Source: Gammaproteobacteria bacterium (GTDB lineage: Bacteria; Pseudomonadota; Gammaproteobacteria; VBWC01). Taken from it: a stretch of 64,000 nt of DNA. The notes under the pieces are model-generated. The model searched no databases. It was given only the letters and a program-made list of their open reading frames with translations, and was not told the DNA's origin. A program made the position numbers and the translations under genes. Below, one piece after another: positions 1 to 64,000 of this stretch. Every line of letters starts with the position of its first letter. The first letter of the stretch is position 1. The stretch is taken from the NCBI GenBank assembly GCA_023266115.1, contig JAHFRU010000002.1, positions 124,001-188,000 on the forward strand. The letters run 5' to 3'.

Positions 1-1
1 T

Positions 2-250
2 TGTTATGCCTACCGCGCGGCCAAGGCCGCGCTGGTGATTTGCAGCAAGTCCATGGCGATTGATCTGGCGCCACATGGTATCGACGTCGTTACCCTGCAT
101 CCCGGTTGGGTACGTACCGATATGACTGACCATAACGGTTTGATCACAGTCGCGGAGTCCGTTACCGGTATGGCGCGGGTGATCGAGCGGATCGCCGATT
201 TTTCGCCGGGCGCATTTGTCGCGTTTGACGGCAAGATCGTACCCTACTGA
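2..250 (+). CDS. Short-chain dehydrogenase/reductase, C-terminal part (5' end outside window)
   Basis: Reading from base 2, the frame is open to the TGA at 248-250. It encodes the last ~82 residues of an SDR-family NAD(P)-dependent oxidoreductase. The active-site YxxxK motif is visible (YRAAK, bases 11-25), followed by the usual helix and the HPGWVRTDM segment that lines the cofactor pocket after the catalytic site. The Rossmann N-terminus and catalytic Ser lie upstream of the window. The substrate cannot be inferred. The HPGWV-T pattern is common in 'C-factor'-like SDRs of proteobacteria. Confidence 0.85.
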   Translation, partial: CYAYRAAKAALVICSKSMAIDLAPHGIDVVTLHPGWVRTDMTDHNGLITVAESVTGMARVIERIADFSPGAFVAFDGKIVPY

Positions 251-364
251 TTTTGTCTAGCCGCAGGCGTGCCGGGGGATGCCGGCTGCATGGGGGCGAC
301 GGGTTTGCTGATCATGCCGCGGAGCGGTTATTCTGCACTGTCTCGCTGTGGATCGGAGTGATAT

Positions 365-856
365 ATGCTTGCGAATCCTGCCGGAAAGAAGGCCGGCGAT
401 GTCCCCGCCGGGAAGACCGCCGGCGCCCGGTGCATGACCGTCGCTGTCCTCGAAAAGGAATTGCAGGATACCGACGACGAACTGGCGCATGTCAAGCGGG
501 CGCAGGCCGGCATCATTGCCAAGCTGGAGAGGTTGGAGAAAATCCTGGTGAATGTCGCAGCGCCGGTGCGCGCCGCGGGCATTACGCCACGGCGGTCATT
601 GCACGGGTTTGTCGACTGGTTTTCCCCGCGTGTCACGCGGCTCGCTGCGTTATCGGACAAATTCTGGCCGGCCAGCAAGCACCGTGTGTACGGGGCGTTG
701 ATCATCCTGGATGTTCTCGCCTGGCTACTGTCCTGGAGTAGTGCGTCCTTATTTTTGTTCGGGGTGATCATGCTGGTGGTGTTTCTTGAATCGCTGAAGT
801 TTGCCGGCATGCAGTTTGTGTATCGGTATCACGACGCGCGCAAGCGCTTGCGCTGA
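365..856 (+). CDS. Hypothetical small membrane protein with N-terminal coiled coil
   Basis: 163 aa. The ATG at 365 has a well-placed GGAG at 355-358 (6-nt gap), which supports this start. A later in-frame ATG at 434 is the alternative. Residues ~25-65 are charged and heptad-like (LEKELQDTDDELAHV), suggesting a coiled coil. Residues ~105-145 form one or two hydrophobic segments (LIILDVLAWLLSW and LFLFGVIMLVVFL), and the C-terminus is basic (DARKRLR). It is probably an inner-membrane protein with a cytoplasmic coiled coil. I do not recognise a family. A gene for a DUF2835 protein follows 52 bp downstream on the same strand. Confidence 0.7.
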   Translation: MLANPAGKKAGDVPAGKTAGARCMTVAVLEKELQDTDDELAHVKRAQAGIIAKLERLEKILVNVAAPVRAAGITPRRSLHGFVDWFSPRVTRLAALSDKFWPASKHRVYGALIILDVLAWLLSWSSASLFLFGVIMLVVFLESLKFAGMQFVYRYHDARKRLR

Positions 857-908
857 CCGTCGGGCGCCCTGAATATCACGTTATAATCGAACGATGGGTC
901 TTTAGCCG

Positions 909-1145
909 GTGAAAGAGCAGCGTTTTTATCTGAATATTCCGGCTCACCGCTACCTTTCTTACTATGAGGGCGTCGCGAAGAATGTGATCGCGACCGCGCA
1001 TGACGGTACGACCGTGCAGTTTCCGGCCGAATCGCTCCGACGCTTTCTGACGCATGACGGGGTGCGTGGCGAATTCCGCTTGTGTTACGACGATGCAAAC
1101 CGGCTGATCAGTATCGAAAGGCTGGGCGACACCGGCGGCAAGTAG
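909..1145 (+). CDS. DUF2835 family protein
   Basis: 78 aa, GTG start at 909. The pattern YLNIPAHRYLSYYEG, then VQFPAESLRRFLTHDGV and a final SIERL matches the small DUF2835 family found almost only in gammaproteobacteria. The family has no established function. The length is typical. A TATAAT box at 882-887, in the gap after the preceding gene, could serve as -10 of its own promoter, although I see no good -35 at the right distance. The downstream neighbour (lytic transglycosylase) is convergent. Confidence 0.85.
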   Translation: MKEQRFYLNIPAHRYLSYYEGVAKNVIATAHDGTTVQFPAESLRRFLTHDGVRGEFRLCYDDANRLISIERLGDTGGK

Positions 1146-1175
1146 TGCTGCCGCCGAATTGGCGCCAGCAACCCC

Positions 1176-3143
1176 CTAGTCAGGCTGTTTGGTGATCGGC
1201 GGCATGCGGGTGTGCAACGGGATGGGCGTTTGGCCCAGCCGTCGCTCGTAGATCGGTGTGTAGGCGAACACGTTCTGCAGGTAACCGCGCGTTTCATAGA
1301 ACGGGATGGTTTCCACCCATAGATCCACCGGCACCGGACCAGCAACCGGTAGCCAGCGGCGGACACGTTGATCGCCGGCGTTATACGCCGCCGTTGCCAG
1401 CACCGGGTGTCCGCCGAACCGGTCCAGCAGTTTGCGCAGGTAGGCGATGCCCAGGTTGATATTGGTGTCGGCATGCAATAGCTGAGCAGTACTGGTCAGC
1501 CGAATGTCGGCGGTCTTCGCCAGACGCCGCGCGGTTTCGGGCATCAGTTGCATCAGTCCCAGTGCGCCGGCGGGCGAGCGCACATCCTCGGTAAACGCGC
1601 TTTCCTGCCGGATGATTGCGAACGCCAGTGCCGGATCCACCTTGCGGCGCTCGGCCTGCTCGAGCACCTGTGCACGGAAGGCAAGCGGGAATCGCAGCTC
1701 GAGGTCGTCGTCGTGCTTGGTGCCGGCGACAGCGAAGATTGCGCGATCATGCCACTCCCATTGCTGCGCCAGTTTCGCTGCGCGCTGGCGCTGGTCATCA
1801 TCAAGGCCTCGCGTAGCGTGATACCACTCGCGACGCGCGTCGACCATGCGCTCGAGCAGTAAAAGCTCGCGCGCGCGGCGGATACCGGGGATATTCTCAA
1901 TCGCGACGAGTCCATCGCGCGGGTAATCGAGCGGTTGTTCCTGAAACTGGTATGGAGTTTCCAGCCGGTCCGCGGCAAGAAAACCGTAGTAGTGGCGTAG
2001 CTGTGCGAGATCGAGAAAAATCTCGTCGGCGATCTCCTGCTGGCCCAGCTCCGCCAGTGAGCGAGCGGTCCAGTAACGCCAGCGCGGTGACTGTTGTTCT
2101 TCCTGGGGCAGGCGGTCGATCCACGCGAGAACCGCGTCCCAGTTGCGCGCGCCAAGTGCGGAGCGTATCCGCCATTCCCGGATATCGCGATCTGCTTTTT
2201 CAGGCGGGACGACAGCGAGCCAGCTCAATCCTTCCGGTCGTCCGGCAACCGCGATATAAAGCGCAATCTGGCTCTCGGCACTGTCGCGCTGCTCGTCGGT
2301 CAGCGTGTACTGACGGCGGATCTTTTCCCATGCGCCGAGCACCTCGTCCGGGTAGAGCCTGGCGTAACGGTTGACGCCATGTACAACGATTTCACCGGCG
2401 AAACGATTCTCGGCACTGATCACGCCGCTGTGGGTCAACAGCTTCGGGTTCGCATCCACTTCGCGCCATTGTTTCGCCCAGCGCTGCTGGTTTGCCGGCA
2501 GCGACCCCGCCAGATGACGTGCCACTTGCAGCTCGCGCACCTGCATGGCCAGCTGAATACGGCGCCACAGCAACTCCGTTGTGATAGCGCCCGATTCCTG
2601 CCACACCTGGAACAGCGGATCACAGGCATCAGGCAGCGCGTAGGCCACCAGCCATAACTGTTCTATCCGGGCGAAAGCCTCGGCCTTGCGGCCGGTACGG
2701 AGTAACGCGCGGCGCTGGTAACACTGTAGCGTCACGTCGTCGCCAGCCTGATAGGCATTGAGAAACTGCTGCCATGCACCTTGCTGCGCAAGCCGCAGCA
2801 GCCAGCTGTAACGCAGGCGTGGTGCCAGCGGTGTATCGGCGTAACGTGTCAGGAAGTCGGACAGCTCTTTATCCGTTGCTGTCGCCAGACGTGGACGCAG
2901 TTCGGCGTAGACCAGGTACGGGTAAAGCGGATAATCGACCAGCTTTGCCAACCGCTTCCGGAAAGCCGCATTGTCGTGCTTTGCCAGCGCCTGTTCGGCT
3001 GCCAGAAAATCGGCACGCCGGGACGCCATATCCTTGCCTGGATCACTGAAAGCCGGCGCGTACGCGAAAAGCAGCAGGCAAAACGTTACATTAGCGGCGG
3101 CAATGCGCATAGCGTCGTGTATGGAAAAACCGTGCCACTGCAC
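1176..3143 (-). CDS. slt: Soluble lytic murein transglycosylase
   Basis: Up to 655 aa. It cleaves the MurNAc-GlcNAc bond of peptidoglycan in the periplasm, yielding 1,6-anhydromuropeptides. A long alpha-helical superhelix region (about residues 40-480) precedes the C-terminal lysozyme-like SLT domain. That domain carries the family signature RQESAF (catalytic Glu at about residue 514), then GALGLMQLMPETA and AAYNAG. Two starts are possible: GTG at 3143, or ATG at 3110 (residue 12). The latter gives a cleaner signal peptide (hydrophobic NVTFCLLLFAYAPAFS), so it is probably the true one. Length matches the Slt70 class. It lies downstream of the two-component genes on the same strand. Confidence 0.93.
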   Translation of the reverse strand: MQWHGFSIHDAMRIAAANVTFCLLLFAYAPAFSDPGKDMASRRADFLAAEQALAKHDNAAFRKRLAKLVDYPLYPYLVYAELRPRLATATDKELSDFLTRYADTPLAPRLRYSWLLRLAQQGAWQQFLNAYQAGDDVTLQCYQRRALLRTGRKAEAFARIEQLWLVAYALPDACDPLFQVWQESGAITTELLWRRIQLAMQVRELQVARHLAGSLPANQQRWAKQWREVDANPKLLTHSGVISAENRFAGEIVVHGVNRYARLYPDEVLGAWEKIRRQYTLTDEQRDSAESQIALYIAVAGRPEGLSWLAVVPPEKADRDIREWRIRSALGARNWDAVLAWIDRLPQEEQQSPRWRYWTARSLAELGQQEIADEIFLDLAQLRHYYGFLAADRLETPYQFQEQPLDYPRDGLVAIENIPGIRRARELLLLERMVDARREWYHATRGLDDDQRQRAAKLAQQWEWHDRAIFAVAGTKHDDDLELRFPLAFRAQVLEQAERRKVDPALAFAIIRQESAFTEDVRSPAGALGLMQLMPETARRLAKTADIRLTSTAQLLHADTNINLGIAYLRKLLDRFGGHPVLATAAYNAGDQRVRRWLPVAGPVPVDLWVETIPFYETRGYLQNVFAYTPIYERRLGQTPIPLHTRMPPITKQPD

Positions 3144-3183
3144 CGTAAGAGGATAATGTTGACGGGATCAATATGTGCCGACG

Positions 3184-3591
3184 CTACATTTTCGTGTTGG
3201 CGCGGCTCGGTACCGCGTAGTTGCCAGTCGCCTTGTCAATCGCATTCATCAGCCCACTTTTATCAACCGGTTTCACCAGATAGCCGACTATGCCTTCGGA
3301 CATGAACTCTTCCGCCAGTCGCACATCCGGATATCCCGTGAGCACGATCACCGGTATCGCCGGGTATTCCTGACGAAAGTAGGCCACTGCTTCGACGCCG
3401 TTGATGCGTGGCATGCGCACGTCACAAATAATGGCATCGACGGTGGTCGGGTTGTCACCGGTATTGAGGGTACGAATACCGTCCTCGCCGTCACACGCCT
3501 CGATAACCGCGCAACCGCCGCCCGCAAGCTGCCGGTAGATCGCCTGGCGCACCTCTGTTTCGTCGTCAATGACCAGGATCTTGCGTCGCAT
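3184..3591 (-). CDS. Receiver-only response regulator
   Basis: 135 aa, a single CheY-like receiver domain with no output domain. The acidic pair is in VIDDE near the N-terminus. The phospho-acceptor Asp is in ICDVRMPR, followed by the conserved Thr in VLTGYP and the Lys in LVKPVD. The start overlaps the end of the histidine kinase gene by 26 bp, so the two are almost certainly co-transcribed and translationally coupled, and the kinase is the likely partner. Without an output domain it may act as a phosphorelay intermediate or by protein-protein contact. The target is unknown. Confidence 0.93.
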   Translation of the reverse strand: MRRKILVIDDETEVRQAIYRQLAGGGCAVIEACDGEDGIRTLNTGDNPTTVDAIICDVRMPRINGVEAVAYFRQEYPAIPVIVLTGYPDVRLAEEFMSEGIVGYLVKPVDKSGLMNAIDKATGNYAVPSRANTKM

Positions 3592-5404
3592 CCGGTGTTC
3601 TCCTTGCTTGCGTTACCGCGCGGAATACCATGGTGAAAACGGTTCCCGCTCCATGGCCGCTGTCGACCTTGATTGTGCCGCCGTTTTTTGTCAGCGTCTG
3701 ACGTACCACATACAGACCCAGACCTTCACCTTCGTCAGGGCCCCTGGTGGTGAAAAACGGATCGAATATCTTGTTGAGATGTTCTTTCGGGATGCCGGTT
3801 CCGGTATCGCGTATTTTAACCACAACCTCGGGCTTTTCGTAGCGGCTTTCGATGGTGAGCGTGCCGTTGCCGTGCATGGCCTGGATACCGTTGCGAATAA
3901 CATTGAAAAAAGCCTGTTGAATCTCTTCCGGCTTGCCACGCACCGGTGGTACCTGCCCAAATTTCTCGACTATCGTCAGATTATCGCCGATCAACGAACG
4001 GTTGGCCATTGCCAGCGCCTCGCGCAGTTTACTATTGACATCGAAGGATTCCATCGTTTGTCTGTCGCCCGGTCGCGCATAGGCGGACAGGTTCTTGACG
4101 ATAGCGGCAATGTGTTTGCAGCGATTGACGATCGCTTGCGCGTCGTCGCGACATTGCGCGATATCGCTGCTGTCGCGGATGGTTTCGGCCGCGCTCAATA
4201 TCATGTACAACGGATTATTGATTTCATGACCGATACCGCTCGTCATCGTGCCGATGACGGCAATTTTTTCTGCCTGGATCAGCTGCTCGACGATACGCTG
4301 TTTTTCGGCCTCGCTGTCCTGCAGTGCGCGCGTGCGCTGATCGACGCGCTCCTCCAGCGTCGCTATCAGCTTGCGCAGCTGCATGCGCATATCGTCGAGC
4401 TGATGCGCGAGTTCCTCGATCTCGTCCCGCGTATGGACCTCGATCGCATGATCGAGGTCGCCGGCGGCGATCCGTCGCGCGGCCGCGCCCAGCTTCCTGA
4501 TGGGCTCGACAATGCGGCGGCTCGCGTAATAGCCGAGCACGACCAGCAGTCCGAAGGCGAGCGCGGCGGCCGTCGCGATGCCCGCCTGCAGGCTGTATAC
4601 CGGCGCGAAGATTTCGCCGGAGTCCTGCCAGACGAACGAATACCACGCGGTTTCGGTAAGCTCCGGGCCGGACAACACCACCGGCGCGTGACCGATCAGC
4701 GACATCTCCCGGCCACCATGTCCGTCGCTGTGTCCCTGCATCCAGCCGGGATGGTCCGCCGCTGTGCCGGTCAGCAGATCCCACCCGGATATCGTGCTGC
4801 CGGTTGGCAGCAACGGGCAACTGATCACCGTGCCATGCCCGTCTATCAGCATGACGTGGCCGGTGGCGCCGAATCGCACCGGGTAGACTAGCGGGTCGAA
4901 AAACAGCCGGGTATCGTATTCACGTATCAGCTGGCCGGAGTGGTCCAGCGGCGTGACGGAGCGAAACACATGACGACCTTTTGGTGCGTTCCACTCGATC
5001 GGGCCGATACGTCCGGCCGATGGTGCGATACCGTGCGCCTGGTTTGCCGCTGCGGCGATCCATGAGGCGATGAGCGCCGGCGGCGCCGCGTTGTCGTCAG
5101 GCCGGTCTGGCCATGGCATACGGTCCCCCGCCGGATTTTTCAGCCACACCTGTATGGCAGGATCTGCGGCGGCCTCGCGTGCGAGCTGCCGGTTGTCATC
5201 CAGCAGGCGTTGCAGCTCAGCGGCGATCTTTCGTGCATTGTCCTCGGCCAGGGCCTCAAAACTTTCACCGATGACAGCGCGCAACTGACCTTCTCCCTTG
5301 ACGTAGGTGACGCCGAGCGCAACGGCTATCGGCAATGCGCCGGCGGCGACCATGACCAGGAGCAATTTGCTCCGCAGACCAAGCGGATATCGGGAGCGCG
5401 ACAT
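3566..5404 (-). CDS. Membrane sensor histidine kinase (periplasmic sensor-HAMP-HisKA-HATPase)
   Basis: About 612 aa from the ATG at 5402-5404; a further upstream in-frame start at 5455 is less likely. The order is: N-terminal membrane segment (LLLVMVAAGALPIAVALGV); a ~240-residue periplasmic region resembling Cache-type sensors (VTPLDHSGQLIREYD, GHVMLIDGHGTVIS); a second membrane segment (GIATAAALAFGLLVVLGYYA); HAMP (RRIVEPIRKLGAAARRIAAG); a coiled coil; HisKA with phospho-acceptor His393 in GIGHEINNPL; and an ATPase domain with N box (NVIRNGIQAM), G1 (DTGTGIP) and G2 (GEGLGLYVV). The overlapping gene downstream encodes the probable receiver partner. The ligand is unknown. Confidence 0.93.
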   Translation of the reverse strand: MSRSRYPLGLRSKLLLVMVAAGALPIAVALGVTYVKGEGQLRAVIGESFEALAEDNARKIAAELQRLLDDNRQLAREAAADPAIQVWLKNPAGDRMPWPDRPDDNAAPPALIASWIAAAANQAHGIAPSAGRIGPIEWNAPKGRHVFRSVTPLDHSGQLIREYDTRLFFDPLVYPVRFGATGHVMLIDGHGTVISCPLLPTGSTISGWDLLTGTAADHPGWMQGHSDGHGGREMSLIGHAPVVLSGPELTETAWYSFVWQDSGEIFAPVYSLQAGIATAAALAFGLLVVLGYYASRRIVEPIRKLGAAARRIAAGDLDHAIEVHTRDEIEELAHQLDDMRMQLRKLIATLEERVDQRTRALQDSEAEKQRIVEQLIQAEKIAVIGTMTSGIGHEINNPLYMILSAAETIRDSSDIAQCRDDAQAIVNRCKHIAAIVKNLSAYARPGDRQTMESFDVNSKLREALAMANRSLIGDNLTIVEKFGQVPPVRGKPEEIQQAFFNVIRNGIQAMHGNGTLTIESRYEKPEVVVKIRDTGTGIPKEHLNKIFDPFFTTRGPDEGEGLGLYVVRQTLTKNGGTIKVDSGHGAGTVFTMVFRAVTQARRTPDATQDPGH

Positions 5405-5529
5405 GCTGGGCTCATGATTCGGGGAACAGGTCGCATTATCCGCTTGTCCGGCCAACGCGCCAACGTATAATCGCTGTGAAATCCGTACGGCGGCAACCCA
5501 TGTCCGCCGGTTTCTGTCAGGAGCAAATC

Positions 5530-6075
5530 GTGGAAAATCCCATCCGTGTTGTCGTACTGACGATCAGTGATCGCTGCTCGGCGGGTGAGGCCGTCGATAC
5601 GGCCGGTCCGGCAGTAGCGCGTTTGCTGCAAAGTACTATCGGCGCACGCGTCGTGCACCACGAAATCCTGCCCGATGAGCAGCCGCGGATCGCCGGCAAA
5701 TTGATCCACTACAGCGACATTGAGCCGGTTGACATGATTGTTACCGTGGGCGGTACCGGTCCGGCGCCGCGCGACGTCACGCCGGAGGCGACGCGCGACG
5801 TCATAGACCGGACGATGCCGGGGTTCGGTGAGGCGATGCGGCTCGCGTCGTTGCAGAAGACGCCGACGGCGATGCTGTCGCGTGGCATATCGGGTATCCG
5901 CAAGGCGACGTTTATCGTCAATCTGCCGGGATCGGAGCGCGGCGCCGTCGAAAACCTTGCAGCGATACTGCCGGCGATCCCGCACGGTGTGCGGCTGGTG
6001 CGGGGCCACGCGCCGGACTGCGATTGTTGCGCGCCACTGAAAAAGGCGCCGGCGGTGGCCTTGAGTTGCGGCTGA
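5530..6075 (+). CDS. mog: Molybdopterin adenylyltransferase, MogA/MoaB family
   Basis: About 181 aa. It adenylylates molybdopterin before molybdate insertion in molybdenum cofactor synthesis. I place the start at GTG 5530, because CAGGAG lies at 5518-5523 with a 6-nt gap; an upstream GTG at 5476 lacks support. Family motifs are present: TISDRCSAGEAVDTAGP, TVGGTGPAPRDVTPEATR and MPGFGEAMR. The IRKATFIVNLPGS segment is closer to MogA than to the shorter MoaB type. A Cys-containing tail (DCDCCAPLKK) follows the domain. It is followed 1 bp later by the MobB-MobA fusion, so the two form a Moco operon. Confidence 0.88.
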   Translation: MENPIRVVVLTISDRCSAGEAVDTAGPAVARLLQSTIGARVVHHEILPDEQPRIAGKLIHYSDIEPVDMIVTVGGTGPAPRDVTPEATRDVIDRTMPGFGEAMRLASLQKTPTAMLSRGISGIRKATFIVNLPGSERGAVENLAAILPAIPHGVRLVRGHAPDCDCCAPLKKAPAVALSCG

Positions 6076-6076
6076 C

Positions 6077-7102
6077 ATGCCGGTGCTGGCGGTATGCGGG
6101 CACAGCGGCAGCGGCAAGACCACGCTGATCGAGTGTGTCATCCCCGAGCTCGTGCGCCGGCGCCTGCGTGTTGCGGCGATCAAACATGACGTCCACGCTA
6201 TTCAGATTGACAGACCGGGCAAGGACAGTGACCGTTTGTTTACGGCCGGCGCCGATGTTTATCTACGCGGGTCCAGCGAGCATCTGGTCCGGCGCCACCA
6301 TCACGACACCGCGGAATTCGATGTGGAGTTACGGGATATCCGGCGTCGCTATGACGTCGTGCTGGTGGAGGGGTTCAAGCACAGTCCGTTGCCGAAGGTC
6401 TGGTTGCTGGGCGCCGGTGAGCGGTCGCCGCCCGCGGATGTCGCCGCGGTGCTGGATATCTACCCGCGCGATGTCGGTCGGGCGGCAAGATTCCTCGCGC
6501 TGATCGATGATCAATTGCCGCGGCAATGGCGGCAGACGCCGGTGTATGGTGGCATCCTCATCGGCGGTGCGAGCCGCCGCATGGGCCGGCCGAAGCATCT
6601 GTTGCGCGCGGCCGATGCAAGTTGGATAGAACAGATAGCGGCAGTCGCCGGTGAGGCGGTCGAGCGATTGGTGGTCGTCGGTTGCGGCGAGTTGCCGCCC
6701 GGGCTGGAAGGCATAACACGCCTGCCCGATGTTGCGGACTGCGATGGACCGTTGGCGGGCATGCTGGCCGCCCGGCGCTGGGCACCGGACGCCGGCTGGT
6801 TGTTCATGGCGTGCGATATGCCCGATATATCACGCGCGGCGATCGACTGGCTGCTGTCACAGCGCGCGCCGGGGCGGTGGGCCGTGCTGCCGCGATTGTC
6901 CGGCCATGACCGGATCGAACCGTTGTTCGCCTACTATGATCCGCGCATCGCCACCGTGCTGGAAGACATGGCGGGCAGTCGTCGTTTCGGCTTCCAGCAT
7001 CTGCTGGCAAACCAGGCCTGCCTGTGTCCGCGGGTGCCCGAATCCCTGGTGCCGGCGTGGCGCAACGTCAATACGCCGGACGATCTGGCCCCGGCCCGCT
7101 AA
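6077..7102 (+). CDS. mobA: MobB-MobA fusion: molybdenum cofactor guanylylation protein
   Basis: 341 aa joining two normally separate Moco proteins. Residues 1-~150 are MobB-like: P-loop GHSGSGKTTL at 8-17, KHD near 36, and DVVLVEGFKHSPLPK. Residues ~158-341 are MobA-like, the GTP:molybdopterin guanylyltransferase: a variant of LAGGxSxRMG (LIGGASRRMGRPKHLL), then DCDGPLAGMLAA, MACDMPDI and a final NVNTPDDL. The fused product would make the bis-MGD form of the cofactor for DMSO-reductase-family enzymes. In the first MobA motif the usual Ala after Leu is Ile. It starts 1 bp after mog. Confidence 0.88.
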   Translation: MPVLAVCGHSGSGKTTLIECVIPELVRRRLRVAAIKHDVHAIQIDRPGKDSDRLFTAGADVYLRGSSEHLVRRHHHDTAEFDVELRDIRRRYDVVLVEGFKHSPLPKVWLLGAGERSPPADVAAVLDIYPRDVGRAARFLALIDDQLPRQWRQTPVYGGILIGGASRRMGRPKHLLRAADASWIEQIAAVAGEAVERLVVVGCGELPPGLEGITRLPDVADCDGPLAGMLAARRWAPDAGWLFMACDMPDISRAAIDWLLSQRAPGRWAVLPRLSGHDRIEPLFAYYDPRIATVLEDMAGSRRFGFQHLLANQACLCPRVPESLVPAWRNVNTPDDLAPAR

Positions 7103-7147
7103 GGTTGGGCGCCATGTATTCGTGGCAGGATAGAAGTGACCGGCAAG

Positions 7148-7223
7148 TGGCGCTCCCTAGGGGACTCGAACCCCTGTTCCCGCCGTGAGAGGGCGGTGTC
7201 CTGGGCCACTAGACGAAGGGAGC
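7148..7223 (-). tRNA. tRNA-Glu (anticodon CTC), CCA encoded
   Basis: On the minus strand the 76-nt cloverleaf is complete. The acceptor pairs GCTCCCT with AGGGAGC. The anticodon stem CCGCC/GGCGG holds the loop CTCTCAC, giving anticodon CTC. The T arm has GGTTCGAGTCC, and the discriminator G is followed by an encoded CCA (7148-7150). It reads GAG codons; a TTC isoacceptor must exist elsewhere to read GAA. It is divergent from pcnB. Confidence 0.95.
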
Positions 7224-7273
7224 GGCATGGCAACAAATGGCAGGATATCCTGCATAAACAAAACGACGATGAT

Positions 7274-7302
7274 ATTATACGCCGTTTCGGCCACGGCATT
7301 AA
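7274..7302 (-). promoter_or_regulatory. Probable sigma-70 promoter of tRNA-Glu
   Basis: On the minus strand TTAATG (7297-7302), a 17-nt spacer and a perfect TATAAT (7274-7279) lie about 50 nt upstream of the tRNA. The -35 matches only half of the consensus; the -10 is exact. Confidence 0.55.
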
Positions 7303-7340
7303 AGCCATGACTACAACAACGTCGAGAGGCATGACGCGTT

Positions 7341-8678
7341 ATTAGCAATCCCAATATCACGCCCCGTTCCGCCCATATCATCTCGCGGGCCAACATCAGT
7401 GATCAAGCACTCAAAGTCTTGTACCGCTTGAAGGGCGCCGGCTATGAGGCGTTACTTGTCGGTGGATCCGTGCGCGATCTCCTGCTGGGAAGGGAGCCCA
7501 AGGACTTCGACGTTGTCACCGATGCGCGACCCGAGCAGATCAAGCAGTTGTTCAGTCACTGCCGTATCGTCGGGCGCCGGTTCCAGCTGGCGCACGTGCA
7601 TTTCGGACGGGACTACATTGAAGTCGCGACGTTTCGCGCGCGGCACGACGGCGGTGAGGGCGGCCTGACCGAAAATGGGCGCATCCTGCGCGATAACGTC
7701 TATGGCAACCAGGAAGAGGACGCCCGGCGGCGCGACTTCACGATCAACGCACTGTTCTACAATATCCGTGATTTCTCCATCGTTGATTACGCGGGCGGGC
7801 TGGACGATCTCAACAGCGGATTTCTGCGGTTAATCGGCGAACCCGAGGTACGCTACCGCGAGGATCCGGTGCGCATGCTGCGCGCGGTGCGCTTCGCGGC
7901 GATGCTTGGTTTCCGTATCCATCCTGACAGCGAGGATCCGTTGCGCCGGCTCGGTCATCTGCTGGCCGATATTTCCGAGGCGCGTTTGAGCGATGAGGTG
8001 ATCAAGATGTTCCTCAGCGGTTACGCGGTGCAGACGTTCGAGTTGTTACGCAAGTACGGGCTGTTCGGTCATCTGTTTCCGCAGACCGAGCGGGTGCTGG
8101 CCGAGGAGGAACAGGGATTCCCGCACATGTTGCTGGTGCGAGCGCTGGAAAATACCGACAAACGCATCGCGGAAGGCAAGCCGGTAACGCCGGGGTTTCT
8201 GTTCGCCGCATTGTTGTGGGAACCGGTGAGGCTGTTGACGGATAAGTATCGCGCCGACGGCGAGTCGCCGGCGTACGCGCTACAGGCGGCCGCGCATGAG
8301 GTGATCGGCCGACAGACCGCGCGTGTTGCGATGCCCAAGCGATTCACAATTATGATGAAGGAAATCTGGCAGTTGCAGCCACGCTTTCAGCACCGGACCG
8401 GCAAGCGTCCGGTCCGCCTGTACTTACACCCGCGTTTCCGTGCCGCCTATGATTTCCTGTTGTTGCGCGCCGAGGTGGGTGAGGTGGAACCGGAACTGGC
8501 GCAATGGTGGACGGAATTCCAGACGAATGATGAGGCGCTGCGCGCGGGTATGATTGCCGAAGCGGCCGTCGCCGGTGACGCCGACGTCGCAGGTGAAGCC
8601 AGCGTCGAAGGCGAGCCCCAAACCGAAACACGTAAGCGGCGGCCGCGGCGCCGCAAACGCCGGCGCAAGCCCGCATGA
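7341..8678 (+). CDS. pcnB: Poly(A) polymerase I, probable AUU start
   Basis: About 445 aa. It adds 3' poly(A) tails that promote RNA decay. The nucleotidyltransferase core is clear: LLVGGSVRDLLLG, then PKDFDVVTDARP with the two metal-binding Asp, RRDFTINALF and YREDPVRMLRAVRFAA. The C-terminus is Lys/Arg-rich (KRRPRRRKRRRKPA), as in E. coli PcnB. No ATG, GTG or TTG lies between the in-frame stop at 7332-7334 and TTG 7419, yet the conserved family segment ISRANIS-ALKVLYRL starts before 7419. The best start is ATT at 7341 with GAGG at 7326-7329; E. coli pcnB is known to use AUU. The stop overlaps folK by ATGA. Confidence 0.9.
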   Translation: MSNPNITPRSAHIISRANISDQALKVLYRLKGAGYEALLVGGSVRDLLLGREPKDFDVVTDARPEQIKQLFSHCRIVGRRFQLAHVHFGRDYIEVATFRARHDGGEGGLTENGRILRDNVYGNQEEDARRRDFTINALFYNIRDFSIVDYAGGLDDLNSGFLRLIGEPEVRYREDPVRMLRAVRFAAMLGFRIHPDSEDPLRRLGHLLADISEARLSDEVIKMFLSGYAVQTFELLRKYGLFGHLFPQTERVLAEEEQGFPHMLLVRALENTDKRIAEGKPVTPGFLFAALLWEPVRLLTDKYRADGESPAYALQAAAHEVIGRQTARVAMPKRFTIMMKEIWQLQPRFQHRTGKRPVRLYLHPRFRAAYDFLLLRAEVGEVEPELAQWWTEFQTNDEALRAGMIAEAAVAGDADVAGEASVEGEPQTETRKRRPRRRKRRRKPA

Positions 8679-9259
8679 TCGATAACGCCCCCGGCACGCA
8701 TCCAATGGGAGACTCGTTAATCGAGGTTCATGCCTATGTCGGGCTCGGCGCCAATCTGGGCAACCCGGTACGGCAACTGCTGGCGGCGCTTGATGCGTTG
8801 GAGCGTATTCCGGCGACCCGCGTTATCTTCAGTTCGTCTCTGTATCGCAGCCGGCCGATGGGCGACATCGGTCAGCCGGATTTTATCAACGCGGTCGCCG
8901 CGCTGGCTACCAGGCTCACGCCCCTGGAGTTACTGGAGCACCTGCAACGTATCGAGCGCGAACAGGGGCGGGTGCGTACTGCGGAGCGTTGGGGGCCACG
9001 CAGGCTCGATCTCGATTTACTGCTCTACGGCGACGAGACGATACGATCGGCGCGGCTGCAAGTGCCGCATCCGGGACTGTGCGAGCGTGATTTTGTGTTG
9101 TGCCCGCTGAACGAGATTGCGCCACACCTGGAGATTGCCGGGCTCGGTACCGTGGCCGACCTGCTCGCCACGTGCCAGCGTCACGATGTGCAGCGCGTCG
9201 GCCAGCCAGCAGAGATGCGGGGGCGCGCGGGCGACAGCCGGCCGGCGATGGATCAATGA
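8675..9259 (+). CDS. folK: 6-hydroxymethyl-7,8-dihydropterin pyrophosphokinase
   Basis: 194 aa. HPPK transfers pyrophosphate from ATP to 6-hydroxymethyl-7,8-dihydropterin in folate synthesis. Visible motifs are GLGANLG near residue 29, a sulphonamide-pathway-type pocket segment (GQPDFINAVAAL), and the signature RWGPRRLDLDLLLYG with the metal-binding Asp pair. It starts at ATG 8675 overlapping the pcnB stop (ATGA). An alternative ATG at residue 11 would give a protein closer to the usual N-terminus. The end is extended by ~25 Arg/Gly-rich residues beyond the normal domain. The pcnB-folK-panBC order is widespread in gammaproteobacteria. Confidence 0.92.
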   Translation: MIDNAPGTHPMGDSLIEVHAYVGLGANLGNPVRQLLAALDALERIPATRVIFSSSLYRSRPMGDIGQPDFINAVAALATRLTPLELLEHLQRIEREQGRVRTAERWGPRRLDLDLLLYGDETIRSARLQVPHPGLCERDFVLCPLNEIAPHLEIAGLGTVADLLATCQRHDVQRVGQPAEMRGRAGDSRPAMDQ

Positions 9260-9897
9260 CGCCGGGCTTTATTGTCGTCGAGGGACCGATAGGCGTCGGC
9301 AAGACCAGTCTCGCGCGGCGGCTCGCGGCAACGTTCGGCAGCGAACTGCTGCTGGAAGGTGCCGAGGAGAATCCGTTTCTCGAACGTTTCTATCAGAATC
9401 CGCGCCATGCGGCGTTGCCGACCCAGCTCTATTTCCTGTTTCAGCGGGCGCGTCAATTGCAGGCGATACGGCAGGGGGACATGTTCAATCCAGTGCACGT
9501 TGCCGATTTTTTAATGGAAAAGGACCGGCTGTTCGCCCAGATCACGCTCGACGACGAAGAGTTCAAGCTCTACGAACAGGTCTACCGGCAGATGACGCTG
9601 GAAGTGTCGCGTCCCGATCTGGTGGTGTACCTGCAGGCACCGGTCAGCGTGCTGCTGGAGCGTATCGCCAGGCGTGGCTTACCGTACGAAAAGCTGATCG
9701 AATCGGCTTATCTGCAACGGGTGGTCGATGCCTATACACGTTATTTCCATCATTACGATGCGTCGCCGTTGCTCATCGTCAACGCCACCGAAATCGACTT
9801 GGCGCGCAGTGAGGAAGACTATCAGCTGTTGCTGGAGCGCATACGCGAAACGAGCCGCGGTCGCCACTACTTCAATCCCATGCCGATTGCGCTGTAA
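9256..9897 (+). CDS. Deoxynucleoside (deoxyadenosine/deoxyguanosine-type) kinase
   Basis: 213 aa from ATG 9256, which overlaps the folK stop (ATGA). P-loop GPIGVGKTSL occurs at about residues 9-18. The N-terminal half also has EENPFLERFY, typical of dCK/dGK-like kinases. LMEKDRLFAQITL corresponds to the region carrying the catalytic acid and arginine, and the lid region is RIARRGLPYEK. It would phosphorylate purine deoxynucleosides for salvage. The exact substrate cannot be read from sequence. It is inserted between folK and panB, a position seen in several gammaproteobacteria, and is part of the same co-directional run. Confidence 0.87.
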   Translation: MTPGFIVVEGPIGVGKTSLARRLAATFGSELLLEGAEENPFLERFYQNPRHAALPTQLYFLFQRARQLQAIRQGDMFNPVHVADFLMEKDRLFAQITLDDEEFKLYEQVYRQMTLEVSRPDLVVYLQAPVSVLLERIARRGLPYEKLIESAYLQRVVDAYTRYFHHYDASPLLIVNATEIDLARSEEDYQLLLERIRETSRGRHYFNPMPIAL

Positions 9898-9970
9898 AAT
9901 CGCGTTTTCGGCAATATGGCCGCTGGCGGCCGTATTGTGAGCGCGACGGGTCTGCCTTGAAACCAACGAG

Positions 9971-10795
9971 ATGACTGCGGTGGATAACCAGACTATCACG
10001 ACACTGGTAACGCTACGCACGCTGCAGAAGTACAAGTCGCAGCATGACCGGTTTGCCTGCCTGACCGCCTACGATGCGAGCTACGCGCGTTTGTTGGCAG
10101 CCGCTGGCGTCGAGGTGCTGCTGGTCGGCGATTCGCTCGGCATGGTGATTCAGGGGCAGACGAATACGCTGCCGGTGACGATCGCTGACATGATCTACCA
10201 CGCGCGCTGCGTGCGCCGTGGCAGCCCCGACACGCTGCTGATCGCGGACATGCCGTTCATGAGTGACATGACCCCGATACAGGCGCTGGGCAATGCATCG
10301 CGGCTGCTTGCCGAGGGCGGCGCGAATGTCGTCAAGCTTGAAGGTGGCGCGCGTCTGCTCGATACCGTGTCGTTACTCGCCGGTCGCGGTGTGCCGGTAT
10401 GCGCGCATCTGGGCCTGTTGCCGCAATCGGTCAACAAGCTCGGCGGTTACAGCGTGCAGGGGCGTGATGCCCAGGCCGCGCGGCAGATCGTTCAGGACGC
10501 GCAGGATCTCGAGCGCGCCGGCGCCGATCTGGTACTGCTCGAGTGCGTGCCGAATGCGCTTGCCGAAGAAGTGGTGGCACGGCTGAAAATCCCGGTGATC
10601 GGTATCGGCGCGGGGCCATCCTGCGACGGCCAGGTACTGGTGGTCTACGACATGCTCGGCATCACGCCCGGTAAACCGCCGCGGTTTGTCAAAAACTTTC
10701 TCGCGGATTACGGCGATGTTCAACAGGCGGTGGCGGCCTATGTCGAGGCGGTCAGGAACGGGACCTTTCCGGCGCCGGAGCACTGTTTCAAATAA
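9971..10795 (+). CDS. panB: 3-methyl-2-oxobutanoate hydroxymethyltransferase
   Basis: 274 aa. It transfers a hydroxymethyl group from methylene-THF to alpha-ketoisovalerate, the first step of pantoate formation. Family hallmarks are LTAYDASYARL, VGDSLGMVIQG with a Mg ligand Asp, ADMPFMSD, VKLEGG, HLGLLPQSVN and GIGAGPSCDGQVLV. Length is standard. The gap before it (9898-9970) contains an inverted repeat, GGCC-GCTGGC-GGCC flanked by AATA/TATT, at about 9913-9936, without a T-tract. The stop overlaps the panC start (TAATG), so the two are coupled. Confidence 0.96.
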   Translation: MTAVDNQTITTLVTLRTLQKYKSQHDRFACLTAYDASYARLLAAAGVEVLLVGDSLGMVIQGQTNTLPVTIADMIYHARCVRRGSPDTLLIADMPFMSDMTPIQALGNASRLLAEGGANVVKLEGGARLLDTVSLLAGRGVPVCAHLGLLPQSVNKLGGYSVQGRDAQAARQIVQDAQDLERAGADLVLLECVPNALAEEVVARLKIPVIGIGAGPSCDGQVLVVYDMLGITPGKPPRFVKNFLADYGDVQQAVAAYVEAVRNGTFPAPEHCFK

Positions 10796-11652
10796 TGCAG
10801 ACGGTGACGACGAGCGCGGCGCTGCGCGAGACTGTCGCGGACTGGCGGACGCCACCGCAACGTATTGCGCTGGTGCCGACGATGGGCAACCTGCATGACG
10901 GGCATTTGAGTCTCATCCGGTGTGCGCGGCAGGCGGGCGACAGGGTGGTAGCGAGTATCTTCGTCAATCCGCTCCAGTTCAGCGCCGCCGAGGACTTTGA
11001 GGGTTATCGACGCACGCTGGACATGGACGCCGGCAAACTGCGCGAGGCGGGGGTCGATCTGCTATTTGCGCCAGTCGACGCGGAAATTTATCCGCACGGT
11101 CACCGCAATGTCACGGCGGTTGAGGTGCCGGTGTTGTCGACTATGCTGTGCGGCGAGTTCCGGCCGGGTCATTTCCGCGGCGTGGCGACCGTCGTCGCCA
11201 AGCTGTTCAATCTGGTCCAGCCGGACGTCGCCGTATTCGGCGAGAAGGACTACCAGCAACTGCTGGTGATTCGCCGCATGGTGACCGATCTGGATTTCCC
11301 GGTGCGGATAATCGCGGCGCCGACGGTGCGGGAAACGGATGGGCTCGCCATGAGTTCGCGCAACGGCTATCTTGCTGCCGGCGAACGGCAGCGCGCGGCC
11401 GTGCTGTATGAAACGTTAAGCGCCATCCGCGACGCGATTATGGGCGGTTTGCGTGACTACGGAGCACTTGAAGCGGAAGGGCGATTGCGACTTGAACGCG
11501 CCGGATTCCGTCCCGATTATGTCGCTGTACGGCGGTCCGCGGACCTGCTGCCCGCTGGCGCCAGTGACAGAAATCTGGCGATCCTCGGGGCCGCGTGGCT
11601 CGGAAGGGCGCGTCTGATTGACAATTTGCAGCTGGGCTTGTCTAACGGGTGA
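10795..11652 (+). CDS. panC: Pantothenate synthetase
   Basis: 285 aa. It joins pantoate and beta-alanine with ATP to make pantothenate. The nucleotidyltransferase HIGH-like motif is in PTMGNLHDGHLSLI (residues ~24-37). GEKDYQQL, the FRPGHFRGVATVV segment and the KMSKS-like SSRNGYL follow in order. The start ATG shares bases with the panB stop. The C-terminal beta-alanine/pantoate domain appears complete, and the length is typical. The next gene, panD, supplies the beta-alanine substrate. Confidence 0.96.
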   Translation: MQTVTTSAALRETVADWRTPPQRIALVPTMGNLHDGHLSLIRCARQAGDRVVASIFVNPLQFSAAEDFEGYRRTLDMDAGKLREAGVDLLFAPVDAEIYPHGHRNVTAVEVPVLSTMLCGEFRPGHFRGVATVVAKLFNLVQPDVAVFGEKDYQQLLVIRRMVTDLDFPVRIIAAPTVRETDGLAMSSRNGYLAAGERQRAAVLYETLSAIRDAIMGGLRDYGALEAEGRLRLERAGFRPDYVAVRRSADLLPAGASDRNLAILGAAWLGRARLIDNLQLGLSNG

Positions 11653-11749
11653 TCAGACGGGAAAATGGGCGCGCTGGACAGGACGATAATTGGGTATAAT
11701 TCGCGACCCGGCCGGACAGGCAGGATTTTCAGATCGTTGGGAACGACCC

Positions 11750-12130
11750 ATGCAGAGAACCATGTTAAAAGCGAAGTTGCACCGTGCGTGCGTGACACAT
11801 TCCGAACTGGAATATGACGGGTCATGCGCGATCGACGGTAAGTTGCTCGAGGCGGCCGGAATCGCCGAATACGAGCAGATCCAGATCTATAACATCAATA
11901 ATGGCGAGCGTTTTACCACCTATGCGATCCGCGCGGCCGAAGGGTCCGGCATCGTGTCGGTCAACGGCGCCGCCGCCCATAAGGCCAGTCCGGGCGATCG
12001 CGTGATTATTTGCATTTACGCGACGGTGGACGAGCGGGAGCTGGCGGCGTTCAAGCCGACGCTGATCTATCTTGACGGGCGCAACCGCATCGAGCGGCGC
12101 AGCCACTTCATCCCGGTGCAGGTGGCGTAG
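11750..12130 (+). CDS. panD: Aspartate 1-decarboxylase proenzyme
   Basis: 126 aa. It makes beta-alanine from aspartate. The proenzyme self-cleaves between Gly and Ser in DGSCAID (about residues 23-29), and the Ser becomes the pyruvoyl cofactor. I place the start at ATG 11750 ([13 protein letters not shown]), because it aligns with the usual N-terminus beginning 4 residues before the conserved ML-KLHR. A longer in-frame reading from 11690 adds unrelated residues. [11 protein letters not shown] and the final ATVDE complete the family pattern. A TATAAT at 11695-11700 suggests panD may have its own promoter besides panBC readthrough. Confidence 0.95.
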
Positions 12131-12152
12131 CGTCCCGTCCCGTCCGCTGAAG

Positions 12153-12359
12153 TTACGCGGACATAACCTGACCCGACTCGGCAAAGCAGTCATCCCGCCA
12201 CAGACAGGCGGTCTGATCGCAGTAGCCGTTGCGCGCGGTAGCGAAACAATCAAAGTTTCCCTCGCCCTGCTGGATCGCCCGGATCAAGGCGGTCTTGTTC
12301 AGCTTGCCCGGTTTAACGCCGCTACTGCGGGCGATTTTCTGGACGTCCTGTAAATTCAT
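12153..12359 (-). CDS. Small SAP-like protein with four cysteines
   Basis: 68 aa. Residues 1-~30 (LQDVQKIARSSGVKPGKL-KTALIRAIQ) form a SAP/Rho-N-like helix-extended-helix that usually contacts nucleic acid. The second half has four Cys spaced 8-4-5 residues apart (CFATARNGYC, ACLW, DDC), which could bind a metal. The GNFDCFATARNGYCDQ-CLWRDDC pattern recurs in uncharacterised short proteins of gamma- and betaproteobacteria. Function is unknown; nucleic-acid binding is an inference. It is divergent from a very short ORF at 12383 and lies between panD (convergent) and ppc. Confidence 0.75.
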   Translation of the reverse strand: MNLQDVQKIARSSGVKPGKLNKTALIRAIQQGEGNFDCFATARNGYCDQTACLWRDDCFAESGQVMSA

Positions 12360-12382
12360 TGTGAGTCTCCCGGAGGTTTGTG

Positions 12383-12451
12383 ATGGCGCGGATAGATAAT
12401 GCGTACGATATAACGACCGCGTTGATAGAGAGACTGCGGAAGCAAGGCTGA
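12383..12451 (+). CDS. Possible 22-residue small ORF
   Basis: ATG at 12383 has an excellent ribosome-binding site, GGAGG at 12372-12376, with a 6-nt gap. The frame runs 22 codons to TGA at 12449-12451 (MARIDNAYDI... ERLRKQG). The peptide is charged and could be an amphipathic helix. It starts 24 bp from the divergent SAP-like gene and ends 14 bp before the convergent ppc stop. The evidence is only the ribosome-binding site plus the open frame. I do not recognise the peptide. Confidence 0.35.
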   Translation: MARIDNAYDITTALIERLRKQG

Positions 12452-12464
12452 GTTCCCGGATGCG

Positions 12465-15263
<2,799 letters not shown>

Positions 15264-15345
15264 CGTCGGTCGCTATGTTGATAAATAGTTTTGCAGGGTT
15301 GGTACCTGCCGTCGGCCCACAGCGCCGAAGCAGCGGGCTATTGTA

Positions 15346-16815
15346 CTAGATATCCGCGCCGGTGGTGCGCGTCTGTTCCGCTCTCTTATATAGCGCGAGA
15401 TACTGGATGGCGCTGCGCTTCCAGCTGAAATCCTTGTGCATGCCGTTTCTGACCAGCTTCTGCCAGCTGTGCGGTTGGCGGTATTGCGCGATGGCGCGCC
15501 GGATGGCGTCGAGCAACGCGGCTGCGTCGGGCGTATCAAAAACAAATCCGGTGGCGGCGCCACTGGTAATGCCGTCGTCGGTCGCGTCGGTGACCGTGTC
15601 CGCCAGACCGCCGGTCCGGTGCACTATGGGCACGGTGCCGTAGCGCAGACTGTACAGCTGATTCAGGCCGCAGGGTTCAAAGCGCGACGGCATGCAGAAC
15701 ATGTCGGCACCCGCCTCGATATCATGGGCCAGTTGCTCGTTGTAGCCGATACGCACGCCGAGCCGGTCAGGCTGCTGCTGAGCGATCAACGACAGCGCCT
15801 CCTCAAAACGCGCCTCGCCGCTGCCCAGAATCACGATCTGAATGTCCATCGCCAGCAGCTGCGGCATCGCGGCAAGCAGCAGGTCGATGCCTTTCTGTTC
15901 GACCAGGCGTCCGACGAAACCGATCAACGGTGTATCGGCCGCCGCGGGTAGTCCGAATTTCCGGCGCAATTCGTCTTTGTCAATCGCCTTTTTATGCAAC
16001 GTGCCGACGTCGTAGCGCTGCTTGATCAATACGTCATTCGCCGGATCCCACGCGCTGTAGTCGGCGCCGTTCAGTATGCCGGTTAACTCGTTTTTACGCG
16101 CCACCAGCAGGCCCTCGAGGCCGTAGCCATATTGCGGCGTGCAGATTTCCTCCGCATAGGTCGGGCTGACCGTATTCAGCATGTCCGCGAACACCAGGCC
16201 GCCCTTGATGAACGACAGCCGGCCGAAAAACTCTATCGCGTCGAACGACCAAAGGCTTGCCGGCAGATTTAGCCGCTGAAACGTTGGCCACGAAAACAGC
16301 CCCTGATAGGCGAGGTTGTGTATCGTGAATACCGTCGCCGGGCGCGCTGTTTCCGTGGCCAGCAGCGCTGGCACCAGGCCGGTCTGCCAGTCGTTGCAAT
16401 GGACAATGTCCGGAGTCCAGGCCAGCCCCGCACGGTCCAGCGCGATCGCCGTGACCGCGTGGCAGAACGCGGCGTAGCGGTCGGCGTTGTCCGGCCAGTC
16501 GTTGCCGTCGGGGCCGCAGTACGGATGTCCGCTGCGATCGAAATGCTCTGGGGAATCGACCAGCCAGGTCTTGACCGTGCTGCCGGGCAGCTTTGTTTCC
16601 CAGATACGCGTTGGCGTGATCACGCCGGGCAACCCGGTCGCCACCAGTTTCGGCTGGCCGGCGTTTTTTAGTACGTCGCGGTAGGCGGGCATGACGACGC
16701 GCACGTCATGCCGCATATTGCGCAGGGTGATCGGCAGCGTACCGGCAACGTCACCCAGTCCACCGGTCTTCATCAGCGGGTACACTTCGCTGGCGGCAAA
16801 CAGAATTTTTTTCAT
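15346..16815 (-). CDS. glgA: Glycogen synthase (ADP-glucose type, GT5)
   Basis: 489 aa. It elongates alpha-1,4-glucan from ADP-glucose. The N-terminal Rossmann domain has KTGGLGDVAGTLP at residues 16-28, whose Lys binds ADP-glucose. HCNDWQTGLVPALL and TIHNLAYQG follow. The C-terminal domain has GFVGRLVEQKGIDLL, MPSRFEPCGLNQLYSLRYG (catalytic Glu) and RTGGLADTV. Length matches family norm. It is divergent from the gnd-zwf-pgi operon across a 222-bp AT-rich gap, so storage and sugar-phosphate oxidation could share a control region. Confidence 0.96.
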   Translation of the reverse strand: MKKILFAASEVYPLMKTGGLGDVAGTLPITLRNMRHDVRVVMPAYRDVLKNAGQPKLVATGLPGVITPTRIWETKLPGSTVKTWLVDSPEHFDRSGHPYCGPDGNDWPDNADRYAAFCHAVTAIALDRAGLAWTPDIVHCNDWQTGLVPALLATETARPATVFTIHNLAYQGLFSWPTFQRLNLPASLWSFDAIEFFGRLSFIKGGLVFADMLNTVSPTYAEEICTPQYGYGLEGLLVARKNELTGILNGADYSAWDPANDVLIKQRYDVGTLHKKAIDKDELRRKFGLPAAADTPLIGFVGRLVEQKGIDLLLAAMPQLLAMDIQIVILGSGEARFEEALSLIAQQQPDRLGVRIGYNEQLAHDIEAGADMFCMPSRFEPCGLNQLYSLRYGTVPIVHRTGGLADTVTDATDDGITSGAATGFVFDTPDAAALLDAIRRAIAQYRQPHSWQKLVRNGMHKDFSWKRSAIQYLALYKRAEQTRTTGADI

Positions 16816-17037
16816 ACGACAATCAGCTCCGCCTGTGCGGGCAACCGGCGGCCGGTTGCACAGCGATCACTGGGTCAAGGAAATCTGGCTTTACCGGGTA
16901 AGAATGAATATAGTTGATTCTAATTAAATGGATTTTTCGATACATCGTGACATTATTTTAAGTCGCTTTCGGGGCGGCGTACAATTCGTTCGGGCGCTGG
17001 CGGTCATGACGGACTGGCATGCGGACGGGAGGAATCG

Positions 17038-17958
17038 ATGAAAATCGCAATGGTGGGGCTGGGCAAGATGGGCGGTAACATGACGCGGCGGCTGTGCCGC
17101 GGCGGCATCGAGGTCGTCGGATTCGATCGCTCGGCGGCGGTTGTCAAAGAGCTGGCGGCCTCCGCCGGCATGAAGGTAGCCTCGTCCGTGCCCGACCTCG
17201 TCGGCAAGCTTGCCTCGCCGCGGATCATATGGTTGATGCTGCCAAGCGGTGATCCGACCGAGGCGCAGATACAGGAACTGATTCCGCTGCTGCAAAAGCG
17301 CGACGTTGTGATCGACGGCGGTAACTCCAACTACCACGACAGCCAGCGCCGTGGGGCGTGGCTTGCCGAACACGGCATCGGCTATATGGACGCCGGCACG
17401 TCCGGCGGCGTCTGGGGGCTCGATAACGGTTATTGCCTGATGGTCGGTGCCGAGCCGTGGGTGGCGGAGCTGGTTGCGCCGGTGCTGAAGGTGCTGGCGC
17501 CTGCACCCGATCGAGGTTGGGCGCATGTCGGCCCGGTCGGCGCCGGACATTTCACCAAGATGATCCATAACGGTATCGAGTACGGCATGATGCAGGCCTA
17601 TGCCGAAGGGCTGAGTCTGCTGCGCGGCAAACAGGAATTCGGGCTGGATCTCGCCGAAATCACCGAATTGTGGCGTCACAGCTCCGTAGTGCGCAGCTGG
17701 TTGCTGGACCTGACCGCGCAATCACTGGCCAAGGACCAGGAGCTCGCGGATGTCGCGCCGGTTGTCGCCGATTCCGGTGAAGGACGCTGGACGGTAATCG
17801 AGGCCGTCGATCAGGGCGTGGCGGCGCCGGTAATTACGCTGGCGCTGCAGGCGCGTTTTGCCAGCCAGGACACGCGTGGCTACGGCAATCGACTACTGTC
17901 GATGATGCGCAACGCCTTCGGTGGTCACGACATTAAAAAAGCCGGGAAGCCTTCATGA
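17038..17958 (+). CDS. gnd: 6-phosphogluconate dehydrogenase (decarboxylating), short form
   Basis: 306 aa, the short 'YqeC-like' class rather than the ~470-aa enteric enzyme. It oxidises and decarboxylates 6-phosphogluconate to ribulose 5-phosphate. The Rossmann motif is MVGLGKMGGNM at the N-terminus. DGGNSNYHDS, the substrate signature DAGTSGGVWGLDNGYCLM and the catalytic Lys in FTKMIHNGIEYG are present. The short class is often NAD-preferring, but this cannot be decided here. The 222-bp upstream gap is AT-rich around 16900-16965 and probably holds the promoters for this operon and glgA. Its stop overlaps the zwf start (ATGA). Confidence 0.95.
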   Translation: MKIAMVGLGKMGGNMTRRLCRGGIEVVGFDRSAAVVKELAASAGMKVASSVPDLVGKLASPRIIWLMLPSGDPTEAQIQELIPLLQKRDVVIDGGNSNYHDSQRRGAWLAEHGIGYMDAGTSGGVWGLDNGYCLMVGAEPWVAELVAPVLKVLAPAPDRGWAHVGPVGAGHFTKMIHNGIEYGMMQAYAEGLSLLRGKQEFGLDLAEITELWRHSSVVRSWLLDLTAQSLAKDQELADVAPVVADSGEGRWTVIEAVDQGVAAPVITLALQARFASQDTRGYGNRLLSMMRNAFGGHDIKKAGKPS

Positions 17959-19484
17959 TAGAGTCATGTACGCTGGTGATTTTCGGTGCGACCGGCAACC
18001 TCAGCCGGCGCAAGTTGATTCCGTCGCTATATCGTCTTGATGTGGCCGGCCGGTTGCCGGAACGCATGTTTATCATGGCGTTCGCGCGGCGGCCGTGGGA
18101 TCAGGCGAAATGGATGGACGAGGTCCGGACGATGCTGACCGATGCCGTGGGTGACGAGTTTTCGGACGAGGCCTTCGGGCGGTTCAGCGGGCGCCTGCGA
18201 TATTTCGAGGGCGATATCGGCGATGTTGCGGCGTTTCAGCGCCTGCACGCCCAGTTTGGTGATGGTGTGGATCTCCCGACCAACATCATCTTTTATCTGT
18301 CCATTCCGCCCTCCGAGTTTGGCACGGTGATCGACAGCCTGGGCAATGCCGCGCTGCTGGCGGAACAACACGGCTGGCGGCGTGTCGTGATCGAGAAGCC
18401 GTTTGGTTACGACCTGCTCAGCGCGCAGTCGCTGCAGCGGAGTTTTAACAAATACCTCGTTGAGCGTCAGATCTTTCGTATCGATCATTATCTGGGCAAA
18501 GGCACCGTTCAGAACATCCTGGTGTTTCGCTTTGCCAATCTGCTGCTGGAGCCGGTCTGGAACCGGGAACATATCGATTACGTCCAGATCACCCATTCGG
18601 AAACGCTCGGCATCGAGGATCGCGCCGAATATTACGAAGGCGCTGGTGCCTTGCGCGACATGCTGCAAAGTCATCTGATGCAGTTGCTGACGCTGGTGGC
18701 GATGGAGCCGCCGCCGAACATGCAGTCCGAATCGCTGCGTGACGAGAAGGTCAAGGTACTGAAGTCGATCCGGTCGATACCGCAGAACGCGGTGCACGCA
18801 CACGCGTTCCGGGGGCAGTATACGCGTGGCGCGATCGACGGCAAGCCCGTCAAGGGATACCTGGAGGAAGAGAGCATCACGCCCAACAGTACCACCGAGA
18901 CCTATGCGGCGATCAAGCTGTATATCGACAACTGGCGCTGGCGCGGCGTGCCGTTTTATCTGCGTACCGGCAAGCGCATGGCGGAATCGTCGTCGGCGAT
19001 CTGCATCCGTTTCAAGGAGCCGCCGCATCAGCTGTTCCGCGACACGCATCTGGAGCGTATGCGGCCCAACTGGCTGCTGCTCGGGATTCAGCCGCAGGAG
19101 TGTCTGCGTATGGAACTGCAGGCCAAGGTGCCAGGCGCCGAGATGCGCACGCGCACCGTCGGACTGGACGCGAGCTATCGCGCCAAGCATGAAAAGCACG
19201 CGGACGCCTATGAAGACCTGCTGATCGACGTAGTGCGCGGCGATCATTCGCTGTTTCTGCGCTACGATGAGGTGGAGTGGGCGTGGCGGGTGGTTGACCC
19301 GATCATCAAGGTGTGGTCGATGGAGCGCGATTTTATTAATACCTATGCCGCCGGAAGCTGGGGCCCGCGTGGCACCTACCGCCTGTTTGACCGCGAGGAC
19401 CAGTTCTGGCGCCATGCGTTGAATGTCGAGGCGGGAGACGTCGAGGAAGGCGCCCGGCAGAACAGGAATACGCCGCCGCTTTAG
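17955..19484 (+). CDS. zwf: Glucose-6-phosphate 1-dehydrogenase
   Basis: 509 aa. It oxidises glucose 6-phosphate to 6-phosphogluconolactone. The nucleotide-binding motif is FGATGNLSRRKL at the N-terminus. EKPFGYD and the signature RIDHYLGKGTVQN (catalytic His region, about residue 175) follow. LRTGKRMAE lies in the C-terminal domain. It is preceded by gnd (4-bp overlap) and followed by pgi after 74 bp. A perfect 7-bp hairpin, CCGCCGC-TTTA-GCGGCGG (19473-19490), spans the stop codon without a T-tract. It could modulate expression between zwf and pgi. A lactonase gene (pgl) is not present nearby. Confidence 0.97.
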   Translation: MIESCTLVIFGATGNLSRRKLIPSLYRLDVAGRLPERMFIMAFARRPWDQAKWMDEVRTMLTDAVGDEFSDEAFGRFSGRLRYFEGDIGDVAAFQRLHAQFGDGVDLPTNIIFYLSIPPSEFGTVIDSLGNAALLAEQHGWRRVVIEKPFGYDLLSAQSLQRSFNKYLVERQIFRIDHYLGKGTVQNILVFRFANLLLEPVWNREHIDYVQITHSETLGIEDRAEYYEGAGALRDMLQSHLMQLLTLVAMEPPPNMQSESLRDEKVKVLKSIRSIPQNAVHAHAFRGQYTRGAIDGKPVKGYLEEESITPNSTTETYAAIKLYIDNWRWRGVPFYLRTGKRMAESSSAICIRFKEPPHQLFRDTHLERMRPNWLLLGIQPQECLRMELQAKVPGAEMRTRTVGLDASYRAKHEKHADAYEDLLIDVVRGDHSLFLRYDEVEWAWRVVDPIIKVWSMERDFINTYAAGSWGPRGTYRLFDREDQFWRHALNVEAGDVEEGARQNRNTPPL

Positions 19485-19558
19485 CGGCGGTGTCACTCGC
19501 AGGGTTTTCGCAGGAATAGCAATAACAGCACAACGATGGCTGGGCGGGTACTCTAAAC

Positions 19559-21277
19559 ATGTCGAGCTTGACGCAGTCCGGTGCCTGGCAGGCGCTCGCG
19601 GCACATTACCAGGCGGTACGGCACAGGCACATGCGCGACATGTTTCGCGATGACCCGCGTCGCTTCGATCGGTTTTCGATTTGGTTCAACGATATTCTGT
19701 TCGATTACTCGAAAAACCGGATCACCGCCGATACCATTAGGCTGTTGATCGGTCTGGCCAACCAGGCGAACCTGTCGCAATGGATGGCCGCCATGTTCAA
19801 CGCCGAACCGATCAATGTGACGGAACACCGCGCGGTATTGCACGTGGCGCTGCGCAACCGGTCGACGCGGCCGGTCATGGTCAACGGCGTCGACGTAATG
19901 CCCGAAGTCAACGCGGTGTTGCAGCGCATGCGCCGGTTCAGTGACGCGGTGCGCGGCGGTCAATGGAAAGGATATACGGGCAAACGCATCCGGCACGTCG
20001 TCAATATCGGGATCGGCGGCTCCGATTTAGGGCCGGCGATGGTTGCCGAGGCATTGACGCCCTACGGCCGCGACGTGCTCAGTGCGCACTTTGTGTCGAA
20101 CGCCGATGCCGGCGACCTGATGGAGGTGTTGCGGCAGGTCGACCCCGAGGCGACGTTGTTCATCGTTGCGTCAAAGACGTTCACCACGCAGGAGACACTG
20201 ACCAACGCGCATACCGCACGGGCCTGGTTGCTGGAGCGCCTCGTCAGTGGCGAACAGGCAGTTGCCCGTCATTTTGTCGCGTTGTCGACCAATGCCGAGG
20301 CGGTGACGGCGTTCGGCATCAGTCCGGAAAACATGTTCGAGTTCTGGGACTGGGTCGGCGGCCGGTATTCGTTATGGAGCGCCATCGGTCTGTCGATCGC
20401 ACTCTACATCGGTATGGACAAGTTTGAAGAGCTGCTGGCCGGCGCTCATGACGTCGATGAGCATTTCCGCACCGCGCCGTTTGAACGCAATATTCCGGTG
20501 ATCATGGCACTGCTGGGCATCTGGTATGGCAATTTCTTCGGCGCCGAAACGCACGCGATACTGCCGTACTATCAATACCTGCATCGCTTCCCGGATTACT
20601 TCCAGCAGGGCGACATGGAGAGCAATGGCAAGCGCGTCGCGCGCGATGGTAGTTACGTCGACTACTCGACTGGCCCGGTCATCTGGGGTGCTCCCGGTAC
20701 CAACGGACAGCACGCCTTCTTCCAGCTGTTGCATCAGGGGACACGGTTGATACCGGCCGATTTTCTCGCGCCGATCGAGACGCATAATCCGGTCGGCGAA
20801 CATCACGCGATACTGCTGGCGAATTATCTGGCTCAGACCGAAGCGTTGATGCGCGGCAAGACTGTTGAAGAGGCGCGCCGCGATCTTGTGGCGGACGGAA
20901 GCGATGCGTCGCAGATCGAACAACTGTTGCCACACAAGGTATTTCCGGGCAACAATCCAACCAATTCCATACTCTTTAAGAAGCTGACGCCCCGTGTGCT
21001 GGGGTCGTTGATCGCGATGTACGAGCACAAGATATTCGTGCAAGGCATAGTCTGGAATATTAACTCGTTCGATCAATGGGGCGTCGAGCTGGGCAAGCAA
21101 CTGGCGAAGGTGATATTGCCCGAGTTGAAAGGGGACAGAGAGAGTTCCGGTCACGATTCATCGACGTCAGGACTGCTGGCGGCGTGTCGTGGGCGGCAGG
21201 ATTCGCGCGATGGCAGTGCGTCGGTGATAGACAGTAAGGAGCGCCGATTTGACGGAAAACCACGGACAGATCGCTGA
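19559..21277 (+). CDS. pgi: Glucose-6-phosphate isomerase
   Basis: 572 aa. It interconverts glucose 6-phosphate and fructose 6-phosphate. Recognised segments are [13 protein letters not shown] (substrate phosphate site), [15 protein letters not shown], the [18 protein letters not shown] signature and [18 protein letters not shown] near the end (catalytic Lys). The usual C-terminus (HDSSTSGLL-) is followed by ~30 extra residues ([10 protein letters not shown]... KPRTDR) that run 29 bp into the next gene. This suggests loss of the original stop and readthrough into the HDOD gene's ribosome-binding region. With gnd and zwf it closes a hexose-phosphate recycling loop. Confidence 0.96.
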
Positions 21278-22133
21278 TCTGAAGAAAGCCATTGAGCAGA
21301 CGCAGGATCTGCCGGCGATACCGGCGCTTGCGGTCAGGTTGCTGAATCTCAAGGGCGATGAAAATGCCGGCGTCGATGACCTTGCCGGCATCATTGAACT
21401 GGACCCGAGCCTCGCCGGGCAGATTGTCCGCTACGCGACTTCGCCATTCTTCGGCTATCGCGGTCAGGTCGGGTCCATACGTGAGGCCGTGGCGCGCGTG
21501 CTGGGCTACGAACGCGCGATGAACGTCGCGGCCGGCCTGGCGATAGGCAAGGCCTTCTCGCTGCCGCTGGAAGGCCCGATAGGGCTGACGGCGTTGTGGC
21601 GCCACGCGGTATATACCGCGGCCTTTATGCAGCTGCTGGCCGAGGCGATGCCCAAGGCGCTTAAGGTTAAACCGGGACTGGCGTATCTCGCGGGGTTGTT
21701 GCACAACATCGGCTTTCTGGTGCTCGGCCATCTGTTCGAGCGGGAGTTCAGATTGCTCGGGGAAAAGCTGGGCAGCGATACCGACCGGCCCTGGCTGGAG
21801 ATCGAGAAACAGCTGCTGGGCGCCGATCACACGGAAATCGGTGTCTGGTTGATGCGCGCCTGGCATATGCCACCGGAGGTCATCACGACGGTGTTCGAGC
21901 ACCATAACGAAAACTACCGTGGTCAGCACGCGATATATGCCAACCTTGCCTTGCTCGCCAACCGTATGCTGCGCCGGCGGGGTATAGGCGATGCAGCGCA
22001 TGACAAGCTGCCGACCAAGCTGCTGGCGGATCTTGCGCTCACCGAACCGCGCCTCGCGGACATCTTTAAAAAGCTGTTTGAAAGCGAATCCAGCCTCGAA
22101 GCAATTGCCAAGGAAATGGCCAGCGGTGTTTAA
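21249..22133 (+). CDS. HDOD domain protein
   Basis: 294 aa, TTG start at 21249 preceded by AAGGAG at 21236-21241 (7-nt gap). The HDOD domain spans about residues 12-215: [14 protein letters not shown], then the segment [33 protein letters not shown] and [14 protein letters not shown]. The HD-superfamily core is present but lacks a complete HD metal site, as is usual for HDOD. Such proteins act in signalling networks through protein contacts; no enzymatic role is established. The start lies inside the extended pgi 3' end, so the two are probably translationally coupled. Confidence 0.88.
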
Positions 22134-22274
22134 TAGCGACCCGGATCGCAAGCCGCCAGGCCGAAATATTCAACTCGTCAGGCCCTGTTGTTATCCTTGA
22201 TCTGATAAAGCGCCGGAGCTTTCTGCCGGGGTGCCGCGCTGGCATGTAGAGTGCCTGGCGCGGATTTTTGGTGA

Positions 22275-24170
22275 ATGATGGTAATGACCAGTAAATACGA
22301 CGCCTCTGCTATCGAAGTGTTGACCGGCCTGGAGCCGGTACGTAAACGTCCGGGCATGTATACCGACACCTCGCGGCCCAATCATCTGGGTCAGGAGGTG
22401 ATCGATAACAGCGTCGACGAAGCGATCGCCGGCCATGCGAAACGCATCGACGTCACGTTATACGCCGATGGTTCGCTGGAGGTCGGAGACGACGGCCGCG
22501 GTATGCCGGTCGATATCCATCCGGGAGAAAAGCTCTCCGGTGTCGAGGTGATCCTGACGCGGTTGCATGCCGGCGGAAAGTTTTCCAACAGGAATTATCA
22601 GTTCTCGGGGGGGCTGCACGGTGTCGGCGTGTCGGTCGTCAACGCGCTTTCGATGAAGCTTGAGGTCATCGTGAGACGGGACGGGCAGCAGTATCAGATG
22701 ACGTTTGCCGGCGGTGAACGCAAGACGCCCCTGAAGGTAATTGGCAAGGTCGGCAAGCAGAACACCGGCACAACGTTGCGCTTTTGGCCTGATCCAAAGT
22801 ACTTCGACGTACCCACATTTTCGATTCCCCGGCTGATACACGCGCTGCGCGCCAAGGCCGTGTTGTGTCCGGGCTTGCGCGTGACGTTCGCTGATGAAAA
22901 AGCGGGTGACCGGCACGAGTGGTATTACGAGGAAGGCCTGAGCGCCTATCTGCTCGACGAACTTAAAGGCGCGACGCTGCTGCCAGACGAGCCGTTTAGC
23001 GGCGGCTTGCAAGGCAACGACGAAGCGGTGGACTGGTCCGTAGTGTGGTTGCCCGATGGTGGCGACGCCGTGAACGAAAGTTACGTGAATCTGATCCCGA
23101 CGGTGCAGGGCGGCACCCATGTGAATGGCTTTCGTACGGGCCTGACCGAGGCGATCCGCGAATTCTGTGAGTTTCGCAATCTGTTGCCGCGCGGTGTGCG
23201 TATCGCGGCGGACGACATCTGGCACCAGTGCAGTTATGTGTTGTCCGTGAAGCTGAAGGACCCGCAATTTTCCGGTCAAACGAAAGAACGATTGTCGTCG
23301 CGCGAGAGCGCCGCTTTTGTGTCCGGAGTGATCAAGGATGCGCTCAGCCTGTGGTTGAACCAGCATACCGACGCCGGTGAAGCGATCGCGGAGCTGGCCA
23401 TCAACAACGCCCAAAAGCGGCTGCGCGCGGAAAACAAGATCATCCGCAAGAAAGTGACAGCCGGGCCGGCGTTGCCCGGCAAGCTGGCCGACTGTACCTC
23501 GCAGGATCTCGCGCGGACCGAGCTGTTTCTGGTCGAGGGCGATTCGGCGGGCGGCTCGGCGAAGCAGGCCCGCGACCGCGAATACCAGGCGGTCATGCCG
23601 CTGCGCGGCAAAATACTCAATACCTGGGAGGTCGATTCGAGCGCCGTGCTGGCGTCGCAGGAGGTGCATGACATCTCGGTGGCGGTCGGCGTCGAGCCCG
23701 GTTCCGATGATCTTGCCGCGATGCGTTACGGCAAGATCTGTATTCTGGCGGATGCCGATTCCGACGGAGCGCATATCGCGACATTGCTATGCGCGTTGTT
23801 CGTGCGTCACTTCCGCCCGTTGGTGCTCAAAGGACATGTGTACGTCGCGATGCCGCCGTTGTACCGGATCGACGTCGGCAAGGAGATTTATTACGCGCTG
23901 GACGATGCCGAAAAGCAGGGTGTGCTGGACCGGCTGGCTGCGGAGAAGGTCAAGGGAAAGATTACGCTTCAGCGCTTCAAGGGCCTGGGCGAAATGAATC
24001 CGCTGCAGTTGCGCGAGACAACGATCGCGCCGGACACCCGACGGCTGGTGCAACTCTCGGTTGAGGCCGGTGACGATACCAACACGATGCTGGATATGTT
24101 GCTTGGCAAGAGCCGCGCCGCAGACCGTAAGGACTGGCTGGAGAAGAAGGGCGATCTCGCGCAGGTATGA
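22275..24170 (+). CDS. parE: DNA topoisomerase IV subunit B
   Basis: 631 aa. It is the ATPase and Toprim subunit of topoisomerase IV, which decatenates daughter chromosomes. The GHKL ATPase has VIDNSVDEAIAGH, DDGRGMPVD and GGLHGVGVSVVNAL. The Toprim domain has LVEGDSAGGSAKQARD, PLRGKILN and ADADSDGAHI (metal Asp residues). The length and the absence of the extra C-terminal insert of GyrB favour ParE, and parC follows 49 bp downstream. Several ATGs at the start (22275, 22287) make the exact initiation uncertain by up to 4 codons. Confidence 0.95.
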   Translation: MMVMTSKYDASAIEVLTGLEPVRKRPGMYTDTSRPNHLGQEVIDNSVDEAIAGHAKRIDVTLYADGSLEVGDDGRGMPVDIHPGEKLSGVEVILTRLHAGGKFSNRNYQFSGGLHGVGVSVVNALSMKLEVIVRRDGQQYQMTFAGGERKTPLKVIGKVGKQNTGTTLRFWPDPKYFDVPTFSIPRLIHALRAKAVLCPGLRVTFADEKAGDRHEWYYEEGLSAYLLDELKGATLLPDEPFSGGLQGNDEAVDWSVVWLPDGGDAVNESYVNLIPTVQGGTHVNGFRTGLTEAIREFCEFRNLLPRGVRIAADDIWHQCSYVLSVKLKDPQFSGQTKERLSSRESAAFVSGVIKDALSLWLNQHTDAGEAIAELAINNAQKRLRAENKIIRKKVTAGPALPGKLADCTSQDLARTELFLVEGDSAGGSAKQARDREYQAVMPLRGKILNTWEVDSSAVLASQEVHDISVAVGVEPGSDDLAAMRYGKICILADADSDGAHIATLLCALFVRHFRPLVLKGHVYVAMPPLYRIDVGKEIYYALDDAEKQGVLDRLAAEKVKGKITLQRFKGLGEMNPLQLRETTIAPDTRRLVQLSVEAGDDTNTMLDMLLGKSRAADRKDWLEKKGDLAQV

Positions 24171-24219
24171 TCGGTGCCCGGTGAACCATACGACCGGAAC
24201 CGCAAGAGGGCAGTAAACG

Positions 24220-26472
24220 ATGGCCGAAAACATCGAACTCGATTTTGAAGGCGTGGAGCGCCAGCCGCTGAAGGAGTTCGCCGAGAAGGCGTACCTGGAT
24301 TATTCCATGTACGTCATCCTCGATCGCGCGTTGCCGAATATCGGCGACGGTCTGAAGCCGGTGCAGCGCCGTATTATTTATGCGATGTCCGAGCTGGGCC
24401 TGTCGTCCGCGGCGAAGTACAAGAAGGCCGCGCGCACGGTCGGCGACGTGCTCGGCAAGTTTCATCCGCACGGCGACTCGGCGTGCTACGAAGCGATGGT
24501 ACTGATGGCGCAGCCGTTCTCGTACCGCTATCCGTTGGTTGACGGGCAGGGTAACTGGGGCGCGCCGGACGACCCGAAATCATTCGCGGCAATGCGTTAT
24601 ACCGAGGCGCGTCTGGCGCGGTATGCGGAACTGCTGCTGTCCGAGCTGGCTCAGGGGACCGTCGACTGGACGCCGAATTTTGACGGTACGCTGGACGAGC
24701 CGGCCGTACTGCCGGCACGCTTGCCGCATGTGTTACTGAATGGTACCACCGGCATCGCCGTCGGCATGGCGACCGATATACCGCCGCACAATATCCGCGA
24801 GGTTGCCAGCGCGTGCATCCGGTTGCTGGAGGATCCCGGGGCGACGAGCAAGGAGTTATTCGAGCATATCAAGGGCCCGGATTATCCGACGACCGCCGAG
24901 ATCATCACGCCGCCTGCGGATATCCTGAAAATCTACGAGACCGGCAATGGCAGCATTCGGATGCGTGCGGTGCATCAGGTCGAAAGTGGCGAGATCGTCA
25001 TTACAGCGCTGCCGCATCAGGTGTCGGGAGCGAAGGTGCTGGAGCAGATCGCCGCGCAGATGAATGCCAGGAAGCTTCCCATGGTCGAGGATCTGCGCGA
25101 CGAGTCCGACCATGAGCATCCGACCCGCCTCGTGATCACGCCGCGGTCGAATCGCGTCGATGTCGATACGCTGATGAATCACCTGTTTTCGACCACGGAT
25201 CTTGAGCGCACGTATCGCGTCAATATCAACATCATCGGCCTGAACGGACGACCGAAGGTCCATAATCTGCGTGATCTGCTCAGCGATTGGCTGACGTTCC
25301 GGACAGAAACCGTCCGGCGCCGGTTGCAGTATCGCCTCGACAAGGTGCTCGACCGTCTGCATGTACTTGACGCGCTGTTGATCGCCTACCTGAACCTCGA
25401 CGAGGTGATCGCGATCATCCGGCGGGAGGAAGAGCCGAAACCGGTATTGATGAAGCGCTTCAGTCTGAGCGACCGTCAGGCCGACGCGATCCTGGACTTA
25501 AAACTGCGTCACCTCGCGAAGCTTGAGGAAATGCGCATCAAGGCGGAACAGGACGAACTGGCCGCCGAGCGCGCGGCACTGGAAAAGACCCTCGGCTCGA
25601 AGCAGCGCCTGACGACTCTGATCAAGAAAGAGCTGGTTGAAGATGCCGAAAAATACGGTGATGCACGTCGTTCGCCGGTCGTCGCGCGCGGCGCGGCGCA
25701 GGCGCTGAAGGAGACCGAGCTCATTGCCGTCGAGCCGGTGACGGTCGTCGTATCCGGGAAAGGCTGGGTGCGGGCGGCGAAGGGCCACGACGTCGATCCG
25801 CGCTCGCTCGGCTACAAGGCCGGCGACGGATTTCTTGCCGCGGCGCCTGGCCGCAGCAACCAGCTCGCCGTATTTATCGATTCGACCGGGCGTTGTTATA
25901 CCCTGCCGGCGCACACGCTGCCATCGGCGCGCGGCCAGGGTGAGCCGTTGACCGGCCGGCTCAGCCCGCCGGACGGCGCGACATTTGCCGGCGCCATGAT
26001 CGGTGACGGCGGCGATTTGTACCTGATCGCGACCGACGCCGGCTACGGTTTTGTCGCCAGCCTGGAGGAACTGTACTCCAAGAACAAGGCCGGCAAGACG
26101 GTGCTCAAGCCCGGCCGCGGCGCGCGTGTCTTGCCGCCGGTTCCGGTCGCGGGCTACGGGCAGGACCGCGTCGCGGCGATTACGAGCGACGGCAGACTGC
26201 TGATTTTCGCAATCAAGGATTTGCCGAGGTTATCGAAAGGAAAAGGCAACAAGATTATTCAGATCGCACCGGCGAAACATGTCACCGGCGAGGAAATGGT
26301 GACGGCCTATGCGGTTCTGCCGCCGGGGGGGGAGTTGACGATTTATTCCGGTCAACGTCACTGTACGATCAAGCGTGCGGAGGCCGAGCAGTATCTCGGC
26401 GAACGTGGCCGTCGCGGCGCGAAACTGCCGCGTGGTTTTCGTAACGTTGACTATGTGATGGTGGCCGGCTGA
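24220..26472 (+). CDS. parC: DNA topoisomerase IV subunit A
   Basis: 750 aa. It cleaves and rejoins DNA. The N-terminal breakage domain has [17 protein letters not shown] and the quinolone-pocket helix [12 protein letters not shown], with the sensitive-type Ser. The catalytic Tyr lies in [15 protein letters not shown], slightly diverged from the commonest spelling. The tower and coiled coil ([18 protein letters not shown]) and a C-terminal beta-pinwheel ([15 protein letters not shown]) follow. The length fits ParC, being shorter than GyrA and without the GyrA box. It forms the topoisomerase IV operon with parE. Confidence 0.95.
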
Positions 26473-26540
26473 CATTGCCGGTCACCGATGGCGTCGAGGC
26501 GGGGCAATAACACTGTTGGGGAAGCGCTGATTAATTTCTT

Positions 26541-26706
26541 GTCCGTCATTCCCGCATATGCGGGAATGCATGGATGCAGGAGGTAGGGCGGTGTCGGGAA
26601 CAGCCGCCGAGGAATCCAGTAAAACGTTGAATTCGTGGCACTGGATTCCGGCTATCCGCTGCGCGCAGCCTGCCCCTGTGAAAACAAGGGGCCGGAATGA
26701 CGACAC
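26541..26706. repeat. MITE/REP-like inverted-repeat element
   Basis: An approximately 166-bp element with imperfect terminal inverted repeats: GTCCGTCATTCCCGC at the left and, read inward from the right end, GTCGTCATTCCGGCC. Internal arms form hairpins: CCCGCATATGCGGG at 26551-26564, and GGAATCCAGT (26611-26620) pairing with ACTGGATTCC (26640-26649). It has no coding capacity worth calling. The GTCATTCCCGC/GGAATCCA wording is characteristic of dispersed non-autonomous elements in many proteobacteria. It sits in the gap between parC and the pirin gene. Confidence 0.7.
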
Positions 26707-26964
26707 ATCAGAGGTTCCTTAGAAGTAAGCGTTCTAGCGGCTGGCGTACACTTTTGTTTGGCGCACCACCGATCATGGCTGGAACCTACACCGTTAATTT
26801 CGCCTCTATCGGTGATACGTGCTGTTTAAACGAAGTAACACTGAATTGAGGCTGCTTCGGCGGCGGCTGCACGTACTCAGGCACGTACCCCGTTGAGGGC
26901 GGCGGCGTGATTGCTAATAATAGAGATGCCTGCGTGCGATGACATCGAACACGGAGAATAGATC
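26707..26964. other. Gap without convincing gene before pirin
   Basis: I see no RNA gene or terminator here. A minus-strand frame is open for about 50 codons (about 26787-26935) and would read as a Pro-rich peptide ending in SPIEAKLTV. It lacks a start codon and recognisable similarity, and may be a decayed gene end or chance. Confidence 0.3.
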
Positions 26965-27837
26965 ATGAAGAAGCTGGCATTTATCCAAAGCCAGGACAGT
27001 GGTCACTGGGTAGGGGACGGTTTTCCGGTGCGCAGCATCTTTACCTACAACGACAGAAGCGCTGAGCTGTCGCCGTTTCTGCTCCTCGACTACGCCGGTC
27101 CCGCGACCTTCAAGCCGACGGATCAGCGGCGCGGCGTCGGCGAACACCCGCACCGCGGCTTCGAGACGGTCACCATCGTTTATTCCGGTGAGGTGGAGCA
27201 CCGCGATTCCTCGGGTGGCGGCGGCATCATCGGTCCGGGCGACGTGCAATGGATGACGGCAGGTGGCGGCATCGTCCACGAAGAATTTCACGGCCCCGGG
27301 TTTGCGAAGAACGGCGGCCTGTTCGAGGTGATCCAGCTGTGGGTGAATCTGCCGGCGAAGGACAAGATGGCCGCGCCGGGCTATCAAGGTATCACCAACG
27401 CGCAGATACCGCGCATCGAGTTTGCCGGCGGCGCCGGTTTGGTTCGCGTGATAGCGGGCGATTACCATGGCAATGTCGGGCCGGCACGTACCTTCACGCC
27501 GATGAATATCTGGGACGTGCGCCTGAACGCGGGAACCCGCGCCGACTTTGAAGTGCCCGACGGCGACACGACCGGACTGTTCGTGCTGCGCGGCCGCGTG
27601 GAATTGCCCGACGGTGACGTCGTGGGCGAGGCGCAGTTCGCGGCCCTGGAGCGCGCCGGCGGCAAGCTTGCCATCGTAGCGCAGCAAGACACTACGCTAC
27701 TGTTATTGAACGGCGCGCCTATCGATGAGCCGGTCGTTGGCCACGGCCCGTTTGTCATGAATACGCAACGGGAGATACAGCAAGCCATCGTTGACTACCA
27801 GAGCGGGCGTATGGGGCGGATCGTCCGGCAGGCGTAG
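26965..27837 (+). CDS. Pirin family protein (cupin)
   Basis: 290 aa with the bicupin pirin fold. The N-terminal metal site is intact: EHPHRGFETVTIVY gives two His, and GGGIVHEEF gives the third His and the Glu. The second cupin (VRVIAGDYHGNVGPA; PDGDTTGLFVLRGRVELPD) is less conserved, as usual. Bacterial pirins of this type include quercetinase-like enzymes and regulators; the substrate here cannot be inferred. GGAG at 26952-26955 precedes ATG 26965. It is a single-gene unit, convergent with the TetR gene of the RND operon 165 bp away. Confidence 0.9.
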   Translation: MKKLAFIQSQDSGHWVGDGFPVRSIFTYNDRSAELSPFLLLDYAGPATFKPTDQRRGVGEHPHRGFETVTIVYSGEVEHRDSSGGGGIIGPGDVQWMTAGGGIVHEEFHGPGFAKNGGLFEVIQLWVNLPAKDKMAAPGYQGITNAQIPRIEFAGGAGLVRVIAGDYHGNVGPARTFTPMNIWDVRLNAGTRADFEVPDGDTTGLFVLRGRVELPDGDVVGEAQFAALERAGGKLAIVAQQDTTLLLLNGAPIDEPVVGHGPFVMNTQREIQQAIVDYQSGRMGRIVRQA

Positions 27838-28002
27838 CGTCCTCAAAACCGGGCGTGGCGACGCCGGGTAGTGCACTCTCCATAGTGGATCGATATTGGG
27901 TCACGTCGAACCGCCGCAGGTGCGGCATATCGCATCTTGCCAGAGGTGGTTAAGCCCCACGGGGTGATGACCAACCGGCGAACCATCGCCGACCTTTACG
28001 AG

Positions 28003-28632
28003 TCAATATAAAACCTGTTTGTAACGCATGGCGATGTGGGCATCGATCAGGGAATGCGCCTTGCCCCGGACAATGGTGCCGTCGACATCGGACAGCCACA
28101 GATGGATCAGGCCTTTGATAAAGACGAAGCTTTCCATGGCGCACTGTGCGGGGTCGATGCCGTCGCGCAACAGGTTTTGCTCGCGTGCCTCTTCATAGGC
28201 GCGTTTGAGCGTTTGCATAAAATCGCAGCCGGTCTTGATGACGCGGCTCTCGAGTGAGGCGAACTCGTCCACGTATTCGCATTTCAATACCACGATCTCG
28301 AACGTGGTGCGCGCGATCTCGTCTTCTTTCATCAGGCGCAGGATCTCGTGCATGCTGGCCTGGATGCCGCGCAGCGGGTCGCGCAGATCGACCGCCGGCA
28401 GGTTTTCGTTGATGCGATGGATCATCGGCAGTGACACCTGTTCCAGCATGGCGAAGAACAGGTCTGGCTTGTTTTTGAAATGCCAGTAGATGGCGCCGCG
28501 GGTCACGCCCGCCTCGTTGGCGATCTGGGCCAGGGTAGTACGGCTGACGCCGCGCAGGGCAAAGACCTTGCGCGCCGCGGCGATGAGTTGCTGCCGCGTC
28601 TGTTCGGTGTCGCTCTTGGTTTTCCGTGCCAC
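28003..28632 (-). CDS. TetR family repressor of the RND pump (TtgR/AcrR-like)
   Basis: 209 aa. The N-terminal HTH is typical of AcrR/TtgR: TTLAQIANEAGVTRGAIYWH followed by FKNKPDLF. The C-terminal ligand domain is of the same class (LPMIHRINENLPA; ARTTFEIVVLKCEYV). It is the last gene of the adaptor-pump-OMF operon, starting 3 bp after the outer membrane factor stop, so it would be produced with the pump it probably controls. The palindrome TACAAAC-N6-GTTTGTA at 34550-34569, inside the operon promoter, is the obvious candidate operator. That would give autoregulation relieved by toxic ligands. Confidence 0.92.
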   Translation of the reverse strand: MARKTKSDTEQTRQQLIAAARKVFALRGVSRTTLAQIANEAGVTRGAIYWHFKNKPDLFFAMLEQVSLPMIHRINENLPAVDLRDPLRGIQASMHEILRLMKEDEIARTTFEIVVLKCEYVDEFASLESRVIKTGCDFMQTLKRAYEEAREQNLLRDGIDPAQCAMESFVFIKGLIHLWLSDVDGTIVRGKAHSLIDAHIAMRYKQVLY

Positions 28633-28635
28633 GGA

Positions 28636-30096
28636 TCAGCGTTGCTCCCGGGCGGAGTAGGTATCCGTGGGTGACCAACCACCGCCCAGGGCCTTCATCA
28701 GATCGACGCTGTACACCAGCTGCGTCTGGCGGTATTGCGCCAGAGCCAGTTCGGCGGCATTAGCGCCGCGCTGTGCATCGAGTACCTCGAGGTAGCCTGA
28801 ATACCCCGCCTTGTAGCGCAAATCCGAAAGACGCAGGGCACTGCGTGCCGCGTCGACCTTGATTTGCATATCGCGCGCCGCGGCAGCGCTTTGCGCCACA
28901 TTGGTCAAGGCATCGGCCACTTCCTTGAACGCAGTCTCGATGCTCTTTTGATAGCTGGCCAGGGCCTGGCGTTGCACCGACTCCGCCTCACGGCTGCGCG
29001 CTGCGTATTTACCGGCATCGAAGATTGGCAGCGTGCCCGCCAGGCCCACCGACCAGATGCGCGCACCGGAATCGAGGACGTCGCTCAGCTCCTTGCTCGA
29101 ACCGCCGAAGTCGCTGGTCAGGGAGAAGGTTGGCAATTGTGCGGCCTTGGCGACGCCGATGCGGGCGTTGGCAGCGATCAGTGCCTGTTCCGCCTGTTGC
29201 ACGTCGGGTCTGCGCTCCACCAGGGTCGACGGCAGGCCAACCGGTGGCGTGGCCGGCGTCGGCAGTTGCATGATATCGCCCGCCGCGATCTGCACGTCCA
29301 GTCTGGCGGTGAGCAGACCCAGCTGATGTTCCACCAGTGTCCGCTGCCGCTGCAATTCGCGCAATTGCAGCGAGGCATCGGCGCGCGCGCCCTGCGCCTG
29401 GCTGACCTCCAGTTCCGAGGCGAGCCCGCCGGTGGCGCGGTTCTTGATCACGGTCAGCGATTCATCCCGCGAATGCAGGGTCGCCTGGCTCGCGGCAATC
29501 TGCGCGTCGAGCGAACGCAGTGTGAAATAAGACTGCGTAGTGGCGCCGGCCAGCGTCAGGACACTGACGTCGCGGGCGTAACGCGTGCCCATGAGCTGGG
29601 CGCGCGCCGCTTCCGAATTGCGGCGCAGCTTGCCCCAGAAATCGAGTTCGAACGAGGTGGATAGCGCCAGGCGGTGCGCATTGGAGATGGCTGGCGTGCC
29701 GGCGGGCAACGGTTGCGAACTCAGCGTACTGGAGCGTGAACGGGTACTGGACGCGTCGAGATCGACGGCGGGAAAGCGCGCGGAACCGACCTGGTCCCAT
29801 ATCGCCTCGGCCTCGTCGATCCGCGCCAGCGCCATGCGCAGATCACTGTTGTTCAGCAGCGCAGTCGCCACCAGATCATTGAGGGTGGTGTCGCCATACA
29901 GTGTCCACCAGTCGGCGGCCAGCGCGCGCTGCCCGGTGCTCGCGCTGGCGGCGCCAGACGCCGCATCGGGATAGGCGGCGGGCAGTGCCAGGTCCGGGCG
30001 TTTGTAGTCGGGACCCACCGCACAACCGGTGAGCAGCGCGAGCAGGGTCAGGCCGGCGATACCTCGCACTCGAACAAAGCGGGATGACGCGCTCAT
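28636..30096 (-). CDS. RND efflux outer membrane factor lipoprotein (OprM/NodT type)
   Basis: 486 aa. The signal peptide ends in a lipobox, LLTGCAVGPDYKRP (Cys ~25), so it is a lipid-anchored trimeric channel. Two OEP repeats with long coiled-coil helices follow (LARIDEAEAIWDQVGSARFP; LPSTLVERRPDVQQAEQAL). RRPDVQQAE and DLRYKAGYSGYLEVLDAQR are highly characteristic. It provides the outer-membrane exit duct for the pump encoded just upstream; the genes overlap by 4 bp (ATGA). The TetR gene follows after 3 bp. Confidence 0.95.
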   Translation of the reverse strand: MSASSRFVRVRGIAGLTLLALLTGCAVGPDYKRPDLALPAAYPDAASGAASASTGQRALAADWWTLYGDTTLNDLVATALLNNSDLRMALARIDEAEAIWDQVGSARFPAVDLDASSTRSRSSTLSSQPLPAGTPAISNAHRLALSTSFELDFWGKLRRNSEAARAQLMGTRYARDVSVLTLAGATTQSYFTLRSLDAQIAASQATLHSRDESLTVIKNRATGGLASELEVSQAQGARADASLQLRELQRQRTLVEHQLGLLTARLDVQIAAGDIMQLPTPATPPVGLPSTLVERRPDVQQAEQALIAANARIGVAKAAQLPTFSLTSDFGGSSKELSDVLDSGARIWSVGLAGTLPIFDAGKYAARSREAESVQRQALASYQKSIETAFKEVADALTNVAQSAAAARDMQIKVDAARSALRLSDLRYKAGYSGYLEVLDAQRGANAAELALAQYRQTQLVYSVDLMKALGGGWSPTDTYSAREQR

Positions 30097-33000
30097 GATT
30101 TATTCTCCTGCGTCACGACCGGGTGTGGATCATCATGATGATGCGAGGGCCGCGGTTTGCGCGCGAACAGGGTGAAGAACAGCGGGACGAAGATCGGCGC
30201 GATAAAGGTCGCGACAATCATGCCGCCGAATACGCCGGTGCCCATGGATTGGCGTGCCGCGGCGCCGGCGCCGGTCGCGAGCACCAGCGGCACGACGCCG
30301 AACACGAAGGCGAGCGAGGTCATGACGATAGGCCGGAAGCGCAGTCGTGCCGCCTCGACCGCGGCCGCCGCTGCGGTCATGCCTTGCTCCATGCCCTGCA
30401 TGGCAAACTCCGCGATCAGGATCGCGTTCTTCGCCGCCAGTCCGATCAATACCACCAGGCCGATCTGGAAGTAGATATTGTTGTCCATGCCGCGCAGATA
30501 GACGAAGCCAAGCGCGCCCAACAAGGCGAAGGGCACGGCGAGCACCACGGCCACCGGGACCCCCCAGCGTTCATAGAGCGCCGCCAGGATCAGATAGACC
30601 ATGATAAGCGCGAAGCCGAAGGCGAATACCGAAGCGCTGCCGGTACGTTTTTCCTGGAAGGCCTGGCCAGTCCACTCGATGTCGTAGCCCTTTGGTAAAG
30701 ACTGCCTGGCGATCTGCTCGACCGCTTTTATCGCCTCGCCGGAGCTGAAGCCGGCCTTCGCGCTGCCGAGTACCTTGGCGGCAATATAGCCTTCATAGCG
30801 TTCGATCTGTTCGGGGCCAATGATGTTCTCCACCGTGATCAGCGCCTTGAGCGGGATCATGGTCTGTGTCGTCGCCGAGCGCACGTAAATATTGCCGAGG
30901 TCTTCGGGCCTGGAGCGATACTCGGCGTCGGCCTGGATAGTCACGCGGTAGGTGCGGCCCGCCTTGTTGAAGTCATTGACGTAGAGCGATCCCATTTGCG
31001 CCTGTAATGCGCCGAACACCTCGCTGACCGGTACACCGAGCGCGATGGCTTTCTCTCGATCCACCTCAACGCGCAACTGTGGCACAGTCGGATGATAGAG
31101 CGTGCGCAGTCCTTCCAATGCCGGATTTTGGCCGAGCGCGGCGACGAAATCATTGGTTACTTGCGCGAGGCGCTGCGGATCGGGATCGGTACGGCCGCGC
31201 ACATAGACCTCAAAACCACCGGTCGCGCCGAGGCCACGTATCGCCGGCGGATTGAACGCAAAGGCGATGCCGTCCGGGAACATGAAGCCCTTGCCGCTGA
31301 CTTCCTGCACCAGCTGCTGGGCGGTTTGCGGCCGGGCTTCCCAGGGCTTCAGCGGCATGAAGATGGTCGCGGCATTGCCCTTGTTGCTGCTGCTGATAAG
31401 GTCAAAACCGTTGACGATGAAGATGTTCTCGATCGACTGATTATCGGCCATCATGCCGCGCAATTGCGCCGTGGTCTTCATGGTACGTTCCAGCGTGGCG
31501 CCGTCGGGCAGCACTACGGCACTGATGATATAGCCCTGATCTTCCGGCGGCACGAAGCTGCCGGGTATCCGCCAGAACAGCAGGGCGACAACGCCGACGA
31601 AGACCGCGAACACCGTCAGCGCAGTGATGCGCCAGCCCAGGGCCAACCTGACCGCTGCCAGAAAATGTTCCGTCACCCAGCTGAAGCCACGGTTGAAGGG
31701 GCCGAACAGTTTGGCCATCCTGCCGTCGCTGTGATCGCGCGGCTTGAGCAAGATCGCACACAGCGTCGGCGTCAAGGTCAGTGCCACGATCCCTGACAGC
31801 GCCACGGCAATGGCGACGGTCACCGCGAACTGGCGATAGAGTTGGCCGGCGATGCCGCCGAGAAAGGCGACCGGGATGAACACCGCTATCAACGCCAGCA
31901 CGATACCGATGACGGCGTTCTGCACTTCACGCATGGCCTCTACCGCGGCATCGAACGGGTTCAGTTTTCGTTCGCGCATCAAACGCTCGACGTTTTCGAG
32001 CACGACGATGGCATCATCGACGACGATACCCACCGCCAGCACCATCGCGAACAGGGTCAGGGTATTGATCGAGAAGCCAAACAACCACAACCCGGCAAAG
32101 GTGCCGATCAGCGACACCGGCACCGCGATCATGGGAATCAGGGTGGCGCGCCAGGTTTGCAAAAACACAAACACCACCAACAACACCAGGGCGGCTGCCT
32201 CGAGCAGGGTGTGAATCACGGCCTTGATGGAGGCCGAGACGAAGCGCGTCGTGTCATAGGGGATCAGATAATCGACGTCGTCAGGAAAGTTTTCCTTTTT
32301 CAATTCCGCCATCGTGTCGCGGACCGTCTGCGCGACCTCGATGGCGTTGGCGCCGGATTGCAGGAATACCGCCAGCGCAACGGCGGGCTGACCGTTGACG
32401 CTGTTCGCCTGGTCATAGCTCTGTGCGCCGAGTTCGATGCGCGCCACGTCCTTGAGCTTGAGCACGCCGTTCGGTCCACTGGAGCGCAGGATGATCTTGC
32501 CGAATTCCTCGGGTTGGAGCATGCGCCCGCGCGCCGTGACGGTGTAGACCAGCTGCTGACCCGCGGGCGCCGGATCGGCGCCGATCTTGCCGGCGGCGTA
32601 CTGCGCATTCTGCGAGTTGATGGCGTTGGTGATGTCGGTGACGGTGAGACCGAGCTGGGCCATGCGATCCGGTTTCAGCCACACGCGCATGGAGTAGTCG
32701 CGCGCACCGAAGATAAACACATCCGCCGCGCCCGGGATGCGCTTCAGGTTATCGAGGACATTCTGGGTCGCGTAGTTCGACAGATAGAGCATGTCATAGG
32801 TGCTGTTCGGCGAATTGAGGGCTACCACCAGCAGGATATTCTGCGAGCGCTTGGCGACCGTCACGCCGTTGCGCCGCACTTCATCGGGCAGCCGCGGCGC
32901 GGCCAGTTGCACCCGGTTATTGACGTTGAAGGTCGCCTTATCGACGTCGGTGCCGACCTCAAAGGTGGCGGTGATCGAGATCGTGCCGTTCGATGCCGCG

Positions 33001-33242
33001 GTGGAGTTGAAGTAGAGCAGATTCTCCACGCCCGACAGTTGCTCTTCGATGGGCGCGGCGACGGTCTTGGCCAGGGTCTCGGCCGATGCGCCGGGATAGG
33101 ACGCGGTGATCGTTACGGTCGGCGGCGAGATCTCCGGATACTGCGCGATGGGCAGTATATTCATGGCGACCAGGCCGGACAGCATGATGATGATGGCCAG
33201 CACGCTGGCGAAGATGGGACGATCGATAAAAAATTTTGACAT
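30093..33242 (-). CDS. RND multidrug efflux pump, inner-membrane transporter (AcrB/MexB type, HAE1)
   Basis: 1049 aa, the length of AcrB. Twelve membrane segments and two large periplasmic loops are apparent. The proton-relay residues are present: the Asp pair in VVDDAIVVLENVERLM (TM4) and the Lys in AAKNAILIAEFAMQ (TM10). The N-terminus, MSKFFIDRPIFASVLAIII, and PIAQYPEISPPTVTITASYP are typical of HAE1 pumps. It exports hydrophobic and amphiphilic drugs, with proton influx, into the duct formed with the adaptor and outer membrane factor encoded either side. It lies 41 bp after the adaptor stop. Confidence 0.97.
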   Translation of the reverse strand: MSKFFIDRPIFASVLAIIIMLSGLVAMNILPIAQYPEISPPTVTITASYPGASAETLAKTVAAPIEEQLSGVENLLYFNSTAASNGTISITATFEVGTDVDKATFNVNNRVQLAAPRLPDEVRRNGVTVAKRSQNILLVVALNSPNSTYDMLYLSNYATQNVLDNLKRIPGAADVFIFGARDYSMRVWLKPDRMAQLGLTVTDITNAINSQNAQYAAGKIGADPAPAGQQLVYTVTARGRMLQPEEFGKIILRSSGPNGVLKLKDVARIELGAQSYDQANSVNGQPAVALAVFLQSGANAIEVAQTVRDTMAELKKENFPDDVDYLIPYDTTRFVSASIKAVIHTLLEAAALVLLVVFVFLQTWRATLIPMIAVPVSLIGTFAGLWLFGFSINTLTLFAMVLAVGIVVDDAIVVLENVERLMRERKLNPFDAAVEAMREVQNAVIGIVLALIAVFIPVAFLGGIAGQLYRQFAVTVAIAVALSGIVALTLTPTLCAILLKPRDHSDGRMAKLFGPFNRGFSWVTEHFLAAVRLALGWRITALTVFAVFVGVVALLFWRIPGSFVPPEDQGYIISAVVLPDGATLERTMKTTAQLRGMMADNQSIENIFIVNGFDLISSSNKGNAATIFMPLKPWEARPQTAQQLVQEVSGKGFMFPDGIAFAFNPPAIRGLGATGGFEVYVRGRTDPDPQRLAQVTNDFVAALGQNPALEGLRTLYHPTVPQLRVEVDREKAIALGVPVSEVFGALQAQMGSLYVNDFNKAGRTYRVTIQADAEYRSRPEDLGNIYVRSATTQTMIPLKALITVENIIGPEQIERYEGYIAAKVLGSAKAGFSSGEAIKAVEQIARQSLPKGYDIEWTGQAFQEKRTGSASVFAFGFALIMVYLILAALYERWGVPVAVVLAVPFALLGALGFVYLRGMDNNIYFQIGLVVLIGLAAKNAILIAEFAMQGMEQGMTAAAAAVEAARLRFRPIVMTSLAFVFGVVPLVLATGAGAAARQSMGTGVFGGMIVATFIAPIFVPLFFTLFARKPRPSHHHDDPHPVVTQENKS

Positions 33243-33283
33243 GGTTTAGCCTTCGCTGGGATACCGGGCCGGTTGCAAACCCG

Positions 33284-34510
33284 CTATTTTTTCTGGGCCG
33301 GTTTGTCAGCAGCCGGTGCATTGCCTGCGCCCGCAGGTGCGCCGGGACCTTCGCCGCGTGCGTGAGGCATTACTGCCGCGCCGGGGCGCAGCTTCATAAG
33401 ATTGTCCGTGATGATCTTGTCGCCCGGCGCCAGACCTTTGCTCACCACCCAGTCATGTCCCGACCAGCCGTCGGTCTCCACCGGCCGTGGCGCTACGGTG
33501 TTGTCCGCCGCGACCGTGAATAGCAGCTTGCCTTGATCGGTTTGGGTCATGGCGGCCTGCGGTACCAGATAGGCCTCGCGTTCGCCGATGGCGACCTGGA
33601 CGCGGACGAACTGACCCGGCAGCAGCCTCGCGTTGGGATTCGGGAATTCGGCACGCATCTGTACCATGCCGGTGCTGCTGTTCACCGTCGAGGCGGTGAA
33701 GTTAAGCTTGCCGGCCATGTCATAGGTGCTGCCATCGGATAAAAGCAGCTTCACTTCGGACTTGCTGCCGGCCCGGCGCAGCTGTAATGCCTCGCTTTCG
33801 GAGAAGCCGAAACGCACCCAGATTGGATCGATGATATGCAGGGTCGTCAGCAGACTGGACGCTGCGCCGGGGATGACCAGCGTGCCTTCCGAAAACTCGG
33901 CACGGCCGGTCACGCCGGAGATCGGCGCGGTGATCCGGGTATAAGACAGATTCAACTCGGCGTCGCGCACGCGGGCTTCGTTGACTGCCAACGACGCTTG
34001 CGCCGTTAACAATCCGCTGTTGGCATCATCCGCTTCCTTTTGACTGACGGCCTTTTCGTCTACCAGGGGTTTTAGACGTGTCGCTTCGCGCTGCGCCTTT
34101 TCAAGGTTGGCCTTGTCCTGCGCCAATTCGGCGCGGGCTTGCGCCAAAGCAATCTCGAAAGGTGCGCGATCGATACTAAACAAGGCGTCGCCTTTTTTGA
34201 CCTTATCACCTTCCTGAAAGAGTTGTTTGGTTAACACGCCGGTGACGCGCGCCCGTACTTCGATATCCTTGGAACCTTCCGTCTGTCCTGCCACCTCGAT
34301 GATCACCGGCACCTGTTGCGGATTGGCCTCGATTACCGTCACCGGCATGGCGGGCATGCCGCCCGCTTCCCCTGGTCCGGCGGCCCGGCCGTTGTTGCCA
34401 CAAGCACTAAGCAAGGTCAGTGCAGTCACAGTACAGACGACGAGTCGCCATGGGCGGTTCCTTATTTGTCTGTGTGCGCCGGAAAAATGGATAAGATGGG
34501 AGAGCGTCAT
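33284..34510 (-). CDS. RND efflux periplasmic adaptor lipoprotein (AcrA/MexA type)
   Basis: About 408 aa from ATG 34510; an in-frame ATG at 34534 is possible, but the promoter would place its transcript start almost at that codon. The signal peptide ends in lipobox LLSACGNN, so the adaptor is anchored in the inner membrane. The order is: barrel-sandwich/lipoyl halves (GSKDIEVRARVTGVLTK; ITAPISGVTGRAEF), alpha-hairpin (RAELAQDKANLEKAQREATR) and beta-barrel (VQVAIGEREAYLVP). The C-terminal tail is Pro/Ala-rich. It is the first gene of the four-gene efflux operon. The promoter immediately upstream contains the proposed TetR operator. Confidence 0.94.
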   Translation of the reverse strand: MTLSHLIHFSGAHRQIRNRPWRLVVCTVTALTLLSACGNNGRAAGPGEAGGMPAMPVTVIEANPQQVPVIIEVAGQTEGSKDIEVRARVTGVLTKQLFQEGDKVKKGDALFSIDRAPFEIALAQARAELAQDKANLEKAQREATRLKPLVDEKAVSQKEADDANSGLLTAQASLAVNEARVRDAELNLSYTRITAPISGVTGRAEFSEGTLVIPGAASSLLTTLHIIDPIWVRFGFSESEALQLRRAGSKSEVKLLLSDGSTYDMAGKLNFTASTVNSSTGMVQMRAEFPNPNARLLPGQFVRVQVAIGEREAYLVPQAAMTQTDQGKLLFTVAADNTVAPRPVETDGWSGHDWVVSKGLAPGDKIITDNLMKLRPGAAVMPHARGEGPGAPAGAGNAPAADKPAQKK

Positions 34511-34543
34511 GGTCTGAGTCCGCGTGGGAAACATGGATCGCCG

Positions 34544-34571
34544 ATTATATACAAACGTGAATGTTTGTAAA
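34544..34571 (-). promoter_or_regulatory. RND operon promoter with embedded TetR-type operator
   Basis: On the minus strand TTTACA (34566-34571), a 16-nt spacer and TATAAT (34544-34549) make a strong sigma-70 promoter. A perfect 7-bp inverted repeat, TACAAAC-N6-GTTTGTA (34550-34569), fills the spacer and overlaps the -35. Its spelling resembles operators of AcrR/TtgR-type repressors. Binding here would block RNA polymerase directly. Confidence 0.8.
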
Positions 34572-34728
34572 GGAGCTGGAAACTGATCCCCGATCTCCAC
34601 TATCTAGCTCTACCGTCCTGCGACGGTCGTCGCCGCGCCAGACCACCGCGGGAGTTGAAACCGGCATGTTTAGTCACTATTAATCCGGTGGAGTTACCCG
34701 GGTTTGTCATCAATCAGGAGCCAAGTGA

Positions 34729-35613
34729 ATGAAGCGGATAGTGCTGTTTCTTGCGACCAACATTGCGATTCTCATTGTGTTGAGCATTTCGCTGCGGTTG
34801 CTCGGTGTCGAAAGCATCCTGGACCAGCAGGGCGTCGGTCTGGATCTTAACGCGCTCGTCATCTTTGCGACGGTGTTTGGCATGGGCGGTGCGTTCATTT
34901 CGCTGGCCATTTCCAAGTGGACTGCTAAACGTATGACCGGTGCCCGGGTGATCGAGCGGCCCTCGAACGATGTGGAGGCATGGCTGGTGGAGACGGTCGC
35001 ACGGCAAGCGCGGGCCGCTGGTATCGGCATGCCCGAGGTGGCGGTTTACAACGCGCCTGACGTCAACGCGTTTGCCACCGGCATGAGAAAAAATCACGCG
35101 CTGGTCGCCGTCAGCACGGGTCTGTTGCAGGCGATGGATCGAGACGAGGCAGAGGCCGTGCTTGCGCACGAGGTGACTCATGTTGCCAATGGCGATATGG
35201 TGACGCTGGCCTTGATACAGGGTGTCATCAACACGTTTGTGATGGTGTTGTCACGTGTGATCGGGCACGTCGTTGACCGTGTGATATTCAAGACCGAGCG
35301 TGGCCACGGCCCGGCGTTCTGGGTCACGGCGATCATTGCGGAGCTGGTGCTCGCTGTGCTCGCGTCGATGATCGTCATGTGGTTCAGCAGGCAACGCGAA
35401 TTCCGCGCGGACAAGGGTGGCGCCACGCTGGCCGGTCGCGAAAAGATGATCGCTGCCCTGCAGCGTCTCAAGGCTGCCAGCGGGCAGCCGCACCTGCCGG
35501 ATCAAATGGCGGCGTTCGGGATTTCGGGCGGTATCGGTTCCGGATTCCGGCGGTTGTTCATGAGCCATCCGCCGCTCGACGAGCGAATCGCGGCGTTGCG
35601 CGCCAGGGGTTGA
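34729..35613 (+). CDS. htpX: Membrane zinc metalloprotease HtpX
   Basis: 294 aa, the family length. It degrades misfolded inner-membrane proteins together with FtsH. Two N-terminal membrane segments ([41 protein letters not shown]) precede the M48 catalytic domain with HEVTH (residues ~145-149) and its downstream Glu in [10 protein letters not shown]. Two further hydrophobic segments ([38 protein letters not shown]) follow the HExxH. The end [13 protein letters not shown] is diagnostic. It stands alone, divergent from the RND operon. Confidence 0.96.
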
Positions 35614-35649
35614 GCCGGTTTGACAGGGGCCGGTGTCGGGCGATGATCT

Positions 35650-37485
35650 TTAGCCGGCGCCGGCTGAGAATTCGTACGCCAGATGGCCATCCGGCTGCTG
35701 CAGATAATATCCCTGGATATAGTCGATGCCGCATTGCCACAGCAGACGTAGCGTACGCGCATCCTGCACGAATTCGGCGATCGCCTCACGATGCAGTTCG
35801 TGCGAAGCTCTGGCGAGTTTTTTCAGACGCTCCTGCTTGCCCGGATTATGCGGAAAGTCATGGGTAAGCGAGCGGTCGAACTTGATGAAGTCCAGTGGCA
35901 GATCTTCAAGGGTTTCCAGAGCGCCAGGGTTCATACCCGCCCGCTCAAGCGCCGTGCGGCAATGGAGCTCCTTGACGCCTTTCAAAAAGAATCGTGCTTC
36001 TTCCGGGTGTGCCATCACGGCATTCTCGGTGAGTTCAAAGGTAATCGCGTCGCCGGGTACGCGCGCAGTCTTGAACGCGGTGCTGATCCACATCACCAAT
36101 TCGGCATCCGCCAACGCTTCGTTTGAAATCTTGACGAAGAAGTTGGTTTTGTTGCCTTCGCGATGTCGTTCAGCGGCGGTTTGAATCGATTTGTTGATGA
36201 CCCAGCGATCGATATCCGGCATCAGGCCGCCCTTTTCGGCGGCAGGAATAAACTGGGCCGGCATGATTTCCTTGTCATTGTCGCCGAGCATGCGCAACAG
36301 CACTTCATAGCGTTCGGCCGGTGCGGCGCAGAGATTGACGATCGGCTGGAATACCAGTTTGAAGCGGTTGTTTTTCAGCGCGTCGGAGAGGCGGTTTCCC
36401 TGTTCCTTGCCCGTTTCCTGGACTGCCTTGGCGTCGGCTTTGGCGTCATAGGCATGAATTCTGTTGCCACCGCTTTTTTGTGCTATCTGTCCTGACAATG
36501 CTGCCCAGTAGATGAGTTTCTGAGAGCTGGCGCTGGTACCAACAAACGGACAGACGCCGACGCTGCAGGTAACCTTGACCGTTTTCCCCGCAATTTCAGA
36601 TTCGTGAGCCGCCACGGCGGTGCAGAGGCGATCCGCGATTTGCTTGATTTGCGCAGCATCGGAATTGCGGATCATCGCCAGGAACACGTTGTCGTCCGAG
36701 CGCGAGCCGAAGCGGCAGGCAAGGCTATCGGTGCCGATGACCTCCGACACGATCGCTGCAACGTCCGCCAGCGCGAGGTCCGCCGCAGCGACGCCGAGTT
36801 TTTCGCGCACAAAGTCGAAATTATCGATGGCGATATGCATCAGCGCACTCGTGCCTGGTAGCGAATCCGGGTCGGCAAGGCCCTTGTCCAGCTCGCCGAT
36901 GAAGTAGTTTCTGGTATAGAGGCCGGTGAGAACATCGCGGTTGCCGGGCAGCGCGGTATTCGCGGAGTCAGCCGAGGTGCGCGCGGTATGAGCCGCACTG
37001 TCAGGCGTCAAGATGCCGTAGCGCTCGGCGTAGGCGGCACACAGTTGTTCGTACCGGAGGCGGGCGTGCCGCTCGGCGATAAACGCGAGTTCGCGCGCGA
37101 CGACCATATGCAGGCGCTCGGGCGGCTGCGTGCGCACAACGTCGGCGGCGCCTTGTTCGAGAAATTCTACGGCCGTCACGTCCTCCGTCGGGCCAAACAC
37201 GATCACGCGGGGTGGTGTCCCCGTGCATTGCGCCTGTAGCTTCAGGACTTCAGGGGCCATCGATACCGGTGTGAGAATCAATTCCCAGTTTCCGCTCGTC
37301 ACCATGCCCGGCTTCAACTCGCGCGGGTTGTCGATATTGGTAGCACGTACGTTGAATCCTTTCACGGTGACGGCGTTTATCAATCCGCTGATATCGATCG
37401 AGCGATCGACCATCGCCAGCATGTGAGACAGTTCAGCCGTGGATTGCGGTGCGACTGGTGCGGACGGTTTTGGTATCGTTGCCAT
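35650..37485 (-). CDS. Degenerate GGDEF-EAL protein, FimX-like cyclic-di-GMP effector
   Basis: 611 aa. Residues ~20-135 resemble a receiver-like fold without clear phospho-acceptor context. A coiled linker follows. The GGDEF domain (~185-345) has lost its active site: the loop reads RFGSRSDDNVFL. The EAL domain (~360-605) begins with EVLLRM (EVL instead of EAL), and the DDFG metal motif is replaced by ERAG (CRTALERAGMNPG). PLDFIKFDRSL and DYIQGYYLQQP remain. It is therefore expected to bind cyclic-di-GMP, not make or cleave it. The same pattern (EVL, no GGDEF) defines FimX, which controls type IV pilus assembly. It starts 12 bp after the atypical PilZ-like gene. Confidence 0.85.
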   Translation of the reverse strand: MATIPKPSAPVAPQSTAELSHMLAMVDRSIDISGLINAVTVKGFNVRATNIDNPRELKPGMVTSGNWELILTPVSMAPEVLKLQAQCTGTPPRVIVFGPTEDVTAVEFLEQGAADVVRTQPPERLHMVVARELAFIAERHARLRYEQLCAAYAERYGILTPDSAAHTARTSADSANTALPGNRDVLTGLYTRNYFIGELDKGLADPDSLPGTSALMHIAIDNFDFVREKLGVAAADLALADVAAIVSEVIGTDSLACRFGSRSDDNVFLAMIRNSDAAQIKQIADRLCTAVAAHESEIAGKTVKVTCSVGVCPFVGTSASSQKLIYWAALSGQIAQKSGGNRIHAYDAKADAKAVQETGKEQGNRLSDALKNNRFKLVFQPIVNLCAAPAERYEVLLRMLGDNDKEIMPAQFIPAAEKGGLMPDIDRWVINKSIQTAAERHREGNKTNFFVKISNEALADAELVMWISTAFKTARVPGDAITFELTENAVMAHPEEARFFLKGVKELHCRTALERAGMNPGALETLEDLPLDFIKFDRSLTHDFPHNPGKQERLKKLARASHELHREAIAEFVQDARTLRLLWQCGIDYIQGYYLQQPDGHLAYEFSAGAG

Positions 37486-37497
37486 GGTGATTAATGC

Positions 37498-39465
37498 CTA
37501 GATGATGTCCCAGATCGAGTCCATATCCCGGCTCTGGATTTCCTTGGATGCCTGAGCCTTGTCCTGACGATCGATGCCGTCAATAACCGTGAAATGGAAC
37601 TGGCCGAAAAACTGACTGCTATGTAACGGTGCCGCGAGGATGATCTCCAGCTCAAAGCCACCGACGTTCAGCAACGCGGCCATCCCCTTGCGGAACACCA
37701 GGGCGGGCATCACCAGCGTCGCCGGCCGGTCAATCGCGGGAATTTCCGGCAGCAGCAGCGCCCGCTGGTAATCGCCGAGCTGGCCAGTACGATCGTCCTT
37801 GATGCGTACCGCCACGGCGTCGGCTGCAGGCGAGAGAAACTGGATGCCAAACTCGAAAGCGGCGTTAGCGGTTTTCTTCATCCAGCGGATAATGCCGATT
37901 ATCCACAAACTGCCGTTTCCGCCAAGGCCGCGAATGCTGACGAGCTCGCCGACCCGCATGCGTGGTGAGTTCGTTCCTTCCCAGGACAGGCATGCCCAGC
38001 GCAACCGGGTTCCCTCGTTGCTCTCGTTAATCGTTGTGCATTCGAAGGAATCAAACAATGGTGTCGCGGCGACTTCATCGATGGATTCGATATCGGGGAC
38101 AGCGCCGTCGTAGTTCTCGATATTGAGAAAATCCTTCATCGACAGAACGCGGCGTTCGGTGACCTGCAGACCTTCAACCGCGCGGCCGGAGAACTCGGAT
38201 CGCGACGTGAATTCGGGCAGTTTCTTTTTGGCAGCATCACGGTCAGGCCTGACCGAACAGCGCTCAAACAGCGAATGCCGCGTGGCGGCAAGCAGATCCA
38301 GCGTCTCCCGGGGCTGGTGGGCGCCGAAGAACGCGGTGGTGGTGGTAGCAAAGTAATGTGTCGAACTCAGTCCCAGCGTGACGATGACCTTGGTCGAGCT
38401 GTCGAGACGGCGGGAGCGTCGTTTCGGTGTGATGCCCCAGGAGAACATCAGGTGTTGCAGCAGGTCCTTCGACATGGCCGTGCGCGCGTCGCCGGGAACG
38501 ATCCGCACCAGGGTATGCGGCGATTCATGCAGGCTGCGCAGCGTTTGCGTCAGCCCGACAATGTCCAATATGCGCCAGGTGCCGGACATTTGTGCCTGCG
38601 CCGCCGTGACCGGAAGAGGTTGCTCGTCGTCTTCAAGATTTACGCCGAACATGCCGGTTGCGGCGGTTTCATTTATGCTCGATAAACGGCAATGTGACGT
38701 CCATGCGCTGAGCACGATGTAAACCTTTTCGGTCTCTTCCGGTTTCAGGTGGAACGGGTCAGCCATCGCGAGCAGCAGAATCTGTTTGTAAATGTCCACC
38801 ACGTTGGTACGCGCCGCGAACCAGTTCTCGATATCCGTGACGGGGACGAGGTGCAGGTTTTGCAGTTCGGCATAGTGATAAAGCTGATGAATCTCTTTCC
38901 AGACATGCTCAGGCGCACCGGAGTAGGTTTTGTAGCCGTTCAACAGCACCCGTCCCAGGTAGCGGAGCGCGCGATGTATGGCGCTGGCGGCCAAAGGCGT
39001 ATTGTGGCCGGTGTCGATGTCCACCAGGTTATTGGCAATGATTTTGTAACCGTTGGCCGTCGCCATCTGAATTTCGCGTTCCAGCGCGCTGATTTTCTGC
39101 TGACGCGGTGGCAGCGGAAACTCATGGCTGACGAAATGCTTTTGCAGCGCGCTGCAAATATAGAGTACCGGCTCCCGGAACAACTCCATGATCTGAAAAT
39201 GATGACGGTCGTTCAAAGGCGCCTGATTCAGGTCGCGTAACGCGTGGAAGATCCGGCGGGCGGATTCGCGGGTATCGGCCAGTGGCAGCGCTGCGATCCA
39301 CTCCTCGACCTTGCCTGGCCTTGTATCGATTTTCCCTGACGTCATCATATCCTGAGATGGTTCGGCCCAGACGCGATCATCAGCGGCCACGGCGCCAGCC
39401 TTGTCCCTTTTGTCTTCAGGTGAATAGTTTCCCGGTACTACAGACAGTTTTTCGATCAAAACCAC
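37498..39465 (-). CDS. Large PilZ-like (atypical PilZ / DUF1631-like) regulatory protein
   Basis: 655 aa, soluble, no signal peptide. The N-terminal ~350 residues are helical: VEEWIAALPLADTRESARR, then the segment HFQIMELFREPVLYICSAL. I associate this with the uncharacterised proteins carrying an atypical PilZ domain in gammaproteobacteria. Near residue ~490 there is NESNEG, which fits the D/NxSxxG half of a cyclic-di-GMP PilZ site, followed by beta-rich segments (SIRGLGGNGSLWIIGII). I do not see the paired RxxxR. It forms an operon with the FimX-like gene 12 bp downstream. Function is an inference: cyclic-di-GMP-linked surface motility control. Confidence 0.65.
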   Translation of the reverse strand: MVLIEKLSVVPGNYSPEDKRDKAGAVAADDRVWAEPSQDMMTSGKIDTRPGKVEEWIAALPLADTRESARRIFHALRDLNQAPLNDRHHFQIMELFREPVLYICSALQKHFVSHEFPLPPRQQKISALEREIQMATANGYKIIANNLVDIDTGHNTPLAASAIHRALRYLGRVLLNGYKTYSGAPEHVWKEIHQLYHYAELQNLHLVPVTDIENWFAARTNVVDIYKQILLLAMADPFHLKPEETEKVYIVLSAWTSHCRLSSINETAATGMFGVNLEDDEQPLPVTAAQAQMSGTWRILDIVGLTQTLRSLHESPHTLVRIVPGDARTAMSKDLLQHLMFSWGITPKRRSRRLDSSTKVIVTLGLSSTHYFATTTTAFFGAHQPRETLDLLAATRHSLFERCSVRPDRDAAKKKLPEFTSRSEFSGRAVEGLQVTERRVLSMKDFLNIENYDGAVPDIESIDEVAATPLFDSFECTTINESNEGTRLRWACLSWEGTNSPRMRVGELVSIRGLGGNGSLWIIGIIRWMKKTANAAFEFGIQFLSPAADAVAVRIKDDRTGQLGDYQRALLLPEIPAIDRPATLVMPALVFRKGMAALLNVGGFELEIILAAPLHSSQFFGQFHFTVIDGIDRQDKAQASKEIQSRDMDSIWDII

Positions 39466-39549
39466 TAAAACTTTAATTAAAGAGTATCGTGGAACAGGCG
39501 CGTATATTTCCCTCCGACCACCCCGTAAGTTTCAGAAACGACGGATAAA

Positions 39550-40557
39550 TTAAACTACCAGCCCTTTGGCCGGAGCGCCAGCGCGCTCGCGCACCATGCG
39601 CGGCACGAGGTAGCCCGGCAACCGCCGCTGCAGCGCCGCAAACAGCTCGCGTGCCCGGCCTTCGGCGACGTCAAAATGGGCAGCGCCCTGGACCGGGTCG
39701 AGCAGATGCAGGTAGTACGGCAGGACGCTGGCGTTAAAGAGGGCTTCGCTCAAGTCAGCCAGTGCTCCGGCATCGTCGTTGACGCCCTTTAGCAAGACCG
39801 ATTGGTTTAGCAGCGTTACACCGGCGAGCTTCAGCCGCGCCAACGCCCGTCGGACCTCGGCATTGATCTCGTTGGCATGATTCACGTGCACGACCATGAC
39901 CACCGGCAGGCGCGTGTGTTGTATCCACGCGAGCATTTCTTCGTCGACGCGCGCCGGGATGACAACCGGCAAGCGCGTGTGGATACGCAGCCGCCGGATA
40001 TGCGATATCTTGTCCAGGGAAGCGGCAAATGAGGCCAGTTGCGCGTCGCTCAGTGTTAACGGGTCGCCACCGCTCAGGATGACTTCGTTGACCGTGGGAT
40101 TGCCGCGCAGGTAGGCGAGCGTCGCCTGCCACTGATCGGCCGCGGCGCTGTTTTGGGAGTACGGATAGTGGCGCCGGAAACAATAGCGACAGTGCACGGC
40201 GCACGCGCCTGTCGCCACGACCAGCGCCCGGCCTGCGTATTTATGCAACATACCTTTGCCTGCAGTGGCGGCCAGGTCCCCCACCGGATCCGTTAAAAAA
40301 CCCGGGACCTCGACAAGTTCGGCGGCACCCGGCAACACCTGTCTTAACAACGGATCGGCGAGATCGCCTTTTTGCATACGGGTGATGTAGCTGCGCGGTA
40401 CCCTGAGTGCAAAGGTCTGCGCAGCGGGCAGCATTTCGGCCAGCGCGGTTGCCGGCAGGCCCAGCATCGCGAGCAGTTCCGCGGGGTCGCGGACCGCCTC
40501 GGCAAGCTGCTGTCGCCAGGTTTTCGTCTGACGCGGTGATGAGATTCGCTGTAACAT
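39550..40557 (-). CDS. epmB: EF-P beta-lysylation protein, lysine 2,3-aminomutase-like radical SAM
   Basis: 335 aa. It converts (S)-alpha-lysine to (R)-beta-lysine for attachment to elongation factor P. The radical SAM cluster motif CAVHCRYCFRRHYPY supplies CxxxCxxC. The KamA-like TNPTVNEVILSGGDPLTLSD region (here NPTVNEVILSGGDPL) and the PLP-region segment HVNHANEI follow. The length is the short EpmB form rather than the ~420-aa catabolic KamA. It is divergent from efp, with only 43 bp between starts. The efp-epmA neighbours confirm the role. Confidence 0.95.
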   Translation of the reverse strand: MLQRISSPRQTKTWRQQLAEAVRDPAELLAMLGLPATALAEMLPAAQTFALRVPRSYITRMQKGDLADPLLRQVLPGAAELVEVPGFLTDPVGDLAATAGKGMLHKYAGRALVVATGACAVHCRYCFRRHYPYSQNSAAADQWQATLAYLRGNPTVNEVILSGGDPLTLSDAQLASFAASLDKISHIRRLRIHTRLPVVIPARVDEEMLAWIQHTRLPVVMVVHVNHANEINAEVRRALARLKLAGVTLLNQSVLLKGVNDDAGALADLSEALFNASVLPYYLHLLDPVQGAAHFDVAEGRARELFAALQRRLPGYLVPRMVRERAGAPAKGLVV

Positions 40558-40600
40558 ATCGCCTTCGATTTTCGGGGTTGTACTAGTGTAGGGGGGTTAC

Positions 40601-41170
40601 ATGGCGATTGTCAGTACCAGTGAGTTCAAAAGCGGACTGAAGGTGATGTTCGACAATGATCCGTGCGTCATTATCGAGAATCAGTTCGTCAAGCCAGGCA
40701 AAGGTCAGGCATTCAGTCGCGTCAAGATCCGCAATCTGCTGACCGGCCGCGTCATCGAACGGACCTTCAAGTCCGGCGAAACGCTGGAGACGGCGGATAT
40801 CGTCGATACCGACATGCAGTATGTTTATGGTGACGGCGAGTACTGGCATTTCATGACATCGGATACCTTCGAGCAGTACACTGCCGATGCCACGGCGATG
40901 GGTGATGCCGCCAAATGGGTAAAGGGGCAGGAGGAGTGCGTGATTACGTTATGGAACGGCAAGCCGATTGCGGTGACGCCGCCGAATTTCGTGGTGTTGA
41001 CCATTACCGAGACGGACCCCGGTGTCCGGGGCGACACGTCCGGCGGTGGTGGCAAACCGGCCACACTGGAAACAGGCGCGGTCGTCCGGGTGCCGCTATT
41101 CGTCGACCGGGGTGAAATGATCAAGGTCGACACACGCACCGGTGAATATGCCGCGCGCGTGAAGGAATGA
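40601..41170 (+). CDS. efp: Elongation factor P
   Basis: 189 aa. It enters the ribosomal E site to relieve stalling at polyproline. All three beta-barrel domains are present, from [14 protein letters not shown] to [14 protein letters not shown]. The modified lysine is Lys34 in KPGKGQAF, in the context that EpmA recognises. The ribosome-binding site is a G-run (GGGGGG, about 40592-40597) just before ATG. The modification enzymes flank it (epmB divergent, epmA downstream), so this EF-P is very likely beta-lysylated. No epmC (hydroxylase) gene is seen in the window. Confidence 0.98.
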
Positions 41171-41194
41171 TGGCCCGGTGTTTGCTGGATCGTA

Positions 41195-42211
41195 ATGTCG
41201 AACCATATTACGCCGGTGTACCCGGAATCCGCTGCAATCCGCAGTGCGGACGACTGGGCACCGACCGCTTCGCTCGAACACCTGAAAGCCCGCGCCGCGT
41301 TGCTGGCAGCCATCCGCGCGTTTTTCGCTGCGCGCGGGGTTTGGGAGGTGGATACCCCGGTGTTGTCGGCAGCGACAACACCAGACTGCCATATCGACAG
41401 TTTCGAAACCTTGTATCACGGGCCGGGCGCTGGCGCTGGCCGCCGTTTGTACCTGCAGACATCGCCCGAGTACGCGATGAAGCGCTTGCTGGCCGCGGGC
41501 AGCGGGCCGATCTACCAGCTGGGCAAGGTATTTCGCAACGGTGAGTCCGGCCAGTGGCACAATCCGGAATTCACAATGCTGGAGTGGTACCGCCCGGGAT
41601 TCAGTTACGTGGCGCTGATGGACGAGGTCGAGGCGCTGGTTCGATCGGTTCTGCCGATACCGGCGGCCGACCGGATAACTTATCGCACGGCATTCTTGCG
41701 TCATGCCGGCATCGACCCTTCAGTGGCGACCGCGGCGCAGCTGGCGGAACAATGCGTGCCATTTGGGATGCACGGGGGCGCGGACATCGGCGACCGGGAT
41801 TTCTGGCTGGACGTATTGATGAGTCATCGTGTGGCGCCGGCTTTACGCGGCGAACCGCCGGTCTTCATCCACGAGTTCCCGGCGTCGCAGGCGATGCTGG
41901 CACGCCTCGTTCCTGCTGATCCATCGGTCGCGGAACGGTTTGAGTTCTATATGGACGGCGTCGAGATCGCCAACGGGTATGGTGAGCTGGGCAGCGGTCG
42001 CGAGACACATGAGCGATTGATCAACGAGCAGCGGCGGCGCAAGCGCCATGGCGGCGCGGCGATTGCGGTTGACGCGCGGCTGATTGCGGCGTTGCAGGAG
42101 TCGTTTCCTGATTGTGCCGGTGTGGCACTGGGTGTCGACCGGTTATTGATGCTGGCGGTGAATGCGAGCGCGATCGACGAGGTCGTCGCATTCCCGATCG
42201 AGCGGGCTTGA
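41195..42211 (+). CDS. epmA: EF-P--(R)-beta-lysine ligase
   Basis: 338 aa. It is a class II lysyl-tRNA synthetase catalytic core without the anticodon-binding domain. Motif 2 lies around GKVFRNGESGQWHNPEFTMLEWYRPG, which I identify by FRNGE and the HNPEFTMLEWYR segment. Motif 3 ends in GVALGVDRLLMLA. The N-terminal FFAARGVWEVDTPVLS segment is motif 1. It charges Lys34 of EF-P with beta-lysine made by EpmB. It starts 24 bp after the efp stop and is surely co-transcribed. Confidence 0.96.
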   Translation: MSNHITPVYPESAAIRSADDWAPTASLEHLKARAALLAAIRAFFAARGVWEVDTPVLSAATTPDCHIDSFETLYHGPGAGAGRRLYLQTSPEYAMKRLLAAGSGPIYQLGKVFRNGESGQWHNPEFTMLEWYRPGFSYVALMDEVEALVRSVLPIPAADRITYRTAFLRHAGIDPSVATAAQLAEQCVPFGMHGGADIGDRDFWLDVLMSHRVAPALRGEPPVFIHEFPASQAMLARLVPADPSVAERFEFYMDGVEIANGYGELGSGRETHERLINEQRRRKRHGGAAIAVDARLIAALQESFPDCAGVALGVDRLLMLAVNASAIDEVVAFPIERA

Positions 42212-42543
42212 AACGCGCCCGTAGTTCGAAGCCGCGTTGTCGGGTCGCTTTACACGGACTGTGGCTGTCCCGGCAGATGGTCGTTGGCCGGCATCATTGC
42301 CGGCATCCAACAGGCTAATATTTCAACCTATTTTATGTTGCTCACTTGGCGGGCACAGTAATTGCTTTTAACGGGCTGCATGGCCATGTCCGGTCGATTC
42401 GACATTTTCTTGACGACAACGGCATATTACGTTTAAACAGAGGCAATGATCGTGACGACCGCGATTCCGGACGGTCGATAGGTGACGTCACGACTTTATG
42501 ATATGGTTTTTATCGATAGCGATATCGAGGGGATGGGAGGCAC
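42212..42543. other. 332-bp gap without gene
   Basis: I find no ORF or RNA gene I can support. The gap includes an AT-richer stretch (about 42315-42365) and a palindrome GTGACGTCAC at 42482-42491 shortly upstream of the PilZ gene. A promoter for that gene probably lies here, but no convincing -35/-10 pair is visible. Confidence 0.5.
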
Positions 42544-42879
42544 ATGATCATGGAACAGCGATGGAGTACGCGGAGCCGCATAGCTCTCGACGTGGATCTC
42601 ATCTTTGAAGGCACCGAACGTAAAGGGTGTCGCACCCGGGACATCGGTCTCGGGGGTGTTTTCCTGGAAATTAACAAAGAAGCACCTTCGAAAGACTCGA
42701 TGGTTGAACTGACATTCCGGTTGGGCAAGGGCGCTGAGTCGGCCGAGCACAAGATCATGGCCAAGGTGGTGCGCGTGTCGCACGACGGTGTTGGCTTGAT
42801 GTTCCGCGATTTCGATGCCCGTGCGTTCCGGTCGTTGAAAGAACTGATTCATTACACGCAGGGCAATTCGGTACATTAG
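42544..42879 (+). CDS. PilZ domain protein
   Basis: 111 aa, a single PilZ domain that would bind cyclic-di-GMP. The N-terminal RxxxR motif is RWSTR (residues ~5-9). The second motif, normally D/NxSxxG, reads DIGLGG with Gly in place of Ser, so binding affinity is uncertain. RVVRVSHDGVGLMF-like strands complete the barrel (here AKVVRVSHDGVGLMFRDFD). The start may be ATG 42544 or 42550; GGGAGG at about 42534-42539 fits both. It is convergent with psd. It may act with the other cyclic-di-GMP proteins at 35.6-39.5 kb. Confidence 0.88.
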   Translation: MIMEQRWSTRSRIALDVDLIFEGTERKGCRTRDIGLGGVFLEINKEAPSKDSMVELTFRLGKGAESAEHKIMAKVVRVSHDGVGLMFRDFDARAFRSLKELIHYTQGNSVH

Positions 42880-42882
42880 TCC

Positions 42883-43800
42883 TCAGGCATCGGCCGGCGC
42901 TGCCGGCTGCCGGTCGGTTGTTTTCGTTCCCAGTAATTGCCCCATTCTGACCGTGGTATCGGCCGTCAGTCCGGCGGCCCATTCGACGCACGCCGGACCG
43001 AACAGCACGACGACCGTCGATCCCATATTGAAACGGCCCATTTCCGCGCCACGTTCAAGATGAACCGGGCGGTCTTCATAGCTCCACGAGGCGACCTCAC
43101 GTGGTCTGTGCGGCGTTACCTGTCCGGCCCAGACGGTCTCGATGCTCGCCACGCAGATGGCGCCAACCATCACCACAGCCATCGGCCCTGCCGCCGTTCG
43201 GTACACGCAAATGACCCGTTCATTGCGCGCAAACAGGTTGCGTACGGTGCGCGTCGTCAGCGGGTTCACGCTGAACAGACGCCCCGGCACGTAGATCATC
43301 TGCTCCAGATCGCCGGCGACCGGCATGTGTATCCGGTGGTAATCCTTGGGTGACAGATAGATGGTCGCGAACCGGCCGTTCCGGAACCGGCTCGCCAGTT
43401 CGCGTGAGCCGCCGAGCAGCGATTCCAGGCTGAAGTAACGGCCCTTGGCCTGGAACAATCGTGTTTCGACGATATTGCCGATCTGGCTGACTGCGCCGTC
43501 GACCGGGCACGCGAGCTCGTTTCCCCCGGTGACAATCGGCCGGACCGCAGGTTTCAGCGCGCGGGTAAAAAACGCGTTGAAACTGTTGTAGGCGTGAGGA
43601 TCCGTTTCGAGCGCCTGCTGCATATCGACACCGAAACGCCCGACGAACCAGCCTGTAAACCGGTTTTTCACGGCTGGGCTCTCGATCCGCGTAAACCAAT
43701 ACATAAAGCGGGAAATGAGGTGCTGTGGGAACAAAAACTGCCACGCGACGAGGACCGCATCGATGTAGCGGCGTGCTACCGCAAAGGGATGATTCAGCAT
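42883..43800 (-). CDS. psd: Phosphatidylserine decarboxylase proenzyme
   Basis: 305 aa. It makes phosphatidylethanolamine at the inner membrane. The proenzyme self-cleaves in FNMGSTVVVLF between Gly and Ser (about residues 264-265), the Ser forming the pyruvoyl group. The common LGST reads MGST here. Other family segments are YNSFNAFFTRAL, PVDGAVSQIG, YLSPKDYHRIHMP and GRLFSVNP. A hydrophobic N-terminal stretch (DAVLVAWQFLFPQHLIS) fits membrane association. Single gene, convergent with the PilZ gene and divergent from pncC. Confidence 0.95.
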   Translation of the reverse strand: MLNHPFAVARRYIDAVLVAWQFLFPQHLISRFMYWFTRIESPAVKNRFTGWFVGRFGVDMQQALETDPHAYNSFNAFFTRALKPAVRPIVTGGNELACPVDGAVSQIGNIVETRLFQAKGRYFSLESLLGGSRELASRFRNGRFATIYLSPKDYHRIHMPVAGDLEQMIYVPGRLFSVNPLTTRTVRNLFARNERVICVYRTAAGPMAVVMVGAICVASIETVWAGQVTPHRPREVASWSYEDRPVHLERGAEMGRFNMGSTVVVLFGPACVEWAAGLTADTTVRMGQLLGTKTTDRQPAAPADA

Positions 43801-43927
43801 GTAAAATTAACGTGTTTGAACACTTGCCGGTTATTGTGAGCGGCGTCAGTATAACAACAATCGCGGCGTTACTTCGCAGCCGGTCGATTTTTGTACGCGG
43901 TGAGCCCGCGATGAGAGAGTCAGGAAC

Positions 43928-44449
43928 TTGGTTCAGCGCACAAAAGCTAATCCATCGGAATCCCTGGCGGCATTGTCCGTCCGGGTTGGCGAAGCGTTGC
44001 GCCGGCGTCGCTGGAAGCTGGTCACTGCAGAGTCGTGTACCGGTGGCTGGGTGGCGCAGTCGATCACGTCAGTGTGCGGCTGTTCCGGCTGGTTCGACCG
44101 TGGTTTCATTACCTACAGCGACGAATCGAAACAGGAGCTGCTGGGCGTGTGCGCGGAAACGCTGGCCCAGACTGGTGCGGTAAGCGAACAGGTAGCACGG
44201 GAAATGGCGGGTGGGGCGCTGCGTGCGAGCCATGCGGACATCAGCCTCGCCGTCACCGGCATTGCCGGCCCCGGTGGTGGCACGCCAGACAAGCCAGTCG
44301 GTACCGTATGCTTTGCCTGGGCGGATAATGGGGGTGCGCCACGTAGCATCACCTGCCATTTTATCGGCGACAGGCGCGAGATACGCCGACAGTCGGTGTT
44401 ACGTGCGCTGGAAGGAGTGCTGACCGCGCTTGCAGAACGGCAACGATAG
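43928..44449 (+). CDS. pncC: Nicotinamide-nucleotide amidohydrolase (CinA C-terminal type)
   Basis: 173 aa from TTG 43928. It deamidates NMN to NaMN, recycling NAD breakdown products. Motifs are TAESCTGGWVAQ with the catalytic Ser, GWFDRGFITYSDESKQELLGV, and AVTGIAGPGGGTPDKPVGTV. It has the stand-alone form without the CinA N-terminal domain. The TTG start has only a close AGGA before it, so initiation is not certain. The pncC-(thpR)-recA order is conserved in many gammaproteobacteria. The stop lies inside the thpR start region (20-bp overlap). Confidence 0.93.
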   Translation: MVQRTKANPSESLAALSVRVGEALRRRRWKLVTAESCTGGWVAQSITSVCGCSGWFDRGFITYSDESKQELLGVCAETLAQTGAVSEQVAREMAGGALRASHADISLAVTGIAGPGGGTPDKPVGTVCFAWADNGGAPRSITCHFIGDRREIRRQSVLRALEGVLTALAERQR

Positions 44450-44981
44450 ACAGCGGCTGTTTTTCGCGTTGTGCCCAACGGAGGCAGCGCGTGGCGAGCT
44501 GCTTGCGATCGCGCGCCGTGAGATTTCCGCTGCCGCCGGACCGTTGGTCGAGTCCGCCAATCTGCATATCACGTTAGCGTTTCTCGGCGATCTGGCGCCG
44601 GGGCAGCGTCGGTGCGTGGCGCAATTTGCCGCCGGCATTCGTGCCGAGACTATCGCATTGACGGTGGACTGCATCAGCTACTGGTGCGGGCCGGGCGTCG
44701 CCTGGGCAGGTGCGTCACAATCGCCCGGCTCATTACGACGTCTGGTTAAGCAGTTGCGCGCCGGGGTCTCGGAATGCGGTATTGATATTGACCCGCGACC
44801 GTTCGAGCTGCATCTGACGCTGGTCCGCAAGACCCGCCAACCGATCCAGCCGCTGGTACTCCGTGAACCGTTGTCGCTTTCCTTCGATCGATTTTGCCTG
44901 ATGGTGTCCCGCCATGCGCCTGGCGGCGTGTGTTATGAGACGGTCGAGTCGTGGCCGTTGCAGTCGAACGAATCCGCATGA
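44430..44981 (+). CDS. thpR: RNA 2',3'-cyclic phosphodiesterase (2H family, LigT-like)
   Basis: 183 aa, TTG start at 44430 within the end of pncC. The two HxTx motifs of 2H phosphoesterases are HITLAFLG (residues ~47-54) and HLTLVRK (~130). It opens 2',3'-cyclic phosphates on RNA; E. coli LigT can also ligate tRNA halves in vitro. The fold halves are symmetrical (RLFFALCPTEAARGEL, SFDRFCLMVS). The gap before recA is 143 bp and carries the recA promoter. Confidence 0.9.
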   Translation: MQNGNDRQRLFFALCPTEAARGELLAIARREISAAAGPLVESANLHITLAFLGDLAPGQRRCVAQFAAGIRAETIALTVDCISYWCGPGVAWAGASQSPGSLRRLVKQLRAGVSECGIDIDPRPFELHLTLVRKTRQPIQPLVLREPLSLSFDRFCLMVSRHAPGGVCYETVESWPLQSNESA

Positions 44982-45025
44982 AATCAACCCGTTCGCGCTG
45001 AACGCCCGTCACGTCGCCGGTCGCC

Positions 45026-45055
45026 TTTCATGTCGCTGGCCGGTTATGGGATAAT
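45026..45055 (+). promoter_or_regulatory. Probable recA promoter
   Basis: TTTCAT (45026-45031), an 18-nt spacer and GATAAT (45050-45055) lie about 70 bp upstream of the recA ATG. No CTGT-N8-ACAG LexA box overlaps it. Confidence 0.5.
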
Positions 45056-45089
45056 CAGCGCCATTCGGGGCGCGGCAATCAAATCGATG

Positions 45090-45108
45090 CGCGAATATAC
45101 GGTTCGCG
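45090..45108. promoter_or_regulatory. Inverted repeat in the recA leader
   Basis: CGCGAA-TATACGG-TTCGCG, a perfect 6-bp inverted repeat with a 7-nt spacer, sits between the putative promoter and the recA start. It could be an operator of unusual type or an RNA hairpin near the ribosome-binding site. Confidence 0.45.
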
Positions 45109-45124
45109 TTAAACGGGGGACTCA

Positions 45125-46180
45125 ATGGAAAGTACCATCGACAGCAACAAGAGCAAGGCGTTATCGGTAGCACTCGCGCAGATCGAAAAGCAGTTTGGCA
45201 AGGGCTCCGTCATGCGCATGGGCGATGCCGGCGCGGTGCGTGACGTCGAGGTGATTTCGACCGGCTCGCTGGGTCTGGATATTGCGCTGGGCATCGGTGG
45301 TGTTCCCCGCGGCCGCGTTATCGAGATTTACGGCCCTGAATCCTCCGGCAAGACCACGCTCTCGTTGCAGATAGTGGCCGCGGCGCAGAAACTGGGCGGC
45401 GTCGCTGCATTCGTTGATGCGGAGCACGCGCTCGACCCCGGTTATGCCGCGAAAATCGGCGTCAACGTCGACGAATTACTCCTGTCGCAGCCTGATACCG
45501 GCGAGCAGGCGCTGGAAATTACCGACATGCTGGTGCGCTCGGGCGCCGTGGATGTCGTCGTGATCGACTCGGTCGCCGCGCTCACGCCGAAGGCCGAGAT
45601 CGAGGGTGAAATGGGCGACAGCCATATGGGGTTGCAGGCGCGCTTGATGTCGCAGGCGTTGCGCAAGCTGACTGCGAATATCAAGCGTTCGAATACCCTG
45701 GTAATTTTCATCAACCAGATCCGTATGAAGATCGGTGTCATGTTCGGGAATCCGGAGACCACGACCGGTGGCAATGCGCTCAAGTTTTATGCGTCCGTGC
45801 GTCTGGACATCCGCCGGATCGGTGCGCTCAAGAAGGGCGACGAGATCATCGGTAACGAAACCCGCGTCAAGATCGTGAAGAACAAGATGGCGCCGCCGTT
45901 CAAGGTGGCAACCTTCGATATTCTCTACGGTGAAGGTGTGTCGCGCGAGGGGGAGATCATCGATATCGGCGTCAAGGAGAATCTCGTCGAGAAGTCCGGC
46001 TCATGGTACAGCTACGGCGGCAACCGTATTGGTCAGGGTAAGGACAATGCGCGCGTCTATCTGAAAGACAATCCGGAGATCGCCCGGGAGATCGAAGACA
46101 AGATACGCGCCAAGATGCTGTCGGGTGGTATGCACGTCTCGTCGGGTGCCGACGAAGAAGCGGTAGAGGCCGAGGCCTGA
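45125..46180 (+). CDS. recA: Recombinase RecA
   Basis: 351 aa. It forms filaments on ssDNA for strand exchange and triggers LexA cleavage. Walker A is [35 protein letters not shown] and the L2 region ([20 protein letters not shown]) follow. The acidic C-terminus is EEAVEAEA. Length is typical. RecX follows, overlapping the stop if its CTG start is correct, so the regulator is made from the same message. The leader lacks an E. coli-type SOS box; see the inverted repeat at 45090. Confidence 0.98.
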
Positions 46181-46638
46181 GCGAAAACGCATCACCAACA
46201 GCGGAAATCCGGCGCGTCGCGACGGGGTTGCTGGCGCGGCGCGAACACGCTGTTGCAGAGTTACGTCATAAGTTGCTCGCGCGGGAATATCCCGAGACTG
46301 TTATCGACGACGTGCTGGTGGAGCTCCGCCAGCGCGGACTGCAGAGCGACCGGCGTTTTACGGAAAGTTTTATCCATGTCCGCGAACAGCGTGGCTGCGG
46401 ACCGTTGCGCATCCGGGCGGAACTGCGGGAGCGCGGCGTAGCGGTGGAGTTGATCGACGAATTTGTCGATGTTAACGCGTTGTCGTGGGGCGAACGGCTT
46501 GCCGTTGCGCGGCGTAAACGCTTCGGCAATGACTATCCGCGTGATTACCGTGAACGCGCCAGACAGGCGCGTTTTTTACAGCGCCGCGGTTTTACCACGG
46601 AACAGATACGGGACGAATTAAAAGCGTCCGGTGCATAA
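46177..46638 (+). CDS. recX: Regulatory protein RecX, probable CTG start
   Basis: About 153 aa. It caps or destabilises RecA filaments. Three tandem helical repeats are visible: [39 protein letters not shown] and [18 protein letters not shown]. The first standard start (TTG 46228) falls inside the first repeat and lacks a ribosome-binding site. Upstream in frame, CTG at 46177 overlaps the recA stop (CTGA) and has AGAGG at 46165-46169 with a 7-nt gap. Starting there gives an N-terminus ([12 protein letters not shown]) aligned with Pseudomonas RecX. If CTG is wrong, the gene is 46228-46638. Confidence 0.88.
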
Positions 46639-46711
46639 GCAGGGCGAGGGTTTGCGCGCTGCGCCGGAACATTATTTATAACCAGCAAGAGCCCCGGTTG
46701 AAAGGTTATCG

Positions 46712-49327
46712 ATGACAAGCAGCGCAGAGTTACGCCAGGCATTTCTCGACTATTTTCGCCGGCACGGCCATGAGGTCGTGCCAAGCAGTTCACTTGTGCC
46801 GGCGGCCGATCCGACACTGCTGTTCACCAATGCCGGCATGGTGCAGTTCAAGGACGTGTTTCTGGGCCACGAACAGCGCGCCAGCAAGCGCGCAGCAAGT
46901 TCGCAGCGTTGTGTACGCGCCGGCGGCAAGCACAACGATCTCGAGAACGTCGGTTATACCGCACGCCACCACACATTTTTTGAAATGCTCGGCAACTTCA
47001 GCTTCGGCGATTACTTCAAGCGTGAGGCGATCCAGTTCGCGTGGCAGTTTCTGACGAAGGAACTGCGGCTTGATCCGACGCGGTTATGGATTACCGTCTA
47101 CGAGGAAGATGACGAGGCGGCCGATATCTGGCTGAAGGAAATCGGCGTTGACGCGGCGCGATTCGCACGTATCGGTGCCAGCGACAACTTCTGGTCGATG
47201 GGCGAGACCGGGCCTTGCGGTCCCTGTTCGGAGATATTCTACGATCACGGCCCGGAGATCGCGGGCGGACCGCCGGGCAGCGCGGACGCCGACGGTGACC
47301 GCTACGTCGAGATCTGGAATCTGGTGTTCATGCAGTACAACCGCGCGGCGGACGGGTCGCTGAAGCCGCTGCCGAAGCCGTCGGTGGATACCGGCATGGG
47401 GCTGGAGCGGCTGGCGGCGGTTATGCAGGGCGTGCATAACAATTACGATATCGACCTGTTCCGGGCGCTGATCGAGGCGGCCGCCCGGCTCGCCGGTGCG
47501 CCTGACCGGCGCAGTCCGTCATTGCGCGTGATCGCGGATCACATCCGTTCCTGCGCGTTTCTGGTTATCGACGGCGTAATCCCGTCGAACGAGGGGCGTG
47601 GCTATGTGTTGCGGCGGATTATCCGGCGCGCGGTTCGTCACGGCTACGAACTCGGTATTTCAGAACCGTTTCTTTTCAAACTGGTGCAGCCGCTTGGAGA
47701 GCTGATGGGTGATGCCTATCCCGAGCTGTTGCAAAACCGCGCCGGCATAGAAAAAGTGTTGCGTCAGGAAGAGGAGCGTTTTGCCGAGACGCTCGAACAG
47801 GGGATGAGGATACTCAAGGAGGAGGCTAACCTGGCTGCCGGGCGCGATCGTGTCATCGCCGGTGAGGTCGTGTTCAAGCTTTACGATACCTATGGATTTC
47901 CGCCCGACCTGACCGCGGACTATGCGCGGTCCGTTGGTCTTAACATCGATATGACGGGTTTTGAGACGCACATGGCGGCGCAACGCGAACGGGCGCGTGC
48001 CGCGAGTCACTTCAGCGTTGATTACGGGGCTGGGCCCGAGATAACGGAGCCGACCGAGTTTACCGGCTACGAAGCTGTCGATGGTGCGGCGCGGATTGTT
48101 GCGCTGTTCAAGGCTAACCGGTCCGTCGATCGTCTGGTTGCCGGAGATGAGGGTGTGGTCGTGCTTGACCGGACACCGTTCTATGCCGAATCCGGTGGTC
48201 AGGCCGGCGACCATGGGTGTATCTCTGCCGATGACAGTCGGTTCGAGGTTTTGGATACGCAGAAAGTCGGGAGTGGCAACAGCTTCGTGCATGTCGGCAA
48301 GGTTGCCAGCGGCACGCTGCAAACCGGTGACAGCGTCGCGGCCGAGGTCGATGCCGCGCGGCGTGTCGCGACGGCCAGGAATCATTCCGCAACACATCTG
48401 CTGCATGCCGCGTTACGCGAGGTGCTTGGCGAGCATGTGGTGCAAAAGGGCTCGCTGGTTGACGCCTCCCGCTTGCGGTTCGATTTCGCGCATTTCGAGC
48501 CGGTCAGTGCCGAACAGCTGGCGCGTATCGAGCGACTCGTCAACGAGCAGATCCTGCTGAACGTACCGGTCGTCACGCGGGTGATGTCCGTCAAGGAGGC
48601 GATGGCGACCGGCGCGATGGCCTTTTTCGGCGAGAAGTACGGCGACCAGGTGCGCGTACTGACGATGGGTGAGTTCTCTTCGGAACTATGCGGTGGAACA
48701 CACGTAACGCGCACCGGTGATATCGGCGTGTTCAAAATCAGCAGCGAAAGCGGTGTTGCCGCAGGCGTGCGCCGCCTGGAAGCAGTGTCCGGTCCGGTGG
48801 CCTTGCAGCGGATCGCTGCCGATGAGCGGCAGCTGGCCGACATTACGGCGCTCGTCAAGGGCGATCGCGACACCGTACTGGACCGGGTCCGGCAAGTGCT
48901 GGATCGCAACCGGCAGCTCGAGAAAGAGCTGGAGCAGTTGAAAGGCAAGCTGGCCAGTCAGGCGGGCGGTGATCTCGCCGCGCAGGCCGTCAATATCAAT
49001 GGGCTCCAGGTGATAGCGGCGCGGCTGGACGGTGTCGACGCCAAGGCATTGCGGGATACCGTCGACCAGCTGAAAAACAAGCTGGGATCGGCGGCCGTGA
49101 TTCTGGCCTCGGTCGCCGACAACAAGATCCGGCTGGTAGCGGGAGTCACCAAAGACTACGCCGATGCGATCCCGGCCGGTGAGCTGGTGAATGTGGTCGC
49201 CGAAAAGGTCGGTGGCCGCGGTGGCGGGCGCGCCGATATGGCGCAGGCCGGCGGCGACAACCCTGCCGCGCTGGATGGGGCGCTGGCAGCGGTGTTGGAC
49301 TGGGTACGGGAGCGCGTCAGGCCATAA
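46712..49327 (+). CDS. alaS: Alanyl-tRNA synthetase
   Basis: 871 aa. Class II core at the N-terminus: [35 protein letters not shown] and [18 protein letters not shown], with [10 protein letters not shown] as motif 3. The editing domain has [11 protein letters not shown] and [11 protein letters not shown], giving the zinc-binding HxxxH and CxxxH. The coiled coil and the Gly-rich C-Ala domain ([17 protein letters not shown]) complete the protein. The start is ATG 46712, 73 bp after recX. It occupies the conserved recA-recX-alaS-lysC-csrA order. Confidence 0.97.
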
Positions 49328-49474
49328 TACCTGCCGCGTAACTTTACGCGCGCGGTGGTTTTGTCGTCTAATGAGCGGCTTTTGCGCACGCGACGGAGCA
49401 TTTGATGTGTCGCGAGGGTTGTTTTTTTTCATCTTCCTTGCTTGGCAGAACAGCTTTTTCAGGTTGATCGTAGT

Positions 49475-50698
49475 ATGGGATTAATTGTTCAGAAGTTTGG
49501 CGGCACGTCAGTCGCATCGCCAAAGCATATCGAGAATGTGGCCGCCAAGGTGGCGGCTACCCGCGCCGCTGGTAGCGATGTTGTGGTTGTGGTTTCCGCG
49601 ATGAGTGGCGAGACCAACCGGCTGCTGGCGCTTGCCCACGACATTTCGCGGCGGCCGCTGCCGCGGGAGCTGGATGTGCTGCTTGCCACCGGCGAGCAAG
49701 TGACGATCGCGCTGTTGTCTATCGCTCTGGAAAAGATCGGCCTTGAAGCGCGCTCTTATACCGGTGGCCAGGTGCGCATCCTGACCGATAACAGTTTCAA
49801 CAAGGCGCGTATCGTCGACATCGATGCGAATCGGATACACAAGGATCTTGCTGAAAAGCGCATCGTGGTTGTGGCCGGTTTTCAGGGTATCGATGAAGAA
49901 GGCAACATCACCACGCTCGGGCGCGGTGGTTCGGATACGACTGCGGTGGCCCTCGCGGCAGCGTTGAAGGCCGACGAGTGCCAGATTTATACCGACGTGG
50001 ACGGGGTTTATACGACTGACCCGCGCGTTGTGCCGGACGCGCGGCGCCTGGATCGCCTGACCTATGAAGAAATGCTCGAGATGGCCAGTCTGGGCGCCAA
50101 GGTATTGCAGATCCGATCGGTGGAATTTGCCAGCAAGTACAACGTGCCGGTGCGGGTGTTGTCCTCATTCGCGGAGGGCCCCGGGACGCTGGTGACTAAA
50201 GAGGATGAAGGTATGGAACAGGCATTGATTTCCGGAATCGCGTTCAATCGCGATGAGGCAAAGCTGACAATACGCGGTGTGCCGGATCAGCCGGGCGTTG
50301 CGTTCGGGATTCTTGGGCCGATCGGTCAGGCGAATATTGAAGTCGACATGATCATCCAGAACGTCTCGAAAGAGGGAACGACCGACTTTACGTTTACCGT
50401 GCATCGCAATGATCTGGATCGCGGTCTCGAAATCCTGCAGCGAACCGCGCAACAGCTGGGCGCGCGTGAGGTATCGGGCGACGAACGCATAGTCAAGATT
50501 TCGGTGGTAGGTGTTGGCATGCGGTCGCATGCCGGTATTGCAAGCACAATGTTTGAGGTGCTGGCGAAGGAACGCATTAACATTCAGATGATTTCGACAT
50601 CGGAGATCAAGATCTCCGTCGTAGTGGACGAGAAGTACCTCGAACTGGCAGTACGCGCCTTGCATGAGGCGTTTGGTCTAGACCAGACGCCTGCCTGA
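49475..50698 (+). CDS. lysC: Aspartate kinase
   Basis: 407 aa from ATG 49475 (MGLIVQKFGGTSVA); an in-frame start at 49442 would add 11 unlikely residues. It phosphorylates aspartate, the entry step to Lys, Met, Thr and diaminopimelate. The kinase domain has KFGGTSVA, VVVSAMSGETNRL, GRGGSDTTAVALAAAL and DVDGVYTTDPR. Two ACT domains follow (ISGIAFNRDEAKLTIRGVPD; KISVVGVGMRSHAGIASTMF), the sites of feedback by Lys and/or Thr. It is a mono-functional enzyme. I see no lysine riboswitch in the 147-bp gap upstream. Confidence 0.96.
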   Translation: MGLIVQKFGGTSVASPKHIENVAAKVAATRAAGSDVVVVVSAMSGETNRLLALAHDISRRPLPRELDVLLATGEQVTIALLSIALEKIGLEARSYTGGQVRILTDNSFNKARIVDIDANRIHKDLAEKRIVVVAGFQGIDEEGNITTLGRGGSDTTAVALAAALKADECQIYTDVDGVYTTDPRVVPDARRLDRLTYEEMLEMASLGAKVLQIRSVEFASKYNVPVRVLSSFAEGPGTLVTKEDEGMEQALISGIAFNRDEAKLTIRGVPDQPGVAFGILGPIGQANIEVDMIIQNVSKEGTTDFTFTVHRNDLDRGLEILQRTAQQLGAREVSGDERIVKISVVGVGMRSHAGIASTMFEVLAKERINIQMISTSEIKISVVVDEKYLELAVRALHEAFGLDQTPA

Positions 50699-50941
50699 AT
50701 ACCCGGGCCGATGGAACGGTCTGGCCGGTCTTGAAAAGTCCGGCCTCGGGTATGATTGATAAATAGGCGAGACCCCTGATAACGGTGCCCGGAGCTCCTC
50801 CGGGAGCAGGCAATTTTCGCTGGTTTTGTTACAGATTTCCGGGCCATGGCCGATAGGGACTCCAGGGATAAGGAAAAATTCTGGCCCGGGAATTCACTTC
50901 TGGCCTAAGGGCAGGAACAGACCCGGTAAGGAGACAAAGTA
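50699..50941 (+). promoter_or_regulatory. csrA leader region with GGA motifs
   Basis: The 243-bp gap contains two hairpin-forming repeats (GCCGG...CCGGC near 50724-50744; CCCGGAG-CTCCTCCGGG near 50789-50805). Several GGA triplets lie close to the csrA ribosome-binding site (AGGGATAAGGA at about 50864-50874, TAAGGAGAC at 50927-50935). CsrA binds GGA in hairpin loops and represses itself in E. coli, so autoregulation is plausible. Confidence 0.4.
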
Positions 50942-51160
50942 ATGCTTATTTTGACTCGGCGAGTGGGTGAATCGCTAATCATCGGTGACGATGTCACGGT
51001 CACCGTTTTGGGGGTAAAGGGTAATCAGGTACGCATCGGTGTCGATGCGCCCAAGACCGTCACTGTTCATCGTGAAGAGATTTACGAGCGGATCAAGAAG
51101 GAAAAAAACGGTGAAAAGGACGGTGAGCCGGAAAAAACTACCCAAGGAGCGGGATCCTGA
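50942..51160 (+). CDS. csrA: Carbon storage regulator CsrA
   Basis: 72 aa. It is an mRNA-binding homodimer controlling glycogen, motility and biofilm genes. The core [15 protein letters not shown] and [19 protein letters not shown] is nearly invariant, including the RNA-binding Arg/Val-His-Arg. The tail after residue ~52 is longer and Lys/Glu-rich ([15 protein letters not shown]) than in E. coli (61 aa). AAGGAG at 50928-50933 precedes ATG 50942. It lies in the conserved lysC-csrA-tRNA-Ser order. A plausible target in this window is glgA. Confidence 0.97.
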
Positions 51161-51316
51161 TAGTCCAGACCTTTACGTACGCCGTGTGCCCCGGTATCCT
51201 ACGAACCCGGTGGCCACAGCTGGTGCAACCTGCCAGCGTTCCCGTCTGGTAATCGACACGTTGCTGTAGTTGCAAGGCGCCAAACAGGCGTCGGCCATCC
51301 AATTTGAACCGTTTCC

Positions 51317-51410
51317 GGAGAGATGGCCGAGCTGGTCGAAGGCGCTCCCCTGCTAAGGGAGTATGGGGTCAAAAGCTCCATCGAGGGTTCGAATCCCTCT
51401 CTCTCCGCCA
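51317..51410 (+). tRNA. tRNA-Ser (anticodon GCT), CCA encoded
   Basis: 94 nt with a long variable arm. Acceptor GGAGAGA pairs with TCTCTCC; the anticodon loop is CTGCTAA (anticodon GCT, codons AGC/AGU); the T arm has GGGTTCGAATCC, then G and encoded CCA (51408-51410). A strong terminator follows at once. Confidence 0.97.
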
Positions 51411-51451
51411 TCCAAATAAAAACGGGTTTGCAGAGCCCGTTTTTATTTGGA
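51411..51451 (+). terminator. Perfect 16-bp terminator hairpin after tRNA-Ser
   Basis: TCCAAATAAAAACGGG (51411-51426) and its exact complement (51436-51451) enclose a 9-nt loop. The downstream arm includes TTTTTATTT, so it works as a rho-independent terminator and is bidirectional by symmetry. Confidence 0.85.
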
Positions 51452-51590
51452 CTAATGCAGAATTCTAACCCTCGATATCGATAGAGCCGGGTTCGACGCC
51501 TGAGCGCGAAGGCGAACATCGCCGTGAAACGGCGGTGGCCCGAAGGGCGAGGAGCGCGAGCTCCGAGTAGGACCTCTCTTTCTCCGCCAT

Positions 51591-51630
51591 CCATATCAAT
51601 AAAGGGTTCTTTGAGCCCTTTTTGATATGG
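51591..51630 (+). terminator. Second terminator-like hairpin in the tRNA-Ser tail repeat
   Basis: CCATATCAATAAAGGG (51591-51606) and CCCTTTTTGATATGG (51616-51630) pair over about 15 bp with one bulge. It occupies the same place after the tail copy as the main terminator does after tRNA-Ser, although its sequence has diverged. Confidence 0.65.
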
Positions 51631-51948
51631 GCTCGTAAAACGATTCGAACCCGCAGATTAATTATGTCCGGTTCGACCATCGCGCCGCAGGCACGAGGGA
51701 ATGGCCGGAGGCCGGCCCGGCGGGTAGGCGCGTAGCGGGAAGATCTCTCTCTGTCATTCATTCCAAGTGGCGTTCGGCAGGTTTGTTTGGCGGTGACCTG
51801 GTGCGAACGTCGAGCTTTTAATTCAAGTAACCTGGCGACGGCGTGTCAGTCGGGCGCCTCAAGCGCGCAGAGTCTGGTGACGCCCAGGCGCTCCGGGCTG
51901 CATCATTTTGGAGTTACCAGCGCAGATCGCCGTGCAAACAGGGCTTTC

Positions 51949-51977
51949 TTGACACTCCCCGAGTTGGCCCGGATAAT
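51949..51977 (+). promoter_or_regulatory. Consensus sigma-70 promoter of tRNA-Arg
   Basis: Perfect TTGACA (51949-51954), a 17-nt spacer and GATAAT (51972-51977). The run of C at 51980-51984 resembles a GC-rich discriminator typical of stringently controlled stable-RNA promoters. The tRNA starts 28 bp after the -10. Confidence 0.8.
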
Positions 51978-52005
51978 CCACCCCCTTAAATCTGAACCGG
52001 TTTAT

Positions 52006-52082
52006 GCGCCCGTAGCTCAGCTGGATAGAGTACCTGGCTACGAACCAGGTGGTCGGGAGTTCGAATCTCTCCGGGCGCGCCA
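52006..52082 (+). tRNA. tRNA-Arg (anticodon ACG), CCA encoded
   Basis: 77 nt. Acceptor GCGCCCG pairs with CGGGCGC; the D arm has AGCTCAGCTGGATAGAG; the anticodon loop is CTACGAA (ACG, presumably edited to ICG); the T arm has GAGTTCGAATCTC; CCA is encoded at 52080-52082. Integrase and phage-type gene remnants begin just downstream. Confidence 0.97.
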
Positions 52083-52094
52083 AATATAACCTTA

Positions 52095-52134
52095 CGGGGC
52101 AATGCCTTAAAAGCCGCATCATTGCCCCGCTTTT
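52095..52134 (+). terminator. Terminator after tRNA-Arg
   Basis: CGGGGCAATG (52095-52104) pairs with CATTGCCCCG (52120-52129) around a 15-nt loop and is followed by CTTTT. The stop of the HNH remnant on the other strand falls inside this hairpin. Confidence 0.7.
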
Positions 52135-52450
52135 GTAGGTAATGTGCCATAAACACTAGACTGTGCCATTCCCTCGGGTAAAGCGTGGTGGTTGTATTTC
52201 CGGCTGTTGTCTGCTTTCGTAAGTATCTGTAGATTTTCGACCACGTGTAGCCCGCAAACGTTAAAACCTTATAGTGGCACAATATGATCGACCACGTATT
52301 CCGGGCGACGGCTGCGCGGGCACTTACGCCGCGCTTCGCGGTTAAGAGCTGTCGCGCGGTCGTACACCTCTTTTATCGCGATTTTATCCGCCCATGGCGG
52401 TGTTGTAGCATCGCACAGTCGCGCGTGCCGCTGTTTGTCCAGTTCGGCCT
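52119..52450 (-). pseudogene. HNH endonuclease-like fragment with internal stop
   Basis: On the minus strand TPPWADKIAIKEVYDRA and VVDHIVPL match the short phage-type HNH proteins. TAA at 52269-52271 interrupts the frame, but the same frame resumes immediately with GFNVCGLHVVENLQI and continues to TGA at 52119-52121. The family normally reads HIVPL(K/R)G..VCGLHV..NLQI, so one nonsense change (for example AAA to TAA) explains the break. The 5' boundary is unclear, because the frame merges with the integrase remnant at about 52450. It is not likely to be functional. Confidence 0.7.
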
Positions 52451-52618
52451 TTCCAGCAGGCACCTTCCCAGGCGCCACACGCTCAGGTCGGCGCCGGTAG
52501 ATGCGCTGCGCGTTGTAGCTTCGCTGGCGTGCGTCAACAGGGCGCGGGCGCGGGCCAGGGACTCGGCATCGGTCGCCGTCTTGGCCCGTAAATCCCGCTC
52601 CTGAAACCACTGCGCCGG
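52450..52618 (-). pseudogene. Tyrosine recombinase (phage integrase) C-terminal fragment, frameshifted
   Basis: On the minus strand from 52618 one frame reads WFQERDLRAKTATDAE, then the stretch LARARALLTHASEATT. This is the FRDLRAK...LLGHAS..TT block of phage integrases, with the box II Arg and His. The expected continuation, QRIYRRRPERVAP with the catalytic Tyr, appears in another frame after two extra bases at about 52509-52510. Everything N-terminal to box II is missing: the fragment abuts the adhesin repeats at about 52620. Lying beside tRNA-Arg, it is most simply the remnant of an integrated element. Confidence 0.7.
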
Positions 52619-52627
52619 TGTCTCGGC

Positions 52628-53010
52628 AATGCCTCGGGGTCGGTCGGCAGTGGTTCCGCGACGCTAAGCGGCTCGACCGGCAACATCTCGACCGTAAACT
52701 CCACGACCTCGAATTCAACGACGGTGAATTCAACCACCGTCAATACAACGAATGTCAACGCGACGACCGTCAACGCGTCGGGCACGGTCGGCAGCGGCAC
52801 CGCGACGATTTCCGGCGCGACCGGCAATATCTCGACTGTCAACTCGACAACCGTCAACGCTACTGAGGGTAACATCACGGCCGTCAACGCAACCAATGTC
52901 AACGCCTCAGGAGCGGTCGGCAGAGGTACAGCGGTACTTACCGGTGCGACGGGTAACGTGGCTACCATGAATTCGACGAACGTCAGTGCCTCGGGTACGG
53001 TGAAGACCAC
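52628..53010 (+). repeat. Tandem coding repeats in the adhesin stalk
   Basis: Copies begin at 52628, 52772, 52901 and (partial) 52985, 43-48 codons apart for the first three. The consensus is NASGxVGSGxATxSG(A/S)TGN followed by ISTVNSTTVN-type residues. The first copy is preceded by unrelated sequence where VN would be expected, which marks the truncation point. Confidence 0.75.
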
Positions 53011-53938
53011 CAGTGGCGCCAGCAGCACGACAATCGCCGGCGACACCGTCGTCACCACGGACGGTACCACGATCAATGGCGGCGTGGCGACGCTGAGCGA
53101 TGGCACTAATACCACCACTATCAACGGCGGGTCCGTCACAACCAATACGGCGAATGTCGGCACCATCAACGTAACAACATTGAATTACACCGTGGCGGGG
53201 GTGGTCGGCGGTACGACAGCAGACATTCTGGGTGATAGCGTCGCGGTGGATACCGGCGCATCGAGTGTGTTGGTCGATAACACCAACGGAATCAAGTTGA
53301 CGACCGGTGCCAACCGGGTGGCCGTCACGAATACGGGTGCCAGCACGACCGACGGTGCGGCGGCCGTTTCCACCACTGGCGGGACCGCTACTGTTGCGGC
53401 CGCGGGCGGCAGGGTTACCGTGGACAGCACCAAGGCGAGCATGGCCAGTGCGTCGGGTACCGGCAACGTCGCGGTGACGAATACGCAAGCCAGCCTCACG
53501 GTGAACAACGGTACCGATACCCATGGCATCGTGGTCGGTACGGCGAATACCGTGTTAAGCGGCGGCACTCACTCGACTACGATCACCCTTGATGACGCTG
53601 GCGCGCATGTCGACAATACGCTGGATATGACAGGCAATCGTGTCACCAACGTTGCCAGCGGCGTCAGCGCAACCGATGCAGCCAATATAGGTCAGCTCGA
53701 CTCCATCGCGGTGAAGGCGGACGGCGGTATTGCGGCCGTGGCAGCGATGGCCAATATTCCTGCACCGTTACCGGGTCACAAGAAGTCGTTCGGGATGGGT
53801 ATCGGCAGCTACGAAGGTGAGACGGCGATTGCCGCGGGATTCAGCGCCCAGGTAACCGAGCAGATACGGGTTAACGGCAGCTTAAGCGTTGGCAGTGGCA
53901 GTATGACCACCGGCGCCGGCATGGGGTACAGCTGGTAA
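52628..53938 (+). CDS. YadA-like trimeric autotransporter adhesin, 5'-truncated
   Basis: The frame is open from 52592, but recognisable sequence begins at 52628 (NASGSVGSG). There is no ATG and no signal peptide, and the first possible start is GTG 52724 (404 aa) inside the repeats. The passenger consists of repeats and long Thr/Ser/Val/Asn-rich stretches. The C-terminus is complete: neck GNRVTNVASGVSATDAANIG, then the anchor (KKSFGMGIGSYEGETAIAAG, VNGSLSVG) ending in GMGYSW, which would form the 12-strand trimeric beta-barrel. Without a secretion signal it is probably non-functional, unless expressed as a fusion from upstream. The 5' end joins the integrase remnant. Confidence 0.8.
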   Translation, partial: NASGSVGSGSATLSGSTGNISTVNSTTSNSTTVNSTTVNTTNVNATTVNASGTVGSGTATISGATGNISTVNSTTVNATEGNITAVNATNVNASGAVGRGTAVLTGATGNVATMNSTNVSASGTVKTTSGASSTTIAGDTVVTTDGTTINGGVATLSDGTNTTTINGGSVTTNTANVGTINVTTLNYTVAGVVGGTTADILGDSVAVDTGASSVLVDNTNGIKLTTGANRVAVTNTGASTTDGAAAVSTTGGTATVAAAGGRVTVDSTKASMASASGTGNVAVTNTQASLTVNNGTDTHGIVVGTANTVLSGGTHSTTITLDDAGAHVDNTLDMTGNRVTNVASGVSATDAANIGQLDSIAVKADGGIAAVAAMANIPAPLPGHKKSFGMGIGSYEGETAIAAGFSAQVTEQIRVNGSLSVGSGSMTTGAGMGYSW

Positions 53939-54035
53939 TTCCGGACACGACGGCCCGGCGCGTTTAGAGGCGTGTTCTGTTACGGCCGCGATCGCTGTAT
54001 AAACAGCGTTTTTGCCGGTAGTTGTCGCATTGGCC

Positions 54036-57000
54036 TCACTCAGGCATCGTCCGATGCTTGCTCCTGGCGAACAGCCGCCCGATACGGCAGCAACCCTGCT
54101 TCACATCCATGCCGATGCCCAGTGCCGCCGGAATCGAAAATAGCGTGATCACGGTCGAGAACATCAGACCCCAGGACAGTGCGAGCGCCATTGGCGCGAC
54201 GAACGGATCGAGACCGCCCCAGCCGTAGGCCGTCGGCAGCAGACCGACAACTGTCGTCAGGGCGGTGAGGAGTACCGCACGCAGGCGTCGTTTGCCTGCC
54301 TCCATTACCGCGACACGCCACCCGGTGCCCTGGCTGACCAGGCGCTGGATAAATACCGCCATCACCAGCGATGAGTTGACGACCACGCCGCTCAATGCGA
54401 CGAATCCCATCAGCGCCATAAATGACAGCGGCTGACCGTGCAGGTAAAAGCCGCACACAATGCCGATCAGCCCGAACGGAATCGACAGCATGACCAGCAG
54501 GGGGTAGGCGATGCGGTTGAACTGGATCGCGAGGATAAGGAAAATCCCGAACAGCGCGTACCCGAAGCTGAATACCAGGCCCTTTACCGACTCCTCGTCA
54601 CGTTCCTGCGCGCCGCCCAGGTGGTATTCGAGTACCGGCGCATCGTCCGCCAGCCATTCCGCCTCACGTTTTTTTACCAGTGCGTTTACTTCCCGCGAGG
54701 TGATCACATGCGGGTCAACGTCGGTCGAAACGTTAATGACACGGTTGTTGTTCTTGTGCCGGATGCTCGTGGCGCCAGGGTGCTGCGTGACCCTGGCGAT
54801 CTTGTGCAGCGGCACCAGCCCGCCGCGGTTGTTCGGGATTTCGAGATTCAGCAGGGTCTTTACGTCGCGCTGCGCGCGCTCGGAATAGCGGATCGTGACG
54901 TCGACCTCTTGCTTTCCATGTTTCAATGTTGATACGCGCAGACCGTCGAATGCGGCCTTGATATGTTGTGCCACCGTGGCCAGATCAACGCCCGCGAACG
55001 CGGCCAGGCGCCGGTCCAGCTCGATGTGGATTTCCGGATCGCCATATTCGAGATCGCTTTCGACGGCGTGGGCACCCTTTACGCCGGCGAGCAGGCTCAT
55101 CAGACGCCGGGCAGCACGCTCCTGGGCGGCGACGTCACGCCCGGTGATCTCGACCTGTAATGCGCGCCCGACCGGGGGCCCGGGCACCTCCATGACGAAG
55201 CTGATTTCCATGTCGCGAAACAGCGACGGAACCTCGCGCTCCAGTACATTCATCACGTCATAGGCCGGGATATCACGTTCGGTAAACGGCATCAGGACGA
55301 TACGGAGAAATCCGAAACGGTCACCGATCTGCTTCAACGTCTCTCGCTGGTCGGCGCTGTTTTCACCCGCGACCATGGTCGTGGTTTCAAGAATTTCGGG
55401 GTCAATGCGGCTGCGTACTTCACGGTCCAGCCGTTGCAAAGCCGCCTCGGTTTGTTCCAGCGTCGTACCGGTCGGCAGTTTGACACGCAGGTAAAACTGC
55501 GTTTCCGCGCCAGGCGGAAACAGTTGAAATTTGATGTGACCCGCCAGTGTAAAGGTGGCGCCCAGCGCAAGTATGGTGAGGAGAATAGTCAAATAGCGCC
55601 AGCGCACCGCCACCCGCAGCAACCATTCGTAAGCGACACTCAGCCAGCGAAACAGCCATCGTTCCCGCGGACGCTTGTTCGCACGGGCGACATCGCGGAT
55701 ATGATTGGGCAGAACGAAGATGGCCTCGAGCCAGGAGAACATCAGCAGGGTGGTGACCACGACGGGAATCGCGAAAACGAACTTGCCTACGATGCCTTGC
55801 ATGAACATCAATGGCAGGAATGCGACGACCGTCGTCAGGACGGTCGCCGTGACGGGACCGATCAGCTCCATGGTTCCGGTGACGGCGGCCTGTTCCGGCG
55901 GCATGCCGTTTTCCATGTGCCAGGTTATATTTTCGCCGATGATGATCGCATCGTCGACCAGCATCCCGAGCACCATGATGAAGCCGAACATCGTCAACAG
56001 GTTCAGCGTGACGCCGCCAAGGTACAGTACAAGAAGGCCGGCAAAAAATATCACCGGCAGGCCCCATGCGGTTGTCAGCGCGACGGCCGGTCGCAAAAAG
56101 AGCAGCAGTGTCGCCGTGACCAGCAGCAGGCCGAATGCGCCGTTGCCGGTCAGCAGGCGAAGACGCAGACGGGTGACGGTTGAGAAATCGTTGTAAATAC
56201 GCACATTCACTTCGTTGCCGTACCGTTCTGGCACCGTCTTCAGGTAGGCACGAATCCGGTCGACAAGATTTATCAGGTCTGCATCGCCTTTTTTCAGCAC
56301 GATCATGTTGACCGCCGGCTCGCCCTGGGCGCCGACCAGACGGGTAGGGCGCTCCAAAGTATCGATCACGTCCGCAACATCTTTCAGACGCAGCGCGTCA
56401 CCGCGTTCGTTGGCGCGGATCACCAGACCGGCGGCGTCCTCGGCGGAGACGAACTCGCCGGTGATGCGGATGGTTTTCTGGTTGTTCGGGATTTTGATCT
56501 GCCCGCCGGGGGCGTTGACGTTCCATCCCTGAATCAGGCGTACTACGTCGTTAACGGCGATACGGTGCCGGCGCATCCGCTCGGGGTCAAGCACGACGCG
56601 GATCTCCTGTTTACGTTTGCCCTGCACCAGCACGTTCGCGACGCCGGGCAGATTCATGACGTCGTCCTCGATACGATCCGACAGACGCTTCAGCGACAGC
56701 GGATCATAGTCGCCAAAAATCGTAAACGACAGGATGGGCGTCTGTTCCGATTTCACTTCGGTGATCACCGGGTCGGCCGGCAAGTCCACCGGCAGATCGG
56801 CACGGTCGATCGCCTGCTGGACGTCCGCGACCAGCCGTGAACGGTCGGCATAGTTGGGGTCAATCTCGATCGTGAGCTGCATCATGCCGGGATAGGCGGT
56901 GGAACTGACCGCCTTGATGCCATCGATACCCTTCAGTTCGCGCTCGATCGGCGTCACCAGCAGACTTTCGATTTCCCGCGGTGAGGCACCGGGGTAGCCG

Positions 57001-57149
57001 GCGCCGACACCGACGATGTCGAAGTTAACGCTGGGAAATGCCTCCCGCTGGATATGGCTCGCGGCGTAGAGTCCGCCGCCCAGCAACATGATGGACACCA
57101 GGTTCACCAGCAGGCCGCGCTGCACAAAGAATTCGATCAACGACCTCAC
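54036..57149 (-). CDS. RND family efflux transporter permease
   Basis: 1037 aa with RND architecture: MRSLIEFFVQRGLLVNLVSI at the N-terminus, two large periplasmic loops and two six-helix bundles. TM4 has the Asp pair in LVDDAIIIGENITWHM. TM10 reads SGVVVNSSLVMAVFIQRL, where HAE1 pumps have a Lys, so it belongs to another RND branch. SYPGASPREIESLLVTPIE-type docking sequence (here YPGASPREIESLLV) is present. It follows a TolC-family gene with a 4-bp overlap, but no adaptor gene lies in this operon. The substrate is unknown. Convergent with the truncated adhesin. Confidence 0.92.
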   Translation of the reverse strand: MRSLIEFFVQRGLLVNLVSIMLLGGGLYAASHIQREAFPSVNFDIVGVGAGYPGASPREIESLLVTPIERELKGIDGIKAVSSTAYPGMMQLTIEIDPNYADRSRLVADVQQAIDRADLPVDLPADPVITEVKSEQTPILSFTIFGDYDPLSLKRLSDRIEDDVMNLPGVANVLVQGKRKQEIRVVLDPERMRRHRIAVNDVVRLIQGWNVNAPGGQIKIPNNQKTIRITGEFVSAEDAAGLVIRANERGDALRLKDVADVIDTLERPTRLVGAQGEPAVNMIVLKKGDADLINLVDRIRAYLKTVPERYGNEVNVRIYNDFSTVTRLRLRLLTGNGAFGLLLVTATLLLFLRPAVALTTAWGLPVIFFAGLLVLYLGGVTLNLLTMFGFIMVLGMLVDDAIIIGENITWHMENGMPPEQAAVTGTMELIGPVTATVLTTVVAFLPLMFMQGIVGKFVFAIPVVVTTLLMFSWLEAIFVLPNHIRDVARANKRPRERWLFRWLSVAYEWLLRVAVRWRYLTILLTILALGATFTLAGHIKFQLFPPGAETQFYLRVKLPTGTTLEQTEAALQRLDREVRSRIDPEILETTTMVAGENSADQRETLKQIGDRFGFLRIVLMPFTERDIPAYDVMNVLEREVPSLFRDMEISFVMEVPGPPVGRALQVEITGRDVAAQERAARRLMSLLAGVKGAHAVESDLEYGDPEIHIELDRRLAAFAGVDLATVAQHIKAAFDGLRVSTLKHGKQEVDVTIRYSERAQRDVKTLLNLEIPNNRGGLVPLHKIARVTQHPGATSIRHKNNNRVINVSTDVDPHVITSREVNALVKKREAEWLADDAPVLEYHLGGAQERDEESVKGLVFSFGYALFGIFLILAIQFNRIAYPLLVMLSIPFGLIGIVCGFYLHGQPLSFMALMGFVALSGVVVNSSLVMAVFIQRLVSQGTGWRVAVMEAGKRRLRAVLLTALTTVVGLLPTAYGWGGLDPFVAPMALALSWGLMFSTVITLFSIPAALGIGMDVKQGCCRIGRLFARSKHRTMPE

Positions 57150-58654
57150 GGCGAGGCGCTCGCGGGCTCGGGTATGACAACGCCAAGTTCGGCGAGCAGT
57201 ACGCCGGTGGACCAGGCGAGTTGGCGGTCGCCAAGCAACAGTGACAATTGCAGCAGTTCCGCGTGGAGCTCCGCGCCGTGGAGATCGCCCTCGAACTGGA
57301 TGATGGTCGCGGTATCTGAACGTCCGTCCCGGTAGCGCCCCAGTTCCGCATCGAATTTGTCTTGTTCGGCCTGGGCCTTCACCCAGGCAAGCCGCAGCGT
57401 TTCGGCGCCGGTCTGCAACGTCGTCAGGATCGTTGCCAGTTCATCGCGGACCTGTTCGGCGAGCTGGTGACGCTCCAGCAGCACGCGCTGGCGCATGAGC
57501 AACGCCCGTTGTGCCTCGGCGTCCGCGGTACGGTTGCCCAGCCTTTCGCTGAATTCCAGCGACAGGCCGGCGAAGGTGTCATTGGGGCTGAGCGTCCCGG
57601 TGGCGGCGTCGCCGGCGTTGCGGTCGAGCGCCATCGATCCGAGCTCCGCAACGATATCGACCTGTGCGCGCGTACCGTCACGGGCGATGCGCTGGCGCGA
57701 CATCGCCGCGCCCAGTTGTGCGTCGAGAATCCGGAACTCCGGCCGGTGCGTAGCCGCGATGTCGAACACGTCGTTCAGGGATTGCAAGTGAGCGGCGGCA
57801 GCGTCGTTGGCCAGTATCGAGACGGACGTGCCGGGATCGCGCCGCATCAGTCGGTTCAAGGCCACACGATGTTGCTCGCGTAACGCGCGCGCTTCCTGCA
57901 ACTCGAGCGCGCGCGTCGCCAGCAACGCTTCGGCCTGCTGGCGGTCGGCCGTTTCGATCAAACCGAATTCCTCACGGAGGTGCTGATAGTCGAGCAGGCG
58001 AGTGGCGCGATCGACGGCGATGTCCGCCAGCCGGATGCTGACCTCGCTCGACAGTAACAGGTAGAACGTATTCAGCGTCGCAAGGGCGAGATGCCGTGCC
58101 ACGAGCTCGCGCCGTAGACGGCTGGCAGCAGTATCGGCGTCCGCCGCCTCGAGTCCCTCTCGATACGCCGGTCGGTCAGCGCCACGCGCCAACGGATGCC
58201 GGTACTGCACGCTGATACTGCCGCGATAGGTCGGGTTGATTCTGGCGAGTTGAGCGGCCAGCGGGCTGCTGAACTGCTGACGCGTGCGGCTATAGTCAAT
58301 GAACGCATTCACCGATGCGCCGCTGGCCAGCGGCCTGGAAATGCCGCCGGATATCTGGCCAATGCGCGTCGCTTCCGGCTGAAAATCGCTTGCCACGGGT
58401 GTTTCGTCATCGCGGATACCGATACTGGCGTTGACCGTCGCATCGAGTATTCCTGCCAGTTTCCGGGTTTCGATCGCCGCAATCGCCGTATCGAGATCAC
58501 TGATTGCCAGGTCAGGGTGGTTGGTCACGACCGCCGTGATGACCGCATCCAGCGTGAGCATGTCGGCGGTGCCCGCCGCCAGCAAGGCCGTCGTCTGAAA
58601 ATAGGCAGGAAGAATGCATGCAAAAAGCAACACTCGCCCGGGGACGCGTTTCAT
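57146..58654 (-). CDS. TolC family outer membrane efflux protein
   Basis: 502 aa. A Sec signal peptide (VLLFACILPAYFQTTALLAAG, without a lipobox) is followed by two OEP-type repeats. The long helices include LDAVITAVVTNHPDLAISDL and FDIAATHRPEFRILDAQLGA, which carry the NHPDL and HRPE motifs of the family. QYRHPLARGADR corresponds to the beta-barrel of the first repeat. It overlaps the downstream RND gene by ATGA, so the two should act together. With no co-encoded adaptor, one must be borrowed from elsewhere, or the branch works without a dedicated one. It follows pilE on the same strand after a 225-bp gap without other features. Confidence 0.88.
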   Translation of the reverse strand: MKRVPGRVLLFACILPAYFQTTALLAAGTADMLTLDAVITAVVTNHPDLAISDLDTAIAAIETRKLAGILDATVNASIGIRDDETPVASDFQPEATRIGQISGGISRPLASGASVNAFIDYSRTRQQFSSPLAAQLARINPTYRGSISVQYRHPLARGADRPAYREGLEAADADTAASRLRRELVARHLALATLNTFYLLLSSEVSIRLADIAVDRATRLLDYQHLREEFGLIETADRQQAEALLATRALELQEARALREQHRVALNRLMRRDPGTSVSILANDAAAAHLQSLNDVFDIAATHRPEFRILDAQLGAAMSRQRIARDGTRAQVDIVAELGSMALDRNAGDAATGTLSPNDTFAGLSLEFSERLGNRTADAEAQRALLMRQRVLLERHQLAEQVRDELATILTTLQTGAETLRLAWVKAQAEQDKFDAELGRYRDGRSDTATIIQFEGDLHGAELHAELLQLSLLLGDRQLAWSTGVLLAELGVVIPEPASASP

Positions 58655-58879
58655 GGCCTGGAGTCGATAGTCCGTTTGCAGGTGGCTAGTCGTTCGATAG
58701 ACTAGAAAATAGCAGAAACAATCGCTTCATTACCATGAAAATAAACGGTGGGTGGAGCCGATACCGCGTGTGGGCTGCGGGCGTCCCTCGATCGAAGGGC
58801 GGCTGCGGCGGCGTTACGTATAGCCCGCGTAATGCAGCGCGCTATGGCAGACGAACCAGTCCTGCCGTGCTCGGCCGTA

Positions 58880-59272
58880 TTACCACTTTGTGGTGGGCGT
58901 TTTAGCGCCCTGGGAGTTGTAAGTCAGGTTGCCATCGCCTGCTTGCGCAGTCTGGGCCTCGGCGGTCAGGATAACGCACGTAGCGACACCCGTCCCGCAT
59001 GCCGCGGCGCTGATCTTGTAGTAACCGGAATCGGTATCGACCTTGCCGCCGCCGTCGACCGGTGCGAAATTGGACAGGGTCGCGGTATACGTGCCTCGCT
59101 CGGCGAAATACCGTTCCTCGGCGTTCATTAGCTGCACGAGCTTTGTTTGGCCGTCGCTGCGCCGGCCTTTTGTTACCGAGTCCTTATAGGACGGATAGGC
59201 GATCGCCCCCAGAATGCCGACGATCGCAACTACCATCATCAATTCGATAAGCGAAAATCCAGTTTGTTTCAT
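58880..59272 (-). CDS. pilE: Type IV pilin-like protein, PilE type
   Basis: 130 aa from ATG at 59270-59272; an upstream in-frame start at 59365 would misplace the prepilin leader. The class III signal is MKQTG followed by FSLIELMMVVAIVGILGA. PilD would cleave after Gly5, giving N-methyl-Phe1 and Glu5. Short pilin body (QTKLVQLMNAEERYFAERGT) and two Cys in AACGTGVATC that may form the D-region disulphide. Position after pilY1 and the small intervening gene matches the pilE minor pilin of Pseudomonas, a core-type minor pilin priming pilus assembly. Confidence 0.93.
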   Translation of the reverse strand: MKQTGFSLIELMMVVAIVGILGAIAYPSYKDSVTKGRRSDGQTKLVQLMNAEERYFAERGTYTATLSNFAPVDGGGKVDTDSGYYKISAAACGTGVATCVILTAEAQTAQAGDGNLTYNSQGAKTPTTKW

Positions 59273-59327
59273 ATACACGTTACGAATCCTTATAGGGTTC
59301 TCGTTGCGGGCCGAGATAGCGGAACGC

Positions 59328-59684
59328 TTACCTTCCACGAACGGGAAAATCGCTCGGTAATTCATAAATGACGATCAGTGTCCGTCGCCCGGAGTCGTCA
59401 ATCATGTCGTCGCCTCCCACTGTCATGCCGACGGACAGCGCGGCTAGCGCCGATGACTGGCGGGTCAACAAATGTACCGACGTATCTCCGGTGACCTGGA
59501 ACAAACGGTCGCTAATCACTATTTCGCCGTTCTCGACGTCCAGCCGGTCAATGGTTCCGACTACTCTGAATGTGGCAGGGTAGTACGTTGGCAGCGTCAC
59601 TGCCGAGACCATCCCCGCGCAAACAAACAGCGCCACGGCGGCGATAGTGCTGTGTATACCCGTCATACTGGCTTTTTGATTCAT
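59328..59684 (-). CDS. Small exported protein in the PilY2 position
   Basis: 118 aa from ATG at 59682-59684; a longer in-frame start at 59738 would run into pilY1. A signal peptide (TIAAVALFVCAGMVSA) precedes a short beta-rich domain (FRVVGTIDRLDVENGEIVIS; LSVGMTVGGDD; RTLIVIYEL). In Pseudomonas the small gene between pilY1 and pilE is pilY2, whose product likewise contains a short 'value must be set by rule' beta module. Identity here rests on position and that resemblance, not on strong sequence match. It is likely periplasmic and associated with PilY1. Confidence 0.7.
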   Translation of the reverse strand: MNQKASMTGIHSTIAAVALFVCAGMVSAVTLPTYYPATFRVVGTIDRLDVENGEIVISDRLFQVTGDTSVHLLTRQSSALAALSVGMTVGGDDMIDDSGRRTLIVIYELPSDFPVRGR

Positions 59685-59713
59685 GATAGTGCCGACTCCT
59701 GTTATCGGGTTGC

Positions 59714-62700
59714 CTAATAGCGATGCAGTTCTTGCCATGACAGGCGTCCGGTACCCGGGCCTGTTTCACCGGTATCCACCACTCCCTGGCTGATGTTTCC
59801 CGAGCTGCCCGGCGTGTACTGAAGGTCGCCGAGGAAGTTGGACTCGGTCGGAATACCTTCGGAGAACAACTTGCCGCTGGCATTCTTGTAGGGGTTGCCG
59901 GTACCGCTGGTGACCTTGTCGGTGTTACCGCTGTCGTCGACACGGCCGTCATTGTTGACGTCAAATACCGGTGCCGCCGGTTGGCCACCGTCGCTGGTAT
60001 TGACCACCATCGTCCATCCGGTGCCACCGAAACTGCACGCAGCCGCGTCCGGAATTAGCGTGTTGAAGAACACGAATTTTCCCCGTATCTTCGGATTGAC
60101 CGTGACGCGTTCACCGCTGGTCGGCAGGTCGATCAACCAGCCGTGTTTCGCGCTGCCGCCGCTCCATGCAATAGTATTATTGGTCAGCACGCGAACATTC
60201 GTTGCGTAACCGGACGCGAAGGTCTGCGCGACCAGATTGGACCGCAAGAGCTCTTTTGAATTGTGGTCCCAGACCCCGTAGAACGTCTGGCCGGTGGTGG
60301 TCGTCTTGTCGGCTTCGGTTAGGTACTGTCCGGTGCCGAAATAGACCATGATGTTCTTGCCGTTGCCGCTATCAGGTTCCGACGGGTGTTTCGCCAATAT
60401 CGGCTTCACGGTGATCGGTTGCACCACGCCGGATGCGTCCTTGGCGGTAAACAGCGGTTTTGGTGTCGAGCCCGTCTTGTAAGCGACACCCCAGTTCGAA
60501 GCGGTGCTGCCGCTGACATCGAACACCCACAGATTGCCTTTCAGGTCGCCCGCATAGACACGGTCAACGGTGCCATTGCCGTCGGTATCGGCCAGCACGG
60601 GTGTCGACAGCCCGTTGCAATCGCTGCCCGAGTTGGCGCAGTTGCCGCCGCTGATGGTGCCGATGCCAGTCGTTATCTTCACGTAGTCCGTTGTCGGAGT
60701 CCACACACCATCGATACCGCCATCGACGTAAAGGATGAACAGTTGCGCCTTGCCGCTGCCGGTATCGTTGTAGCCGTTGCCGAATATCGCGGCCCACTTG
60801 CCGTTGTCCATCAACGCGATCGTCGGTTTGCTGAAGGTGTAACCGAGATCGGCGTCATGGCTGTTCGAGAATTCCCACATAACGACATCGTCGGGCACGG
60901 AACCGGATTCGCTGAATGTCGAAGGATTGGTGACATCGAGCGCAAAGATGCCGCGGGCGCCGCTACGGGCTCCGCCGATCAACACAGTCTTCCAGCTGAC
61001 GGTGCCGGTAGGGGTTGTTTTGATGTACGCATCGGCGGTGGTAGGGCTGAGGTCGTTATGATAACGATGGGAGTAGGTTTTATCGGTCAGGTAATGCAGT
61101 CCCTCGGTCGTCGTGGTGGTGTACAGATAGTTCGGAATATACGCCAGAACTTCGGCTCCTGTAGCACCGTTGAAGCCATGTAACATGCCATCGTTTGCGC
61201 CCACATAAACGACGCCGGTGCGGCTAGCCTGCGCCGTGCGGAAATCGTCATAGGTCGTGCCGACCGCGGTCGGGAATGCGGTCGTGCCCGTGCTCGGATA
61301 ACTCTGTTCCGGTTTGCCGACGTAGACCGGGTTGGATTGCACAATATCGCCGAGGCGGCTGTCGCGTACCCGAAAGTTTGCCCCGCTGGCGCCCTCGTTG
61401 CCACGGTCGCCGCGCAGGTAATCCAGTCGGCTTTGACCGGTGGCATCGCTGTCGACACTGCCGCTGGCGCTGGTTTTCAGGTCGTTCTTGTGCGCGGTGG
61501 CCAGTGACGCCCACTGAAACGGAATGCCAGCGGTGCCATTGTAGGTCAGAACATTGCGTGGTGAACTCGTCAGATTGCGGGTATCGAGTACTGTCGACGC
61601 CGCCCAGGTATAGGTCGGGGCAACATTGCCGCTTACCGGGTCGAGTTCATACGAAAGCAGATCGCCACTCCATTTTCCGGTATTGAAGCGGGCCAGATAA
61701 ATAAAGCTGTCCGTACCCAGCGAGGTCGAGTTGAACGCCACCGCCGCGGCGGTGCTGGTACGGTCGGTAATGCTGTTAATTGCGTCTGACAGCGCGCTGT
61801 TCAGCGCCTGCGGGTTCTGTGCCGCGAGGTATTGGCCGCGTCCATTATAGGCGGTGTGCCACAGATCGTCGATTTTCTGTGGATCGCCGAGGGCGGGATT
61901 CGGCCAGCTGAAGCCGGAGTCGGTTGGACTGGTAGTGCTCGGATTCAGCGTGCCATTCAGCCCGAACGACACCGTATAGGTCACCATATGCTGGTGGTTC
62001 GCCTCGTCCACGCCAACCACGATTGGCACCTGGTTGGCGACGCTGGGACTCAGGTCGCGTTCGTAATAATGCATCGCCACATCGGCGAGCGTATTGCTGT
62101 AAGAGTCTGCATAGGAATCGCCGTCGAAAACGGTATTGTGATCGCCGTCGGTGTTCGACGGTGAAAGCGACGGGCTGGATCCGTTGTAGAAGCCGTCGGT
62201 CATCAGGATCGTATAGTTTTGCTGACAGGTTCCGCCGGACGAGGCGCTCAAAATCGGGCAACCGCTGGTGCTGTCGAACATATTCGGGTCGCCGGAGCTG
62301 TTGACGCACTCGTAGTAACGCCCGACCTTTTTCAGGTTTTGGGTCAGCGGTGTACCGCCTGTTGAATCGGTTTGAAATACCTTGCCCAGCAGCGTGTTCT
62401 TGTTAGTGCTGCTGGTCATGGTCGCGACCTTGGTCTTTAGATTGCCGTTGTTGTTGATTGTGGCGTAACCCATGCGCGCGAATGTCGTATTGGTAATAAC
62501 GGTGCTGACTGCGTTCTTGGCACTGTACTCGCGCTTGCGGTAATAGGTAAACCAGTTCGCGAAGTTCTGGATTTCCTCGGCATAGGTGCAGCTTGGCGCG
62601 CTCGCGCAGTCGGTTCTTGACGTGCTTCCTGTGTAGGTCGGCGTTGTTGACCTGATTTCGACCAGCGTATGAGCGTCACTGGCGTCGACAACACCGTTGC

Positions 62701-63316
62701 CGTTGGAGTCGGTCCAGGTGTAGTAACGCGCCGGATAGAAATTGGTGACGGTAAACGAGCCGAGGCTGGTCTGGGCGCCGTAGTTTGTTGAGTAGGACGT
62801 GTTGGTAGTTAGATTCGTTGTGCCGACGGAGGAACTGTATGGATTGTATCGGGCCGCGGTAGGGCTGCTGTTGCCATAGGCTACGCTGGCACTGTCCTTG
62901 CCCGGCCAGGGAAGGTAGGTAGCGGACGGATTGTAGTACATTTTGTTATAGCCGGAGTACCATGCCCGCCATACCCCGGCTGCGGGTGCGGCGACGCCTT
63001 TTGACGAAGTCAGATATTCTTCTGTTGGAACGATGTAGTACCAGTCGTTTTCAGCGGCGGGGTGAGTGTAATAGTACGCATAACCTCCAAGATAGAAGAG
63101 TCCGTCCGACTCCGATGTCATGACCGCCCAGTCCATACTGCCGGAATCGTCGGTCAGGAAAAACACGTTTGGCTCTACCGCCGTCGATAGATACAACGGG
63201 TTCGATGATATTGTGCCGGGAGCGGCAAGGGTCGGTTGCGCGCTAAAGAGCGTCAGCACTGATATTGTGGCTGATAGCGCAACAAAGGTGAATGTGTTCA
63301 GGGCTGCCTTAGTCAT
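59714..63316 (-). CDS. pilY1: Type IV pilus tip adhesin/biogenesis factor PilY1
   Basis: 1200 aa. The signal peptide (LSATISVLTLFSAQPTLAAP) is followed by a von Willebrand A-like region with a MIDAS-type FFLTDDSGSM near residue 55. QQNYTILMTDGFYNG lies further along. The C-terminal third is the PilC/PilY1 beta-propeller: GVVYVGANDGMLHGFNGATG and YIPNYLY. Calcium-loop-like repeats follow (DTDGNGTVDRVYAGD; DVNNDGRVDDSG), and the end is GRLSWQELHRY. PilY1 sits at the pilus tip, supports extension and signals surface contact to cyclic-di-GMP pathways. Length is typical. It lies 48 bp after pilX. Confidence 0.96.
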   Translation of the reverse strand: MTKAALNTFTFVALSATISVLTLFSAQPTLAAPGTISSNPLYLSTAVEPNVFFLTDDSGSMDWAVMTSESDGLFYLGGYAYYYTHPAAENDWYYIVPTEEYLTSSKGVAAPAAGVWRAWYSGYNKMYYNPSATYLPWPGKDSASVAYGNSSPTAARYNPYSSSVGTTNLTTNTSYSTNYGAQTSLGSFTVTNFYPARYYTWTDSNGNGVVDASDAHTLVEIRSTTPTYTGSTSRTDCASAPSCTYAEEIQNFANWFTYYRKREYSAKNAVSTVITNTTFARMGYATINNNGNLKTKVATMTSSTNKNTLLGKVFQTDSTGGTPLTQNLKKVGRYYECVNSSGDPNMFDSTSGCPILSASSGGTCQQNYTILMTDGFYNGSSPSLSPSNTDGDHNTVFDGDSYADSYSNTLADVAMHYYERDLSPSVANQVPIVVGVDEANHQHMVTYTVSFGLNGTLNPSTTSPTDSGFSWPNPALGDPQKIDDLWHTAYNGRGQYLAAQNPQALNSALSDAINSITDRTSTAAAVAFNSTSLGTDSFIYLARFNTGKWSGDLLSYELDPVSGNVAPTYTWAASTVLDTRNLTSSPRNVLTYNGTAGIPFQWASLATAHKNDLKTSASGSVDSDATGQSRLDYLRGDRGNEGASGANFRVRDSRLGDIVQSNPVYVGKPEQSYPSTGTTAFPTAVGTTYDDFRTAQASRTGVVYVGANDGMLHGFNGATGAEVLAYIPNYLYTTTTTEGLHYLTDKTYSHRYHNDLSPTTADAYIKTTPTGTVSWKTVLIGGARSGARGIFALDVTNPSTFSESGSVPDDVVMWEFSNSHDADLGYTFSKPTIALMDNGKWAAIFGNGYNDTGSGKAQLFILYVDGGIDGVWTPTTDYVKITTGIGTISGGNCANSGSDCNGLSTPVLADTDGNGTVDRVYAGDLKGNLWVFDVSGSTASNWGVAYKTGSTPKPLFTAKDASGVVQPITVKPILAKHPSEPDSGNGKNIMVYFGTGQYLTEADKTTTTGQTFYGVWDHNSKELLRSNLVAQTFASGYATNVRVLTNNTIAWSGGSAKHGWLIDLPTSGERVTVNPKIRGKFVFFNTLIPDAAACSFGGTGWTMVVNTSDGGQPAAPVFDVNNDGRVDDSGNTDKVTSGTGNPYKNASGKLFSEGIPTESNFLGDLQYTPGSSGNISQGVVDTGETGPGTGRLSWQELHRY

Positions 63317-63364
63317 TGAAATTCTCCGCGAACCGGTCAGATCCTTGCTGATGCCGTTCGTCTG

Positions 63365-63922
63365 TTACATGGCTCTGCCGTAATGTTCCTGTAAATACGT
63401 ATAGGAGTTGCTCGTTTTGCCGGTGGCGCGTGCCGTGATGCGAAACGTGTTCACAGCGGAGTTGCCGGTGCCATCGCCGGTGTTACTGATCATGAGCGGA
63501 TCGGGAGCGCCTATCTTGACCAACTGGATGACATAGCGTGGTGCAGTACCTGCGTCGGTCAGGGTGCCCGAGTAGCCGCGCGAGCTGGAACTGCTCCAGG
63601 TAGCGTTGGCGAACGGATCGACAGTGGCAGTGGTCGTGTACAGCCCAGTTGTGCCGCCGTTAAACGCACTTACCGCCGCGATGGACTGAATGTACGCTTC
63701 GGCATCACGCAACGCTGCTTCGGCAGACTGGAACGCAACGTTGAGGTCGCTTTGGTTGCCCGACATTTTCTGCTCAACGTTGGATGTTGTCATTGCGGTG
63801 ACGCCGATCAATGTCATGACCAGCAATATCAGCAGACTGACTATCAGCACGGCTCCGCGCTGCTCGGCCTGGAAACCTGTTGAGATTTTCTGAGAGTAGG
63901 GCGAGTTGGTGACGATAGTCAT
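63365..63922 (-). CDS. pilX: Type IV pilus minor pilin-associated protein PilX
   Basis: 185 aa from ATG at 63920-63922, which lies 1 bp beyond the pilW stop (TGATATG). The N-terminal PilX signature is QRGAVLIVSLLILLVMTLIG, followed by NVEQKMSGNQSDLNVAFQSA and EAALRDAEAYI. The mature body is Ser/Thr-rich. PilX, PilV, PilW and FimU form the priming complex that carries PilY1. The order pilW-pilX-pilY1-small gene-pilE on one strand is the canonical minor pilin operon. Confidence 0.92.
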   Translation of the reverse strand: MTIVTNSPYSQKISTGFQAEQRGAVLIVSLLILLVMTLIGVTAMTTSNVEQKMSGNQSDLNVAFQSAEAALRDAEAYIQSIAAVSAFNGGTTGLYTTTATVDPFANATWSSSSSRGYSGTLTDAGTAPRYVIQLVKIGAPDPLMISNTGDGTGNSAVNTFRITARATGKTSNSYTYLQEHYGRAM

Positions 63923-63923
63923 A

Positions 63924-64000
63924 TCATTTAACCCGGTTGCGCAAAGTGAGGGTGGTTTCATGTACGCGCCGCATGCGCCGGTCGTCCACCGGATTGTAAA
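63924..64000 (-). CDS. pilW: PilW, C-terminal end (rest outside window)
   Basis: Only about 25 codons are inside the window, ending at TGA 63924-63926. The end NPVDDRRMRRVHETTLTLRN is characteristic of PilW C-termini. The stop is immediately followed by the pilX ATG. Confidence 0.75.
   Translation of the reverse strand, partial: YNPVDDRRMRRVHETTLTLRNRVK

Follow-up and report, generated by a model that had tools for sequence, protein, structure and literature searches.

Behind a tRNA-Ser(GCT) gene of a gammaproteobacterium, the 3′ end of the tRNA recurs in tandem, and the question is what these repeats are. An initial annotation of the sequence offered two answers, a processed small RNA or the trace of recombination at the tRNA tail, which we regard as compatible with each other rather than exclusive. 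We analyzed the locus in the window, namely the whole 64,000-nucleotide stretch of DNA that contains it, and in related genomes.

Anatomy of the two units and their surroundings

Downstream of tRNA-Ser(GCT), we found one unit of 179 bp and a second of 167 bp. The recurring tail corresponds to the last 18 nt of the tRNA gene (51393-51410), and unit 1 begins at the first base after the tRNA-Ser CCA, directly following a tRNA gene as tRNA-linked repeats (TLRs) follow tRNA or rRNA genes. From 5′ to 3′, the order within a unit is a terminator hairpin, an inverted copy of the T-arm, GGTTCGAC, a hairpin core, and a copy of the tRNA 3′ tail. The features are as follows.

51317-51410, + strand: tRNA-Ser(GCT), the host gene (ARAGORN and Rfam tRNA)
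51411-51451, + strand: first intrinsic terminator hairpin, start of unit 1 (perfect 16-bp arms; −24.8 kcal/mol, z −8.9)
51462-51476, + strand: inverted copy of the tRNA-Ser T-arm in unit 1, type B, 14/15 complementary (0/2000 shuffles)
51490-51571, + strand: core of unit 1, GGTTCGAC and then four hairpins (RtT model alignment, hairpin parse)
51572-51589, + strand: tail copy 1, end of unit 1, 15/18 identical to the tRNA 3′ end, ending in CCA
about 51591-51630, + strand: second terminator hairpin, opening unit 2 (z −7.2)
51642-51652, + strand: inverted copy of the T-loop in unit 2, GATTCGAACCC (0/2000 shuffles)
51670-51738, + strand: core of unit 2, decayed (aligns with unit 1)
51739-51756, + strand: tail copy 2, decayed, 13/18 identical, CCA lost
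51949-51977, + strand: sigma-70-like promoter, TTGACA-17-GATAAT, ahead of tRNA-Arg(ACG)
52006-52082: tRNA-Arg(ACG)

Both tails were clearly homologous to the 3′ end of tRNA-Ser, without full identity. Tail copy 1 showed 3 mismatches in 18, and none of 2000 dinucleotide shuffles was as good; tail copy 2 showed 5 mismatches in 18, which 20 of 2000 shuffles equaled, so that it is weak alone. The recurrence of the tail at +179 and, weaker, at +167, as claimed by the initial annotation, was thereby borne out. Its second landmark at a distance of exactly 180 bp was also found, as GGTTCGAC at 51490-51497 and 51670-51677, and the hairpins that it had described as comparable terminators after the first two tails folded far better than shuffles. 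The first of these comprises a GC stem followed by TTTTTATTT, judged by eye; a strict terminator scan did not list this hairpin. Both units hold a G+C-rich hairpin core. The hairpins of core 1 lie at about 51497-51514, 51517-51537, 51538-51548 (which is CCCGAAGGG), and 51551-51564, and its fold was better than shuffles (z −2.9), whereas that of core 2 was no better (z +0.8). The inverted T-arm copies of both units were absent from the initial annotation. An inverted copy pairing with the tail to form a closing stem was not found in unit 1, which carries the type B T-arm copy in its place.

The similarity between the units extended far past the tails. End-to-end alignment of units 1 and 2 gave a score of 22, compared with −28.1 ± 5.7 and a maximum of −3 in 1000 shuffles. 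The sister species, furthermore, carried a unit at the same place (88% identity over 199 bp). The initial annotation had named self-comparison and the same interval in relatives as checks, and the outcome that it had set beforehand against itself, no self-similarity beyond 15 bp and no conservation, did not occur.

The upstream neighbors of the array in the window are recA, alaS, an aspartokinase-like gene, and csrA, the last identified from its sequence; efflux and pilus genes lie downstream. An RND efflux pump with its outer-membrane partner was located at 54036-58654, adjoined by a type IV pilus minor pilin cluster (ComP-like, PilY1, PilX; 58880-63961, − strand). Two open frames run antisense to the tRNAs (51199-51594 and 51859-52122, both − strand) and encode the peptides AEREGFEPS and RPERFELPT, which are likely spurious proteins open to annotation by gene callers. 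A coding role of the repeat region was rejected, as its ORFs are short or antisense to tRNA. Both promoter hexamers upstream of tRNA-Arg(ACG) were kept in the sister genome. Since tRNA-Arg(ACG) has its own, conserved promoter, we assign the repeats to the 3′ side of the tRNA-Ser transcript.

Relationship to the RtT family and loss of a unit in the sister genome

At Rfam gathering thresholds, only tRNAs were found in the window. Under an E-value threshold, RtT (RF00391) matched 51441-51589 over model positions 1-130 of 130 with 26.3 bits, below the gathering cut-off of 45 bits. This match had an E-value of 0.0087 over the whole genome, where it was the second-best place. The likeness to the E. 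coli tyrT repeats pointed out by the initial annotation, which had named this covariance search as a check, was therefore right, the model aligning with unit 1 at full length. Unit 1 showed the core fold of RtT, namely, the paired UUCG/CGAA, the hairpins, CCCGNAGGG, and GAGTA before the tail. The closing stem of RtT, formed by the inverted tail and the tail, was absent from unit 1, and the model alignment showed mismatches in that stem. By its model score, unit 1 is a divergent relative of RtT and TLRs and not a curated member of RF00391. From this similarity and prior knowledge of the E. coli TLRs, the locus is best read as a two-unit TLR (Rfam RtT family) behind tRNA-Ser(GCT).

In the same genome, RtT was found above the cut-off behind tRNA-Ser(GGA) (52.5 bits), and the tail of that unit matched its host tRNA at 18/18 positions. 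The only congener found likewise carried RtT behind tRNA-Ser(GGA), with 58.4 bits, and a weaker RtT behind tRNA-Gln(TTG). The array behind tRNA-Ser(GCT) in this genus looks to be decaying, given the tail mismatches, the lack of structure in unit 2, and the RtT score under the Rfam cut-off.

At this locus, the congener carries a single unit where the window has two; the absent segment has both its ends within the CTCTCT of the two tails. The simplest reading is that the unit was lost in the congener by recombination between tails; a loss rather than a gain is suggested because unit 2 does not derive from a recent duplication of unit 1. Recombination at the tRNA tail, which the initial annotation had suspected, is visible in this loss. 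Duplicated 18-nt tRNA tails also resemble att cores, and the repeats could be the scar of an integrated element that had used the tRNA 3′ end as its attachment site. We consider such a scar extremely improbable, as the core is conserved and holds no genes, no integrase was found among the neighboring proteins scanned, and in relatives 2-5 units may follow one another in tandem. No match to phages or plasmids was found, and a phage or plasmid origin was rejected.

Host-matched ends and hairpin loops in relatives

RF00391 was detected in 50 of 274 sampled Gammaproteobacteria genomes, and among 398 sampled genomes of the phylum every match outside Gammaproteobacteria fell into one family. RtT-like elements outside the class were observed in 24 genomes of this family (f198), which belongs to another class, and also at L166. 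In named genomes, the core pattern matched Enterobacterales, Alteromonadales, Thioalkalivibrio, Salinisphaera, Nitrococcus, Marinobacter, Alcanivorax, and others, as well as one Zetaproteobacteria and one Auribacterota assembly. The last match (L153) lies behind tRNA-Met in an assembly labeled Candidatus Auribacterota, and its contig may be mis-binned. RtT-like cores of Raoultella (L197) and Franconibacter (L199) lacked a CCA tail, and the available stretch upstream of them showed no tRNA over 1.2 kb; they are possible orphan units.

A same-strand tRNA was present within 1.2 kb upstream of 82 of the 99 core-pattern matches. These had been chosen irrespective of the tail, and in 53 of the 82 the last 18 nt of the unit differed from the tRNA at no more than 3 positions. 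Matching tails were found behind nine kinds of host: tRNA-Ser, Gln, Tyr, Arg, Glu, Val, Thr, Pro, and Lys. Most selected units in relatives had tails identical to the host tRNA at 18/18 positions; as that first unit set had been chosen with at most 3 tail mismatches, its single-unit tail statistics are partly circular, and we relied on the 53 of 82 instead. In 59 of 78 units, the inverted copy was closer to the host 3′ end than to that of any tRNA for another amino acid. About half of the relatives carried the tail-pairing (type A) inverted copy. In 34 type A units, the closing stem was 86.8% paired with a covariation of 0.491, compared with 0.194 ± 0.019 after shuffling and no more than 0.18 after sliding. 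Because one and the same tRNA end is the source of both arms, this covariation shows coordinated matching and is not by itself proof of selection at the RNA level.

Type B units, including those in the window, instead carry the complement of the 5′ strand of the T-stem, and this arm followed the host (4.35 of 9 versus 3.61 ± 0.15 when shuffled). The inverted copy might act as a switch, in which it pairs with the upstream T-arm, such that an RNA missing the first terminator refolds and yields no mature tRNA-Ser. Consistent with this, the predicted MFE fold of 51317-51600 swaps the cloverleaf T-arm for the pairing of ATCGAGGGTT with AACCCTCGAT, and folds ending at or before 51480 lack that pairing. 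However, this is the MFE of a long RNA, computed without modification or co-transcriptional folding, and the unmodified tRNA alone is likewise not predicted as a perfect cloverleaf. Many units also lack the T-arm copy, and the tRNA folds first. Such a switch is, therefore, improbable in our view; if it existed, T-arm refolding would make the read-through RNA poor in mature tRNA.

The TLR core consists of four hairpins, and GNA-type loops were nearly always found in hairpins 2 and 3. Regarding hairpins 1 and 4, loops of at least 4 nt with GGA were present in both in 55 of 146 units (about 40%), in neither in 77, and in only one in 14. The GGA in the loops of hairpins 1 and 4 is a CsrA-type motif. 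An independent-pairs test of the coupling between the two loops went in the same direction with 4 pairs (p 0.25), the supported branches being too few; with so few phylogenetically independent pairs, the strong raw association may partly reflect shared descent. The sequence ACANGGANGU, which we take to be the CsrA consensus, occurred in 11 of 168 cores compared with 0.4 in shuffles. ANGGA was not enriched in whole cores (53 versus 69 in mononucleotide shuffles), and enrichment was limited to its place in loops and to the longer CsrA consensus. GGA in both loops was observed at L157, L164, L182, L187, L201, L202, and others, which belong to Alteromonadales and several uncultured lineages. At L097 in G043, four units with similar stems lie behind tRNA-Gln(TTG), with GNA and GGA loops alternating between units.

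These motifs suggest, as a hypothesis, that CsrA binding is wider among TLRs than has been reported. We tentatively extend this to a broader proposal, although it is less probable than not to hold as a whole: TLRs across Gammaproteobacteria may be growth-coupled regulatory RNAs on many tRNA transcripts, their GGA/GGA class may bind the CsrA/RsmA dimer, their cores may hop between tRNA genes with ends re-matched to each host, and the window may hold a decaying GNA-loop member. If true, CsrA titration would extend beyond the three rRNA-linked E. coli TLRs. In unit 1 itself, the hairpin parse found no GGA in the loops, the feature of CsrA-binding RrA, RrB, and RrF. The idea of the window array as a CsrA sponge beside csrA was accordingly rejected, and the adjacency of csrA reflects gene order.

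Mean core identity was 0.744 between units behind different tRNAs within a genome (23 pairs) and 0.699 between units of different genomes whose tRNAs carry the same amino acid; by this measure, cores cluster by genome more than by tRNA. In G016, the cores of a tRNA-Gln unit (L085) and a tRNA-Val unit (L122) were 95% identical, and the tail and inverted copy were host-matched in each. Both results would fit inert satellites, that is, selfish or neutral repeats whose recombining, tRNA-matching ends let them spread and persist and whose RNA has no role. The loss of a unit by tail recombination in the sister genome points the same way, as does the retraction of the starvation phenotype once ascribed to the tyrT repeat (PMC8144298). 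Nevertheless, compensatory changes occur in the closing stem, the four-hairpin core keeps fixed GNA or GGA loops on very different stems, TLRs persist across the whole class, and rRNA-linked members bind CsrA and Hfq. We, therefore, regard inertness as a serious but rather doubtful explanation.

Proposed working of the locus and known systems

We favor the reading that the locus is a two-unit TLR with a read-through RNA, tail-guided processing, and tail recombination, which is probably correct. It builds directly on the anatomy, the RtT similarity, the loss through the tail in the sister, and the host-matched ends in relatives, and takes read-through, processing, and expression by analogy from E. 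coli RrB and Thioalkalivibrio. Most tRNA-Ser transcripts would stop at the first terminator (51411-51451), and a minority read-through RNA would contain unit 1, ending in the tail copy and then the second terminator (51591-51630). An RNA of about 170-180 nt would then be released by the enzymes of tRNA 3′-end maturation, acting at the tail copy; it would be short-lived, and its abundance would track tRNA transcription. At the DNA level, units would expand, shrink, and re-adapt to the host via recombination at the tail copies. Against this reading, we count the RtT score under the cut-off, the 3 tail mismatches, the lack of a tail-pairing copy, and the chance-level fold of unit 2; the strong first terminator could also keep the units silent.

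The window array is a new, partly degraded member of a known family and adds little by itself; the class-wide pattern is of more interest, and features of the relatives could help explain the role of TLRs. The survey makes TLR function testable, as it provides many natural variants with host-matched ends and near-identical cores behind different tRNAs, together with two loop types that change together, one of them with the CsrA-type motif.

Among known systems, 3′ETS-leuZ has, to our knowledge, neither a tail repeat nor a TLR core. Like the proposed product, it is excised from a tRNA transcript, namely from its 3′ spacer (Lalaouna 2015, cited in PMC8144298). Expression of RtT RNA has been reported for Actinobacillus (PMC4986893) and for Thioalkalivibrio, where cold induces it (PMC8092127). 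Unit 1 shares with RF00391 the full-length covariance alignment, with the UUCG/CGAA pairing and the CCCGAAGGG hairpin, and differs in its lower score and in a closing stem not formed with the tail. RrA, RrB, and RrF of E. coli are linked to 5S rRNA between two terminators, made by read-through, and cleaved roughly 3 nt beyond the tail copy; they bind Hfq and CsrA, and the 19 tRNA-linked E. coli TLRs are predicted as CsrA non-binders (PMC8144298). Their order of stable RNA gene, first terminator, unit, tail copy, and second terminator is that of unit 1, the tail copy of RrB from rrnB also being 18 nt long, whereas RrB lies behind 5S rRNA with CsrA-binding GGA loops that unit 1 lacks.

TLRs have been known in E. 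coli since 1978, including the 178-bp tyrT repeats (Egan and Landy 1978; Rudd 1999, cited in PMC8144298), and the tRNA-linked ones are still without an accepted function. E. coli K-12 has 22 TLRs at ten tRNA or rRNA loci, the last 18-19 bp of each being an exact repeat of upstream tRNA or rRNA sequence (PMC8144298); the initial annotation was thus correct that the repeats are attached to a different tRNA in a different lineage, yet their kind was already known. The window array resembles these TLRs in unit length, the 18-nt host tail ending the unit, the tandem placement directly behind a tRNA, and the hairpin core. In contrast to them, its host is a tRNA-Ser(GCT) behind csrA, its tail copies are imperfect, its second unit is decayed, and strong intrinsic terminators stand at both units.
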